The notes under the pieces were generated by a model. The model ran no database searches and was not told the origin of the DNA. It saw only the letters and a program-made list of their open reading frames with translations. The position numbers and the translations under genes are program-made. Shown here piece by piece: positions 1-61,391 of a DNA stretch of 61,391 bases (the stretch's first letter is position 1; each line of letters starts with the position of its first letter). The stretch comes from Gammaproteobacteria bacterium (GTDB taxonomy: Bacteria; Pseudomonadota; Gammaproteobacteria; S144-34), in the NCBI GenBank assembly GCA_026989495.1, contig JALSJE010000074.1, positions 1-61,391 of the forward strand, in the 5' to 3' direction.

Positions 1-148
1 AATCCGCTGCGCGGATTGATCAGCGCGATGGCGCTTCGCGGTCCATTTCGATTTTCCGGTTGTCGTCATGCACTTCCCTGTGCATGGGCCGTCCCGCGGC
101 CGTCCCTGGCCGCGGGAAAGGTCTGAAAAATCGGATTTTTCAGACCTT
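1..148 (-). repeat. Nested-hairpin mosaic element, copy 1 (truncated by window edge)
   Basis: Reverse orientation: H1 118-148 (AAGGTCTGAAAAATC/GATTTTTCAGACCTT), H2 CCGCGGCC-GTCCCT-GGCCGCGG, H3 CATGCAC-TTCCCT-GTGCATG, start of H4 at window edge; ends 2 nt from hom stop codon. Confidence 0.9.
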
Positions 149-150
149 AT

Positions 151-1473
151 CTACTGTCTGCCGGCATCGAGGGTCTCGAGGCGGATGCGGGTCACTGCGC
201 CGCGCACGCAGCCGAGCGCCTCGATCGCAGCCAGCGCTTCATTCATGTGCCCCTCGCGCACCCGGTGGGTGAGCAGGATGAGCGGCACGTGCTTGGCCCC
301 GGCGCGCGGCTCCTTCTGGATCACGGCCTCGATGCTGATGCCCCGCTCGCCCAGGATGCGCGCCACTTCCGCCAGCACCCCGGGACGGTCGTCCACCTCC
401 ATGCGCAGATAGTAGGCGGTCTCCACCGCCTCCATGGGCAGCACGGGGTGATCGGCGAGGGCGTCGGGCTGGAAAGCCAGGTGCGGGACGCGGTTCTCTG
501 GGTCGGCGGTCATGGTGCGCACCACGTCCACCAGGTCCGCCACCACGGCCGAGGCGGTAGGCTCGGCGCCGGCGCCGGCGCCGTAATAGAGGGTCGGACC
601 CACCGCGTCGCCCATCACCAGCACCGCGTTCATGACGCCGTCCACGTTGGCGATCAGGCGCCGCTCCGGGATCAGCGTAGGGTGCACGCGCAGCTCGATG
701 CCGTCGCCGGCCCGGCGGGCAATGCCGAGGTGCTTGACCCGGTAGCCGAGCTCGCCCGCGTAGGCCACGTCCTCGGCCGTGAGGTGGCTGATGCCTTCGG
801 TGTAGACCTTGTCGAACTGCAGCGGGATGCCGAAGGCGATGGAGGCGAGAATGGTGAGCTTGTGGGCGGCGTCGATGCCTTCCACGTCGAAGGTAGGGTC
901 GGCCTCGGCGTAGCCGCGCGCCTGCGCCTCGGCCAGCACATCGGCGAAGTCGCGCCCGGCGTCACGCATCTCGGTGAGGATGAAGTTGCTGGTGCCGTTG
1001 ATGATGCCCGCCACCCACTCGATGCGGTTGCCGGCCAGGCCCTCGCGCAGGGCCTTGATGATGGGGATGCCGCCCGCCACCGCAGCCTCGAAGGCCACCA
1101 TCACGCCTTTGCGCCGCGCGGCCTCGAAGACCTCGTTGCCATGCAGGGCGATGAGGGCCTTGTTGGCCGTGACCACGTGCTTGCCGTGCTCGAGGGCGGT
1201 GAGCACGAGCGCGCGCGCGGCCTCGGTGCCGCCGATGAGCTCGACCACCACGTCGATGGCGGGGTCGGTCACGAGGCCGCGGGTGTCGCTGTCCACCGCG
1301 ATGCCCTCGGTGGCGCAGGGGCGTGGGCGGTCGGGATCGCGCACTGCCGCCCGCACCACCTCGATGGCGCGCCCGGCGCGTCGCGCGATCTCGTCGGCGT
1401 TACGCCGCAGCACGGTGACGGTGCCGCAGCCGACCGTGCCCAGGCCCAGCAGGCCCACGCGCACCGGGCGCAT
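151..1473 (-). CDS. hom: Homoserine dehydrogenase
   Basis: Protein [25 protein letters not shown]...GKHVVTANKALIA...GIINGTSNFILTEM with C-terminal ACT domain; start overlaps alaC stop (TGATG). Confidence 0.95.
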   Translation of the reverse strand: MRPVRVGLLGLGTVGCGTVTVLRRNADEIARRAGRAIEVVRAAVRDPDRPRPCATEGIAVDSDTRGLVTDPAIDVVVELIGGTEAARALVLTALEHGKHVVTANKALIALHGNEVFEAARRKGVMVAFEAAVAGGIPIIKALREGLAGNRIEWVAGIINGTSNFILTEMRDAGRDFADVLAEAQARGYAEADPTFDVEGIDAAHKLTILASIAFGIPLQFDKVYTEGISHLTAEDVAYAGELGYRVKHLGIARRAGDGIELRVHPTLIPERRLIANVDGVMNAVLVMGDAVGPTLYYGAGAGAEPTASAVVADLVDVVRTMTADPENRVPHLAFQPDALADHPVLPMEAVETAYYLRMEVDDRPGVLAEVARILGERGISIEAVIQKEPRAGAKHVPLILLTHRVREGHMNEALAAIEALGCVRGAVTRIRLETLDAGRQ

Positions 1474-2711
1474 CAGCGCGTCCCCCCGACGACCGCGCCC
1501 GCGGCGGCGTCGCGCCGGAACATGGCGCGGATGCCACGAATGGCCTGGCGCGTGCGATGCTCGTTCTCGATCAGGCTGAAGCGCACGTACCCCTCCCCGT
1601 ACTCCCCGAAGCCGACGCCGGGCGAGACCGCCACCTTGGCGTCGGCGAGCAGCTTCTTGGAGAACTCGAGCGAGCCCATGGCGCGGTAGGGCTCCGGGAT
1701 GGGCGCCCACACGAACATGGTTCCCTTGGGCTTCTCCACCGTCCAGCCGAGCGAGCGCAGGCCCTCGCACAGCACGTCGCGCCGGCGCCGGTAGGTCTCG
1801 CGGATCTCGGCCACGCAATCCTGCGGCCCTTCCAGCGCCGTGATCGCGGCTACCTGTATGGGCGTGAACATGCCGTAGTCGAGGTAGGACTTGATGCGCG
1901 CCAGCGCCCCGACCAGCGTGGGGTTGCCGCACATGAAGCCCACGCGCCAGCCCGGCATGTTGTAGCTCTTGGACAGCGAGTAGAACTCCACCGCCACCTC
2001 CTTCGCGCCCGGCACCTGGAGAATGGAAGGGGCCACGTAGCCGTCGAAGGTGAGCTCGGCATAGGCGATGTCGTGGATGATCCAGATGCCGTACTCGCGC
2101 GCCAGCGCCACCGCCCGCTCGAAGAAGCCGAGCTCCACGCAGCGCGTGGTGGGGTTGGCGGGGAAGTTCAGCACCAGCATCCTGGGCCGCGGCCAGGAAT
2201 CCTTGATGGCGCGCTCGACCTCGGCGAAGAAGGTCTCGTCGTCGGTCGCGGGCGTGAGCGGGATGTGGCGGATGTCGGCACCGGCGATGACGAAGCCGTA
2301 GGGGTGGATCGGGTAGGCCGGGTTGGGCACCAGCACCGCGTCGCCCGGCTCCACCGTGGCCAGCGCCAAATGGGCCAGGCCCTCCTTGGAGCCGATGGTG
2401 ACGATGGCCTCGCTCTCCGGATCGAGCTCGACGCCGAAACGGCGTCGGTACCACCCGCAGATGGCGCGCCGCAGCCGCGGTATGCCGCGCGACATGGAGT
2501 AGCGATGGGTGTCGGCGCGCTGGGCGACCTCGACCAGCTTGTCCACGATGTGCTGCGGTGGAGGGCGGTCCGGGTTGCCCATCCCGAAGTCAACGATGTC
2601 CTCGCCGCGCGCGCGGGCGCGCGCCTTCAGCTCGTTGACGATGCTGAAGACATAGGGCGGCAACCGCTTGATTCTTGGGAACTCTTCCGTCACGGGGCTT
2701 TCCGGGGCCAC
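1473..2711 (-). CDS. alaC: Alanine/glutamate-pyruvate aminotransferase (AlaC family)
   Basis: PLP class I/II aminotransferase, [18 protein letters not shown]...[15 protein letters not shown]; 412 aa. Confidence 0.9.
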
Positions 2712-2853
2712 GCCGTCCGAAGCGGTAAACGTTACCCGCGCGCGCGCCGGCCCGCAAGGGCTCGGGCCGGCTCAGGCAGCGGCGTGCAGGGCCGCGGCCT
2801 CCCGCGCGCGCCGTGGCGTTGCCTGTGCGCGGGGGCGGGGCTAAGGTGGCAGC

Positions 2854-3231
2854 ATGAAGTTCAGCCTCGATATCCCGGACTTCGCCTGCCCCATCCGGGC
2901 CTACGCGCCCGGGCGGGTGACCATCGGCGAGGAGACCGTCACGCGCAGCGTGGTGGTGCTGCCGGACCGGCTGCTGCCGGACTGGCCGCCGCGCCGCCCG
3001 GAGGAGCTCACCCGCGAGCGCCTGCTCGCGCTCGCCGAGCTCGAGGTCGAGGTGCTGCTCATCGGCACCGGCGAGCGGCTGCGCTTCCCGGACCCGCGGG
3101 CGCTCGCCGAGCTCACCGCGCGGGGGGTGGGCGTGGAGGTGATGGACACGCCTGCGGCCTGCCGTACCTTCAACATCCTCGCCACCGAGGGGCGCCGCGT
3201 GGCCGCCGCCCTCATCATCTGGAAGGGCTGA
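2854..3231 (+). CDS. Mth938-like domain protein (DUF498 family)
   Basis: 125 aa, RSVVVLPDRLLPDWPP...EVEVLLIGTGERLRFP...VEVMDTPAACRTFNILATEGRRVAAALI typical of family. Confidence 0.85.
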   Translation: MKFSLDIPDFACPIRAYAPGRVTIGEETVTRSVVVLPDRLLPDWPPRRPEELTRERLLALAELEVEVLLIGTGERLRFPDPRALAELTARGVGVEVMDTPAACRTFNILATEGRRVAAALIIWKG

Positions 3232-3395
3232 AAAATCGCGATTTTTCAGCCCTTCCCCGCGGCAAGCGAGGCCGCGGGACGGCCCATGCACAGGGATGTG
3301 CATGACGACTCAAGGAAAATCAGGATGGACCGCGAAGCACCTCAGCGCTGATCAATCCGCGCAGCGGATTGATCAGCGTTTCCATCAGAGTTTCC
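3221..3395 (+). repeat. Nested-hairpin mosaic element, copy 2
   Basis: 36-bp perfect palindrome GGAAGGGCTGAAAAATCGCGATTTTTCAGCCCTTCC at 3221-3256, H2, H3, H4 (3349-3375). Confidence 0.92.
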
Positions 3396-3455
3396 ATCTG
3401 ACGCGAGGCGTCCTCCCGGATCCAATCACGTCGAGGCCGGAACGTCGCCCGCGGG

Positions 3456-4484
3456 CTATTCGAACAGCGTGTCGCCGGAGAAGCCCTCGCTCTCGAGGAT
3501 CTCGCGCAGGCGCCGCAGCGCATCCATCTGGATCTGGCGCACACGCTCGCGCGTGACGCCGATCTCGTTGCCCACCTCCTCCAGCGTGGAGCGCTCATGG
3601 CCGCGCAGGCCGAAGCGCCGTTCCACCACCGCGCGCTGCTTGTCGTTGAGCTTGGACAGCCAGTGCTCCAGGTTCGCCTGCAGGTCCTCGTCCTGGAGCA
3701 GGTCGGCCGGGTCGGGATTGTTCTCGTCCGGGATGGCATCGAGCAGGAGGCGGTCCTCGTCCTCGCCGATGGGCGAGTCCACGGAAGCGATGCGCTCGGT
3801 GAGCGCCAGCAGGCGGCGCACGTCCTCCACCGGCCGGCCCAGCTCGGCGGCGATCTCCTCGGGGGTGGGCTCGCGCTTGAGCCGCTGGGCCAGCCGCCGC
3901 GAGGCGCGCAGGTAGGCATTGACCTCCTTGACCACGTGGATCGGCAGCCGGATGGTGCGGGTCTGGTTCATGATGGCCCGCTCGATGGTCTGGCGGATCC
4001 ACCAGGTGGCGTAGGTGGAGAAGCGGAAACCGCGCTCCGGATCGAACTTTTCCACGGCGCGGATGAGGCCGAGGTTGCCTTCCTCGATGAGGTCCAGCAG
4101 CGCGAGCCCGCGGTTGAGGTAACGCTTGGCGATCTTGACCACCAGGCGCAGGTTGCTCTCGATCATGCGTTTGCGCGCGGCCTCGTCGCCCTGCTGGGCG
4201 AGGCGTGCGTAGTGGACTTCCTCCTCGGGGGTAAGCAGCGGCGAGTAGCCGATCTCGCTGAGGTAGAGGCGGGTGGCGTCGAGCTGATCGTCCGGGATCT
4301 CGCTGGCCGTGAGCACCGCCTCCTCCTCGTCGCCGGAGGCGAGCGCGTCCCCCTCCAGCGCGGCCTCCGGCGCCTCGGGCTCCCGCAGCGGCGCCGGCTC
4401 CTCGCCCGCCGGCGGGACCTGATCCTCGGGCGACGCCGCGCCGTTGCCCTTGCCGCGGCGCGTGCGGCCTCCACGCCTGGCCAT
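3456..4484 (-). CDS. rpoS: RNA polymerase sigma factor RpoS
   Basis: [106 protein letters not shown]. Confidence 0.97.
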
Positions 4485-4515
4485 GCCCTCCTCCTCGGTG
4501 GTCCGGCGGACCGCC

Positions 4516-5313
4516 TCAGCGCCGCGGCAACAGCCGCAGGGGATCCACGGGCCGGCCGTTGCGACGGATCTCGAAGTGCAGCAGCGCCGTGCCCTTCCCG
4601 TCGCGGCCCATGTCGGCGATGCGCTGCCCCGCGCGAACCTGCTCGCCTTCCTTCACCCGCAGCCGGCTGTTGTGGCCGTAGGCGCTGAGCCAGGTCTCGT
4701 CGTGCTTGATGATGATAAGCTTGCCGTATCCGACAAGTCCACTTCCGCTGTAGACCACGCGCCCATCGGCGGCGGCGCGCACGCCCTGCCCGTAGCGGCC
4801 GCCGATGGCGATGCCCTTCTTGCCCGGGGTGTTCGGATCGAAGCGCCTGATCACTTTCCCGGAGGTGGGCCAACGCCACGCGATGCGCCGGGCGGGCACC
4901 GCCTGGCCGCGCGGCTGCCCGGTCGCGGCGCGCCGGGCGCGCCGCTCGGGCCGTGGCGCGGGGCGGCGGGCCGTTGCCGGTGTGCTGCGCCGCGCGCGAC
5001 GGGGCGGGGGGCTCACGCGCAGGCGCTGGCCCGGATGGATGCGGTAGGGCGGGCGCAGGCCGTTCCACCGCGCCACCGCGCGCCAGTCACGACCATGCCG
5101 CCAGGCGATGCTGTAAAGGGTCTCGCCGCGGCGCACCACATGGTAGGTGGCGCGCCGCACGCTCCGTTGCGCGGGCACGACGCGCGCCTCGCGGTGGCGG
5201 TGCGCGTGGGGCTCGTCCACCGGCGCGCGGGCCGCGCCGCCCGCGCAGCCGGCGGCGAGCGCCGCCAGCGCCACCAACGCCCAGAGGGCTTTCGGCTCAG
5301 GCGTCCGCACCAC
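4516..5313 (-). CDS. nlpD: NlpD-like LysM + M23 murein hydrolase activator lipoprotein
   Basis: Lipobox LAALAAGC, LysM ([21 protein letters not shown]), M23 domain; adjacent to rpoS; start inferred as GTG. Confidence 0.85.
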
Positions 5314-5890
5314 GCCAGAAGAGCCAGGCGAGCACGGCGAGCGCCACCGTGGCCCAGCCGATACGCTCCACGTGCCGGCGCACCCAGGGCACGGCGCGCG
5401 GTCCGGCCCAGGCGGCCAGCCCCGCCACCAGCCAGAAGCGCAAGCCCCGCCCCGCGAGCGAGGCGAGCAGGAAGGGCGCGAGCGGCATCGCCGCAGCACC
5501 CGCCGAGAGCGTGAAGACCTTGTACGGGATGGGCGAGAACCCCGCGAGCAGCACCGCCCACACGCCCCAGCGCGCGAACCAGGCCTGCGCCTCGAGATAG
5601 GCGGGCCAGTAGCCCGCGCGCTGCACCCACGGCGCCACCGCCTCCATGGCGTAGTGGCCGATCAGCCAGCCGGCGAGCCCTCCCGCCACGGAGGCCGCCG
5701 TCGTGATCAGCGCGTAGCGCCAGGCGCGATCCGGCCGCGCCACGGCCATGGGCATCAGCATGGCATCGGGCGGCACCGGAAAGAACGAGGACTCGGCGAA
5801 GCTGAGCGCGGCGAGCCACCAGGGCGCATGCCGGTGACGTGCCCCGCGCATCACCCAGTCCATGAGGGCGCCGAACAGCCCGCGTCTCAC
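5297..5890 (-). CDS. YqaA/DedA-family membrane protein
   Basis: ALSFAESSFFPVPPDAMLMPMAVARPDRAW...GFSPIPYKVFTLSAGAA; GTG start overlaps pcm stop. Confidence 0.8.
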   Translation of the reverse strand: MRRGLFGALMDWVMRGARHRHAPWWLAALSFAESSFFPVPPDAMLMPMAVARPDRAWRYALITTAASVAGGLAGWLIGHYAMEAVAPWVQRAGYWPAYLEAQAWFARWGVWAVLLAGFSPIPYKVFTLSAGAAAMPLAPFLLASLAGRGLRFWLVAGLAAWAGPRAVPWVRRHVERIGWATVALAVLAWLFWRGADA

Positions 5891-6552
5891 TCGGCACCCC
5901 CCCGCCAGGGCACGAAGCTCGCCGGCTCCACCGGCTCGGCCGTCCAGCCGTGCGGCCCACGCGTGACCACCGTGAGGGCCTGCCGCCCGCCGGGCACGCC
6001 GAGCGGCCCCACGAGACGCCCGGCGGGGGCGAGCTGCGCGAGCAGCGCGGGCGGGGGCTCGGGCACGGCGGCCGTGAGCAGGATGGCGTCGAAGGGCGCC
6101 CGCGCGGGCCAACCCTCCGCCCCGTCGCCGTGGCGGGCGCGGATGTTGTAGAGCGCGAGCGCGCGCCAGCGCGGCCGCGCACGGCGCAGCAGCGGCATGA
6201 GGCGCTCGATGGTGCAGACCTCCTCCACCAGCAGAGCGAGCACCGCGGCCTGGTAGCCCGTGCCGGTGCCGATCTCCAGCACGCGCCGCGGCCCGCCCGC
6301 CAGCACCAGCTCGCTCATGCGTGCCACCGTGTAGGGCTGGGAGAGGGTCTGGCCGTGGCCGATGGGCAGCGCCGTGTCCTCGTAGGCGCGGCTCGCCAGC
6401 GCTTCGTCCACGAACAGGTGGCGTGGCAGCCGCGCCATGGCGGCGAGCACACGCTCGTCGCGGATGCCCTGGCGGCGCAGGCGCGCCACCATGCGCTCGC
6501 GCGTGCGGCGCGAGGTCATGCCCAGCCCGAGCTGCGGGGGGCCTGCGCTCAT
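5887..6552 (-). CDS. pcm: Protein-L-isoaspartate O-methyltransferase
   Basis: [36 protein letters not shown]...[15 protein letters not shown]. Confidence 0.93.
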
Positions 6553-7298
6553 CGCAGCGCCTCCACCCAGCGGGAGACGGTCTCGAGGGCGGAGTAGCGC
6601 GTGAGGTCCACCTGGATGGGCGTGATGGAGACACGCCCATGGCGTATGGCGTGGAAGTCCGTGCCGGGGCCCGCGTCCTGCTCCGCGCCGGGCGGGCCCA
6701 CCCAGTAGATGGGGCGGCCGCGCGGGTCGGTGTCGCGCACGATGGGCTCGGAGCGGTGGCGGTGGCCGAGGCGCGTGGCCTCGAAGCCGCCGAGCGCCTC
6801 CCACGGCAGATCCGGCACGTTCACGTTGAGTATGGTATCGGCGGGAACGGGATCGGCGAGCACGCGCTCGACCAGCCGCACGGCGACCTCGGCGGCGGTC
6901 TCATAGTGGCGCGGCCGGTGGGAGACCACGGAGATCGCGATGGCCGGCCGCCCCAGGAAGCGCCCCTCCATGGCCGCGGCCACGGTCCCCGAGTAGAGCA
7001 CGTCGTCGCCCAGGTTGGCGCCGGCGTTGATGCCCGAGACGACCATGTCGGGCTCGTGGTCGAGCAGACCCGTGATGGCCAGGTGCACGCAGTCGGTGGG
7101 CGTGCCCTGCACGCGGATGAAGCCGTTCTCCATCACCTCCGCCCGGATGGGGTCGTCCAGGGTGAGGGAGTTGCTCGCCCCGCTGCGGTCGCGGTCCGGG
7201 GCGACCACGGTGACCTCGGCGATGCGGCCGAGGGCCTCGGCCAGGATGCGGATGCCCGGGGCGCCGTAGCCGTCGTCGTTGCTGACCAGGATGCGCAT
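6549..7298 (-). CDS. surE: 5'/3'-nucleotidase SurE
   Basis: [23 protein letters not shown]...[23 protein letters not shown]. Confidence 0.96.
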
Positions 7299-7371
7299 CG
7301 GCCCCGCTATGGTAGCGCAGACCCAGACCCAGGCGCGGACCGCACCGCCGACGGCAGCTATACTTCGCAAC

Positions 7372-7899
7372 ATGGCCGCACGGGACGAAAGGACGCTTTT
7401 CAGGGAGGTGGTGGGGCCGGTGCGCCCGGTGCGCTGCGACCGCGTGCCGGCACGCCCCCCGCCGCCGCCGCCCGTGGCCCGCAGCCGCCGCGCCGCCGAG
7501 CGCGAGGTGATCGAGGCCATGGGGCGCGCGGTGCCCGACGCCGACGTGCTCGCGGGCGGCGAGACGCTCTGGTACGCCCGCCCGGGAATTCAGGAACGGG
7601 TGCTGCGCAAGCTCCGCCGCGGGCAGCTCGCCGTGCGCGCCGAGCTCGACCTGCACGGGATGACGGTGCCGATGGCGAAGGCGGCGCTGGCGAGCTTCAT
7701 CGAGCGAGCGCGCGCCGCCGACCTGCGCTGCGTGCGCATCGTCCACGGCAAGGGGCTGCGCTCCGGCAGCCGCGGTCCCGTGCTGCGCGCCCAGGTCGGC
7801 CGCTGGCTCCAGCGGCGCGACGACGTCCTCGCATTCTGCTCGGCCCGGCCCGCCGACGGCGGCAGCGGCGCCCTCTACGTGCTGCTCGCCCGGCGCTAA
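7372..7899 (+). CDS. Smr/MutS2-domain endonuclease-like protein
   Basis: [48 protein letters not shown], Smr domain. Confidence 0.88.
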
Positions 7900-7912
7900 G
7901 CCGTCCGTCGGC

Positions 7913-8917
7913 CTACGCATCCTCGCTCTGGGCCAGCTCGCGCACGAGGGCCGTGGCGTAGGCGCCGCGGGGGAGCGTCGTCTCGAGCCGCAGCGTGTCC
8001 TCGCCCTCCCAGGACCAGGCCAGCGCCATCGGACGCAGGACCAGGGCGCGGCGCTCGGCGCGCAGGCCGGCGGCCTCCAGGTGAGGCGCCCAGGGGCCGT
8101 GCAGGGCCGCCACGGCGCGCTCCAGGGCGCCTGCCGCGCCCGTGGCGCGGGTCCCGCCACGGCCCCAGAGCGGGCCCGAGGGCAGCGCGTCCGGTGCGCC
8201 GGTCCCCGCGCGCCAGCGCCCGCCCGCGCGCACCGGCTCCTCGCCCGGCAGCATGCGCGCCCAGCAGCCACCCCAGACACGCTCGGCGAGCACGGCGTTG
8301 TAGAGCGCCGCGCGCAGGGCCGAGAGCCACAGCCCACGCTCGAGGCGGTGGCGCGGCCGCAGCCGGCCGGCGGCCCAGGCCGCCGCGCGCGCCAGGCCAC
8401 CACGGGCGAAGCGCTGCGGCCCGAACCAGTTGGGGACGCCCTCGGCGGCGATGCGTTCGAGCCGCGCCTCCGCGGCCACGCGGTCGCCCCCGACCGCGCG
8501 CAGACGCAGCACGAAGCGGTTGCCGCGCAGCGCCCCCGGGCGCAGGCGCCGGCCATGGCGGTGGACCTCGAGCACCTCGAGCCCCGCATCGCTCAGGCTG
8601 TCCGGTGCCGGGCAGCCCGCGCCCGCGCCTACGCGCACGCTCAGCCACTGCTCCGCCACGGCCGCCGTGTCCTTGAGCCCCGCCCAGCCGACCTCGCGTG
8701 GGGCCACCCCCAGCCGCGCCGCCAGCCGCCGGGCGGCCTCCCGGGTGCCGATGCCGCGCTTGCGCACGCGGGCGAGCAGGTGCTCGCCGCGCCCGTCCGG
8801 GTGGAAGGCGGGGAGCTCGATGACCACGAAGTCTTCGGGCACGGTGCGCAGGCGCGCGCGCAGCGGGGGCGCGCCCCAGGCCCGCGGCAGGCCGCGCCAC
8901 CATGCCGCGGCGTCCAT
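7913..8917 (-). CDS. truD: tRNA pseudouridine(13) synthase TruD
   Basis: LRTVPEDFVVIELPAF...VGWAGLKDTAAVAEQWLSV...NRFVLRLR...GVPNWFGPQRFARGG. Confidence 0.93.
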   Translation of the reverse strand: MDAAAWWRGLPRAWGAPPLRARLRTVPEDFVVIELPAFHPDGRGEHLLARVRKRGIGTREAARRLAARLGVAPREVGWAGLKDTAAVAEQWLSVRVGAGAGCPAPDSLSDAGLEVLEVHRHGRRLRPGALRGNRFVLRLRAVGGDRVAAEARLERIAAEGVPNWFGPQRFARGGLARAAAWAAGRLRPRHRLERGLWLSALRAALYNAVLAERVWGGCWARMLPGEEPVRAGGRWRAGTGAPDALPSGPLWGRGGTRATGAAGALERAVAALHGPWAPHLEAAGLRAERRALVLRPMALAWSWEGEDTLRLETTLPRGAYATALVRELAQSEDA

Positions 8918-8919
8918 GC

Positions 8920-9405
8920 TCAGCCCGTCTCCGCGGCCTCCGCGACCAGCGCCACGGCGAAGGCGGCGATCCCCTCGCCCCGTCCGGTGAAACCCAGCCC
9001 CTCGCTGGTGGTGGCCTTGACGCTCACGCGGTCCTCGTCCAGAGCCAGATCGGCGGCGATGCAGGCGCGCATGGCGGGCACGTGGGGCGCGAGCCGCGGC
9101 GCCTGGGCCACCACGGTGACGTCCACGCTCACCGGCCGGAGCCCCCGCTCGGCGAGCAGTCCCCGCACGGTGCGCAGCAGCCCACGGCTGTCGGCACCGC
9201 GCCAGCGCGGGTCGCCGTCCGGGAAGTGCTGGCCGATGTCGCCCAGGGCCGCCGCGCCCAGGAGGGCGTCGCAGAGGGCGTGCAGCGCCACGTCGCCGTC
9301 GGAGTGGGCCACGACGCCCTGCGTATGGGGGATGCGCACGCCGCCGACGACCACGTGGTCGCCGGGGCCGAAGCGGTGCACGTCGATGCCTTGCCCCACG
9401 CGCAT
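8920..9405 (-). CDS. ispF: 2-C-methyl-D-erythritol 2,4-cyclodiphosphate synthase
   Basis: [63 protein letters not shown]. Confidence 0.97.
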
Positions 9406-9407
9406 CT

Positions 9408-10271
9408 TCAGCCTCCCTCCGCGTCCGCGCGGCCCGCCTTGCCGGAGCCGCGCGCCACAGATGCCGGCTCAGCATCGTGCCCGCAATCCCGCGCCCCCGC
9501 CTGCGGGCCGCGCCGCGCTCCCCGCACCTGGCCTGCGCTGCGCTCCGGCCCCGCGTCCGCGCGGCGCGGCGCACCCCCGGCCGCCTGGCGCGCGAGCAGG
9601 AGCTCGGCCAGCACCAGGTCCTCCGGGCGGGTGATCTTGATGTTGTCGGCGCTGCCTTCCACCACGCGGGGGCGGAAACCTGCGCGCTCCATGGCGGCGG
9701 CGTCGTCGGTGACCGCTTCGCCTGCCCCGAGCGCCGCCGCCAGGGCCTCCCGGAGCATCCCGAGGCGGAACATCTGCGGCGTGAGGGCGTGCCACAGGTC
9801 CGCGCGCGGTACCGTCTCCCGCACGCGCCCGTCGCCGTCCACGGCCTTGAGCGTGTCGCGCACGGGCACGGCGAGCAGCCCCCCCACGGGATCCTCGGCG
9901 AGGGCGTCGATCAGGCGCGCTACGTCCTCGGTGCGCACGCAGGGGCGGGCGGCGTCGTGCACCAGCACCCAGTCGTCCGCGTGCGTCTCGGCGGCGAGGC
10001 GCTCCAGCGCCCCCAGCACCGACCAGGCCCGTTCGGGGCCAGCCGGCGCGGTCAGCACGGGCGTGCCCGCGGGCCGGCGCACACGCGCCCAGTGGCCGTC
10101 GCCCTCGGCCAGCGCCACCACGATGCCCGCGATGCGGGGCTCGGCGGCGAGCCGCGCCAGCGTATGCTCGATGACGGGCCGGCCTGCCAGCGGCAGGTAC
10201 TGCTTGGGGACGCCGGCGCCCATGCGCCTTCCTGCGCCTCCCGCGGGCACCACGGCCCAGCAGCGCCTCAA
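9408..10271 (-). CDS. ispD: 2-C-methyl-D-erythritol 4-phosphate cytidylyltransferase
   Basis: [36 protein letters not shown]...[11 protein letters not shown]...[14 protein letters not shown] start inferred, overlapping ftsB stop. Confidence 0.9.
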
Positions 10272-10561
10272 GGCCGTCCCTCCTCCGTCGACGGCACGAT
10301 CACCTGAAAGAAGGTCTCGCCCTCGCGGATCATGCCGAGCTCGCTGCGGGCACGCTCCTCCACCGCCTCCAGGCCGCGCTTGAGGTCGGCCACCTCGGCG
10401 GCCAGCGCCGCGTTGCGCGCGGCGAGCCGTGCGTTTTCGGCCTGCTGGCGCGCCACCGCCTCGCGCAGGCGCAGCACGTCGGGCAGCCCGCCCGGCCCCA
10501 CCCACAGGCGGTGCTGGAGCGCTGCGAGCATGAGCGCGAGCGCGAGGATCAGCCAGCGCAT
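10268..10561 (-). CDS. ftsB: Cell division protein FtsB (septum initiator)
   Basis: 97 aa, N-terminal TM, coiled coil, ARSELGMIREGETFFQVI; upstream of ispD. Confidence 0.92.
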   Translation of the reverse strand: MRWLILALALMLAALQHRLWVGPGGLPDVLRLREAVARQQAENARLAARNAALAAEVADLKRGLEAVEERARSELGMIREGETFFQVIVPSTEEGRP

Positions 10562-10626
10562 CGGGCACGTTCCAGGCGGCGGCGTTGCCGCAATGGTACC
10601 CGATGCGCGCCCGCCTGCGCGCCGGC

Positions 10627-14579
<3,953 letters not shown>

Positions 14580-14622
14580 TCACAATCGCCGCGCACCGGG
14601 CGACCGATCTCACGACGGGCGA

Positions 14623-15981
14623 TCAACGGCTTGCGGCGCCGGGGGGGGCCATCCACCCGGCCTCCCATACCAGGTGCAGGCCCGCCTGCCCCGCCTCCAC
14701 CGTGGCGTGGCTGGCGCACACGGCCAGGCCCGGCACGGCGACGAGGCGCTCGCCGTCGAGCAGCAGCGGCAGGCGCGCGCGCTCCCAGGGTGCGAGGCCC
14801 GACTCCTGGAGCAGCTTCTTGAGCGGGCGCGTGAGGCCCGCCCCCGCCGGGCGGCAGCGCTCGCCTCCGGCGCGCAGGCGCACGGTGACGCCCCGGGGCA
14901 CGCGCATGGGATCGAGCAGCCCCGCGCCCGTGGCGGGTTCGGCGCGCAGGATGCCGCCGAGCTCGGGCAGCTCGAGGGGCGCGTGCAGGTCCCAGTGGCG
15001 CGGTGCCAGCCGGGCGGGCGGCAACGGCGGCAGGGCGTACAGGGCATCGCGGTGGCGGCGCAGCTCGCCGCCAGGCCAGCGGAAGACGGGGGCGGCGTCG
15101 CGGCGGCTTCCGAGCAGCATGGCGAGGGCGGCCTCGAGCTGGGCCGTGCCCGGCACGGGCAGGCCCTGGCGGCGCAGCCAGTGGCGCAGGAGGTTGCGCG
15201 CGCGCGGCGGTGCCAGCGCCCGCAGGGCCGGGGCCGAGAGGGTGCCCGGCCGAGAACCCCGGGCCCCGGCCAGATCGAGCTCGGCCAGGCCCTCCAGCAG
15301 GGACGTGACCTCGGCACAGTGGGCGGCCGCCCGGGCCAGCGCCGCCGCCGCGCCCGGGCGCGTGGCCTCCAGGACGGGGAGGATGTCGAGGCGCACACGC
15401 GCGCGCAGCAGGCGCGGGTCGCGGTTCATGGGGTCCTCCACCCACTCCAGGCCATGGGCGGCGAGGTGGGTCCTGAGAACGGCACGCGGGAGCGCGAGCA
15501 GGGGTCGGGCGAGCCAGCCCCGGCCGAGCCGCCGCAAGGCGGGCATGGCGGCCAGCCCCGCAGGGCCGGCGCCGCGCAGGGCCTGGATGAGGAAGGTCTC
15601 GGCCTGATCCTCGCGGTGGTGGGCCGTCAGGCACAGCTCGTCCGCCTCGAGGGCCCCGCCCAGCGCCTCGTAGCGGGCGCTGCGGGCCGCCGCCTCGGGT
15701 CCCTCGCGGTCCCCTTCGGGGACGCGCACGCGCAGCACCGTGAGCGGGACGGCGAGCCCGCGGCAGAGATCGGCGCAGCGCTCAGCCCAGCCGTCGGCCT
15801 CCGGGAGGAGGCCGTGGTGCACGTGGACGGCGCGCAGGCGCAGGCCAAGGGGCTCGCGCAGCAGCGCGAGCGCGTGCAGCAGCGCGGTGGAGTCGCCGCC
15901 GCCGCTCAGGGCCACCGCCACGCCCTGGGCGTGGGGGAGGCCGGGCAAGGTGCGGCGCAGGTGCTCGACGAGCTCGCTCAC
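14623..15981 (-). CDS. tilS: tRNA(Ile)-lysidine synthase
   Basis: GVAVALSGGGDSTALLHAL...LCLTAHHREDQAETFLIQALRGAGPAGLAAMP; GTG start inferred. Confidence 0.94.
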   Translation of the reverse strand: MSELVEHLRRTLPGLPHAQGVAVALSGGGDSTALLHALALLREPLGLRLRAVHVHHGLLPEADGWAERCADLCRGLAVPLTVLRVRVPEGDREGPEAAARSARYEALGGALEADELCLTAHHREDQAETFLIQALRGAGPAGLAAMPALRRLGRGWLARPLLALPRAVLRTHLAAHGLEWVEDPMNRDPRLLRARVRLDILPVLEATRPGAAAALARAAAHCAEVTSLLEGLAELDLAGARGSRPGTLSAPALRALAPPRARNLLRHWLRRQGLPVPGTAQLEAALAMLLGSRRDAAPVFRWPGGELRRHRDALYALPPLPPARLAPRHWDLHAPLELPELGGILRAEPATGAGLLDPMRVPRGVTVRLRAGGERCRPAGAGLTRPLKKLLQESGLAPWERARLPLLLDGERLVAVPGLAVCASHATVEAGQAGLHLVWEAGWMAPPGAASR

Positions 15982-16037
15982 GGGCCCACTCTCCCGCGCG
16001 CACGCGCCATGGCCGGCCGCGCGCCGCGCCCTGCAGG

Positions 16038-16997
16038 CTACTGGTGCTTGAACTCGCCGTAGCCCATGAGCCGCTGGTGGCGCTGGTCGAGCAGCTTGTC
16101 CAGCGGTGTGCGGTCCAGCAGGTCGAGGCTCTCGACGAGGGCCTGGCGCACGCGGCGGGCCGTCTCGTCCGGGTCGCGGTGGGCCCCGCCCAGGGGCTCC
16201 TCGACGACCTCGTCCACCAGGCCCAGCTCCTTGAGGCGCCCGGAGGTGATGCCCAGCGCCGCGGCCGCCTCCGGCGCCTTCTCGGCGCTGCGCCACAGTA
16301 TGGAGGCGCAGCCCTCCGGGGAGATCACCGAGTAGGTGGCGTACTGGAGCATGAGCAGGCGGTCGCACACGCCGATGGCGAGCGCCCCGCCGGAGCCGCC
16401 CTCGCCGATGACCACCGAGACGATGGGCGTCTTCAGGCCCGCCATCACGTGCAGGTTGCGCGCGATGGCCTCGCTCTGGCCGCGCTCCTCGGCGTCGATG
16501 CCGGGGTAGGCGCCAGGGGTGTCGATGAAGGTGACCACCGGCAGCCCGAAACGCTCGGCCAGCTCCATCAGGCGCCGGGCCTTGCGGTAGCCCTCGGGAC
16601 GCGGCATGCCGAAGTTGCGTCGCAGCTTCTCCTTGGTGTCGCGCCCCTTCTGGTGGCCGATGACCATGACAGGCCGGCCATCGAGGCGCGCGAGCCCGCC
16701 GACGATGGCAGGGTCGTCGGCGAAGGCGCGGTCGCCGTGCAGCTCGTGGAAGTCGGTGAAGATGCGCTCCACGTAATCCAGCGTATAGGGCCGCTGGGGG
16801 TGGCGCGCGAGCTGCGCGATCTGCCAGGGCGTGAGCGAACGGAAGATCTGCTCGGTGAGCTCGCGGCTCTTGGCCTGGAGCCGCGCGATCTCCTCGCCGA
16901 TGTTGATCTCGCTGTCGTCGCCCAGGTAGCGCAGCTCCTCGATCTTCGCCTCCAGCTCGGCGATGGGCTGCTCGAAGTCCAGGAAGTTCAGGTTCAT
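16038..16997 (-). CDS. accA: Acetyl-CoA carboxylase carboxyltransferase subunit alpha
   Basis: [22 protein letters not shown]...RTVMV-type carboxyltransferase motifs, [43 protein letters not shown]. Confidence 0.97.
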
Positions 16998-17058
16998 GGC
17001 CCGCACAGGCTAAACCGCGCCGGGGCGGCCGGCAACCGCCCCGGCGCCCGCGGGAGCC

Positions 17059-18423
17059 TCAGCCGGCCGCCACCCGCGGCAAGCGGTCCAGCGCGGCCTC
17101 GATGGCCTCTTCGGGGTAGGCGAAGTCCTCGAGCTCGCCGTTGAAGTAGCGGTCGTAGGCGGCCATGTCGAAGTGGCCGTGGCCCGAGAGGTTGAACAGC
17201 AGCACCTTGGGCTCGCCAAGCGCCTTGCAGCGCAGCGCCTCGTCCACCACCGCGCGGATGGCGTGGTTGGACTCGGGGGCCGGGATGATGCCCTCGGTGC
17301 GGGCAAAGAGCACCCCGGCCTCGAAGGTGGCCACCTGCGGCACCGCCACCGCCTCCAGCAGGCCTTCCTTGTACAGATGGCAGACCAGCGGCGCATCGCC
17401 GTGGTAGCGCAGCCCGCCCGCATGGATGCCGGGCGGCACGAAGTCGTGGCCCAGCGTGTACATGGGCAGCAGCGGGGTCAGGCCCACGGTGTCGCCGAAA
17501 TCGTAGGCGTAGCGCCCGCGCGTGAGCGTCGGGCAGGACTCGGGCTCCACCGCCACCAGCCGCACCTCGCGCCCGGCGGCCTTGTCGGCGAAGAAGGGAA
17601 AGGCGATGCCGCCGAAGTTGGAGCCGCCGCCGCAGGGGGCGAAGACCATGTCCGGGTACTCACCCACGCGCTCGAGCTGGCGCCTGGCCTCCAGGCCGAT
17701 CACGGTCTGGTGCAGCAGCACGTGGTTGAGCACCGAGCCGAGGGCGTAGTTGGTGTCCTTGCGCGAGGCGGCCTCCTCCACCGCCTCCGAGATGGCGATG
17801 CCGAGCGAGCCGGGCGAGTCCGGGCTCTCGGCGCGCACCTTGCGCCCGGCCTCGGTGAGATCGGTGGGGCTGGGCAGCACCTCGGCGCCCCAGGTCTCGA
17901 TCATGGAGCGGCGGAAGGGCTTCTGCTCGTAGCTTACGCGCACCATGTAGACGCGCACGTCGAGGCCGAATAGCTGGCCCGCCAGCGCCAGCGCCGAGCC
18001 CCACTGGCCGGCGCCGGTCTCGGTGGTGAGCCGCCGGATCCCGGCCTCGCGGTTGTACCAGGCCTGGGCGACGGCGGTGTTGGGCTTGTGGGAGCCGGCG
18101 GGGCTCGCGCCCTCGTACTTGTAGTAGATGCGCGCGGGCGTCCCGAGCGCCTGCTCGAGGCGTCGCGCACGGTAGAGCGGCGTCGGGCGCCACAGGCGGT
18201 AGACCTCGCGCACCGCCTCCGGGATGGGGACCCAGCGCTCGGTGCTGACCTCCTGCTCGATGAGGGCGGGCGGAAAGATGGCGGCCAGCGCGTCGGGGCC
18301 CACCGGCTTGCCTTCCGGGCCCAGCGGCGGCGGCATGGGGCTCGGCAGGTCCGCCGCGACATTGTACCACTGGGTCGGGATCTCGGACTCGTCCAGCAGG
18401 ATCTTGGTCGGCACGTCGCTCAT
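17059..18423 (-). CDS. TrpB2-type tryptophan synthase beta-like PLP enzyme
   Basis: [21 protein letters not shown]...[39 protein letters not shown]...[15 protein letters not shown]; TrpB2-like N-terminus, no trpA nearby. Confidence 0.9.
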
Positions 18424-18480
18424 CTTCCCCCTCTCCCCTGCTCGTGGGTGTACCGTGGCGGCGGGGCGACGCGGGCGCGC

Positions 18481-21935
<3,455 letters not shown>

Positions 21936-21939
<4 letters not shown>

Positions 21940-22547
21940 GCCGGGTCCCCCGCCTCGAGGCAGGCGCGCACGGGCGCGAAGCTGCGCCGGTGGGCGGGGC
22001 ACGGCCCCAGCTGCCGCAGCGCCGCCAGGTGCGCAGCGGTGGCATAGCCCTTGTGGGCGGCGAAGCCGTAGCCGGGGAAGCGCCGGTCGAGGGCCACCAT
22101 CTCGGCGTCGCGGGCCGTCTTGGCGAGGATGGAGGCGGCAGCGATCGCGGGCTCGCGGGCATCGCCGCCCACCACCGGCTCACCCGGGCAGGGCAGCGGC
22201 GGCCAGCGGTCGCCGTCCACGAGCGCGTAGTCGGGGCGCGGCCGCAGCGCCTCCACGGCGCGGCGCATGGCGAGCAGGGTCGCCTGCAGGATGTTGAGCC
22301 GGTCGATCTCGTCCACCTCGGCGCGTCCCAGGGCCCAGGCCAGGGCCCGCTCGCGGATCGCCGCCGCCAGCCGTGCGCGCACTGCGGGCGCGAGGCGCTT
22401 GGAGTCGTCCAGGCCCTCGATGGGGCGCCCCGGGTCGAGGATGACGGCCGCGGCGACCACGGGGCCGGCGAGCGGACCGCGCCCGGCTTCGTCCACGCCG
22501 GCCACACGCCCGCCAGCGAAGGTGAGGCTCCCCTGGGCGGGCCTCAT
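21936..22547 (-). CDS. rnhB: Ribonuclease HII
   Basis: [23 protein letters not shown]...[12 protein letters not shown]. Confidence 0.95.
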
Positions 22548-23686
22548 GCGGGCCCTCCCCTCGCCACCTCCAGCACTGCCTCGGCCGCGCGCCGGTCGGC
22601 GTCGCGGCGCAGCCGGCGGTGGATGGACTCGAAGGCTGCCACGGCACGTGCGGCGCGCTCGGGCTGGTCGAGCCAGGCCAGCACCTCGGCGCCCAGCCGT
22701 TCCGGGACGGCCGCGTCCTGGATCAGCTCCGGCACCAGGTCGGTCCCCGCCAGCAGGTTGGGCAAGGCATAGCGGTCGATGCGCACGAGCCGCCGGGCGA
22801 TGGCGTAGGTGAGCGGCGCCAAACGATAGGCTACCACCATGGGGCGCTTCAGCAAGAGTGCCTCCAGGGTGGCGGTGCCGCTGGCGGCGAGCGCCACGTC
22901 GGCGGCGGCGAGCGCCGCATGCGAGCGCCCTTCCACCGTGCGCACGGGGACCTGGGGCGCGTGCGCGGCGAGCGCCGCGCGCCACAGGGCGGCGGTGGCC
23001 GGCGTCGCCATGGGGGCCACGAAGGCGAGCCCCGGGCGGTGCGCCGCCAGCCACGCCACCGTGGCCGCGAACACCGGGCCCAGGCGGGCGGCCTCGCCGC
23101 GCCGGCTGCCGGGGAGCACCGCCACCACTTGCCCTTCGGGCGGAAGGCCGAGATCGGCGCGTGCGGCGGCACGGTCCGGCACCTCCGGAAGCAGGTCGGC
23201 CAGGGGGTGGCCGACGAAGGTGGCGGGCACCCCGTGGCGCTCGTAGAACTCGGCCTCGAAGTCGAACAAGGTCAGGACCCGATCCACCGCTCGCGCGATG
23301 GCTCGCACCCGGCCCTGGCGCCAGGCCCACACCGAGGGGCTCACGTAGTGCACGGTGGGGATGCCGCGGGCGCGCAGGCGCCGCTCCAGGCCCAGGTTGA
23401 AGTCCGGGGCGTCGATGCCGACGAAGACGTCGGGGCGGGCGGAGGCCAGGGCACGGTGCAGGCGGCGGCGCAGGGCGAGCAGGCCGGGCAGGTGCCGCAG
23501 CACCTCGACCAGCCCCATGACCGCGAGCCGCTCCGCCGGCGCCAGCAGCTCCAGCCCCCCGGCAGCCATGAGCGGCCCCCCGACCCCGACGAAGCGCACC
23601 TCCGGCACCCGCGCGCGCAGGGCCCGCATGAGGCCCGCGCCCAGCCGGTCGCCGGAGGCCTCCCCCGCGACCAGCGCCACCCGCAT
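22544..23686 (-). CDS. lpxB: Lipid-A-disaccharide synthase
   Basis: [23 protein letters not shown]...[14 protein letters not shown]. Confidence 0.96.
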
Positions 23687-23704
23687 CTCGACCCCCCGAC
23701 CGGC

Positions 23705-24475
23705 TCAGCGCACCAGGCCGCGCCCGCGCTCGCGCAGGAAGGCCACCAGCGGCTCGAGCTCCGGATGCCCGGGCAGCATGGCCACGATGCGCTCGGTCGC
23801 CTCCTCGCGGCGGAGCCCCGAGCGGTACAGGATCCGATAGGCCTCGCGGATGGCCCTGATCGCCTCGGTCGTGAAGCCGCGCCGGCGCAGGCCCTCGGTG
23901 TTGATGCCGTGGGGTCGGGCCGGTTGCCCTGCCACCGTGACGTAGGGCGGGACGTCCTTGGCGATGCCGCTGCCGAAGGCGGTGAAACAGTGCGCGCCGA
24001 GCCGGCAGAACTGGTGCACGAGCGTGAAGCCGCCGAGGATGGCGTGGTCGCCCACCACCACGTGCCCCGCGAGCGAGGCGCCGTTGGCGAAGATGGTGTG
24101 GCTGCCCACCTGGCAGTCGTGGGCGATGTGCACGTAGGCCATGATCCAGTTGTCGTCGCCGATGCGCGTGATCCCGCCCCCCTGAACGGTGCCGCGGTTG
24201 ATGGTGGTGTACTCGCGGATGACGTTGCGGTCACCGATCTCCAGGCGCGTCGGCTCGCCCGCGTACTTCTTGTCCTGCGGGTCGTCGCCGATGGAAGCGA
24301 ACTGGTAGATGCGGTTGTCGTGCCCGATGACCGTGGGCCCGCGCAGCACCGAGTGCGGCCCGATGCGGGTGCCGGCGCCGATGCGGACGCCTGCGCCGAT
24401 GATGGCGTAGGGGCCGACCTCGACCCCCTCGTCGAGCTCGGCGCCGGGATCGATAACCGCGCGCGGGTCGATCAC
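23705..24475 (-). CDS. lpxA: UDP-N-acetylglucosamine acyltransferase
   Basis: Left-handed beta-helix hexapeptides; [26 protein letters not shown]...[13 protein letters not shown]...[20 protein letters not shown] start overlapping fabZ stop. Confidence 0.96.
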
Positions 24476-24921
24476 GCCCTGGGGTCCTTCGTGGTGCACA
24501 TGATCTGCGCCTCGGCACAGACCTCCCCGTCCACCCGCGCCACGCACGTGAAGATGCCCACGCCTTTCAGGAGGCGCTTGAGCTCGACCTCCAGGCGCAG
24601 CTGGTCGCCCGGACCCACCGGGCGCTTGAAGCGCGCCTTGTCGATACCCACCAGGTAGTAGACGGACTCGCCGCCCTCCCCTTCGCCGGCACGGAAGGCG
24701 AGCAGGCCGGTCGCCTGGGCCAGCGCCTCGAGTATGAGCACGCCCGGCATCACCGGGTGGCCCGGGAAGTGGCCCGGGAAGAAGGGCTCGTTGATGGTCA
24801 CGTTCTTGATCGCCACCAGCCGCCTGCCGGGTTCGTACTCCACCACCCGGTCCACCAGCAGGAACGGATAGCGGTGCGGCAGGTTGCGGAGTATCTCCTC
24901 GATGCCACCTTGCTCGGACAA
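24472..24921 (-). CDS. fabZ: 3-hydroxyacyl-ACP dehydratase FabZ
   Basis: [63 protein letters not shown]. Confidence 0.97.
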
Positions 24922-24969
24922 GTGCTTCCCCTCCCTCGCGTGCGCGCCGTCGCAGGGCGCCTGCGCGTC

Positions 24970-26013
24970 TCAGGATTCCCGCTCGTGCCCTTCCACGCCC
25001 GGCTCCAGGCGCCGCTCCAGGCGCCGCAGACGGCGCGCCAGGCGGTCGAGCTGCGCGAAGCGGGCGGCGTTGCGGCGCCATTCCCGGTTGGCCTGGAGCG
25101 GCACGCCGGACGAGTACACCCCGGGCTCGCGGATGCTGTGGGAGACCAGGCTCATGGCCGTGATCACGGTGCCGTCGGCGATCTCGATGTGGCCGGCGAT
25201 GCCCGCTCCGCCCCCGATCATGCAGCCGCGGCCGATGCGCGCGCTGCCGGCGATGCCCACGCAGCCGGCGATCGCGGTGTGCGCGCCGATCACGACGTTG
25301 TGCGCCACCTGAATCTGGTTGTCCAGCTTGACACCATCCTCGATGATGGTGTCGTCCAGCGCGCCGCGGTCGATGGTCGTGTTGGCGCCGATCTCCACGT
25401 CGTCGCCGATCACGACGCTCCCGAGCTGGGGCACCTTCTCCCAACGCTCCCCGGCGCGCGCGAAGCCGAAGCCGTCGCTGCCCACCACCACGCCCGGATG
25501 GAGCAGGCAGCGGCGGCCCACGCGCACGCCGTGGCACAGGGTCACGTTCGCCACCAGGCGCGTGCCTTCACCGACCACCGCTCCCTCCTCCAGCACGCAG
25601 CCGGGGCCGATCCAGGCCCCCGCCGCCACGCGCGCTCCGGCTTCGACCACGGCACCGGGCCCGATCCAGGCCCGGGGATGCACCTCGGCCCCGGGCGCGA
25701 CGGCCGCCGCCGGATGGATGCCCGCGCGCGCGGGCGGGGCGGGCGCGAACAGCGTCGCTGCGCGTGCGAAGGCGAGGTAGGGGTCGTCCGCCACGAGCGC
25801 GCCCACCGGACAGGCGGGACGCTCCTCGGCACGCAGGATCACCGCCGCCGCGCGGGTGTGGCGCAGCCGGCCGCGGTAGCGGGGGTTGGCGAGGAAGCTG
25901 ACCTGAGCCGGGCCGGCGCGGTCGAGAGGGGCCACGCCGCGCACCCGTGCCTGCGGGTCCCCCTCGAGGCGCGCGCCGATACGCTCAGCAAGCTCTGCAA
26001 GGCTGAGCTCCAC
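24970..26013 (-). CDS. lpxD: UDP-3-O-(3-hydroxymyristoyl)glucosamine N-acyltransferase
   Basis: LAELAERIGARLEGDPQARVRGVAPLDRAGPAQVSFLANPRY... GSDGFGFARAGERWEKVPQLGSVVIGDDVEIGANTTIDRGAL. Confidence 0.97.
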   Translation of the reverse strand: MELSLAELAERIGARLEGDPQARVRGVAPLDRAGPAQVSFLANPRYRGRLRHTRAAAVILRAEERPACPVGALVADDPYLAFARAATLFAPAPPARAGIHPAAAVAPGAEVHPRAWIGPGAVVEAGARVAAGAWIGPGCVLEEGAVVGEGTRLVANVTLCHGVRVGRRCLLHPGVVVGSDGFGFARAGERWEKVPQLGSVVIGDDVEIGANTTIDRGALDDTIIEDGVKLDNQIQVAHNVVIGAHTAIAGCVGIAGSARIGRGCMIGGGAGIAGHIEIADGTVITAMSLVSHSIREPGVYSSGVPLQANREWRRNAARFAQLDRLARRLRRLERRLEPGVEGHERES

Positions 26014-26017
26014 CCGT

Positions 26018-26560
26018 CTACTGTTTCTTGCCGGCCGCGGACCCGGCCTGCTCCTTGCGGAACTCTTCCTGCAGGCGGCGCAGCACCTTGCCCGTGATGT
26101 CCACGCGCCGGCCGGCGTAGATCACGCCGTCGCCCAGGATGAGGTCATACTTCTCCTCCTTGGCGAGACCGACGATGGCCTGGTAGACGCGCCGCTGAAG
26201 CTTGCCGAACTCCTCGTTGCGGCGGATGTTGAAGTCCTCACGGAATTCGTCCTGGGCGCGCTTGATCTCGCGGCGCTGGGCACGTATCTGGCGCTCGAGC
26301 TTGCGCCGCTCGGCCTCGCTCATGACCGCCCCGTCGCGCGCGAGCCTTTCCTCGAGCTTGCGCAGCGCCTTCTGCTTGCGCACCAGCTCCCGGTCACGCG
26401 GGGCGAACTCGCGCTCGAGGCGCTTGCGCGCCGCCTCTGCCTGGGGCGACTTCTCCAGGAGCAACGCGGGATTGACGACCCCGATCTTGATCTCCGCGGC
26501 CGCCCCTCCGGCGGCAGCCATCAGGATGAAGCCGGAAAGCCATGCGGCAACCTTCGTCAT
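26018..26560 (-). CDS. skp: OmpH/Skp-family periplasmic chaperone
   Basis: Signal peptide then EIKIGVVNPALLLEKSPQAEAARKRLEREFAPRDRELVRKQKAL...; between lpxD and bamA. Confidence 0.92.
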   Translation of the reverse strand: MTKVAAWLSGFILMAAAGGAAAEIKIGVVNPALLLEKSPQAEAARKRLEREFAPRDRELVRKQKALRKLEERLARDGAVMSEAERRKLERQIRAQRREIKRAQDEFREDFNIRRNEEFGKLQRRVYQAIVGLAKEEKYDLILGDGVIYAGRRVDITGKVLRRLQEEFRKEQAGSAAGKKQ

Positions 26561-26582
26561 ACGCTTGCCCACAGCTGCCTCC

Positions 26583-28865
26583 TCAGAAGCTGCGCCCGAA
26601 CGTGAACTGAAACGGCTGCGTATCGTCGCCCGGCTTGGCATTGAGCGGCGCGGCCAGGCTGAAGACAAGAGGCCCCAGCGGCGACAGCCATTGCAGGGTC
26701 ACTCCGGCCGAGTAGCGCAGCTTCGCCGTATCGAATTGGCCGACGGTCCTGAATACATTACCGGCATCGACGAACCCGCTCAACCGCAGCGTGTGCGCGG
26801 CCTCCCCCACAGGGGGCGGGAAGATCAGCTCCAGACGGGCGGTGGTGAGGAAAGCCCCACCCAGGGGCAGCCCGTTGGAGTCGCGCGGCCCCAGCGTATT
26901 GGCCTCGTAGCCCCGCACCGAGCTGATGCCACCAGCATAGAAGTTGGCGAAGAAGGGCAAGCCGGAAGTGCCGCCGTATCCGTCGCCGTAGCCGATCTCG
27001 AAGCGGCCCCGGAGGGTAAAGCGGCGGGTCAGCGGAAGGTAGCGGTCGTGGATGTAGCGCAGCTTGAAATACTCGAGCGAGCTGCCTGGCAGGACAATAT
27101 CGCCGCCAATGGACTGCAGCGCGCCGCGGTCGGGGAAGAGTGCGCGGTTGCGGGAATCGTGCCGCCAGTTGAGCGAAATCTTGAAGAGATCGTAGCTGTC
27201 GCCGTTGGCGGCAAGGAAATCTCTGATCTCGCTGGAGGCGGCCGTTCCAAGGTCGATGCCAAGGCGGTCGTAGGACAGCGCAAGCCTGACATAGTTGAAT
27301 TCTGCCAGCGGCAGACCGAAGCTCACCTCTCCTCCAGCCACGTTGGTGGCATAGTCCGCGATCCCTGCCTCCTCTGCGTCGGTCCGACGGTAGTTGAGAC
27401 GGAACCCGCGACTGATCCCGTCCAGCGTGTAATAGGGATTGAGATAGGAGATGGAGTAGATCGTGTTGACCTGGGAGTTGTTGAAGCTGAAGCTCACCTG
27501 CTTCCCGGTCCCGAGGAAGTTCTCTTCCGTGACCGAAGCATTGAAGATGAGACCCTGGGACTGCGAGTAGCCGAGGCCGGCCATCATGGTGCCGGAGGAA
27601 CGCTCGGTAACGGTGAAGACCACGTCCACCTGATCGGTGGTGCCGGGCACCGCCGGCGTCTCCACATTCACCTCCTGGAAGAATGGCAGGCGCTCGAGGC
27701 GGGTGCGCGAGAGCCTCACCTTGGCCGCAGAGAAGGGCGCCCCCTCCATCTGCCGCATCTCGCGCCGCAGGACCTCGTCGCGCGTACGGTAGTTGCCCTT
27801 GAAGATGATGCGGCGCACGTACACGCGCTTGCCCGGGTCCACGAAGAAGGTAACCGAGACACGCCTGCGCTCCTCGTCCAGATCGGGAATGGTGTTGACG
27901 TTGGCGAAGGCATAGCCCTCGTCGCCCAGGCGCTCGACGATACGCTTGGCGCTTTCCGCCAGCTCCTTGCGCGAGAACACGGCGCCCGGTCGCACGCTGA
28001 TGAGGGGTTCCAGCTCCGCAGCCGGCACGGGGAGGCGCCCGGCGAGCTTGACCTCGCCCACCGTGTAGCGCTCGCCCTCACGCACGTTGATGGTGATATA
28101 GACCTCCTTGCGGTCGGGCGTGATGGTCACCTGCGTGGACTCGATCTCGGAGTTGAGATAACCGCGGTCCTGGTACCAGGAGCGCAGCTTCTCGAGATCG
28201 CCGGCGAGCTTCTCCCTGGAGTAACGATCGCGGCGGGTGTAGAAGGAGAGCCAGTTGGGCGGGCCCAGGGTGAAGCGCTTGAGCAGCTCCTTCTCGCTGA
28301 AAGCCTTATTTCCAACAATATTGATCTGCCGGATACGCGCGATCTTACCCTCCGTGATGTCGATGGCGACCGCGACGCGGTTGCGCTCCAGAGGGGTGAC
28401 CGTCGTGCGAATCCGCACGCCGTACTTGCCGCGCGCGAAGTACTGGCGGCGCAGCTCCTGCTCGACCCGGTCGAGGATGGCACGGTTGAAGACCCGCCCG
28501 CGCGCGAAACCTATCTGTCTGAGCCCGTCCAGCAGCTGGTCGGTGTCGATGTCACGGTTTCCGGAGACCTTGATATCGGCGATGGCCGGCCGCTCCACCA
28601 CCTCCACGACGAGCACGTCCCCGTCGCGCGCCAGGCGCACGTCCGAGAAGAAACCCGTCTTGAACAGCGTCCGCACGGCCTGCGCCGCACGCATCTCGTC
28701 CAGACGCTCGCCCACCTTGACGGGCAGATAGTTGAAGACCGTGCCGGCCGAGATGCGCCGCAGCCCTTCGAGCCGGATGTCGCGCACCACGAAGGGCTCG
28801 AAGGCGGCCGCCGTGGCCGCCGCCGCGAGGCAGAGCCCCGCGCACCACGCTTGCAGACGTCTCAT
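26583..28865 (-). CDS. bamA: Outer membrane protein assembly factor BamA
   Basis: POTRA repeats (FVVRDIRLEGLRRISAGTVFNYLPV) and Omp85 barrel (FANFYAGGISSVRGYEANTLGP), C-terminal FGRSF. Confidence 0.97.
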   Translation of the reverse strand: MRRLQAWCAGLCLAAAATAAAFEPFVVRDIRLEGLRRISAGTVFNYLPVKVGERLDEMRAAQAVRTLFKTGFFSDVRLARDGDVLVVEVVERPAIADIKVSGNRDIDTDQLLDGLRQIGFARGRVFNRAILDRVEQELRRQYFARGKYGVRIRTTVTPLERNRVAVAIDITEGKIARIRQINIVGNKAFSEKELLKRFTLGPPNWLSFYTRRDRYSREKLAGDLEKLRSWYQDRGYLNSEIESTQVTITPDRKEVYITINVREGERYTVGEVKLAGRLPVPAAELEPLISVRPGAVFSRKELAESAKRIVERLGDEGYAFANVNTIPDLDEERRRVSVTFFVDPGKRVYVRRIIFKGNYRTRDEVLRREMRQMEGAPFSAAKVRLSRTRLERLPFFQEVNVETPAVPGTTDQVDVVFTVTERSSGTMMAGLGYSQSQGLIFNASVTEENFLGTGKQVSFSFNNSQVNTIYSISYLNPYYTLDGISRGFRLNYRRTDAEEAGIADYATNVAGGEVSFGLPLAEFNYVRLALSYDRLGIDLGTAASSEIRDFLAANGDSYDLFKISLNWRHDSRNRALFPDRGALQSIGGDIVLPGSSLEYFKLRYIHDRYLPLTRRFTLRGRFEIGYGDGYGGTSGLPFFANFYAGGISSVRGYEANTLGPRDSNGLPLGGAFLTTARLELIFPPPVGEAAHTLRLSGFVDAGNVFRTVGQFDTAKLRYSAGVTLQWLSPLGPLVFSLAAPLNAKPGDDTQPFQFTFGRSF

Positions 28866-28927
28866 TCCCGACCTGCTCCGCATGCCCGCCTGTGCCGTGC
28901 CTTCTCTGCGGTGTGCGCCCCACCTGC

Positions 28928-30289
28928 TCAGCCGAGCAGCCGTGCCAGATCGTTGTAGATAGCCAGCCCCATGAGCAAGGCGATGAGCGCGATGCCGATA
29001 CGCTGGCCAAGGGCCTGCGCTTCATCCGACAGCGCCTTTCCACGCACGGCCTCGACCGCGTAGTAGAGCAGGTGCCCGCCGTCCAGGAGCGGGATGGGCA
29101 GGAGGTTGATGACCCCGAGGCTCACGCTGATCACGGCCAGGAACGACAGGAAGCTCACCAGCCCCAGGCTCGCTGTTTCCCCCGCGTACTGGGCGATGGA
29201 GATGGGACCGCTAAGATGGCGCACCGAGGCCTCGCCCGTGAGCATGCGCCACATCATGTGCAGGGTGAGCGTCGTCATGTCCCAGGTGCGCGCGGCCCCC
29301 TCCACCAGGGCCTGCAGCGGTCCGTAGCGCACCACTACGCGCTGGCGCTCCAGCAGCCCATCCGGGACCCGAACGCGCGCGCCGATGTGGCCCACCCGGC
29401 CCTCCGGCGTCTCGCGTGCCTGAGGGACCAGCCGCAGGGTGAGCTCGTGCCCGTCGCGGCTCAGGCGCACCCGCAGCGCCCGCCCTGGGCTGGCGCGCAC
29501 GATGCGCACGAAGGCGTCCCAGTCCGCGATGGGCGCATCGTCCACTGCCAGCACGCGGTCGCCGGGACGCAGGCCCGCGCGCGCCGCCGGGCCGTCGGGC
29601 GCCACCGCCTCGACCACGGGCTCGAGCCGCGGGCGCCACGGGCGCAGGCCGAGGCGCGCGAGGAGCTGCCCGGACTCGGCGAGCGCCGCGCCGTCGCTGA
29701 GGACGAGCCGCCGCACGGCGCGTGCGCCCTCCTGCGTGCGCACCTCGACCTCCACCGTGCGGCGCCCGGCGGCGGCCTCCAGGAGCGCGAAGGCGGCAAG
29801 CTCCCAGCTCGGCGTGGGCTCGCCGTCCACGCGCACGATCTCGTCGCCGGCGCGGAAGCCGGCCACGGACGCAGGCGTGGCCGGGACCACCTCGCCCACC
29901 ACGGGCCGCAGGCCCGGCACGCCCATGCTGAACACCGCCCAGTAGGCGAGCACCGCGAAGGCGAAGTTGAAGGCGGGGCCGGCCGCCACGATGGCCATGC
30001 GTGCCCATACCCCCTTGCGATTGAAGGCGCGCTCGCACTCGGCCGGCGGTACCACCCCTTCGCGCTCGTCCAGCATCTTGACGTAGCCGCCCAGAGGGAT
30101 GGCGGCGATCACGTACTCGGTGCCGTCACGCCCCTCCCGACGCCACAGGGGCCGGCCGAAGCCGACCGAAAAGCGCAGCACGCGCACCCCCAGGCGACGC
30201 GCCACCCAGAAGTGGCCGAACTCGTGCACGGTCACGAGCACGCCGATGGCGACGATGAAGGAGACGAGCGAGAGGAGCGCCCCGCCCAT
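28928..30289 (-). CDS. rseP: RIP metalloprotease RseP
   Basis: VTVHEFGHFWVARRLGVRVLRFSVGFG; two PDZ domains; NLLPIPLLDGGHLLYYAVE. Confidence 0.96.
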   Translation of the reverse strand: MGGALLSLVSFIVAIGVLVTVHEFGHFWVARRLGVRVLRFSVGFGRPLWRREGRDGTEYVIAAIPLGGYVKMLDEREGVVPPAECERAFNRKGVWARMAIVAAGPAFNFAFAVLAYWAVFSMGVPGLRPVVGEVVPATPASVAGFRAGDEIVRVDGEPTPSWELAAFALLEAAAGRRTVEVEVRTQEGARAVRRLVLSDGAALAESGQLLARLGLRPWRPRLEPVVEAVAPDGPAARAGLRPGDRVLAVDDAPIADWDAFVRIVRASPGRALRVRLSRDGHELTLRLVPQARETPEGRVGHIGARVRVPDGLLERQRVVVRYGPLQALVEGAARTWDMTTLTLHMMWRMLTGEASVRHLSGPISIAQYAGETASLGLVSFLSFLAVISVSLGVINLLPIPLLDGGHLLYYAVEAVRGKALSDEAQALGQRIGIALIALLMGLAIYNDLARLLG

Positions 30290-31485
30290 CAGGCGGTCCC
30301 CCGCAGCCGCGCGAGCACCGCTTCCGCCGCCTCCCGGGCGCGGCGGTCCTCGGCGAGGACCGTGTCCAGGTCACGCGCCGCGACCGGCGGCACGTCCTCG
30401 AGCGCGGCCGCGATCACGCGCGGAATGTCGGTGAATCGCGCGCTACCGGCGAGGAAGGCCTCCACCGCCACCTCGTTGGCGGCGTTCAGCACCGCCGGCG
30501 CGGTTCCGCCGGCCGCCAGCGCCCGGCGCGCCAGCCCCAGGCAGGGGAAACGCTCGGGATCCGGCCGCTCGAAGTCCAGCCGGCCCACGCTCACGAGGTC
30601 GAGCGGCTCCACGCCGGAGGGGACGCGTTCGGGCCAGGCCAGGGCGTGGGCGATGGGGGTGCGCATGTCCGGCTGGCCAAGCTGGGCGAGGAGCGAGCCA
30701 TCTTCATACTCTACCATGGAATGCACGATGCTCTGGGGATGGATCACCACCTCGATGGCCTCCGGCGGGAGGCCGAAGAGCCAGCGCGCCTCGATGATCT
30801 CCAGTCCCTTGTTCATCATGGTGGCCGAATCCACGGAGATCTTGCGCCCCATCACCCAGTTCGGATGCGCCACCGCCTGCTCGGGCGTCACCGCCTCCAG
30901 CGCCTCCAGGGGCGTGCGCCGGAACGGCCCGCCCGAGGCGGTGAGGATGATGCGGCGCACGCCCGGCGGCGGGGTGCCGGGCTCGCTGTCCGGAGGCAGG
31001 CACTGATAGACGGCGTTGTGCTCGCTGTCCACCGGCAGCAGGCGCGCGCCATGGCGCCGCACGGCTTCGATGAAGACCGGGCCCGCCATCACGAGGGCCT
31101 CCTTGTTGGCGAGCAGCACGCGCTTGCCCGCGCGCACCGCAGCCAGCGTGGGAAGCAGCCCCGCGGCCCCGACGATCCCCGCCATGACCACATCCGCCTC
31201 GGGGAGCGCCGCCACCTCCTCGAGGGCACGTGAACCCGCCAGCACCTCCACCTCGGCCACCCCTGCCGTCGTGAGGCTATCCCGCAGCCGCGCCGCCGCC
31301 GCCTCCTCCGCCATGACCGCGTAGGCCGGGCGGTGCCGCGCGCACAGGCGGGCCATGCCCTCGACGTCGGCGCGCGCGGTCAGCGCCACGATGCGGAAGC
31401 GCTGTGGGTGGCGCGCGGCCACGTCGAGCGTGCTCAGGCCGATGGAGCCGGTGGCCCCGAGGACGACGAGCCCGCTCACAGCCAT
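30289..31485 (-). CDS. dxr: 1-deoxy-D-xylulose-5-phosphate reductoisomerase
   Basis: [22 protein letters not shown]...[15 protein letters not shown]...[21 protein letters not shown]. Confidence 0.96.
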
Positions 31486-32280
31486 CGCAGCCCCGCCACG
31501 AAGACCGGCGCCGCCGCCGTCAAGCTGTCGATGCGGTCGAGCACGCCACCATGGCCCGGAAAGAGGGTGCCGCTGTCCTTCACGCCCGCGTGGCGCTTGA
31601 GCAGGCTCTCGAAGAGGTCGCCGGCCACCGAGGCGAGCGCGGTCGCCAACCCGAGCAGCACCCATTGCGCCAGCGCCCCTCCCCGGTGACCGAAGGCCAG
31701 GCCGGCGGCCAGCGCGAGCGCCGAGCTGCCCGCGAGCCCGCCCACGAGCCCCTCCCAGGTCTTGCCCGGCGACAGCACGGGGGCCATGCGATGCCGACCC
31801 CAGCGCCGCCCGGCATAGTAGGCGGCGCTGTCGGCCACCCACACCAGGGCGAGCACGTAGAGCAGCGTGGCCGGGCCCTGGGGACCGAAGCCGTGCAGCC
31901 ACACCAGCGCGCACCACGCCGGCAGCAGCACCAGTGCCCCGGCGAGCAGCTTGAGCAGCCGCGTCCTGGCCGAGGGGGCCCGCGCGAGCCGTGGGCGCGC
32001 CTCCCAGCCGAGGGCGCCCAGCCACCACAGGAGCGCGGCGGCCAGCACCGGCCCGAGGCCGTCGTTGCGCACGGCCGGCCACAGCAGGGCGAGCCCCAGG
32101 AGCATGGCGGCCGCGTAGCCCGCACGGGAGGCCATGCCGCGCAGGCCCGCCAGCGCGGCCCACTCCCACGCCGCGAGCCCCGCGAAGGCCGCGAGCACCA
32201 CCGCCACCAGGACCGTCGGCAGCCTGAGCACCGCGACCGCCATGAGGACACCGGCCACGGCGCCGGTGACCACGCGCGCC

Positions 32281-32288
<8 letters not shown>
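31476..32288 (-). CDS. cdsA: Phosphatidate cytidylyltransferase
   Basis: [39 protein letters not shown]...[24 protein letters not shown]. Confidence 0.95.
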
Positions 32289-33054
<766 letters not shown>

Positions 33055-33079
33055 GGCGGCACCGCCCCCGCAGGCGGCC

Positions 33080-33640
33080 TCAGATCTCCATCAGCTCGCC
33101 TTCCTTGCGCTCCAGGATGGCGTCGATCTCCCCGATGTGGCGGTCGGTCAGCTTCTGGATCTCCTCCTGGGCGCGCCGCTCCTCGTCCTCCGAGACCGCC
33201 TTGTCCTTGAGGAGCTGCTTGAGATGGTTGATGGCGTCGCGGCGCACGTTGCGCACGGCCACACGCGCATTCTCCGCCTCCTGGCGCACGACACGGATCA
33301 GCTCCTTGCGGCGCTCCTCGGTCAGCGGCGGCAGCGGGACGCGGATCACGGTACCGGCGGTGGCAGGATTGAGGCCGAGGTCGGAGGCGGCGATGGCCTT
33401 CTCCACCACCGGCACCATGTTGCGGTCCCAGGGCACCACCGTGAGCGTGCGCGGGTCCTCCACGCTGATGCTCGCCACCTGGTTGAGCGGGACCTCGCTG
33501 CCGTAGTACTCGACGGTGATGTGCTCCAGCAGCGCGGTGCTGGCGCGGCCCGTGCGCAGCTTGGCCAGCTCCTGCTGGAAGGCATCCACGCTCTTCTTCA
33601 TGCGGCTGGCCGCGTCCTTCTTGATCTCCTGCACGTTCAT
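33080..33640 (-). CDS. frr: Ribosome recycling factor
   Basis: [41 protein letters not shown]... Confidence 0.97.
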
Positions 33641-34368
33641 GGCTCCTCCCCCTGGTCGACGAGGGTGCCCACCGGCTCGCCGCGCGCCGCCCGCACCAGC
33701 TCGCCCGCACGGTAGAGGTTGAAGACCCGCAGCGGGATGCCGTGGTCGCGGCACAGGAGCACGGCGGTGAGGTCCATCACCCCGAGCTCGCGCGCCACCA
33801 CCTCGGCATAGCTGAGGCGCTCGTAGCGGCGCGCCCGCGGGTCGCGCGCCGGGTCGGCGCTGTAGACACCATCCACCTTGGTCGCCTTGAGCATCAGGTC
33901 GGCGCCGAGCTCGGCCGCACGCAGGGCCGCGGCCGTGTCCGTGGTGAAGAAGGGGTTGCCGGTGCCGGCCGCGAGCAGGGCCACGGTCCCGCGCTCGAGG
34001 GCGGCGCGCGCGGCGCGCGGGCTGTAGGGCGCGCATACCGCCTCCATGGGGATGGCCGAGAAGGCCTCCGCGGTCACGCCCTCGGCACGGAGCAGCTCAC
34101 GCAGAACCAGGGCGTTCATGACCGTGGCGAGCATGCCCACATGGTCGGCCGTGACACGGTCCATGCCGCGGGCCGCGAGCTCGGCCCCGCGGAAGAGGTT
34201 GCCGCCGCCGACCACGAGGCCCACCTGCACGCCGCCACGCACCACCTCGGCGATCTCGGCGGCGATGCGGCCGGCCAGCTCCGGATCGATGCCGTGGTCA
34301 CGCGCGCCCATCAGGGCCTCGCCGCTCAGCTTGAGCAGCACGCGCCCCGGCTTGCGCCCTGTGCCCAC
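33637..34368 (-). CDS. pyrH: UMP kinase
   Basis: [35 protein letters not shown]...[10 protein letters not shown]. Confidence 0.97.
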
Positions 34369-34386
34369 GGTCCGCTTCCTGTGCGC

Positions 34387-35277
34387 TCAGCCGCCCTTGA
34401 CCTGCGCCATCACCTCCTCGGCGAAGCTCTCGGCCTTGCGCTCGATGCCCTCGCCCACCTCCAGGCGCACGAAGCGCAGCACCTTCGCGCCGGCCCGCTC
34501 CAGGAGCTTCCCCACCGTCGTGTCCGGATCCTTGACGAAGGGCTGGCCGAGGAGGGTGATCTCGCCGAGCTGCTTGCGCAGCCGTCCCTCCACCATCTTC
34601 TGCACGATCTCGGGGGGCTTGCCGCTGGCCTCGGCCTGGGCGCGCAGGATCTCGCGTTCCTTCTCCAGCACCTCGGTGGGCACGTCCTCGACGCTCACGT
34701 ACTGCGGGCGGCTGGCGGCCACATGCATGGCCAGATCCCGGGCCAGCGCCTCGTCGCCGCCCTCGAGCTCGACCACCACGCCGATGCGGCGCACCGGGCT
34801 GCCGTGGAGATAGTGCGCGAGGATGCGGCCCGGGGCCGCGGCCAGGCGCTCGAAGCGCCGCACCGTGATGTTCTCGCCGAGGCGCGCCACCAGCTCGCGA
34901 CGCGCCTCCTCCACGGTGGCGCCGCCCTCCTCCAGCGCCAGCGCGAGCAGCGCCTCCAGGTCGGCCGGCGCGGCCGCCAGCGCTCGCTCGGCCACGCGCT
35001 GGGCGAAGGCCTGGAAGTCCGCCTCCTTGGCGACGAAGTCGGTCTCGCTGTTGATCTCCACCAGCGCCACGCCGGCCTCCCCCGCGGCCGCGGCGATCAC
35101 GCCCTCGGCAGCCACGCGTCCGGCCTTCTTGTCCGCCTTGGCCTGGCCGGACTTGCGCATGAGCTCGATGGCCGCCTCCATGTCGCCGCCGGCCTCCTGC
35201 AGGGCCTTCTTGCATTCCATCATGCCGGCGCCGGTGCGCTCGCGCAGCTCCTTCACCATCGCTGCCGTGATCTGCAT
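34387..35277 (-). CDS. tsf: Elongation factor Ts
   Basis: [54 protein letters not shown]. Confidence 0.97.
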
Positions 35278-35291
35278 GTTCCTCACCTCGC

Positions 35292-36065
35292 TCAGGAAGC
35301 CTGCCCGCCCTCGCCGGAGGACGCGGCCTCCGGCGTCTCCTCCACCTCGACGAACTCGTCCGCCGGACCCGCTTCGGTGGTAACGGTGGCGCGGCCCTCG
35401 ATGACAGCGTCCGCCACCGCCGCCGCGTAGAGCCGGATCGCGCGGATGGCATCGTCGTTGCCTGGGATCACGTAGTCGATGCCCTCGGGCGAGTTGTTGG
35501 TGTCCACGATGCCCACGATCGGGATGCCGAGCCGGATCGCCTCCTGCACGGCGATGTTCTCGTGGCCCACGTCCACCACGAAGACGGCGTCCGGAAGGTT
35601 CTCCATGTCCTTCACGCCGCCGAGGCTGCGCTCGAGCTTGTCCATCTGGCGCCGCAGGCGGATCACCTCCTTCTTGCCCAGGCGGTCGAAGGTGCCGTCC
35701 TCGGCCATGGCCTCCAGCTCCTTGAGGCGCTTGATCGACTGGCGCACGGTACGGAAGTTGGTGAGCATGCCGCCCAGCCAGCGGTGGTTCACGTAGGGCA
35801 TGCCGCAGCGGCGCGCCTCTTCGCCGATGATGTCGCGCGCGGCACGCTTGGTGCCCACGAACAGGATGACGCCGTTGTCCGCGGCCAGGCGGCTGACGAA
35901 GTTCAGCGCCTCCTTCAGCAGGGGCAGTGTCCTCTCCAGGTTGATGATGTGGATGCGGCCCCGCTCCCCGTAGATGTAGGGGGCCATCTTGGGGTTCCAA
36001 TAGCGTGTCTGGTGGCCGAAGTGAGCACCGGCCTCCAGCAGCTGGCGCATGGTGATCTCGGGCAT
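35292..36065 (-). CDS. rpsB: 30S ribosomal protein S2
   Basis: [50 protein letters not shown]. Confidence 0.98.
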
Positions 36066-36213
36066 GGCGGTACCTCTGCGTTCGGGTTGGGCCTGACCCC
36101 GGCGCCCGCGCGCGGCGACCCCGCGGGGGCCCGGGGGACGGGCCTGCGGGGCACCCGGCCGCGCGTGACGGCGCCGGGGCGTGCTCGCCTCCGATTGCCT
36201 CGGGGGCGCGCGC

Positions 36214-36242
36214 TTTATACCATAAGCCGGCTACCCCGACAA
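36214..36242 (-). promoter_or_regulatory. Predicted sigma70 promoter of rpsB-tsf-pyrH-frr operon
   Basis: On - strand: TTGTCG (36242-36237), 17-nt spacer, TGG-TATAAA (36219-36214, extended -10). About 140 nt from TSS to rpsB ATG. Confidence 0.6.
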
Positions 36243-36309
36243 ATCAGAGGGATGCGCGCGCCCGCGGCGCGCGGGGTCCCCTCGCTCGCACCTCGCGGAG
36301 CCTCCCCCC

Positions 36310-37089
36310 ATGGACATGGCCGTCTACATCAAGACCCCGGACGAAATCGAGAAGATGCGGGCGGCGGGCAGGCTCGCCGCCGAGGTGCTCGAGATGATCG
36401 AGCCCCACGTGCGGCCCGGCGTCACCACCGAGGAGCTGGACGCGATCTGTCACGACCACATCGTCAACGTGCAGAAGGCGGTGCCGGCCCCTCTCAACTA
36501 CAAGGGCTTCCCCAAGTCCGTCTGCACCTCGGTCAACCACGTGGTCTGCCACGGGATCCCCGGGCGTAAGCGCCTCAAGAAGGGCGACATCATCAACATC
36601 GACGTCACCGTCATCAAGGACGGCTTCCACGGCGACACCAGCAAGATGTTCTTCGTCGGGGAGCCCTCCGTGCAGGCCAGGCGCCTGGTGCGCGTGGCCC
36701 AGGAGTGCCTCTACATCGGCATCCGGAAGGTGCGCCCCGGCGCGCGCCTGGGCGACATCGGCCACGCCATCCAGCGCCACGCCGAGGCCCACGGCTACTC
36801 GGTCGTGCGCGAGTACTGCGGCCACGGGATCGGCCGCCGCTTCCACGAGGAGCCCCAGGTGCTGCACTATGGCCGGCCGGGCACCGGACTGGTGCTCCAG
36901 CCGGGCATGACCTTCACCATCGAGCCCATGATCAACGCGGGCAAGCGGCACGTGAAGCTGCTCGCCGACGGCTGGACCGTGGTGACCAAGGACCACAGCC
37001 TCTCGGCCCAATGGGAGCACACCGTGCTCGTCACCGAGGACGGCTACGAGGTGCTCACGCTGCGGGCCGAAGAGGAAGGCCGCATCTGA
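36310..37089 (+). CDS. map: Type I methionyl aminopeptidase
   Basis: YIKTPDEIEKMRAAGRLAAEVLEMIEPHVRPGVTTEELD...HGIPGRKRLKKGDIINIDVTV. Confidence 0.97.
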   Translation: MDMAVYIKTPDEIEKMRAAGRLAAEVLEMIEPHVRPGVTTEELDAICHDHIVNVQKAVPAPLNYKGFPKSVCTSVNHVVCHGIPGRKRLKKGDIINIDVTVIKDGFHGDTSKMFFVGEPSVQARRLVRVAQECLYIGIRKVRPGARLGDIGHAIQRHAEAHGYSVVREYCGHGIGRRFHEEPQVLHYGRPGTGLVLQPGMTFTIEPMINAGKRHVKLLADGWTVVTKDHSLSAQWEHTVLVTEDGYEVLTLRAEEEGRI

Positions 37090-37107
37090 GCCAGGTGCCC
37101 CCTCGCC

Positions 37108-39792
37108 ATGCCCACCGGCGCCCCAGCTCCCGCCGCGGAGCCGCTGCCCTCGCCCCTGCCTGAGCTGGAGGCCCGGCTCCGGGAGGGCGCCGGGGAGGCC
37201 GAGGCTGCGCGCGCGGCGCTCGCGGCCATGGACGCGCAGCTCCGCCGCGCCTTCGAGGCAGGCGTTCCCGCCCCGGAGCTGGTCCACGGCCGCGCGCGCC
37301 AGATGGACGCGCTCCTGCGGGCCCTGTGGCGTCGGCGCCTGGCGGCGGCCGGCGCGCGGCTCGCCCTCGTCGCCGTGGGCGGCTACGGGCGCGGCGAGCT
37401 GCTGCCGCGCTCGGACGTGGATCTCATGATCCTCGTGCCCGAGGAGGCGCCGACAGAGGCCTGGCGCGAAGCGGTCGAGGGCTTCTGGACACTGCTGTGG
37501 GACCTGCGGCTCGACGTGGGCCACAGCGTGCGCACCGTGGCCGAGTGCGTGGCCGAGGCGCGGCGCGACATCACCGTGGCCACCAACCTCATGGAGGCCC
37601 GCGTGCTCGCCGGCGATCCCGCCCTCTACCGCGCCATGCGCGCGGCCACCGGCCCGGACCGCGTCTGGTCCAGCGACGAGTTCTTCGCCGCCAAGCGCCG
37701 CGAGCAGGAGGCGCGCCATCGCCGCTTCCACGACACCGCCTACAACCTGGAGCCCAACATCAAGGAGGGACCGGGCGGGCTGCGCGACATCCAGATGATC
37801 GGTTGGGTCGCCAAACGCCACTACGGGGCCGAGAGCCTGCACGAGCTGGTGGACCACGGCTTCCTCACCGAGTCCGAGCACCGCGAGCTGCTCGAGGGCC
37901 AGGCCCTGCTGTGGCGCATCCGCGTGGGCCTGCACCTGCTCACGGGCCGGCGCGAGGACCGGCTGCTGTTCGACCATCAGCCCGAGCTCGCGCGCCGCTT
38001 CGGCTATCGCGACGACGACGCCAACCTCGCCGTCGAGCAGTTCATGAAGCGCTACTACCGTACGGTGCAGACCCTTTCGCGCCTCAACGAGATGCTGCTC
38101 CAGCATTTCGAGGAGGAGATCCTGCACCGGGGCGAGCCGGGCCCGGCCACGCCGCTCAACCGCCGCTTCCAGGTGCGTCGTGGCTTCATCGAGGTGCGCG
38201 ACCAGGGGGTCTTCCGGCGCCACCCCTTCGCGCTCCTCGAGATCTTCCTGCTGCTGGCGCAGCACCCGAAGCTGGCCGGCGTGCGCGCCTCCACCATCCG
38301 CCTGATCCGCGAGCACCGCCATCTCATCGACACGCGCTTCCGCGCGGATCTTCGCGCGCGCAGCCTCTTCATGGAGCTGCTGCGCCAGCCGCGCGGCATC
38401 ACGCACGAGCTGCGGCGCATGCACCGCTACGGTGTGCTGGGGGCCTACCTGCCGGTCTTCGGCCAGATCGAGGGCCAGATGCAGTACGACCTGTTCCACG
38501 TCTACACCGTGGACGAGCACACGCTGTTCGTGGTGCGCAACCTGCGCCGCTTCGCGCTCCCCGAGCACGCCCACGAGTTCCCGCTGTGCAGCGAGGTCTT
38601 CCAGCGCCTGCCCAAGCCGGAGCTGCTCTACATCGCCGGTCTCTTCCACGACCTCGCCAAGGGCCGCGGCGGCGACCATTCGGTGCTGGGGGCGCGCGAC
38701 GCCGAGGCCTTCTGCCGCGACCACGGCCTGAGCGACTACGACACGCACCTCGTCGCCTGGCTCGTGCGCCACCACCTCTCCATGTCGCTCACGGCCCAGC
38801 GCGAGGACCTGAGCGACCCCGAGGCCATCAACCGCTTCGCACGGCTCGTGGGCGACCAGGTGCGCCTCGACTATCTCTACCTGCTCACCGTGGCCGACAT
38901 CCGCGCCACCAACCCCTCCCTGTGGAACTCGTGGCGCGACGCCCTGCTCGCCGAGCTCTACCACCTGACGCGCCGCGCCCTGCGGCGCGGGCTGGAGCAG
39001 CCCATGGACAAGGAGGAGCGCATCCGTGAGGTGCGCACCGAGGCCAGGCGCCTGCTGCGGGCCGAGGGGCTGGCGCCCGAGGTGATCGAGCGGGTGTGGG
39101 CCGATTTCGACGAGGACTACTTCCTGCGTTACCAGCCGGCCGAGATCGCCTGGCACACCGCCGCCATCGCACGCGCCGAGCGCCTGCCGCTGGTGCTGGT
39201 GCGCCGCGCCGGCCCCCGCGGCACCACCGAGATCTTCGTCTACGGCGCGGGCGAGGGACACGCCTTCGCCGCCACCACCGCCCTGCTCGACCAGATGGGG
39301 CTGACCATCGTCGATGCGCGCATCATCTCCTCGCGCAGCGGCCGTACCCTCGACACCTACCTCGTGCTCGAGCGCGAGGGCATGCCCATCGCCGACGACT
39401 GGCGCGCGGAGGAGATCCGCGCAGCGCTCGAGCGGCTGCTCGCCACGGGTGCGCCGGTGCCGCGCGTGACGCGCAGGCTGCCGCGCACCCACCGCCACTT
39501 CCGCACCCCCACGCAGGTCGCCTTCTCCGAGGACGAGCGCAACCGCCGCACGGTGGTGGAGCTCATCACCGCCGACCGCCCGGGGCTGCTCTCGCGCGTG
39601 GCCCGGGCCTTCGCCGAGTGCGGGGTGCGGCTGCAGAACGCGCGTATCGCCACCGTGGGCGCGCGCGCCGAGGACGTCTTCTTCGTCACGGACACGCGCA
39701 ACGAGCCCCTGCGCGACAGGACGCTGCTCGAACGGCTGCGCGAGCGCCTGGTGGCGTACCTGGAGGAAGACGGGGCGGAAAAGGCGCGCTAG
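37108..39792 (+). CDS. glnD: [Protein-PII] uridylyltransferase
   Basis: VGGYGRGELLPRSDVDLMILVPE...NIKEGPGGLRDIQMIGW...HDLAKGRGGDHS; C-terminal ACT domains. Confidence 0.97.
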   Translation: MPTGAPAPAAEPLPSPLPELEARLREGAGEAEAARAALAAMDAQLRRAFEAGVPAPELVHGRARQMDALLRALWRRRLAAAGARLALVAVGGYGRGELLPRSDVDLMILVPEEAPTEAWREAVEGFWTLLWDLRLDVGHSVRTVAECVAEARRDITVATNLMEARVLAGDPALYRAMRAATGPDRVWSSDEFFAAKRREQEARHRRFHDTAYNLEPNIKEGPGGLRDIQMIGWVAKRHYGAESLHELVDHGFLTESEHRELLEGQALLWRIRVGLHLLTGRREDRLLFDHQPELARRFGYRDDDANLAVEQFMKRYYRTVQTLSRLNEMLLQHFEEEILHRGEPGPATPLNRRFQVRRGFIEVRDQGVFRRHPFALLEIFLLLAQHPKLAGVRASTIRLIREHRHLIDTRFRADLRARSLFMELLRQPRGITHELRRMHRYGVLGAYLPVFGQIEGQMQYDLFHVYTVDEHTLFVVRNLRRFALPEHAHEFPLCSEVFQRLPKPELLYIAGLFHDLAKGRGGDHSVLGARDAEAFCRDHGLSDYDTHLVAWLVRHHLSMSLTAQREDLSDPEAINRFARLVGDQVRLDYLYLLTVADIRATNPSLWNSWRDALLAELYHLTRRALRRGLEQPMDKEERIREVRTEARRLLRAEGLAPEVIERVWADFDEDYFLRYQPAEIAWHTAAIARAERLPLVLVRRAGPRGTTEIFVYGAGEGHAFAATTALLDQMGLTIVDARIISSRSGRTLDTYLVLEREGMPIADDWRAEEIRAALERLLATGAPVPRVTRRLPRTHRHFRTPTQVAFSEDERNRRTVVELITADRPGLLSRVARAFAECGVRLQNARIATVGARAEDVFFVTDTRNEPLRDRTLLERLRERLVAYLEEDGAEKAR

Positions 39793-40160
39793 GCGGGACC
39801 CTCGATCAGCTCGAGGCCGTTGCCGTCGGGATCGCGGCAGAAGAGCGCGCGCCGCCCCGAGCGGCTGCGGGTGAAGGCCACACCCGCCGCCGCCAGGCGT
39901 GCCGCCCAGGCGTCGAGGTCGTCCACCCACAGCGCCAGGTGCCGGTCGCGGCCCACGTGCGTGGGCCTTCCCGTGACGGGATCCGGGTTGGGCTGCTCGA
40001 TCAGATGCAGCTGCTGGCCGCCGCCCAGGTCGAGCCACGCCCCGGGATAGCCCAGGTCCGGCCGGGGGAGCGGCGCCAGCCCCACCAGGTCGCGCCAGAA
40101 GGCCAGCGACCGTGCGGTGTCCGCCACCAGGAGGCTCACGTGGTGCAGCCGCGCGCTCAC
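39789..40160 (-). CDS. VOC (glyoxalase/bleomycin resistance) family protein
   Basis: RLHHVSLLVADTARSLAFWRDLVGL...LCRDPDGNGLELIEGP; GTG start inferred. Confidence 0.85.
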   Translation of the reverse strand: MSARLHHVSLLVADTARSLAFWRDLVGLAPLPRPDLGYPGAWLDLGGGQQLHLIEQPNPDPVTGRPTHVGRDRHLALWVDDLDAWAARLAAAGVAFTRSRSGRRALFCRDPDGNGLELIEGPA

Positions 40161-41056
40161 CCGCGCGCCTCCCGCGCCATCGCGGCGCCGCCGGCCTCGC
40201 CGCGGGCCGCCACCAGGGCGGCCGCCACGATGAGCGCCCCGCCCAGCCACTCCCGCAGGGCCACCCCCTCGTGGGCGAGCCAGGCGGCGGAGACCGCCCC
40301 CGCCACCAGCTCGAACAGCAGGATCACCGCCGAGCGGTGCACCGGCATGCGCTCCACGCCGTACTGCACCGCCAGCGTCATCGTCGTGAGCCCGACAAGC
40401 CCCAGCGCCACCGCACCCGCCCATGCCGCGGCATCGGCGGCCGGGACGTCCGTGCCCGGCCACGCCGCCGCCAGCCCCGCCAGCCCCGCCACGCCCGCCC
40501 AGGTCAGCACCGCCTTCGCGCCCAGCGGCACCGTGGCCAGCCCGCGCACGCACACGTTCGCCGCGGCGAAGGCGAGCCCCGCACTCAGGGCGAGCCAGTC
40601 CGCCCGTCCCGCCGGCAGCGGCATCCCGGCAGCCGGCTCCCACAGCATCACCACAGCGCCGGCGAGCGCGGCGGCCACCATCGCCACCCCGCGCGCGCCC
40701 GGCCGCTCGCCGAGGAAGAGCCAGCCGAGGAGCGCGGCCCAGGCCGGCGCCAGGTAGAACAGGAGCAGCACCCGCACCACCGTGCCCTCCAGCATGGCGA
40801 GCACGAAGGCGAGGTTGCACCAGCCCGCGGTGAGCGCCAGCGCCGCCGCCCCCCAGGCGTTCCTGGCCACCGCGCGCCAGCCGCGCGCGAGCGGCAGCCC
40901 CGCGAGCAAGGCCGCGGCGTAGCTGACGAACGTGATCCACACGCCGCCCAGGCCCGCCGCCTCCAGCAGGCGCAGCGGGTACCAGACCACACCCCACAGG
41001 GTGGCCCCGTAGAGCAGCGCCGCCACCGCGGCGACGGGAGCGGGTTCCTTGCGCAT
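40157..41056 (-). CDS. DMT/EamA-family transporter
   Basis: About 10 hydrophobic segments; AMLEGTVVRVLLLFYLAPAWAALLGWLFLGERPG EamA signature. Confidence 0.85.
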   Translation of the reverse strand: MRKEPAPVAAVAALLYGATLWGVVWYPLRLLEAAGLGGVWITFVSYAAALLAGLPLARGWRAVARNAWGAAALALTAGWCNLAFVLAMLEGTVVRVLLLFYLAPAWAALLGWLFLGERPGARGVAMVAAALAGAVVMLWEPAAGMPLPAGRADWLALSAGLAFAAANVCVRGLATVPLGAKAVLTWAGVAGLAGLAAAWPGTDVPAADAAAWAGAVALGLVGLTTMTLAVQYGVERMPVHRSAVILLFELVAGAVSAAWLAHEGVALREWLGGALIVAAALVAARGEAGGAAMAREARG

Positions 41057-41108
41057 GGCAGCGAGTATACTGGGCGCCCCTCGTGTCACAGCGCGCCGAG
41101 CCCAGCCC

Positions 41109-42308
41109 ATGAACCCGGACCTGGAGCGCCTGCACCCCTACCCCTTCGAGCGTCTCGCCGCTCTCAAGGCCGGCGTGGCGCCACCGGCGGGGCTCGACCC
41201 CATCCTGCTCTCGGTGGGCGAGCCCCGCCATCCCACCCCGGCCTTCATCGCCGAGGCGGTGATCGAGCACCTGCACGGGCTCGCACGCTATCCCCTCACC
41301 CGCGGGGACGCCGACCTGCGCGCGGCCATCGCCGTGTGGCTCGTCCGCCGCCACGGCCTGCCGGCGGAGAGTGTGGACCCGGAGCGGCACGTGCTGCCGG
41401 TCAACGGCACGCGCGAGGCGCTCTTCGCCGTCGCCCAGGCCCTGGTGGACCGGACCGCGCGACCGCTCGTGATGATGCCCAACCCCTTCTACCAGATCTA
41501 CGAGGGCGCGGCCCTGCTCGCCGGTGCCGAGCCGCGCTACCTGAGCACCACCGCCGAGGGCGGCTGGCTCCCGGACCTCGACGCCGTGCCCGCGCGCGAA
41601 TGGATGCGCTGCCAGCTCGTCTACGTGTGCTCGCCGGGCAACCCCACCGGGCGCGTGGCCCCCGCGGACTGGTGGGCGCGGCTGCTCGCGCTCGCGGAGC
41701 GCCACGGCTTCGCCATCGTCTCCGACGAGTGCTACTCCGAGATCTACCTGGACGAGGCGCGACCGCCCCTGGGCCTGCTCGCCGCCGCGTACGCCAGCGG
41801 GCGCACGGGCTTCGAGGGCTGTCTCGTGATGAACAGCCTCTCCAAGCGCTCCAACGCCCCGGGCCTGCGCTCCGGCTTCGTCGCGGGGGATGCGCGCCTC
41901 GTCGCCGCCTTCCTGCGCTACCGCACCTACCACGGCTGCGCCATGCCGCCGCCCGCGCAGGCGGCGAGCATCGCCGCCTGGCGCGACGAGGCGCACGTGC
42001 GCGAGAACCGCCGCCGCTACCGCGAGAGCTTCGAGGCGGTGCTGCCCATCCTCGACGGCGTGCTCGAGGACGTGCGCGCCCCCGAGGGGGGCTTCTACCT
42101 CTGGCCGCGCACCCCCATCCCCGACACGGAGTTCGCGCGCGGGCTCTACGCGGCACAGAACGTGACCGTGCTGCCCGGCAGCTTCCTCTCGCGCGCGGAC
42201 GGCGGCTTCGACCCCGGCGCCGGCCGCGTGCGCATCGCGCTCGTCGGCGGCGCCGAGGAGTGCGCGGAGGCCGCCCGCCGCATCCGCGCCTACGTCGAGT
42301 CGCTCTGA
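41109..42308 (+). CDS. dapC: Succinyldiaminopimelate transaminase
   Basis: MNPDLERLHPYPFERLAALKAG...MPNPFYQIYEGAALLAGAEPRYL...MNSLSKRSNAPGLRSGFVAG; next to dapD/dapE. Confidence 0.92.
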   Translation: MNPDLERLHPYPFERLAALKAGVAPPAGLDPILLSVGEPRHPTPAFIAEAVIEHLHGLARYPLTRGDADLRAAIAVWLVRRHGLPAESVDPERHVLPVNGTREALFAVAQALVDRTARPLVMMPNPFYQIYEGAALLAGAEPRYLSTTAEGGWLPDLDAVPAREWMRCQLVYVCSPGNPTGRVAPADWWARLLALAERHGFAIVSDECYSEIYLDEARPPLGLLAAAYASGRTGFEGCLVMNSLSKRSNAPGLRSGFVAGDARLVAAFLRYRTYHGCAMPPPAQAASIAAWRDEAHVRENRRRYRESFEAVLPILDGVLEDVRAPEGGFYLWPRTPIPDTEFARGLYAAQNVTVLPGSFLSRADGGFDPGAGRVRIALVGGAEECAEAARRIRAYVESL

Positions 42309-42320
42309 GCCCCCTGGGAC

Positions 42321-42800
42321 TCAGCCGCCCACCATGCGCCAGCTTCCGTCGGGCTGCCGGCAGGCGGTGCCGGAGACCGTCTCGGGGCGGCCGTCGATCT
42401 CGGCGCGCATCCTGAACTCGCGGCACGGCCCCTCGGCGCTCCGGTAGGTGCGGGTGGGGGTGACCTCGTAGTAGGCGCCGGTGTCCGGGTTGCGCCAGCG
42501 CGAGGTCTGGCCCGTGCGGTTGTGCTCCAGGGCGTGGGCCGTGCGGCGGCGGTCGGCCTCGTCCATGTGACGCCCGATGGCGCCCCCGATCATGGCGCCG
42601 ACGAGGGTGCCGGCGATGATGGCCGCCGTGCGCCCGTGGCCCTTGCCCACCTGGGCCCCGAGCACACCGCCCACCACACCGCCCACCACCGTGCCGGTCT
42701 GCTCGCGCGTCGGGTTGCAGCCGGCCAGCGCCGTGGCCCCCGCGAGCGCCAGCGCCATCAGGACCGCCGTCGGCCGCTTGCCGCGTCTGTGACGGTTCAT
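42321..42800 (-). CDS. Glycine-zipper lipoprotein (RT0821/Lpp0805 surface antigen-like)
   Basis: Lipobox ATALAGC; glycine zipper GTVVGGVVGGVLGAQVGKGHGRTAAIIAGTLVGAMIGGAIG; C-terminal CREFRMRAEIDGRPETVSGTACRQPDGSWR. Confidence 0.85.
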   Translation of the reverse strand: MNRHRRGKRPTAVLMALALAGATALAGCNPTREQTGTVVGGVVGGVLGAQVGKGHGRTAAIIAGTLVGAMIGGAIGRHMDEADRRRTAHALEHNRTGQTSRWRNPDTGAYYEVTPTRTYRSAEGPCREFRMRAEIDGRPETVSGTACRQPDGSWRMVGG

Positions 42801-42957
42801 GGTCGTTCGCCTCCTCGTTCCTCTGGTCCGGAAGCCCCCGGATCCCCTGCGCCCATTCTACGCCCGCGGGCCGCACCGGGCGGCCCTGCGGCGCCGCGGC
42901 GCTTCCGGGTAGAATGGCTCCTTCGGCCGAGACCAGGCGACGGAGGAACCGGCATCC

Positions 42958-45579
<2,622 letters not shown>

Positions 45580-45581
45580 GT

Positions 45582-45788
45582 GGAAGGCCTGAAAAATCTC
45601 GAAAACTCTGTCGGTTGGTCTGAAAAATCTCGATTTTTCAGACCATCCCCGCGGCCAGGGACGGCCGCGGGACGGTCCATGCACAGGAAGTGCATGACGA
45701 TACGACGAAAAGTCGAAATGGGCCGCGAAGCGCCATCGCGCTGATCGATCCGCGCAGCGGATAGATCAGAGCTTCCATCAGAGTTTCC
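45582..45788 (+). repeat. Nested-hairpin mosaic element, copy 3 (with duplicated partial H1)
   Basis: Partial H1 at 45582-45602, full H1 TGGTCTGAAAAATC-TC-GATTTTTCAGACCA at 45616-45645, H2, H3, H4-like tail. Confidence 0.9.
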
Positions 45789-46066
45789 TGTCAACACTGA
45801 CCACCGGTCGAGGCGGGATGTGGGGAGCCCAGGCCCCGATTCCGAAACACCCTTGCGGCGCGCAGGGGCTCGATGCCCCGAGCGCCGCCGGGACGTGCGG
45901 CATGGAGGATCGACCCGTGGGCCTGTACGACTCCAGACGCAACTTCGGCTATGGCCGCCGAAGCTCGCCAGGCGCGAGCAGGCCTGCGCCAACGGCCCAC
46001 GCAATGGATGACACGCAAACGCCTCCGCTGCTAAGTCCCTGACCGCACGGGGACAAGGAGGGAATC

Positions 46067-46159
<93 letters not shown>

Positions 46160-46255
46160 GGGGATGGCGTGGGGCGGGACGCCCCGAGGCGCGAAGGATA
46201 AACCAGCCGCCACGCGTCCGCCAGGGAGCCCAGTCGCCCTGGCCCGGGCACCGGC

Positions 46256-46603
46256 TCAGGAGCCGCCGGGCTCTCCACGGCCGGGCACGGAGAACGGCAG
46301 CGGGAAGGGCATGACCTTGCCGCCCTCGCCGGGATCGGTGATCTTGGCCACGCCCTCCTTCTCCACCTCGTCGATGCGGACGACCGCATGCATGGGGACG
46401 TAGAAGCGCGCCACGCCCTCGAACTCGGCCTTGAGGCGCTCCTCGCCGGGGTCCACGACCACGTTCGAGCGCTCGCCGAAGACGAGATCGCCCACCTCCA
46501 CGAAGCCCATGATGCCGCTCTGGGCCACGCTGCGGGCATAGACCTCGTAGACCTTCCCGCGGCTGTGGAAGACGATGCGGTAGAGTCGCTGCTTGGTGGC
46601 CAT
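46256..46603 (-). CDS. DUF1820 family protein
   Basis: LYRIVFHSRGKVYEVYARSVAQSGIMGFVEVGDLVFGERSNVVVDPGEERLKAEFEGVARFYVPMHAVVRIDEVEKEGVAKI. Confidence 0.85.
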   Translation of the reverse strand: MATKQRLYRIVFHSRGKVYEVYARSVAQSGIMGFVEVGDLVFGERSNVVVDPGEERLKAEFEGVARFYVPMHAVVRIDEVEKEGVAKITDPGEGGKVMPFPLPFSVPGRGEPGGS

Positions 46604-46621
46604 GGCTCGCTCCGATGACGC

Positions 46622-47404
46622 CTACGATAGAGATGCGGCGGCGTCTTTCAACCCTTCCCCTAGCAATCCCCGTGCCGGGTCGAGCTCCACCACGAAGGCA
46701 GGATCCCAGCCCACGCCGGGGTCGGTGTCCCCGTAGCCGCGGGGGTTGCAGACCACCCGGGTGGGCCCGATCCGGTAGTCCAGGTGGTGGTGGATATGGC
46801 CGTGGATCCAGAGGACGGGGGCGTGGGCACGCATGAGGCCCTCCAGGTCGCTGGCGCAGGCGTAGCGGGCGGGCTTGTCGGGGCCCGGCCAGCTCGCGTA
46901 GCTCGGGGCATGATGGGTGACGACCACGGTGGGCCCGTCGAAGGGAACTGCCAGGGCCCGGGCCAGCCAGTCCCGTGCGGCGCGGTGCTCGGCCATGAGA
47001 TCGGCTGCCCGCAGGGGGCGGCCGCCGGCGCGGATGTGGCGGAAGTCGTTGAAGCGCGCCTCGGCGGTCTCCACCACGGCCGGATCACCGCCGCGGTAGT
47101 CGGCCCACAGGGTGCAGCCCAGAAAGCGCACCCCGCCGATGACGGCGGCCTCGCGCTCGAGGAGGCGCACGGGCGTGCCCGCGCAGGCGGCGCGCAGCCG
47201 CGCCGCCGTCCCGCCGAGCTCGCCGCCCCAGTGCTCGTGGTTGCCCGCGACGAAGACCACCGGCCGGCCCAGGCGCGCAAGCCAGCGCACACCCTCGAGA
47301 CCGTGGCCGATGTCGCCGGCGGCGACCACGAGGTCCGCGCAGGCCGGATCGAGCGCGCAGGGCGCCCGCTCCAGGTGCAGATCGGAGAAGACCAGAATCT
47401 TCAT
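46622..47404 (-). CDS. Calcineurin-like metallophosphoesterase
   Basis: MKILVFSDLHLERAP...VVAAGDIGHG...VAGNHEHWG...VVVTHHAPS...WIHGHIHHHLDYRIG. Confidence 0.9.
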   Translation of the reverse strand: MKILVFSDLHLERAPCALDPACADLVVAAGDIGHGLEGVRWLARLGRPVVFVAGNHEHWGGELGGTAARLRAACAGTPVRLLEREAAVIGGVRFLGCTLWADYRGGDPAVVETAEARFNDFRHIRAGGRPLRAADLMAEHRAARDWLARALAVPFDGPTVVVTHHAPSYASWPGPDKPARYACASDLEGLMRAHAPVLWIHGHIHHHLDYRIGPTRVVCNPRGYGDTDPGVGWDPAFVVELDPARGLLGEGLKDAAASLS

Positions 47405-47505
47405 GCCGTAAAGGCGCCTCCAGGACGAAAACGGCCGCCTATTGTAGCGTGGAGCCGCCGCGGGCTCCCGGGCTAGAATGCGCCCGAACGGAGGAGAGGC
47501 CCTGC

Positions 47506-48381
47506 ATGCCGCCACCTGCCGGACACGGGGGCGGCGCGGCGCTGCTCGAGCAGCTCGCGCGCAACAGCACCCCCTACCACGACCCCCTGGCCCGCGTGGA
47601 CTGGGAGGCGCTCAGCCTGGACGCCTTCTGGCTCCCGCCGCGGGCGATCTCCCTCCACGGAGACCCCCGCTTCGAGGCCCTCCCCGAGGCGCAGCGGCGC
47701 GGCCTCTCCCAGCATGAGTTCGTGGGCTTCATCGCCGCGGGCCTGTGGCTCGAGGGGATCTTCATGGAGCGCATCGCGCGCGGGCTGCGCCGCCCGCCCC
47801 ACGACCTGGCGCGTACCGGCTACCTGCTGCACGAGCTGCGCGAGGAGTGCGGCCACAGCCTCATGTTCCTCGAGCTGATGCGCCGCTCGGGGCTCGGCCT
47901 GGTGGACGAACGCTACTGGCGCGCGCGCGCGCTCAACCTGCTCGCGCGGGTCGCGCCGGCGGACTCGGCCCTGTTCTGGGCCTGCGTGCTGATCGGCGAA
48001 GAGGTTCCGGACCGTCTCAACCGCTTCCTCCGCCGCCACCGCGGCGAGATCTGCCCCGCCATCGCCGACATCGCCACGGCGCACGCCATCGACGAGGCGC
48101 GCCATATCGCACACGCCCGCGAGGTGGTCGAGCGGCGCCTGGGCGCCATGCCCGTGTGGCGACGCCGGGCGCTGGTGCCGCTGCTGCAGCTTGCGCTGCG
48201 GCAGTTCGTGGGGCTGTTCTGCTATCCGGGCCCGGCGGTGTACGAGGCGGCCGGGCTGCGGCCGGGGCGGGTGTGGGCGGAGCGGGCCCGCGCCAATCCG
48301 GCGCGGCGCGCGTTCGTGGCGGAGCTGCTGGGGACGGCACTGCGAAGCCTGCGCCTGTTCGGCCTCGAGCTGCGGCCGTAG
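47506..48381 (+). CDS. AurF-like diiron oxygenase family protein
   Basis: Two carboxylate/His metal motifs: ELREECGHSLMFLEL and AHAIDEARHIAHAREV, with upstream helices carrying Glu (LWLEGIFMER, VLIGEEVPDR). Confidence 0.7.
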   Translation: MPPPAGHGGGAALLEQLARNSTPYHDPLARVDWEALSLDAFWLPPRAISLHGDPRFEALPEAQRRGLSQHEFVGFIAAGLWLEGIFMERIARGLRRPPHDLARTGYLLHELREECGHSLMFLELMRRSGLGLVDERYWRARALNLLARVAPADSALFWACVLIGEEVPDRLNRFLRRHRGEICPAIADIATAHAIDEARHIAHAREVVERRLGAMPVWRRRALVPLLQLALRQFVGLFCYPGPAVYEAAGLRPGRVWAERARANPARRAFVAELLGTALRSLRLFGLELRP

Positions 48382-48457
48382 GCGAAGCGGCAGGCTCCCT
48401 TCCCTTTCCCGCTATTCGCTGCTTTCCGCTCGCCGCTCGCCCGCCGCCCTTTTCCCG

Positions 48458-49921
48458 TCACCTCCGGCGGAGGGCACCATTCCCGGGCGCCCGTCCGTAG
48501 CGGTCCTCGAAGCGTACGATGTCGTCCTCGCCGAGGTATTCGCCGCTCTGCACCTCGATGATGACCAGCGGCACGACACCGGGGTTTTCCAGCCGATGGG
48601 GCGTACCGGCGGGGATGTAGGTGGACTCGTTGGTGCGCACGAGCCACTCGCGCTCGCCGTTGGTCACGCGCGCGGTGCCCGAGACCACCACCCAGTGCTC
48701 GCTGCGGTGGTAGTGCATCTGCAGGGAGAGCGAGGCGCCCGGCTTGACGACGATGCGCTTGATCTTGAAGCGCTCGCCCTCCTCCAGCACGGTGTAGGTG
48801 CCCCAGGGACGGTGGACGGTGCGGTGGTGGTCCACGGTCTCGTGGCCGGCCGCGCGCAGGCGCTCGACCACCTCGCGCACGCGCTGGGCCTGGGCGCGCG
48901 GGGCGACCAGCACCGCGTCGGGCGTGTCCACCACCACCAGGCCCTCGAGCCCCACGCCCGCCACCACGCGCCCGCCCTCGCTGCGCACGAGGCAGCCGCG
49001 GCTGTCGAGCAGCACGGCCTCGCCGCAGACGCGGTTGCCGGCCTCGTCGGCGGGCACCAGGCCGCCAAGGGCGTCCCAGGAGCCGATGTCGCTCCAGCCG
49101 AGATCGCACGGCACCACGGCCACCCCGCGCGCCTTCTCCATCACGGCATAGTCCACGGAGATCGCCGGCAGCCGCTCGAAGGCCTCGCGCGGGAGCTCGA
49201 GCGGCTCCTGCCCCGTATCGGCCGCCGCCCAGCAGGCGTCCATCCCCTCCAGCAGCTCAGGCGCCGTCTCGCCCATGGCCTCGAGGATGCGGTCGGCACG
49301 GAAGCAGAACATGCCGGAGTTCCATAGGTAGCCCCCGTCCTCGAGGTAGCGGCGGGCGGTCTCGGCGTCGGGCTTCTCCACGAAGGCCTCGACCGCGTGG
49401 CCCAGAGGGCCGTCTCCGCCGTCCTCCAGGGGCGCGCCGAGGCGGATGTAGCCGTAGCCGGTCTCGGGGCGGTCGGGGCGGATGCCGAAGGTGACCAGGT
49501 GCCCCGCGCGCGCCAGCCGCTCGGCCCGCGCGACCGCCTCCGCGAAGGCCGTCTCGTCCTCCACGAGATGGTCGGCGGGGAGCACCAGCATCACGGCCTC
49601 GCCGCCCGCCTGCTCCAGCAGGCGCCGGGCGGCCAGCCCGATGGCGGGGGCGGTGTTGCGCCCGCAGGGCTCGAGCAGGTAGTCGAAGGCGATGCCGCTC
49701 GCGCGGCAGGCGGCGTACTCGTCGCGGGTCTGGAAGTAGTGGTCGCGGTTGGTGACGGTGAGCACCTGCCGCACGCCCTCGAGGCCCGCCGCGCGCTCGA
49801 GCGTGCGCTGCAGGAGGCTGCGCCCGTCCGGCAGCCGGATGAAGGGCTTGGGGTAGGCGCGCCGGGAGACCGGCCACAGGCGCGTGCCCGCGCCGCCCGA
49901 GAGGATCACCGGGACCAGCAT
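48458..49921 (-). CDS. Mannose-1-phosphate guanylyltransferase/mannose-6-phosphate isomerase (ManC/AlgA type)
   Basis: VPVILSGGAGTRLWPVSRRAYPKPFI...VLPADHLV; C-terminal cupin HYHRSEHWVVVSGTARVT. Confidence 0.93.
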   Translation of the reverse strand: MLVPVILSGGAGTRLWPVSRRAYPKPFIRLPDGRSLLQRTLERAAGLEGVRQVLTVTNRDHYFQTRDEYAACRASGIAFDYLLEPCGRNTAPAIGLAARRLLEQAGGEAVMLVLPADHLVEDETAFAEAVARAERLARAGHLVTFGIRPDRPETGYGYIRLGAPLEDGGDGPLGHAVEAFVEKPDAETARRYLEDGGYLWNSGMFCFRADRILEAMGETAPELLEGMDACWAAADTGQEPLELPREAFERLPAISVDYAVMEKARGVAVVPCDLGWSDIGSWDALGGLVPADEAGNRVCGEAVLLDSRGCLVRSEGGRVVAGVGLEGLVVVDTPDAVLVAPRAQAQRVREVVERLRAAGHETVDHHRTVHRPWGTYTVLEEGERFKIKRIVVKPGASLSLQMHYHRSEHWVVVSGTARVTNGEREWLVRTNESTYIPAGTPHRLENPGVVPLVIIEVQSGEYLGEDDIVRFEDRYGRAPGNGALRRR

Positions 49922-50037
49922 GCGTGCCTCCTCGTTCGGTCCTTCCATGCGTACGCCGTCCATTGTGCATCAGGGGGCCAGCGGGGCGAACCCCGTACAC
50001 CGGTGCCGGACCCAGCCAGACCGGCGGTGCCGTGCGG

Positions 50038-51966
50038 TCAGGGCGCGGGATTGATGACGGGGGACAGATCAAAGGGATCGCGCACGTATCCCTGGGGACC
50101 GCGGCCCGAGCAGTCCCTGATGCGCTCGTCACAGTCGGGCCGGGGTCCGGCCGCGGGAGCACGCCGCACGGCATCGTCTTCCCAGGCGTAGTCGGTGAGC
50201 TCCGGTGCCCGGGCATCACCGCCTGGCTTCGCGCCCGAGCGCTCCACGAGCTCTTCGACGCAAGGCGTTTCGCCTTCGGGGCCCTTCGGCCGCATGGCCG
50301 GTCCGGCGAATCCGCCCCCGGGTGCGCGGCCGCAGGCAGAGGCTGTCTCCGGTGGAGCCTCGCCGCGCATGCGACGCACCCGCTCGTCCACGGGGCCGGT
50401 GGCCCTGCGCCCACCGCCACTGTCGCCGCGGCCCTCGGCCGGGCGGCTCGATGTGTCCTCTTCGCTGGACTCGTCATCGTCGCCTGTGGTGCCAGCATCG
50501 TCAGCCTCGTCACCGGAGCCGCCGTCGCCGCCGTCCCCGCGATCCTCATCGGCATCCTCGCCGGCATCCTCGCCGGAACCGCCGGAGCCGTTCCCACCGG
50601 ACGTGCCTTCGTCGGAGCTGCCGGAGCCTTCCGCATCGCCTCCCGAGTCCGGCTCGTCGCCCACGCCACCCTTGCGCCCGCCCTCGAGCACGATCAGCTT
50701 CGGAGCGCCGCGCCGGCGGATCGTGCGCCTGCCGGTTCCGGCGTTGTACGAGACGACGGTACCGTCGGAATAGTAAGTGGTGCGCGAGCCGTCGGGCCTG
50801 ATGATCTCGGTCGTGCCCCGGGTGGAGTCGCGCCTGACGACGGTCCCATCGGAATAGCGGATGCTTCCGTCGGGCTGAACAACGCCACGGTTGCCCGCAG
50901 GGTCGGTGGCGATGATGTTCGTGCCCGGCCTATTCCCGTCCTCGTAAACGTAGGCGTCGCGTTCGGGGTCGTAGCGCGGGTACTCGGACCGGCGTGTTCC
51001 CCGGCGATCGACGACTGTCATCCCGTCGGGGCGGTTTATCACTGTCTCGCCCGTCTTGGTGTCATGGGTCACGACGGTGCCATCTTCGTACTCGATGCTG
51101 CCGTCCTCGCGTACGGTTCCCATGCGGCCCTGGGGATCCCGGGCCCGCACCCGCTTGCCGTCGGAGAAGACGTAGCTATCCGTCGCAGGATCGTACTTGG
51201 GGCGCTCGTCACGCGGGCCTCGCGTGTACGTGCGCTGGAAACGCGTTCCGTCCGGACGCTTCACCGTGGTCACGCCCGTGCGCACGTCGTGCCGCACCAC
51301 CGTGCCGTCCCGATAGACGATGCTCCCGTCCTCGGTGACGCGGCCCGGACGGCCCTTGGGATCGCGGCCGCGCACGCGGCGTCCATCGGGGAAAATGAAC
51401 TCGTCGCTGCGCGAGTCATAGCTCGGCCGGCGGGCACGCCCGTAGCGCCACCCTTTCCCGCCCGAAGCGGCCCAGTCGTGTCCTATGAACCCGGCCGGCT
51501 TGCCTCGGGCTGCCCCCCGGCCGCGGGCGCGGTCGTCACCGCCGCCAAAGACCACTCCTTCGCGGGCGGAGGACTCCACGCCCGGCATCGCGGGACGCCT
51601 CTCACGCGCGCCCGGCCTGCGGTAGGCTCCGGCGCGGGAGGGGACCTTCAGCGCTCCGCCATCGCGGAAGCCCTGCCGCATGGCATCCATGCCCGCCTTC
51701 GGCATACGCTTGAAACGCTCCGTCTTCACGTTGGCTCGATCACCTTTCCCGCGCCGGGTGACTTCATGCCTTCCACCACCTGCGATCCCCAGCTGGCGCA
51801 AGACAGGGATCTTCGCCCGGCTGCCGCTTTCCTTTTCCACACTGCGGGATTGGGCCGTCCGGCCCCGCTCCTGCCCGTCCTTTTCGCTGGCCACCACTCC
51901 GGCCGGCACGGCCGACGCAAGGGACAGCGAAACTGTCACAACCCCGACGAGACGACAGAGAATCAT
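50038..51966 (-). CDS. Secreted protein with three ~75-aa DG-rich beta repeats, acidic G/S/D/E linker and Cys-containing C-terminus
   Basis: N-terminal signal peptide MILCRLVGVVTVSLSLASAVPAGVVA; repeats (R)PxYDpxxDxYvfxDGxRvrxrDPxGrxGxVxeDGSIxYxDGTVVxxDxxxGxTxIxRPDG; coding supported by repeat conservation. Confidence 0.8.
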   Translation of the reverse strand: MILCRLVGVVTVSLSLASAVPAGVVASEKDGQERGRTAQSRSVEKESGSRAKIPVLRQLGIAGGGRHEVTRRGKGDRANVKTERFKRMPKAGMDAMRQGFRDGGALKVPSRAGAYRRPGARERRPAMPGVESSAREGVVFGGGDDRARGRGAARGKPAGFIGHDWAASGGKGWRYGRARRPSYDSRSDEFIFPDGRRVRGRDPKGRPGRVTEDGSIVYRDGTVVRHDVRTGVTTVKRPDGTRFQRTYTRGPRDERPKYDPATDSYVFSDGKRVRARDPQGRMGTVREDGSIEYEDGTVVTHDTKTGETVINRPDGMTVVDRRGTRRSEYPRYDPERDAYVYEDGNRPGTNIIATDPAGNRGVVQPDGSIRYSDGTVVRRDSTRGTTEIIRPDGSRTTYYSDGTVVSYNAGTGRRTIRRRGAPKLIVLEGGRKGGVGDEPDSGGDAEGSGSSDEGTSGGNGSGGSGEDAGEDADEDRGDGGDGGSGDEADDAGTTGDDDESSEEDTSSRPAEGRGDSGGGRRATGPVDERVRRMRGEAPPETASACGRAPGGGFAGPAMRPKGPEGETPCVEELVERSGAKPGGDARAPELTDYAWEDDAVRRAPAAGPRPDCDERIRDCSGRGPQGYVRDPFDLSPVINPAP

Positions 51967-52099
51967 TTCCCGACCCTTCCGTGCAGCTCTCTACGACGAT
52001 ATCCGGCGCCCCTCATGGGGAAAGGCCCCCCTACGGGACGCTCGTCCCTGTGTCGGGTGGTGGGCACGGCCGGTTCAAGACGGCGGGGGGGGTTCGCTA

Positions 52100-52206
52100 G
52101 GAAGGGCTGAAAATCGCGACTTTTCAGCCCTTCCCCGCGGCAAGCATGGTCGCGGGACGGCCCATGCACAGGGAAGTGCATGACGAGCGGATTGGTCAGG
52201 GTCTCC
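52100..52206 (+). repeat. Nested-hairpin mosaic element, copy 4 (internal deletion)
   Basis: H1 52100-52134, H2, H3, then catgacga joined directly to gcggattggtcagggtctcc (H4 left arm missing). Confidence 0.85.
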
Positions 52207-52439
52207 CAACGAATGCGGGCACAGGGGGAGGAGGTGCAGCCATATCCGGCATGCGGAACGACGCGCACCACCTCCGGACATGCCCCCTGACCCCATGCAA
52301 GACAGGAAGGGCCTGCAGAGGGGCCCGCCGCCGAAGCCCGCCAGGCGCGAGCAGGACGGCACCGATGGCCCACGCGATGGATGACAAGGGAACGCTCCCG
52401 CTGCCAACCTCCTGATCGCACGGGAGCAAGGACAGGAAA

Positions 52440-52529
52440 TGGCGGAGGGGGTGGGATTCGAACCCACGGAGGGCGTGAGCCCTCAACGGTTTTCGAGACC
52501 GCCCCGTTCGACCGCTCCGGCACCCCTCC
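52440..52529 (-). tRNA. tRNA-Ser(CGA)
   Basis: GGAGGGGTGCCGGAGCGGTCGAACGGGGCGGTCTCGAAAACCGTTGAGGGCTCACGCCCTCCGTGGGTTCGAATCCCACCCCCTCCGCCA; encoded CCA, anticodon at 52493-52495. Confidence 0.96.
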
Positions 52530-52592
52530 GATAGCCACCCGCGGTGGCTCACCCTGGCCGCCATGGCCGCCATCGAGACGGCCATGGCGCCT

Positions 52593-52785
52593 CCTCAACG
52601 GTTTTGACTCGCGCCATCCCTGGCGCTCGCCCTCCGGGCGCCGCGCCGGCACGCAACACCCACGACCCGCCAGACACCCACCTGCCGCCTTGGCCAGCCC
52701 CCTCGCCGGGCCGGCGCGGCGTCCAAATCGGCTCTCCTGCCGATTTGTCGAGACCGCCCCGTTCGACCGCTCCGGCACCCCTCCG
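52593..52785 (-). pseudogene. Interrupted, 3'-truncated second copy of tRNA-Ser(CGA)
   Basis: 52748-52785 is identical to the tRNA 5' half (52493-52530, 38 nt). 52593-52605 (cctcaacggtttt) is identical to 52481-52493. They are separated by a 142-nt insert (52606-52747); variable arm, T arm and 3' acceptor absent. Confidence 0.85.
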
Positions 52786-53017
52786 GCTATACACCGTGCA
52801 GCGGTATGCCCCGGCTGCCCGGACGCCGTCGTGGCATCCGGAGCGGCAGGCTCCTCAGGCCTGGTGCGTCAAGCGCGGGCGCGGTAGGGCAGCACCCTCG
52901 CCTCAGACACCTTCCAGGCCGCCTAGCTTATAAGGCATGGAATTTGCTTATAAGCAGCAGGAAAGTCATTTTATACTAACAGGAACCTTCGCGGAACGCG
53001 CCAAATCCCGAATCCCC

Positions 53018-54454
53018 ATGCGCCGCCTCCTCGCCATCGCCGCCGGCGCCCTGCTGGTGGCCTGCGATCCCCCGCCCGCGACCCACCTGGAGCAGGTCAA
53101 GGCAAGGGGAGAGCTGGTGGTGGCCACCCGCAACGCCGGCACCACCTACTTCGAAGGTCCCGAAGGTCCCATGGGCTTCGAGTACGACCTGGCGCGGGCC
53201 TTCGCGGAGCAGCTCGGCGTGCGTCTGCGGATCGTGGTGCCGGGCTCCCTGGACCGGATGCTGGACATGGTAGCGCGCGGCGAGGTGGACCTCGCCGCCG
53301 CGGGACTCACCGTCACCGAGGCGCGCAAACGCCGCCTGCGCTTCGGCCCACCCTATCTGCAGGTCACCCAGCAGCTCATCTACCGGGAGGGGCGACCCCG
53401 CCCGCGTGGCCTGCTGGACGTGGTCGGTGCGCGCCTGGAGGTGGTCGCGGGCAGCAGCCATGCGGAGCGGCTGCGGGCGCTGAAGCGCACCGAGTATCCC
53501 GAGCTGGAATGGGTCGAGAACCCGGATGCGGACAGCGAGGAGCTCCTGGAGAAGGTCTGGGAGGGCAGGATCGACTACACGATCGCCGACTCCAACGAGT
53601 TCGCGCTCAACCGCCGCTATTACCCGGAGCTGCGCGTCGCCTTCGACCTCGGCGAGCCCGAGCCCGTCGCCTGGGCCTTCCCCCGCAGACGCGACCCCAG
53701 CCTGCAGGAGGCCGCCGCGGCCTTCTTCACCCGCATCCGCGCCGACGGCACGCTGGCCCAGCTCGAGGACCGTCACTTCGGCCACGTCAACGGTCTCGAC
53801 TACGTGGGCACGCGCACCTATCTGCGCCACGTGCGCACGCGCCTGCCCCGCTACCGCGGACTCTACGAGGAAGCCGCCCGCAGGACCGGCATCGACTGGC
53901 GCCTGCTCGCCGCCATCGGCTACCAGGAGTCCCACTGGAACCCGCGGGCGCGCTCGCCCACGGGCGTGCGCGGCCTCATGATGCTGACGCTGGCCACCGC
54001 ACGCCAGCTCGGAATCCGCAACCGGCTCGATCCGCGCAGCAGCGTCATGGGCGGAGCGCGCTACCTGCGCCAGCTCATCGACCGCATTCCGAAGGAGGTC
54101 CCCTACCCCGACCGGGTGTGGATGGCGCTGGCGGCCTACAACGTGGGCTTCGGCCATCTGGAGGACGCCCGCATGCTCGTGCGCCTGCGCGGCGGCAACC
54201 CCGACCGCTGGATCGACGTGCGCGGGGCCCTGCCGCTGCTGAGCCAGCGCAAGTGGTATCGGCGCACGAAGCACGGCTACGCGCGGGGCCGCGAGCCCGT
54301 GCGCTACGTGGAGAACATCCGCGCCTACTACGACCTGCTCGTGTGGATCACCGAGCGGGAGCGGCTTAGGCTGCCGGAATCGGTGGTGGAGACGGGCTCG
54401 CTGCCGGAAGCCGCCCGCAAGGAACCCGCCGGGACCACGGACGCCACGCTCTGA
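53018..54454 (+). CDS. mltF: Membrane-bound lytic murein transglycosylase F
   Basis: Lipobox LLVAC; solute-binding domain (GELVVATRNAGTTYFEGPEGPMGFEYDLARAFAEQLGV) plus SLT domain (LLAAIGYQESHWNPRARSPTGVRGLMMLT). Confidence 0.94.
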   Translation: MRRLLAIAAGALLVACDPPPATHLEQVKARGELVVATRNAGTTYFEGPEGPMGFEYDLARAFAEQLGVRLRIVVPGSLDRMLDMVARGEVDLAAAGLTVTEARKRRLRFGPPYLQVTQQLIYREGRPRPRGLLDVVGARLEVVAGSSHAERLRALKRTEYPELEWVENPDADSEELLEKVWEGRIDYTIADSNEFALNRRYYPELRVAFDLGEPEPVAWAFPRRRDPSLQEAAAAFFTRIRADGTLAQLEDRHFGHVNGLDYVGTRTYLRHVRTRLPRYRGLYEEAARRTGIDWRLLAAIGYQESHWNPRARSPTGVRGLMMLTLATARQLGIRNRLDPRSSVMGGARYLRQLIDRIPKEVPYPDRVWMALAAYNVGFGHLEDARMLVRLRGGNPDRWIDVRGALPLLSQRKWYRRTKHGYARGREPVRYVENIRAYYDLLVWITERERLRLPESVVETGSLPEAARKEPAGTTDATL

Positions 54455-54466
54455 GTCCCGCCCGCC

Positions 54467-56585
<2,119 letters not shown>

Positions 56586-56601
56586 GGCCGGGGCGCGGTC
56601 C

Positions 56602-58203
<1,602 letters not shown>

Positions 58204-58207
58204 CTAA

Positions 58208-58440
58208 GGAAGCTCTGAAAAATCGCGATTTTTCAGAGCTTCCCCGCGGCCACGGACGGCCGCGGGGCGGCCCATGCACAGGGAAGTGCATGACGACTCA
58301 AGGAAAATCAGAACGGCCGCGAAGCACTACAGTGATGATCAATCCGCGCAGTGGATTGATCAGGGTTTCCTGGAAAATCCAAATGGCCGCGAAGCGCTCC
58401 AGCGCTGATCAATCCGCGTAGCGGATTGATCAGAGTTTCC
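58208..58440 (+). repeat. Nested-hairpin mosaic element, copy 5 (tandemly duplicated H4 tail)
   Basis: 36-bp perfect palindrome GGAAGCTCTGAAAAATCGCGATTTTTCAGAGCTTCC at 58208-58243; H2, H3; two successive H4 units. Confidence 0.92.
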
Positions 58441-58453
58441 TTAAGCTAGCCGT

Positions 58454-59821
58454 ATGGCCACCGCCCCCACCGCCGCCGCGCCCGCGCGGGAGGTCTACAC
58501 GGTCTCGCGGCTCAACCGCGAGGTGAAGCTCCTGCTCGAGCACGGGCTGCCGCTCATCTGGATCGAGGGCGAGATCTCCAACCTCTCGCGTCCCCGCTCC
58601 GGACACCTCTACTTCACGCTCAAGGACGAGCAGGCGCAGGTGCGCTGCGCCATGTTCCGCGGCCGCAACCGGCTGCTCGGCTTCGAGCCCGAGAACGGCA
58701 TGCACGTGCTGGCGCGGGTGCGGGTGAGCCTCTACGAGCCGCGCGGCGACTACCAGCTCATCGTCGAGCACATGGAGGAGTCCGGCGACGGGGCCCTGCG
58801 CCGCGCCTTCGAGGCCCTCAAGCGCCGCCTCCAGGCCGAGGGGCTGTTCGACGAGGCGCGCAAGCGCCCGCTGCCGCGGCTGCCGCGGCGCATCGGCGTG
58901 GTGACCTCGCCCACGGGGGCGGCCATCCGCGACATCCTGCACGTGCTGCGCCGGCGCTTCCCCGCCATCCCGGTGATGGTCTACCCCACCTCGGTGCAGG
59001 GCGAGGCCGCGGCGGGCGAGATCGTGGCGGCGCTCGCGCGCGCGGGCGCGCGCGCCGAGTGCGACGTGCTGATCCTGGCGCGCGGCGGAGGCTCCCTGGA
59101 GGACCTCTGGCCCTTCAACGAGGAGCGCGTTGCGCGCGCCATCGCCGCCTGCCCCATCCCGGTGGTGAGCGGCGTGGGGCACGAGGTGGACTTCACCATC
59201 GCCGACTTCGTGGCCGACCGGCGCGCGCCCACGCCCTCGGCGGCCGCGGAGCTGGTGAGCCCGGACGGCGCCGAGTGGCTGGCGCGCTTCGAGGCCCTCG
59301 AGCGGCGCCTGCGCACGGAGGCCGAGCGGCTGCTGGCAGGCCTCTCGCAGCGCGTGGACTGGCTGGAGCGGCGGCTGGCGCGCGAGCACCCGGGTGCGCG
59401 CCTGGAGCGGGTGCGCGAGCGGCTGGCGGCCCTGCGCGACCGCGCGGTGCGGGCACAGGTGGCGCGGCTCGCGGGCCTGGGCCACCGCCTCGAGCGCACG
59501 GAGACGGCGCTCGCCGCCCACCATCCCGGCGAACGCATCGCCGCCCTGGGCGAGCGCGTGGACCAGCTCCGCCGCCGCCTCGCCACCGCCGGGCGCGGTC
59601 GGCTGGAGCGAGCCGGCCAGCGTCTCGCCGCCGTGGGCCGTGCCCTTCATGCCGTGAGCCCGCTGGCGACCCTGGAGCGCGGCTATGCCATCGTCACGCG
59701 CGACCGCGACGGACGCATCCTGCGGGACGCCGCCGAGGCCGCCCCTGGCGAGGCGGTGACCGCGCGGCTCGCGCGCGGGCGGCTGCGCTGCCGGGTCGAG
59801 CGCGCGGAGCCGCAAACGTGA
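58454..59821 (+). CDS. xseA: Exodeoxyribonuclease VII large subunit
   Basis: VYTVSRLNREVKLLLEHGLPLIWIEGEISNLSRPRSGHLYFTLKDEQAQVRCAMFR. Confidence 0.97.
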   Translation: MATAPTAAAPAREVYTVSRLNREVKLLLEHGLPLIWIEGEISNLSRPRSGHLYFTLKDEQAQVRCAMFRGRNRLLGFEPENGMHVLARVRVSLYEPRGDYQLIVEHMEESGDGALRRAFEALKRRLQAEGLFDEARKRPLPRLPRRIGVVTSPTGAAIRDILHVLRRRFPAIPVMVYPTSVQGEAAAGEIVAALARAGARAECDVLILARGGGSLEDLWPFNEERVARAIAACPIPVVSGVGHEVDFTIADFVADRRAPTPSAAAELVSPDGAEWLARFEALERRLRTEAERLLAGLSQRVDWLERRLAREHPGARLERVRERLAALRDRAVRAQVARLAGLGHRLERTETALAAHHPGERIAALGERVDQLRRRLATAGRGRLERAGQRLAAVGRALHAVSPLATLERGYAIVTRDRDGRILRDAAEAAPGEAVTARLARGRLRCRVERAEPQT

Positions 59822-60672
59822 GCCGGCCGATTCCGGTGCGCGGTCTGCTCGCTGCCTGCCTCCTGGCGGCGGCCACTGCCGCCGAGGCCGTCGCTCTCCC
59901 CCGCCACCATCCGGTGCCAGGCGGCGTGGCGGTGGTGCCGCTCGGCTCCGCCCCCGAGCGGCCTGCGGCCCGCTACGGCGGCCGTCCGGTGCTCGTGGTG
60001 CGCGCAGGCGACGGCTGGACCGCGGTGGTGGGCATCCCGCTCACGGCGCGGCCGGGTGAGGCGCGCCTCGCAGTGGCGCAGGGCGGCCGCGCGCGCGCCG
60101 TGGCCTTCCGCATCCGGCCTCACCGCTACCCCGAGCAGCGCCTCACCCTCAAGGATCCGAAGATGGTGACGCCGCCCGCCTCGGCGCTCGCGCGCATCCG
60201 GGCCGAGACGGCACGCCTGCGCCGCGGCCTCGCCCACCGCTCCCCCGGCGTGCCCGAGCGGCTGCGCTTCCCGCCTCCGGCGAACGGGCCCCTCTCGAGC
60301 CGCTTCGGCCTGCGCCGCATCCTCAACGGGAAGCCGCGCAGCCCGCACCGCGGGCTCGACATCGCCGCCCCCCGCGGCGCTCCGGTGCGCGCGCCCGCCG
60401 CGGGCACCGTGCTGGACGTGGGCGACTTCTACTTCACCGGCCGCACCGTGCTGCTGGACCACGGCGGCGGGCTCGTCACGCTCTACTGCCACCTGGAGCG
60501 CGTGCAGGTGCGCAAGGGCCAGCGGCTGGCCGCCGGCGCCCGGATCGGGACCGTGGGCGCGAGCGGCCGCGCCACGGGCCCGCACCTGCACTGGGCAGTG
60601 GCCCTGAACGGGAACCTGGTGGACCCCGTCCTGTTCCTGGAGACGCCGTCCGCCGCCGTCGCCGCCCGCTGA
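59818..60672 (+). CDS. M23 family metallopeptidase
   Basis: SSRFGLRRILNGKPRSPHRGLDIAAPRGAPVRAPAAGTVL...GHYLHW-type end TGPHLHWAVALNGNLVDPVLFL; GTG start overlapping xseA stop. Confidence 0.92.
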   Translation: MSRPIPVRGLLAACLLAAATAAEAVALPRHHPVPGGVAVVPLGSAPERPAARYGGRPVLVVRAGDGWTAVVGIPLTARPGEARLAVAQGGRARAVAFRIRPHRYPEQRLTLKDPKMVTPPASALARIRAETARLRRGLAHRSPGVPERLRFPPPANGPLSSRFGLRRILNGKPRSPHRGLDIAAPRGAPVRAPAAGTVLDVGDFYFTGRTVLLDHGGGLVTLYCHLERVQVRKGQRLAAGARIGTVGASGRATGPHLHWAVALNGNLVDPVLFLETPSAAVAAR

Positions 60673-60704
60673 TGCGCGGCCCGGCGACGCCGACGGGCTT
60701 CCCT

Positions 60705-60733
60705 CGTGGGGCCGGCTTCCAGCCGGCCCCACG
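60705..60733. repeat. REP-like perfect hairpin between convergent genes
   Basis: CGTGGGGCCGGCT-TCC-AGCCGGCCCCACG; 13-bp perfect arms, 3-nt loop. Confidence 0.7.
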
Positions 60734-60783
60734 GGCGCGGCCGCAAGCCCCGCCCACGGAAAAGGAGGCCCGGCGCCGCTGCC

Positions 60784-61254
60784 TCAGCCCACGCGCCGCA
60801 CCGCAAGACCCAGCGCCTCGGCCGCCTCGGCCATGTCCCGGTCGGCCGTGACGAGACCAAGGGCGTGACGGACGACCACGGCGAGATGGAGCGCGTCCAG
60901 CGTGCGCAGCGGGGCGAGCGTCTCGGCGATCAGCCGGCGGGCGGCCTCGTAGACCGGCGGCTCCAGCGGGACGCTCCGATACACCCCCGCGGCAAGGTGG
61001 CCGCCGAAGGCGGCGAGCACGGCCGTCGCCTCCGCGGCGTCCAGCTCGCCCATGCGCCGCTTGCGCGCGACCAGGCTGGCGAACTCGACCTCCGTGAGCC
61101 AGCTCACGCAGGGCGGCGCGGGGAGCGCGCGCAACGTGGCCTCGGCGGCCTCGCTCAGCGGCCCGGGACAGTAGACCGCGCCGACGACACTCGTGTCGGC
61201 GTACCAGGCGGCAGGCTCAGCGGGCGTCCCGGTCCTGTCTCTGCAGCGCGGCAA
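60784..61254 (-). CDS. PIN-domain (VapC-type) toxin
   Basis: WYADTSVVGAVYCPG...LTEVEFASLVARK...LRTLDALHLAVVVRHALGLVTADRDMAEAAEALGL; PIN acidic residues present; start uncertain (TTG at 61254). Confidence 0.8.
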   Translation of the reverse strand: MPRCRDRTGTPAEPAAWYADTSVVGAVYCPGPLSEAAEATLRALPAPPCVSWLTEVEFASLVARKRRMGELDAAEATAVLAAFGGHLAAGVYRSVPLEPPVYEAARRLIAETLAPLRTLDALHLAVVVRHALGLVTADRDMAEAAEALGLAVRRVG

Positions 61255-61391
61255 ACGACGTCCCCTGTCGTCCGATGCGGTGGCGGAAGGCGGCCATGGA
61301 GGGGAAGGCGGCGCCGGCGGCCGGGCGCTCCGGCGGCACCAGCCGCGAGACGCCGCAGGCTGCCTCAGTCCACCTCGCGCTCGACGCTGCA
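61217..61391 (-). CDS. Partial antitoxin (Phd/VapB-like C-terminus), cut by window edge
   Basis: Open frame ...GVSRLVPPERPAAGAAFPSMAAFRHRIGRQGTSFAALQRQDRDAR* overlapping PIN ORF start. Confidence 0.45.
   Translation of the reverse strand, partial: AASSARWTEAACGVSRLVPPERPAAGAAFPSMAAFRHRIGRQGTSFAALQRQDRDAR

Follow-up and report, generated by a model that had tools for sequence, protein, structure and literature searches.

Paired arm changes in the terminal hairpin of a gammaproteobacterial MITE family

Insertion sequences of the IS5 group generate a 4-bp target duplication, have ends starting GGAA and use a YTAR target. Bacterial MITEs are short, non-autonomous, intergenic elements with terminal inverted repeats (TIRs), target duplications (TSDs) and a strong predicted RNA fold (PMC10969869). 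REPINs of Pseudomonas fluorescens, built as doublets of REP units and linked to RAYT tyrosine transposases, are small mobile hairpins in which compensatory changes are common (PMC3116915). In RNA genes, template switching is a known one-step route to compensatory changes in stems (PMC8794818).

The hairpin described here, H1 (58208-58243), is the left-terminal hairpin of a non-autonomous element of ~163 bp, a MITE, in a 61,391-nucleotide stretch of gammaproteobacterial DNA (contig JALSJE010000074.1; the window). The element has all of the features of bacterial MITEs given above, but each of its ends forms a palindrome of its own in addition to the end-to-end TIR pairing. Searches of PF05598, PF01609 and PF13586 turned up no parent insertion sequence, in the sense of a transposase that shares the element's ends and could mobilise it; such a parent is not needed for an element to count as a MITE. 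The two transposases that were found, L193 and L195, were rejected as parents because their ends are unrelated. The IS5 group is a possible relation: with it the element shares the 4-bp TSD and GGAA ends, and a relative in genome G017 has CTAG repeats; the targets of the H1 element show no YTAR consensus, and the DDE_Tnp_1 transposases found in the genus have other ends. From the REP/REPIN class, which lacks target duplications and uses an IS200/IS605-like mechanism, the element differs in that a 4-bp TSD is present and no REP unit was recognised; it is best filed as a MITE. Template switching is a mutation mechanism rather than a family and, for the H1 element, a candidate only. The novelty lies in the family itself and in the measured retention of pairing among orthologous copies, the signs of it at single copies being unusually clear; elements of this kind, and paired arm changes in one, were known before. 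Among the papers listed by a literature search with the MITE end sequence, all were unrelated, no Rfam family reached its gathering score (best match 20.8 bits, 70 being required), and plasmid records gave no match.

Structure, copies and mobility of the element

The complete unit (GGAA...TTTCC) at 58208..58370 on the plus strand lies between the divergent genes guaB (IMP dehydrogenase) and xseA (exonuclease VII large subunit). It has four hairpins and ends of the form GGAARnnCTGA, in the layout GGAAGCTCTGAAAAATC(loop)GATTTTTCAGAGCTTCC-CCGCGGCC...GGCCGCGG-CATGCAC...GTGCATG-spacer-CTGATCAATCC...GGATTGATCAGAGTTTCC. H1, with the sequence GGAAGCTCTGAAAAATCGCGATTTTTCAGAGCTTCC, is followed on the same strand by H2 (CCGCGGCC...GGCCGCGG; 58244..58265), which is almost invariant, by H3 (CATGCAC...GTGCATG; 58274..58293), and by H4, the right terminal hairpin (TGATCAATCC...GGATTGATCA; 58334..58364). 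The terminal inverted repeats read GGAAGnnCTGA at the left and, with the right end reversed, GGAAACnCTGA. Size (~163 bp), the lack of evident coding capacity and the interspersed copies are all MITE-like, and the copy in the window has a predicted fold of -83 kcal/mol (z -8.3). The element's right 70 nt are present again in tandem, 86% identical, at 58372..58441 (plus strand), and CTAA at 58204..58207 forms an imperfect target duplication (3/4) with TTAA at 58441-58444. We rejected H1 as an intrinsic terminator, i.e., a GC-rich stem followed directly by a T run: CCGCGG follows H1, and its T run lies inside the stem.

Within the window, CTGAAAAATC occurred nine times against 0.02 expected. Using a 28-base pattern with three mismatches allowed, we counted copies in three genomes: the one to which the window belongs (2.54 Mb), with 98, and two genus-mates, both gammaproteobacterial MAGs, with 41 and 43. 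The arms quoted for five copies in the preliminary description do sit where it had placed them. Besides H1 at 58208-58243, these include the copy at 3221..3395 (plus strand; H1 arms GGAAGGGCTGA/TCAGCCCTTCC, 3221-3256), which is placed right at the upstream gene's stop codon, has a 12-nt extra right end and is flanked by an exact TSD, ATCT (3217-3220 and 3396-3399). The copy at 45613..45788 (plus strand; TSD TGTC; arms TGGTCTGA/TCAGACCA from 45617) lies ~33 nt past the stop of a GDSL lipase gene. On the minus strand, the copy at 1..150 (H1 at 116-150; arms AAGGTCTGA/TCAGACCTT at ~119-147) is cut by the contig end and adjoins the 3' end of a homoserine dehydrogenase gene. The copy at 52100..52206 (plus strand) has an internal deletion, the two arms of its H1 (52100-52134) reading CTGAAAATC and GACTTTTCAG. 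Doubling of the right end also occurs: an extra ATCAGAGTTTCC closes some copies (3384-3395, 45777-45788), and the target duplication then flanks this addition. Immediately before the complete element, L034, L028, L091, L092, L096 and L106, and the window at 45589-45612, carry a further left H1 arm that belongs to another allele.

Exact 4-bp direct repeats lay outside the ends of 67 of the 142 copies with both ends readable, compared with 1-3 in offset controls, and their sequences varied (e.g., AGCA, TATT, GCGC). The region orthologous to the copy at 58208 was without the element in genome G001, as was that orthologous to the copy at 3221 in both G001 and G002; the intergenic sequence has diverged, so these are comparisons of regions rather than of exact junctions. 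These results show that the MITE is mobile DNA that has come to occupy intergenic sites, duplicating 4 bp of target as it inserted, a context that the preliminary description, confined to the arms of H1, had overlooked.

A long form, with ~126 extra nt between H2 and H3, was seen only in G001 and G002 (L141:581-868; also L143, L151, L159, L160, L162, L165, L166, L167, L172 and L175). Where the upstream flank is shared (L143/L073, L139/L172, L148/L175), one genome had the long form and the other the short, which suggests either chimeric assembly or exchange among copies.

When 37 genomes were searched at the DNA level, G017 alone matched beyond the element's own genus, and at one hairpin end only. 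This genome, from another gammaproteobacterial family, has a MITE family of its own (L196-L205; end GGAAGCTCTGATCAATC; 45 pattern matches) with a palindromic right end and, in several copies, CTAG target repeats. A sequence-based literature search found no published description of it, and plasmid records gave merely marginal matches.

Reciprocal changes in the H1 arms

From five copies, it had been proposed that the outer arms of H1 differ and yet remain paired, around a core invariant in four of the copies. Five copies are too few to establish reciprocity, but it is clear in 171 copies from the three genomes (142 distinct), with reciprocal changes at pairs 2 (GC/AT), 4 (AT/TA/GC/CG), 6 (CG/GC), 7 (CG/TA/GC) and 9 (TA/CG), and rarer, single cases at pairs 5, 8 and 13. 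In the true register, 95.4% of the arm pairs in 134 distinct H1 sequences were Watson-Crick. That register held 14 further reciprocal Watson-Crick pair types in 152 cells, whereas registers slid by 1-4 positions held only 3-7 types in 4-22 cells; the larger alignment did not, therefore, reveal the non-reciprocal arm changes that would have spoken against the proposal. The core was nearly fixed across the family, but it is constant only in relative terms, since other copies vary in the loop and at pairs 10-14, and also in the lengths of their A/T runs.

On a tree made from the remainder of the element, we inferred ~62 compensated double changes among 132 left-arm and 117 right-arm changes, whereas same-branch coincidences at non-partner positions averaged 0 to 1.3; ectopic recombination between copies may inflate both the event counts and the tree lengths. 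One candidate picked by eye as a compensated H1 change (L046/L169) was rejected, because bases 11 and 21, where the changes fall, do not pair with each other. The preliminary description had suggested R-scape as a check, and in a home-made, R-scape-like test with a tree-aware null, the best four of 11,476 column pairs were all hairpin partners (H1 pairs 7, 6 and 4, and one pair in H4), although only H1 pair 7 was individually significant (E<0.05). The preliminary description had not noticed that the second terminal hairpin, H4, also covaries. About half of the H1 double changes were transversions, with no wobble intermediate; template switching, or shuffling of alleles between copies, would explain these.

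Retention of pairing and its possible causes

Orthologous copies in sister genomes allow selection to be separated from mutational symmetrisation. In 14 insertions common to G001 and G002, we counted substitutions at 5/363 positions in the H1 arms, 2/308 in H2 and 29/606 in the spacer, i.e., H1 and H2 evolved 3-7 times more slowly than the spacer (Fisher tests: H1, p=0.006; H2, p=0.0007; both together, p=6e-5). Mispairs per copy stayed level as terminal branches lengthened (slope 0.16, where ~26 was expected), and copies on branches of 0.08-0.15 had 0.37 mispairs rather than the 2.7 expected. Because mispairs did not rise with branch length and the orthologous H1 and H2 changed slowly, pairing appears to be maintained at individual copies, and not only at source copies. 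An apparent excess of uncompensated singletons was discarded, as it came mostly from truncated or misplaced left ends; after cleaning, 40% were paired.

Relative to both flanking genes, called by GC3 alone, 51 copies were oriented along and 18 against (p=9e-5), and 66 copies began downstream of a gene that reads towards them, the left end lying a median of 35.5 nt past its stop codon. Among plus-strand mispairs, those of the G.U type outnumbered those of the A.C type (70 versus 42 inferred events, p=0.01). Within H1 the excess was 43 versus 23 occurrences, or 24 versus 15 distinct events (p=0.2, not significant), in counts that exclude truncated or misplaced left ends and that showed no strand bias with these included; in H4 it was weak. 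Taken together with the maintained pairing and the strong predicted fold, the orientation bias, the proximity to stop codons and the G.U excess favor selection on the hairpin in a co-directional RNA. The orientation bias was similar in TSD-positive copies (23 versus 10) and in the remainder (28 versus 8), and since it is already present in the former, it would possibly also follow from an insertion preference.

The preliminary description had offered selection on the fold or a copying process that regenerates symmetry, without choosing; compensatory changes proved to be family-wide, and the data lean to the former. The reason for the symmetry is less settled than the covariation itself, but selection on the folded hairpin, probably as plus-strand RNA, is the favored one. 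The arms would covary since variants with paired arms are those retained. After insertion, pairing would be kept at single copies, most plausibly through selection on the plus-strand hairpin as part of the transcript of the gene that ends shortly before the element, where the hairpin may act as an mRNA 3'-end or read-through structure. Compensated alleles would spread later through transposition and recombination of the elements, and some double changes may come from template switching during replication. We would give this account as a whole, a MITE end hairpin with its pairing retained by selection in the upstream gene's transcript and compensated alleles spreading, an even chance of being correct. 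Covariation is usually taken as proof of function in RNA genes, and here it is shown by a parasitic-looking repeat; if single copies are indeed selected, MITE hairpins would be retained as parts of host transcripts. More tentatively, the family may have been domesticated across the genome as an RNA hairpin module that lies downstream of genes and shares their orientation, with purifying selection at dozens of copies and template-switch mutation together keeping H1 paired.

The palindrome could instead be a cis requirement of transposition, either as a transposase site or as a terminal hairpin, so that copies whose arms are broken would not multiply and paired alleles alone would spread. Both ends of the MITE are palindromic, the G017 MITE with the same terminal motif also combines palindromic ends with CTAG target repeats, and common variants were paired more often than rare ones (94% versus 30-40%). 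However, old, orthologous copies also keep their pairing, and the transposase families searched held no member with matching ends; we consider this explanation rather unlikely.

Slightly less probable still, in our judgment, is quasipalindrome correction, in which replication stalls at the palindrome and switches template to the other arm, copying changes across in the absence of selection. Such a switch can yield compensatory changes in one step (PMC8794818) and would account well for the many H1 double changes that are transversion pairs. It would also fit some loops that have grown into longer perfect palindromes (e.g., L049, TTCATGAA; L053, CCGG; L165, ATCTG/CAGAT) and the extra left arm upstream of some copies. 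Yet in the 14 orthologous insertions approximately five changes affected one H1 arm alone and no H1 pair was cleanly compensated, the one clean pair being in H4 (L036/L057). Moreover, a strand-blind mechanism would not predict the orientation bias or the G.U excess, and the slowest stem, H2, barely varies.

That a few symmetric founder alleles were simply multiplied or shuffled between copies, with no force on pairing, is very improbable: alleles at pairs 6 and 7 do group by subfamily, and recombination between copies is visible in the long or short forms at orthologous sites, but at least 14 different reciprocal pair types over 8/13 positions would be needed, several of them private to one copy (L066, L094, L108, L152, L170), and slid registers show no comparable pattern.

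Elsewhere in the window, the end of a tRNA-Ser(cga) gene (52490-52530) is repeated 255 bp away at 52745-52785 (41 nt, 98%), resembling an attachment-site duplication or a tRNA remnant.
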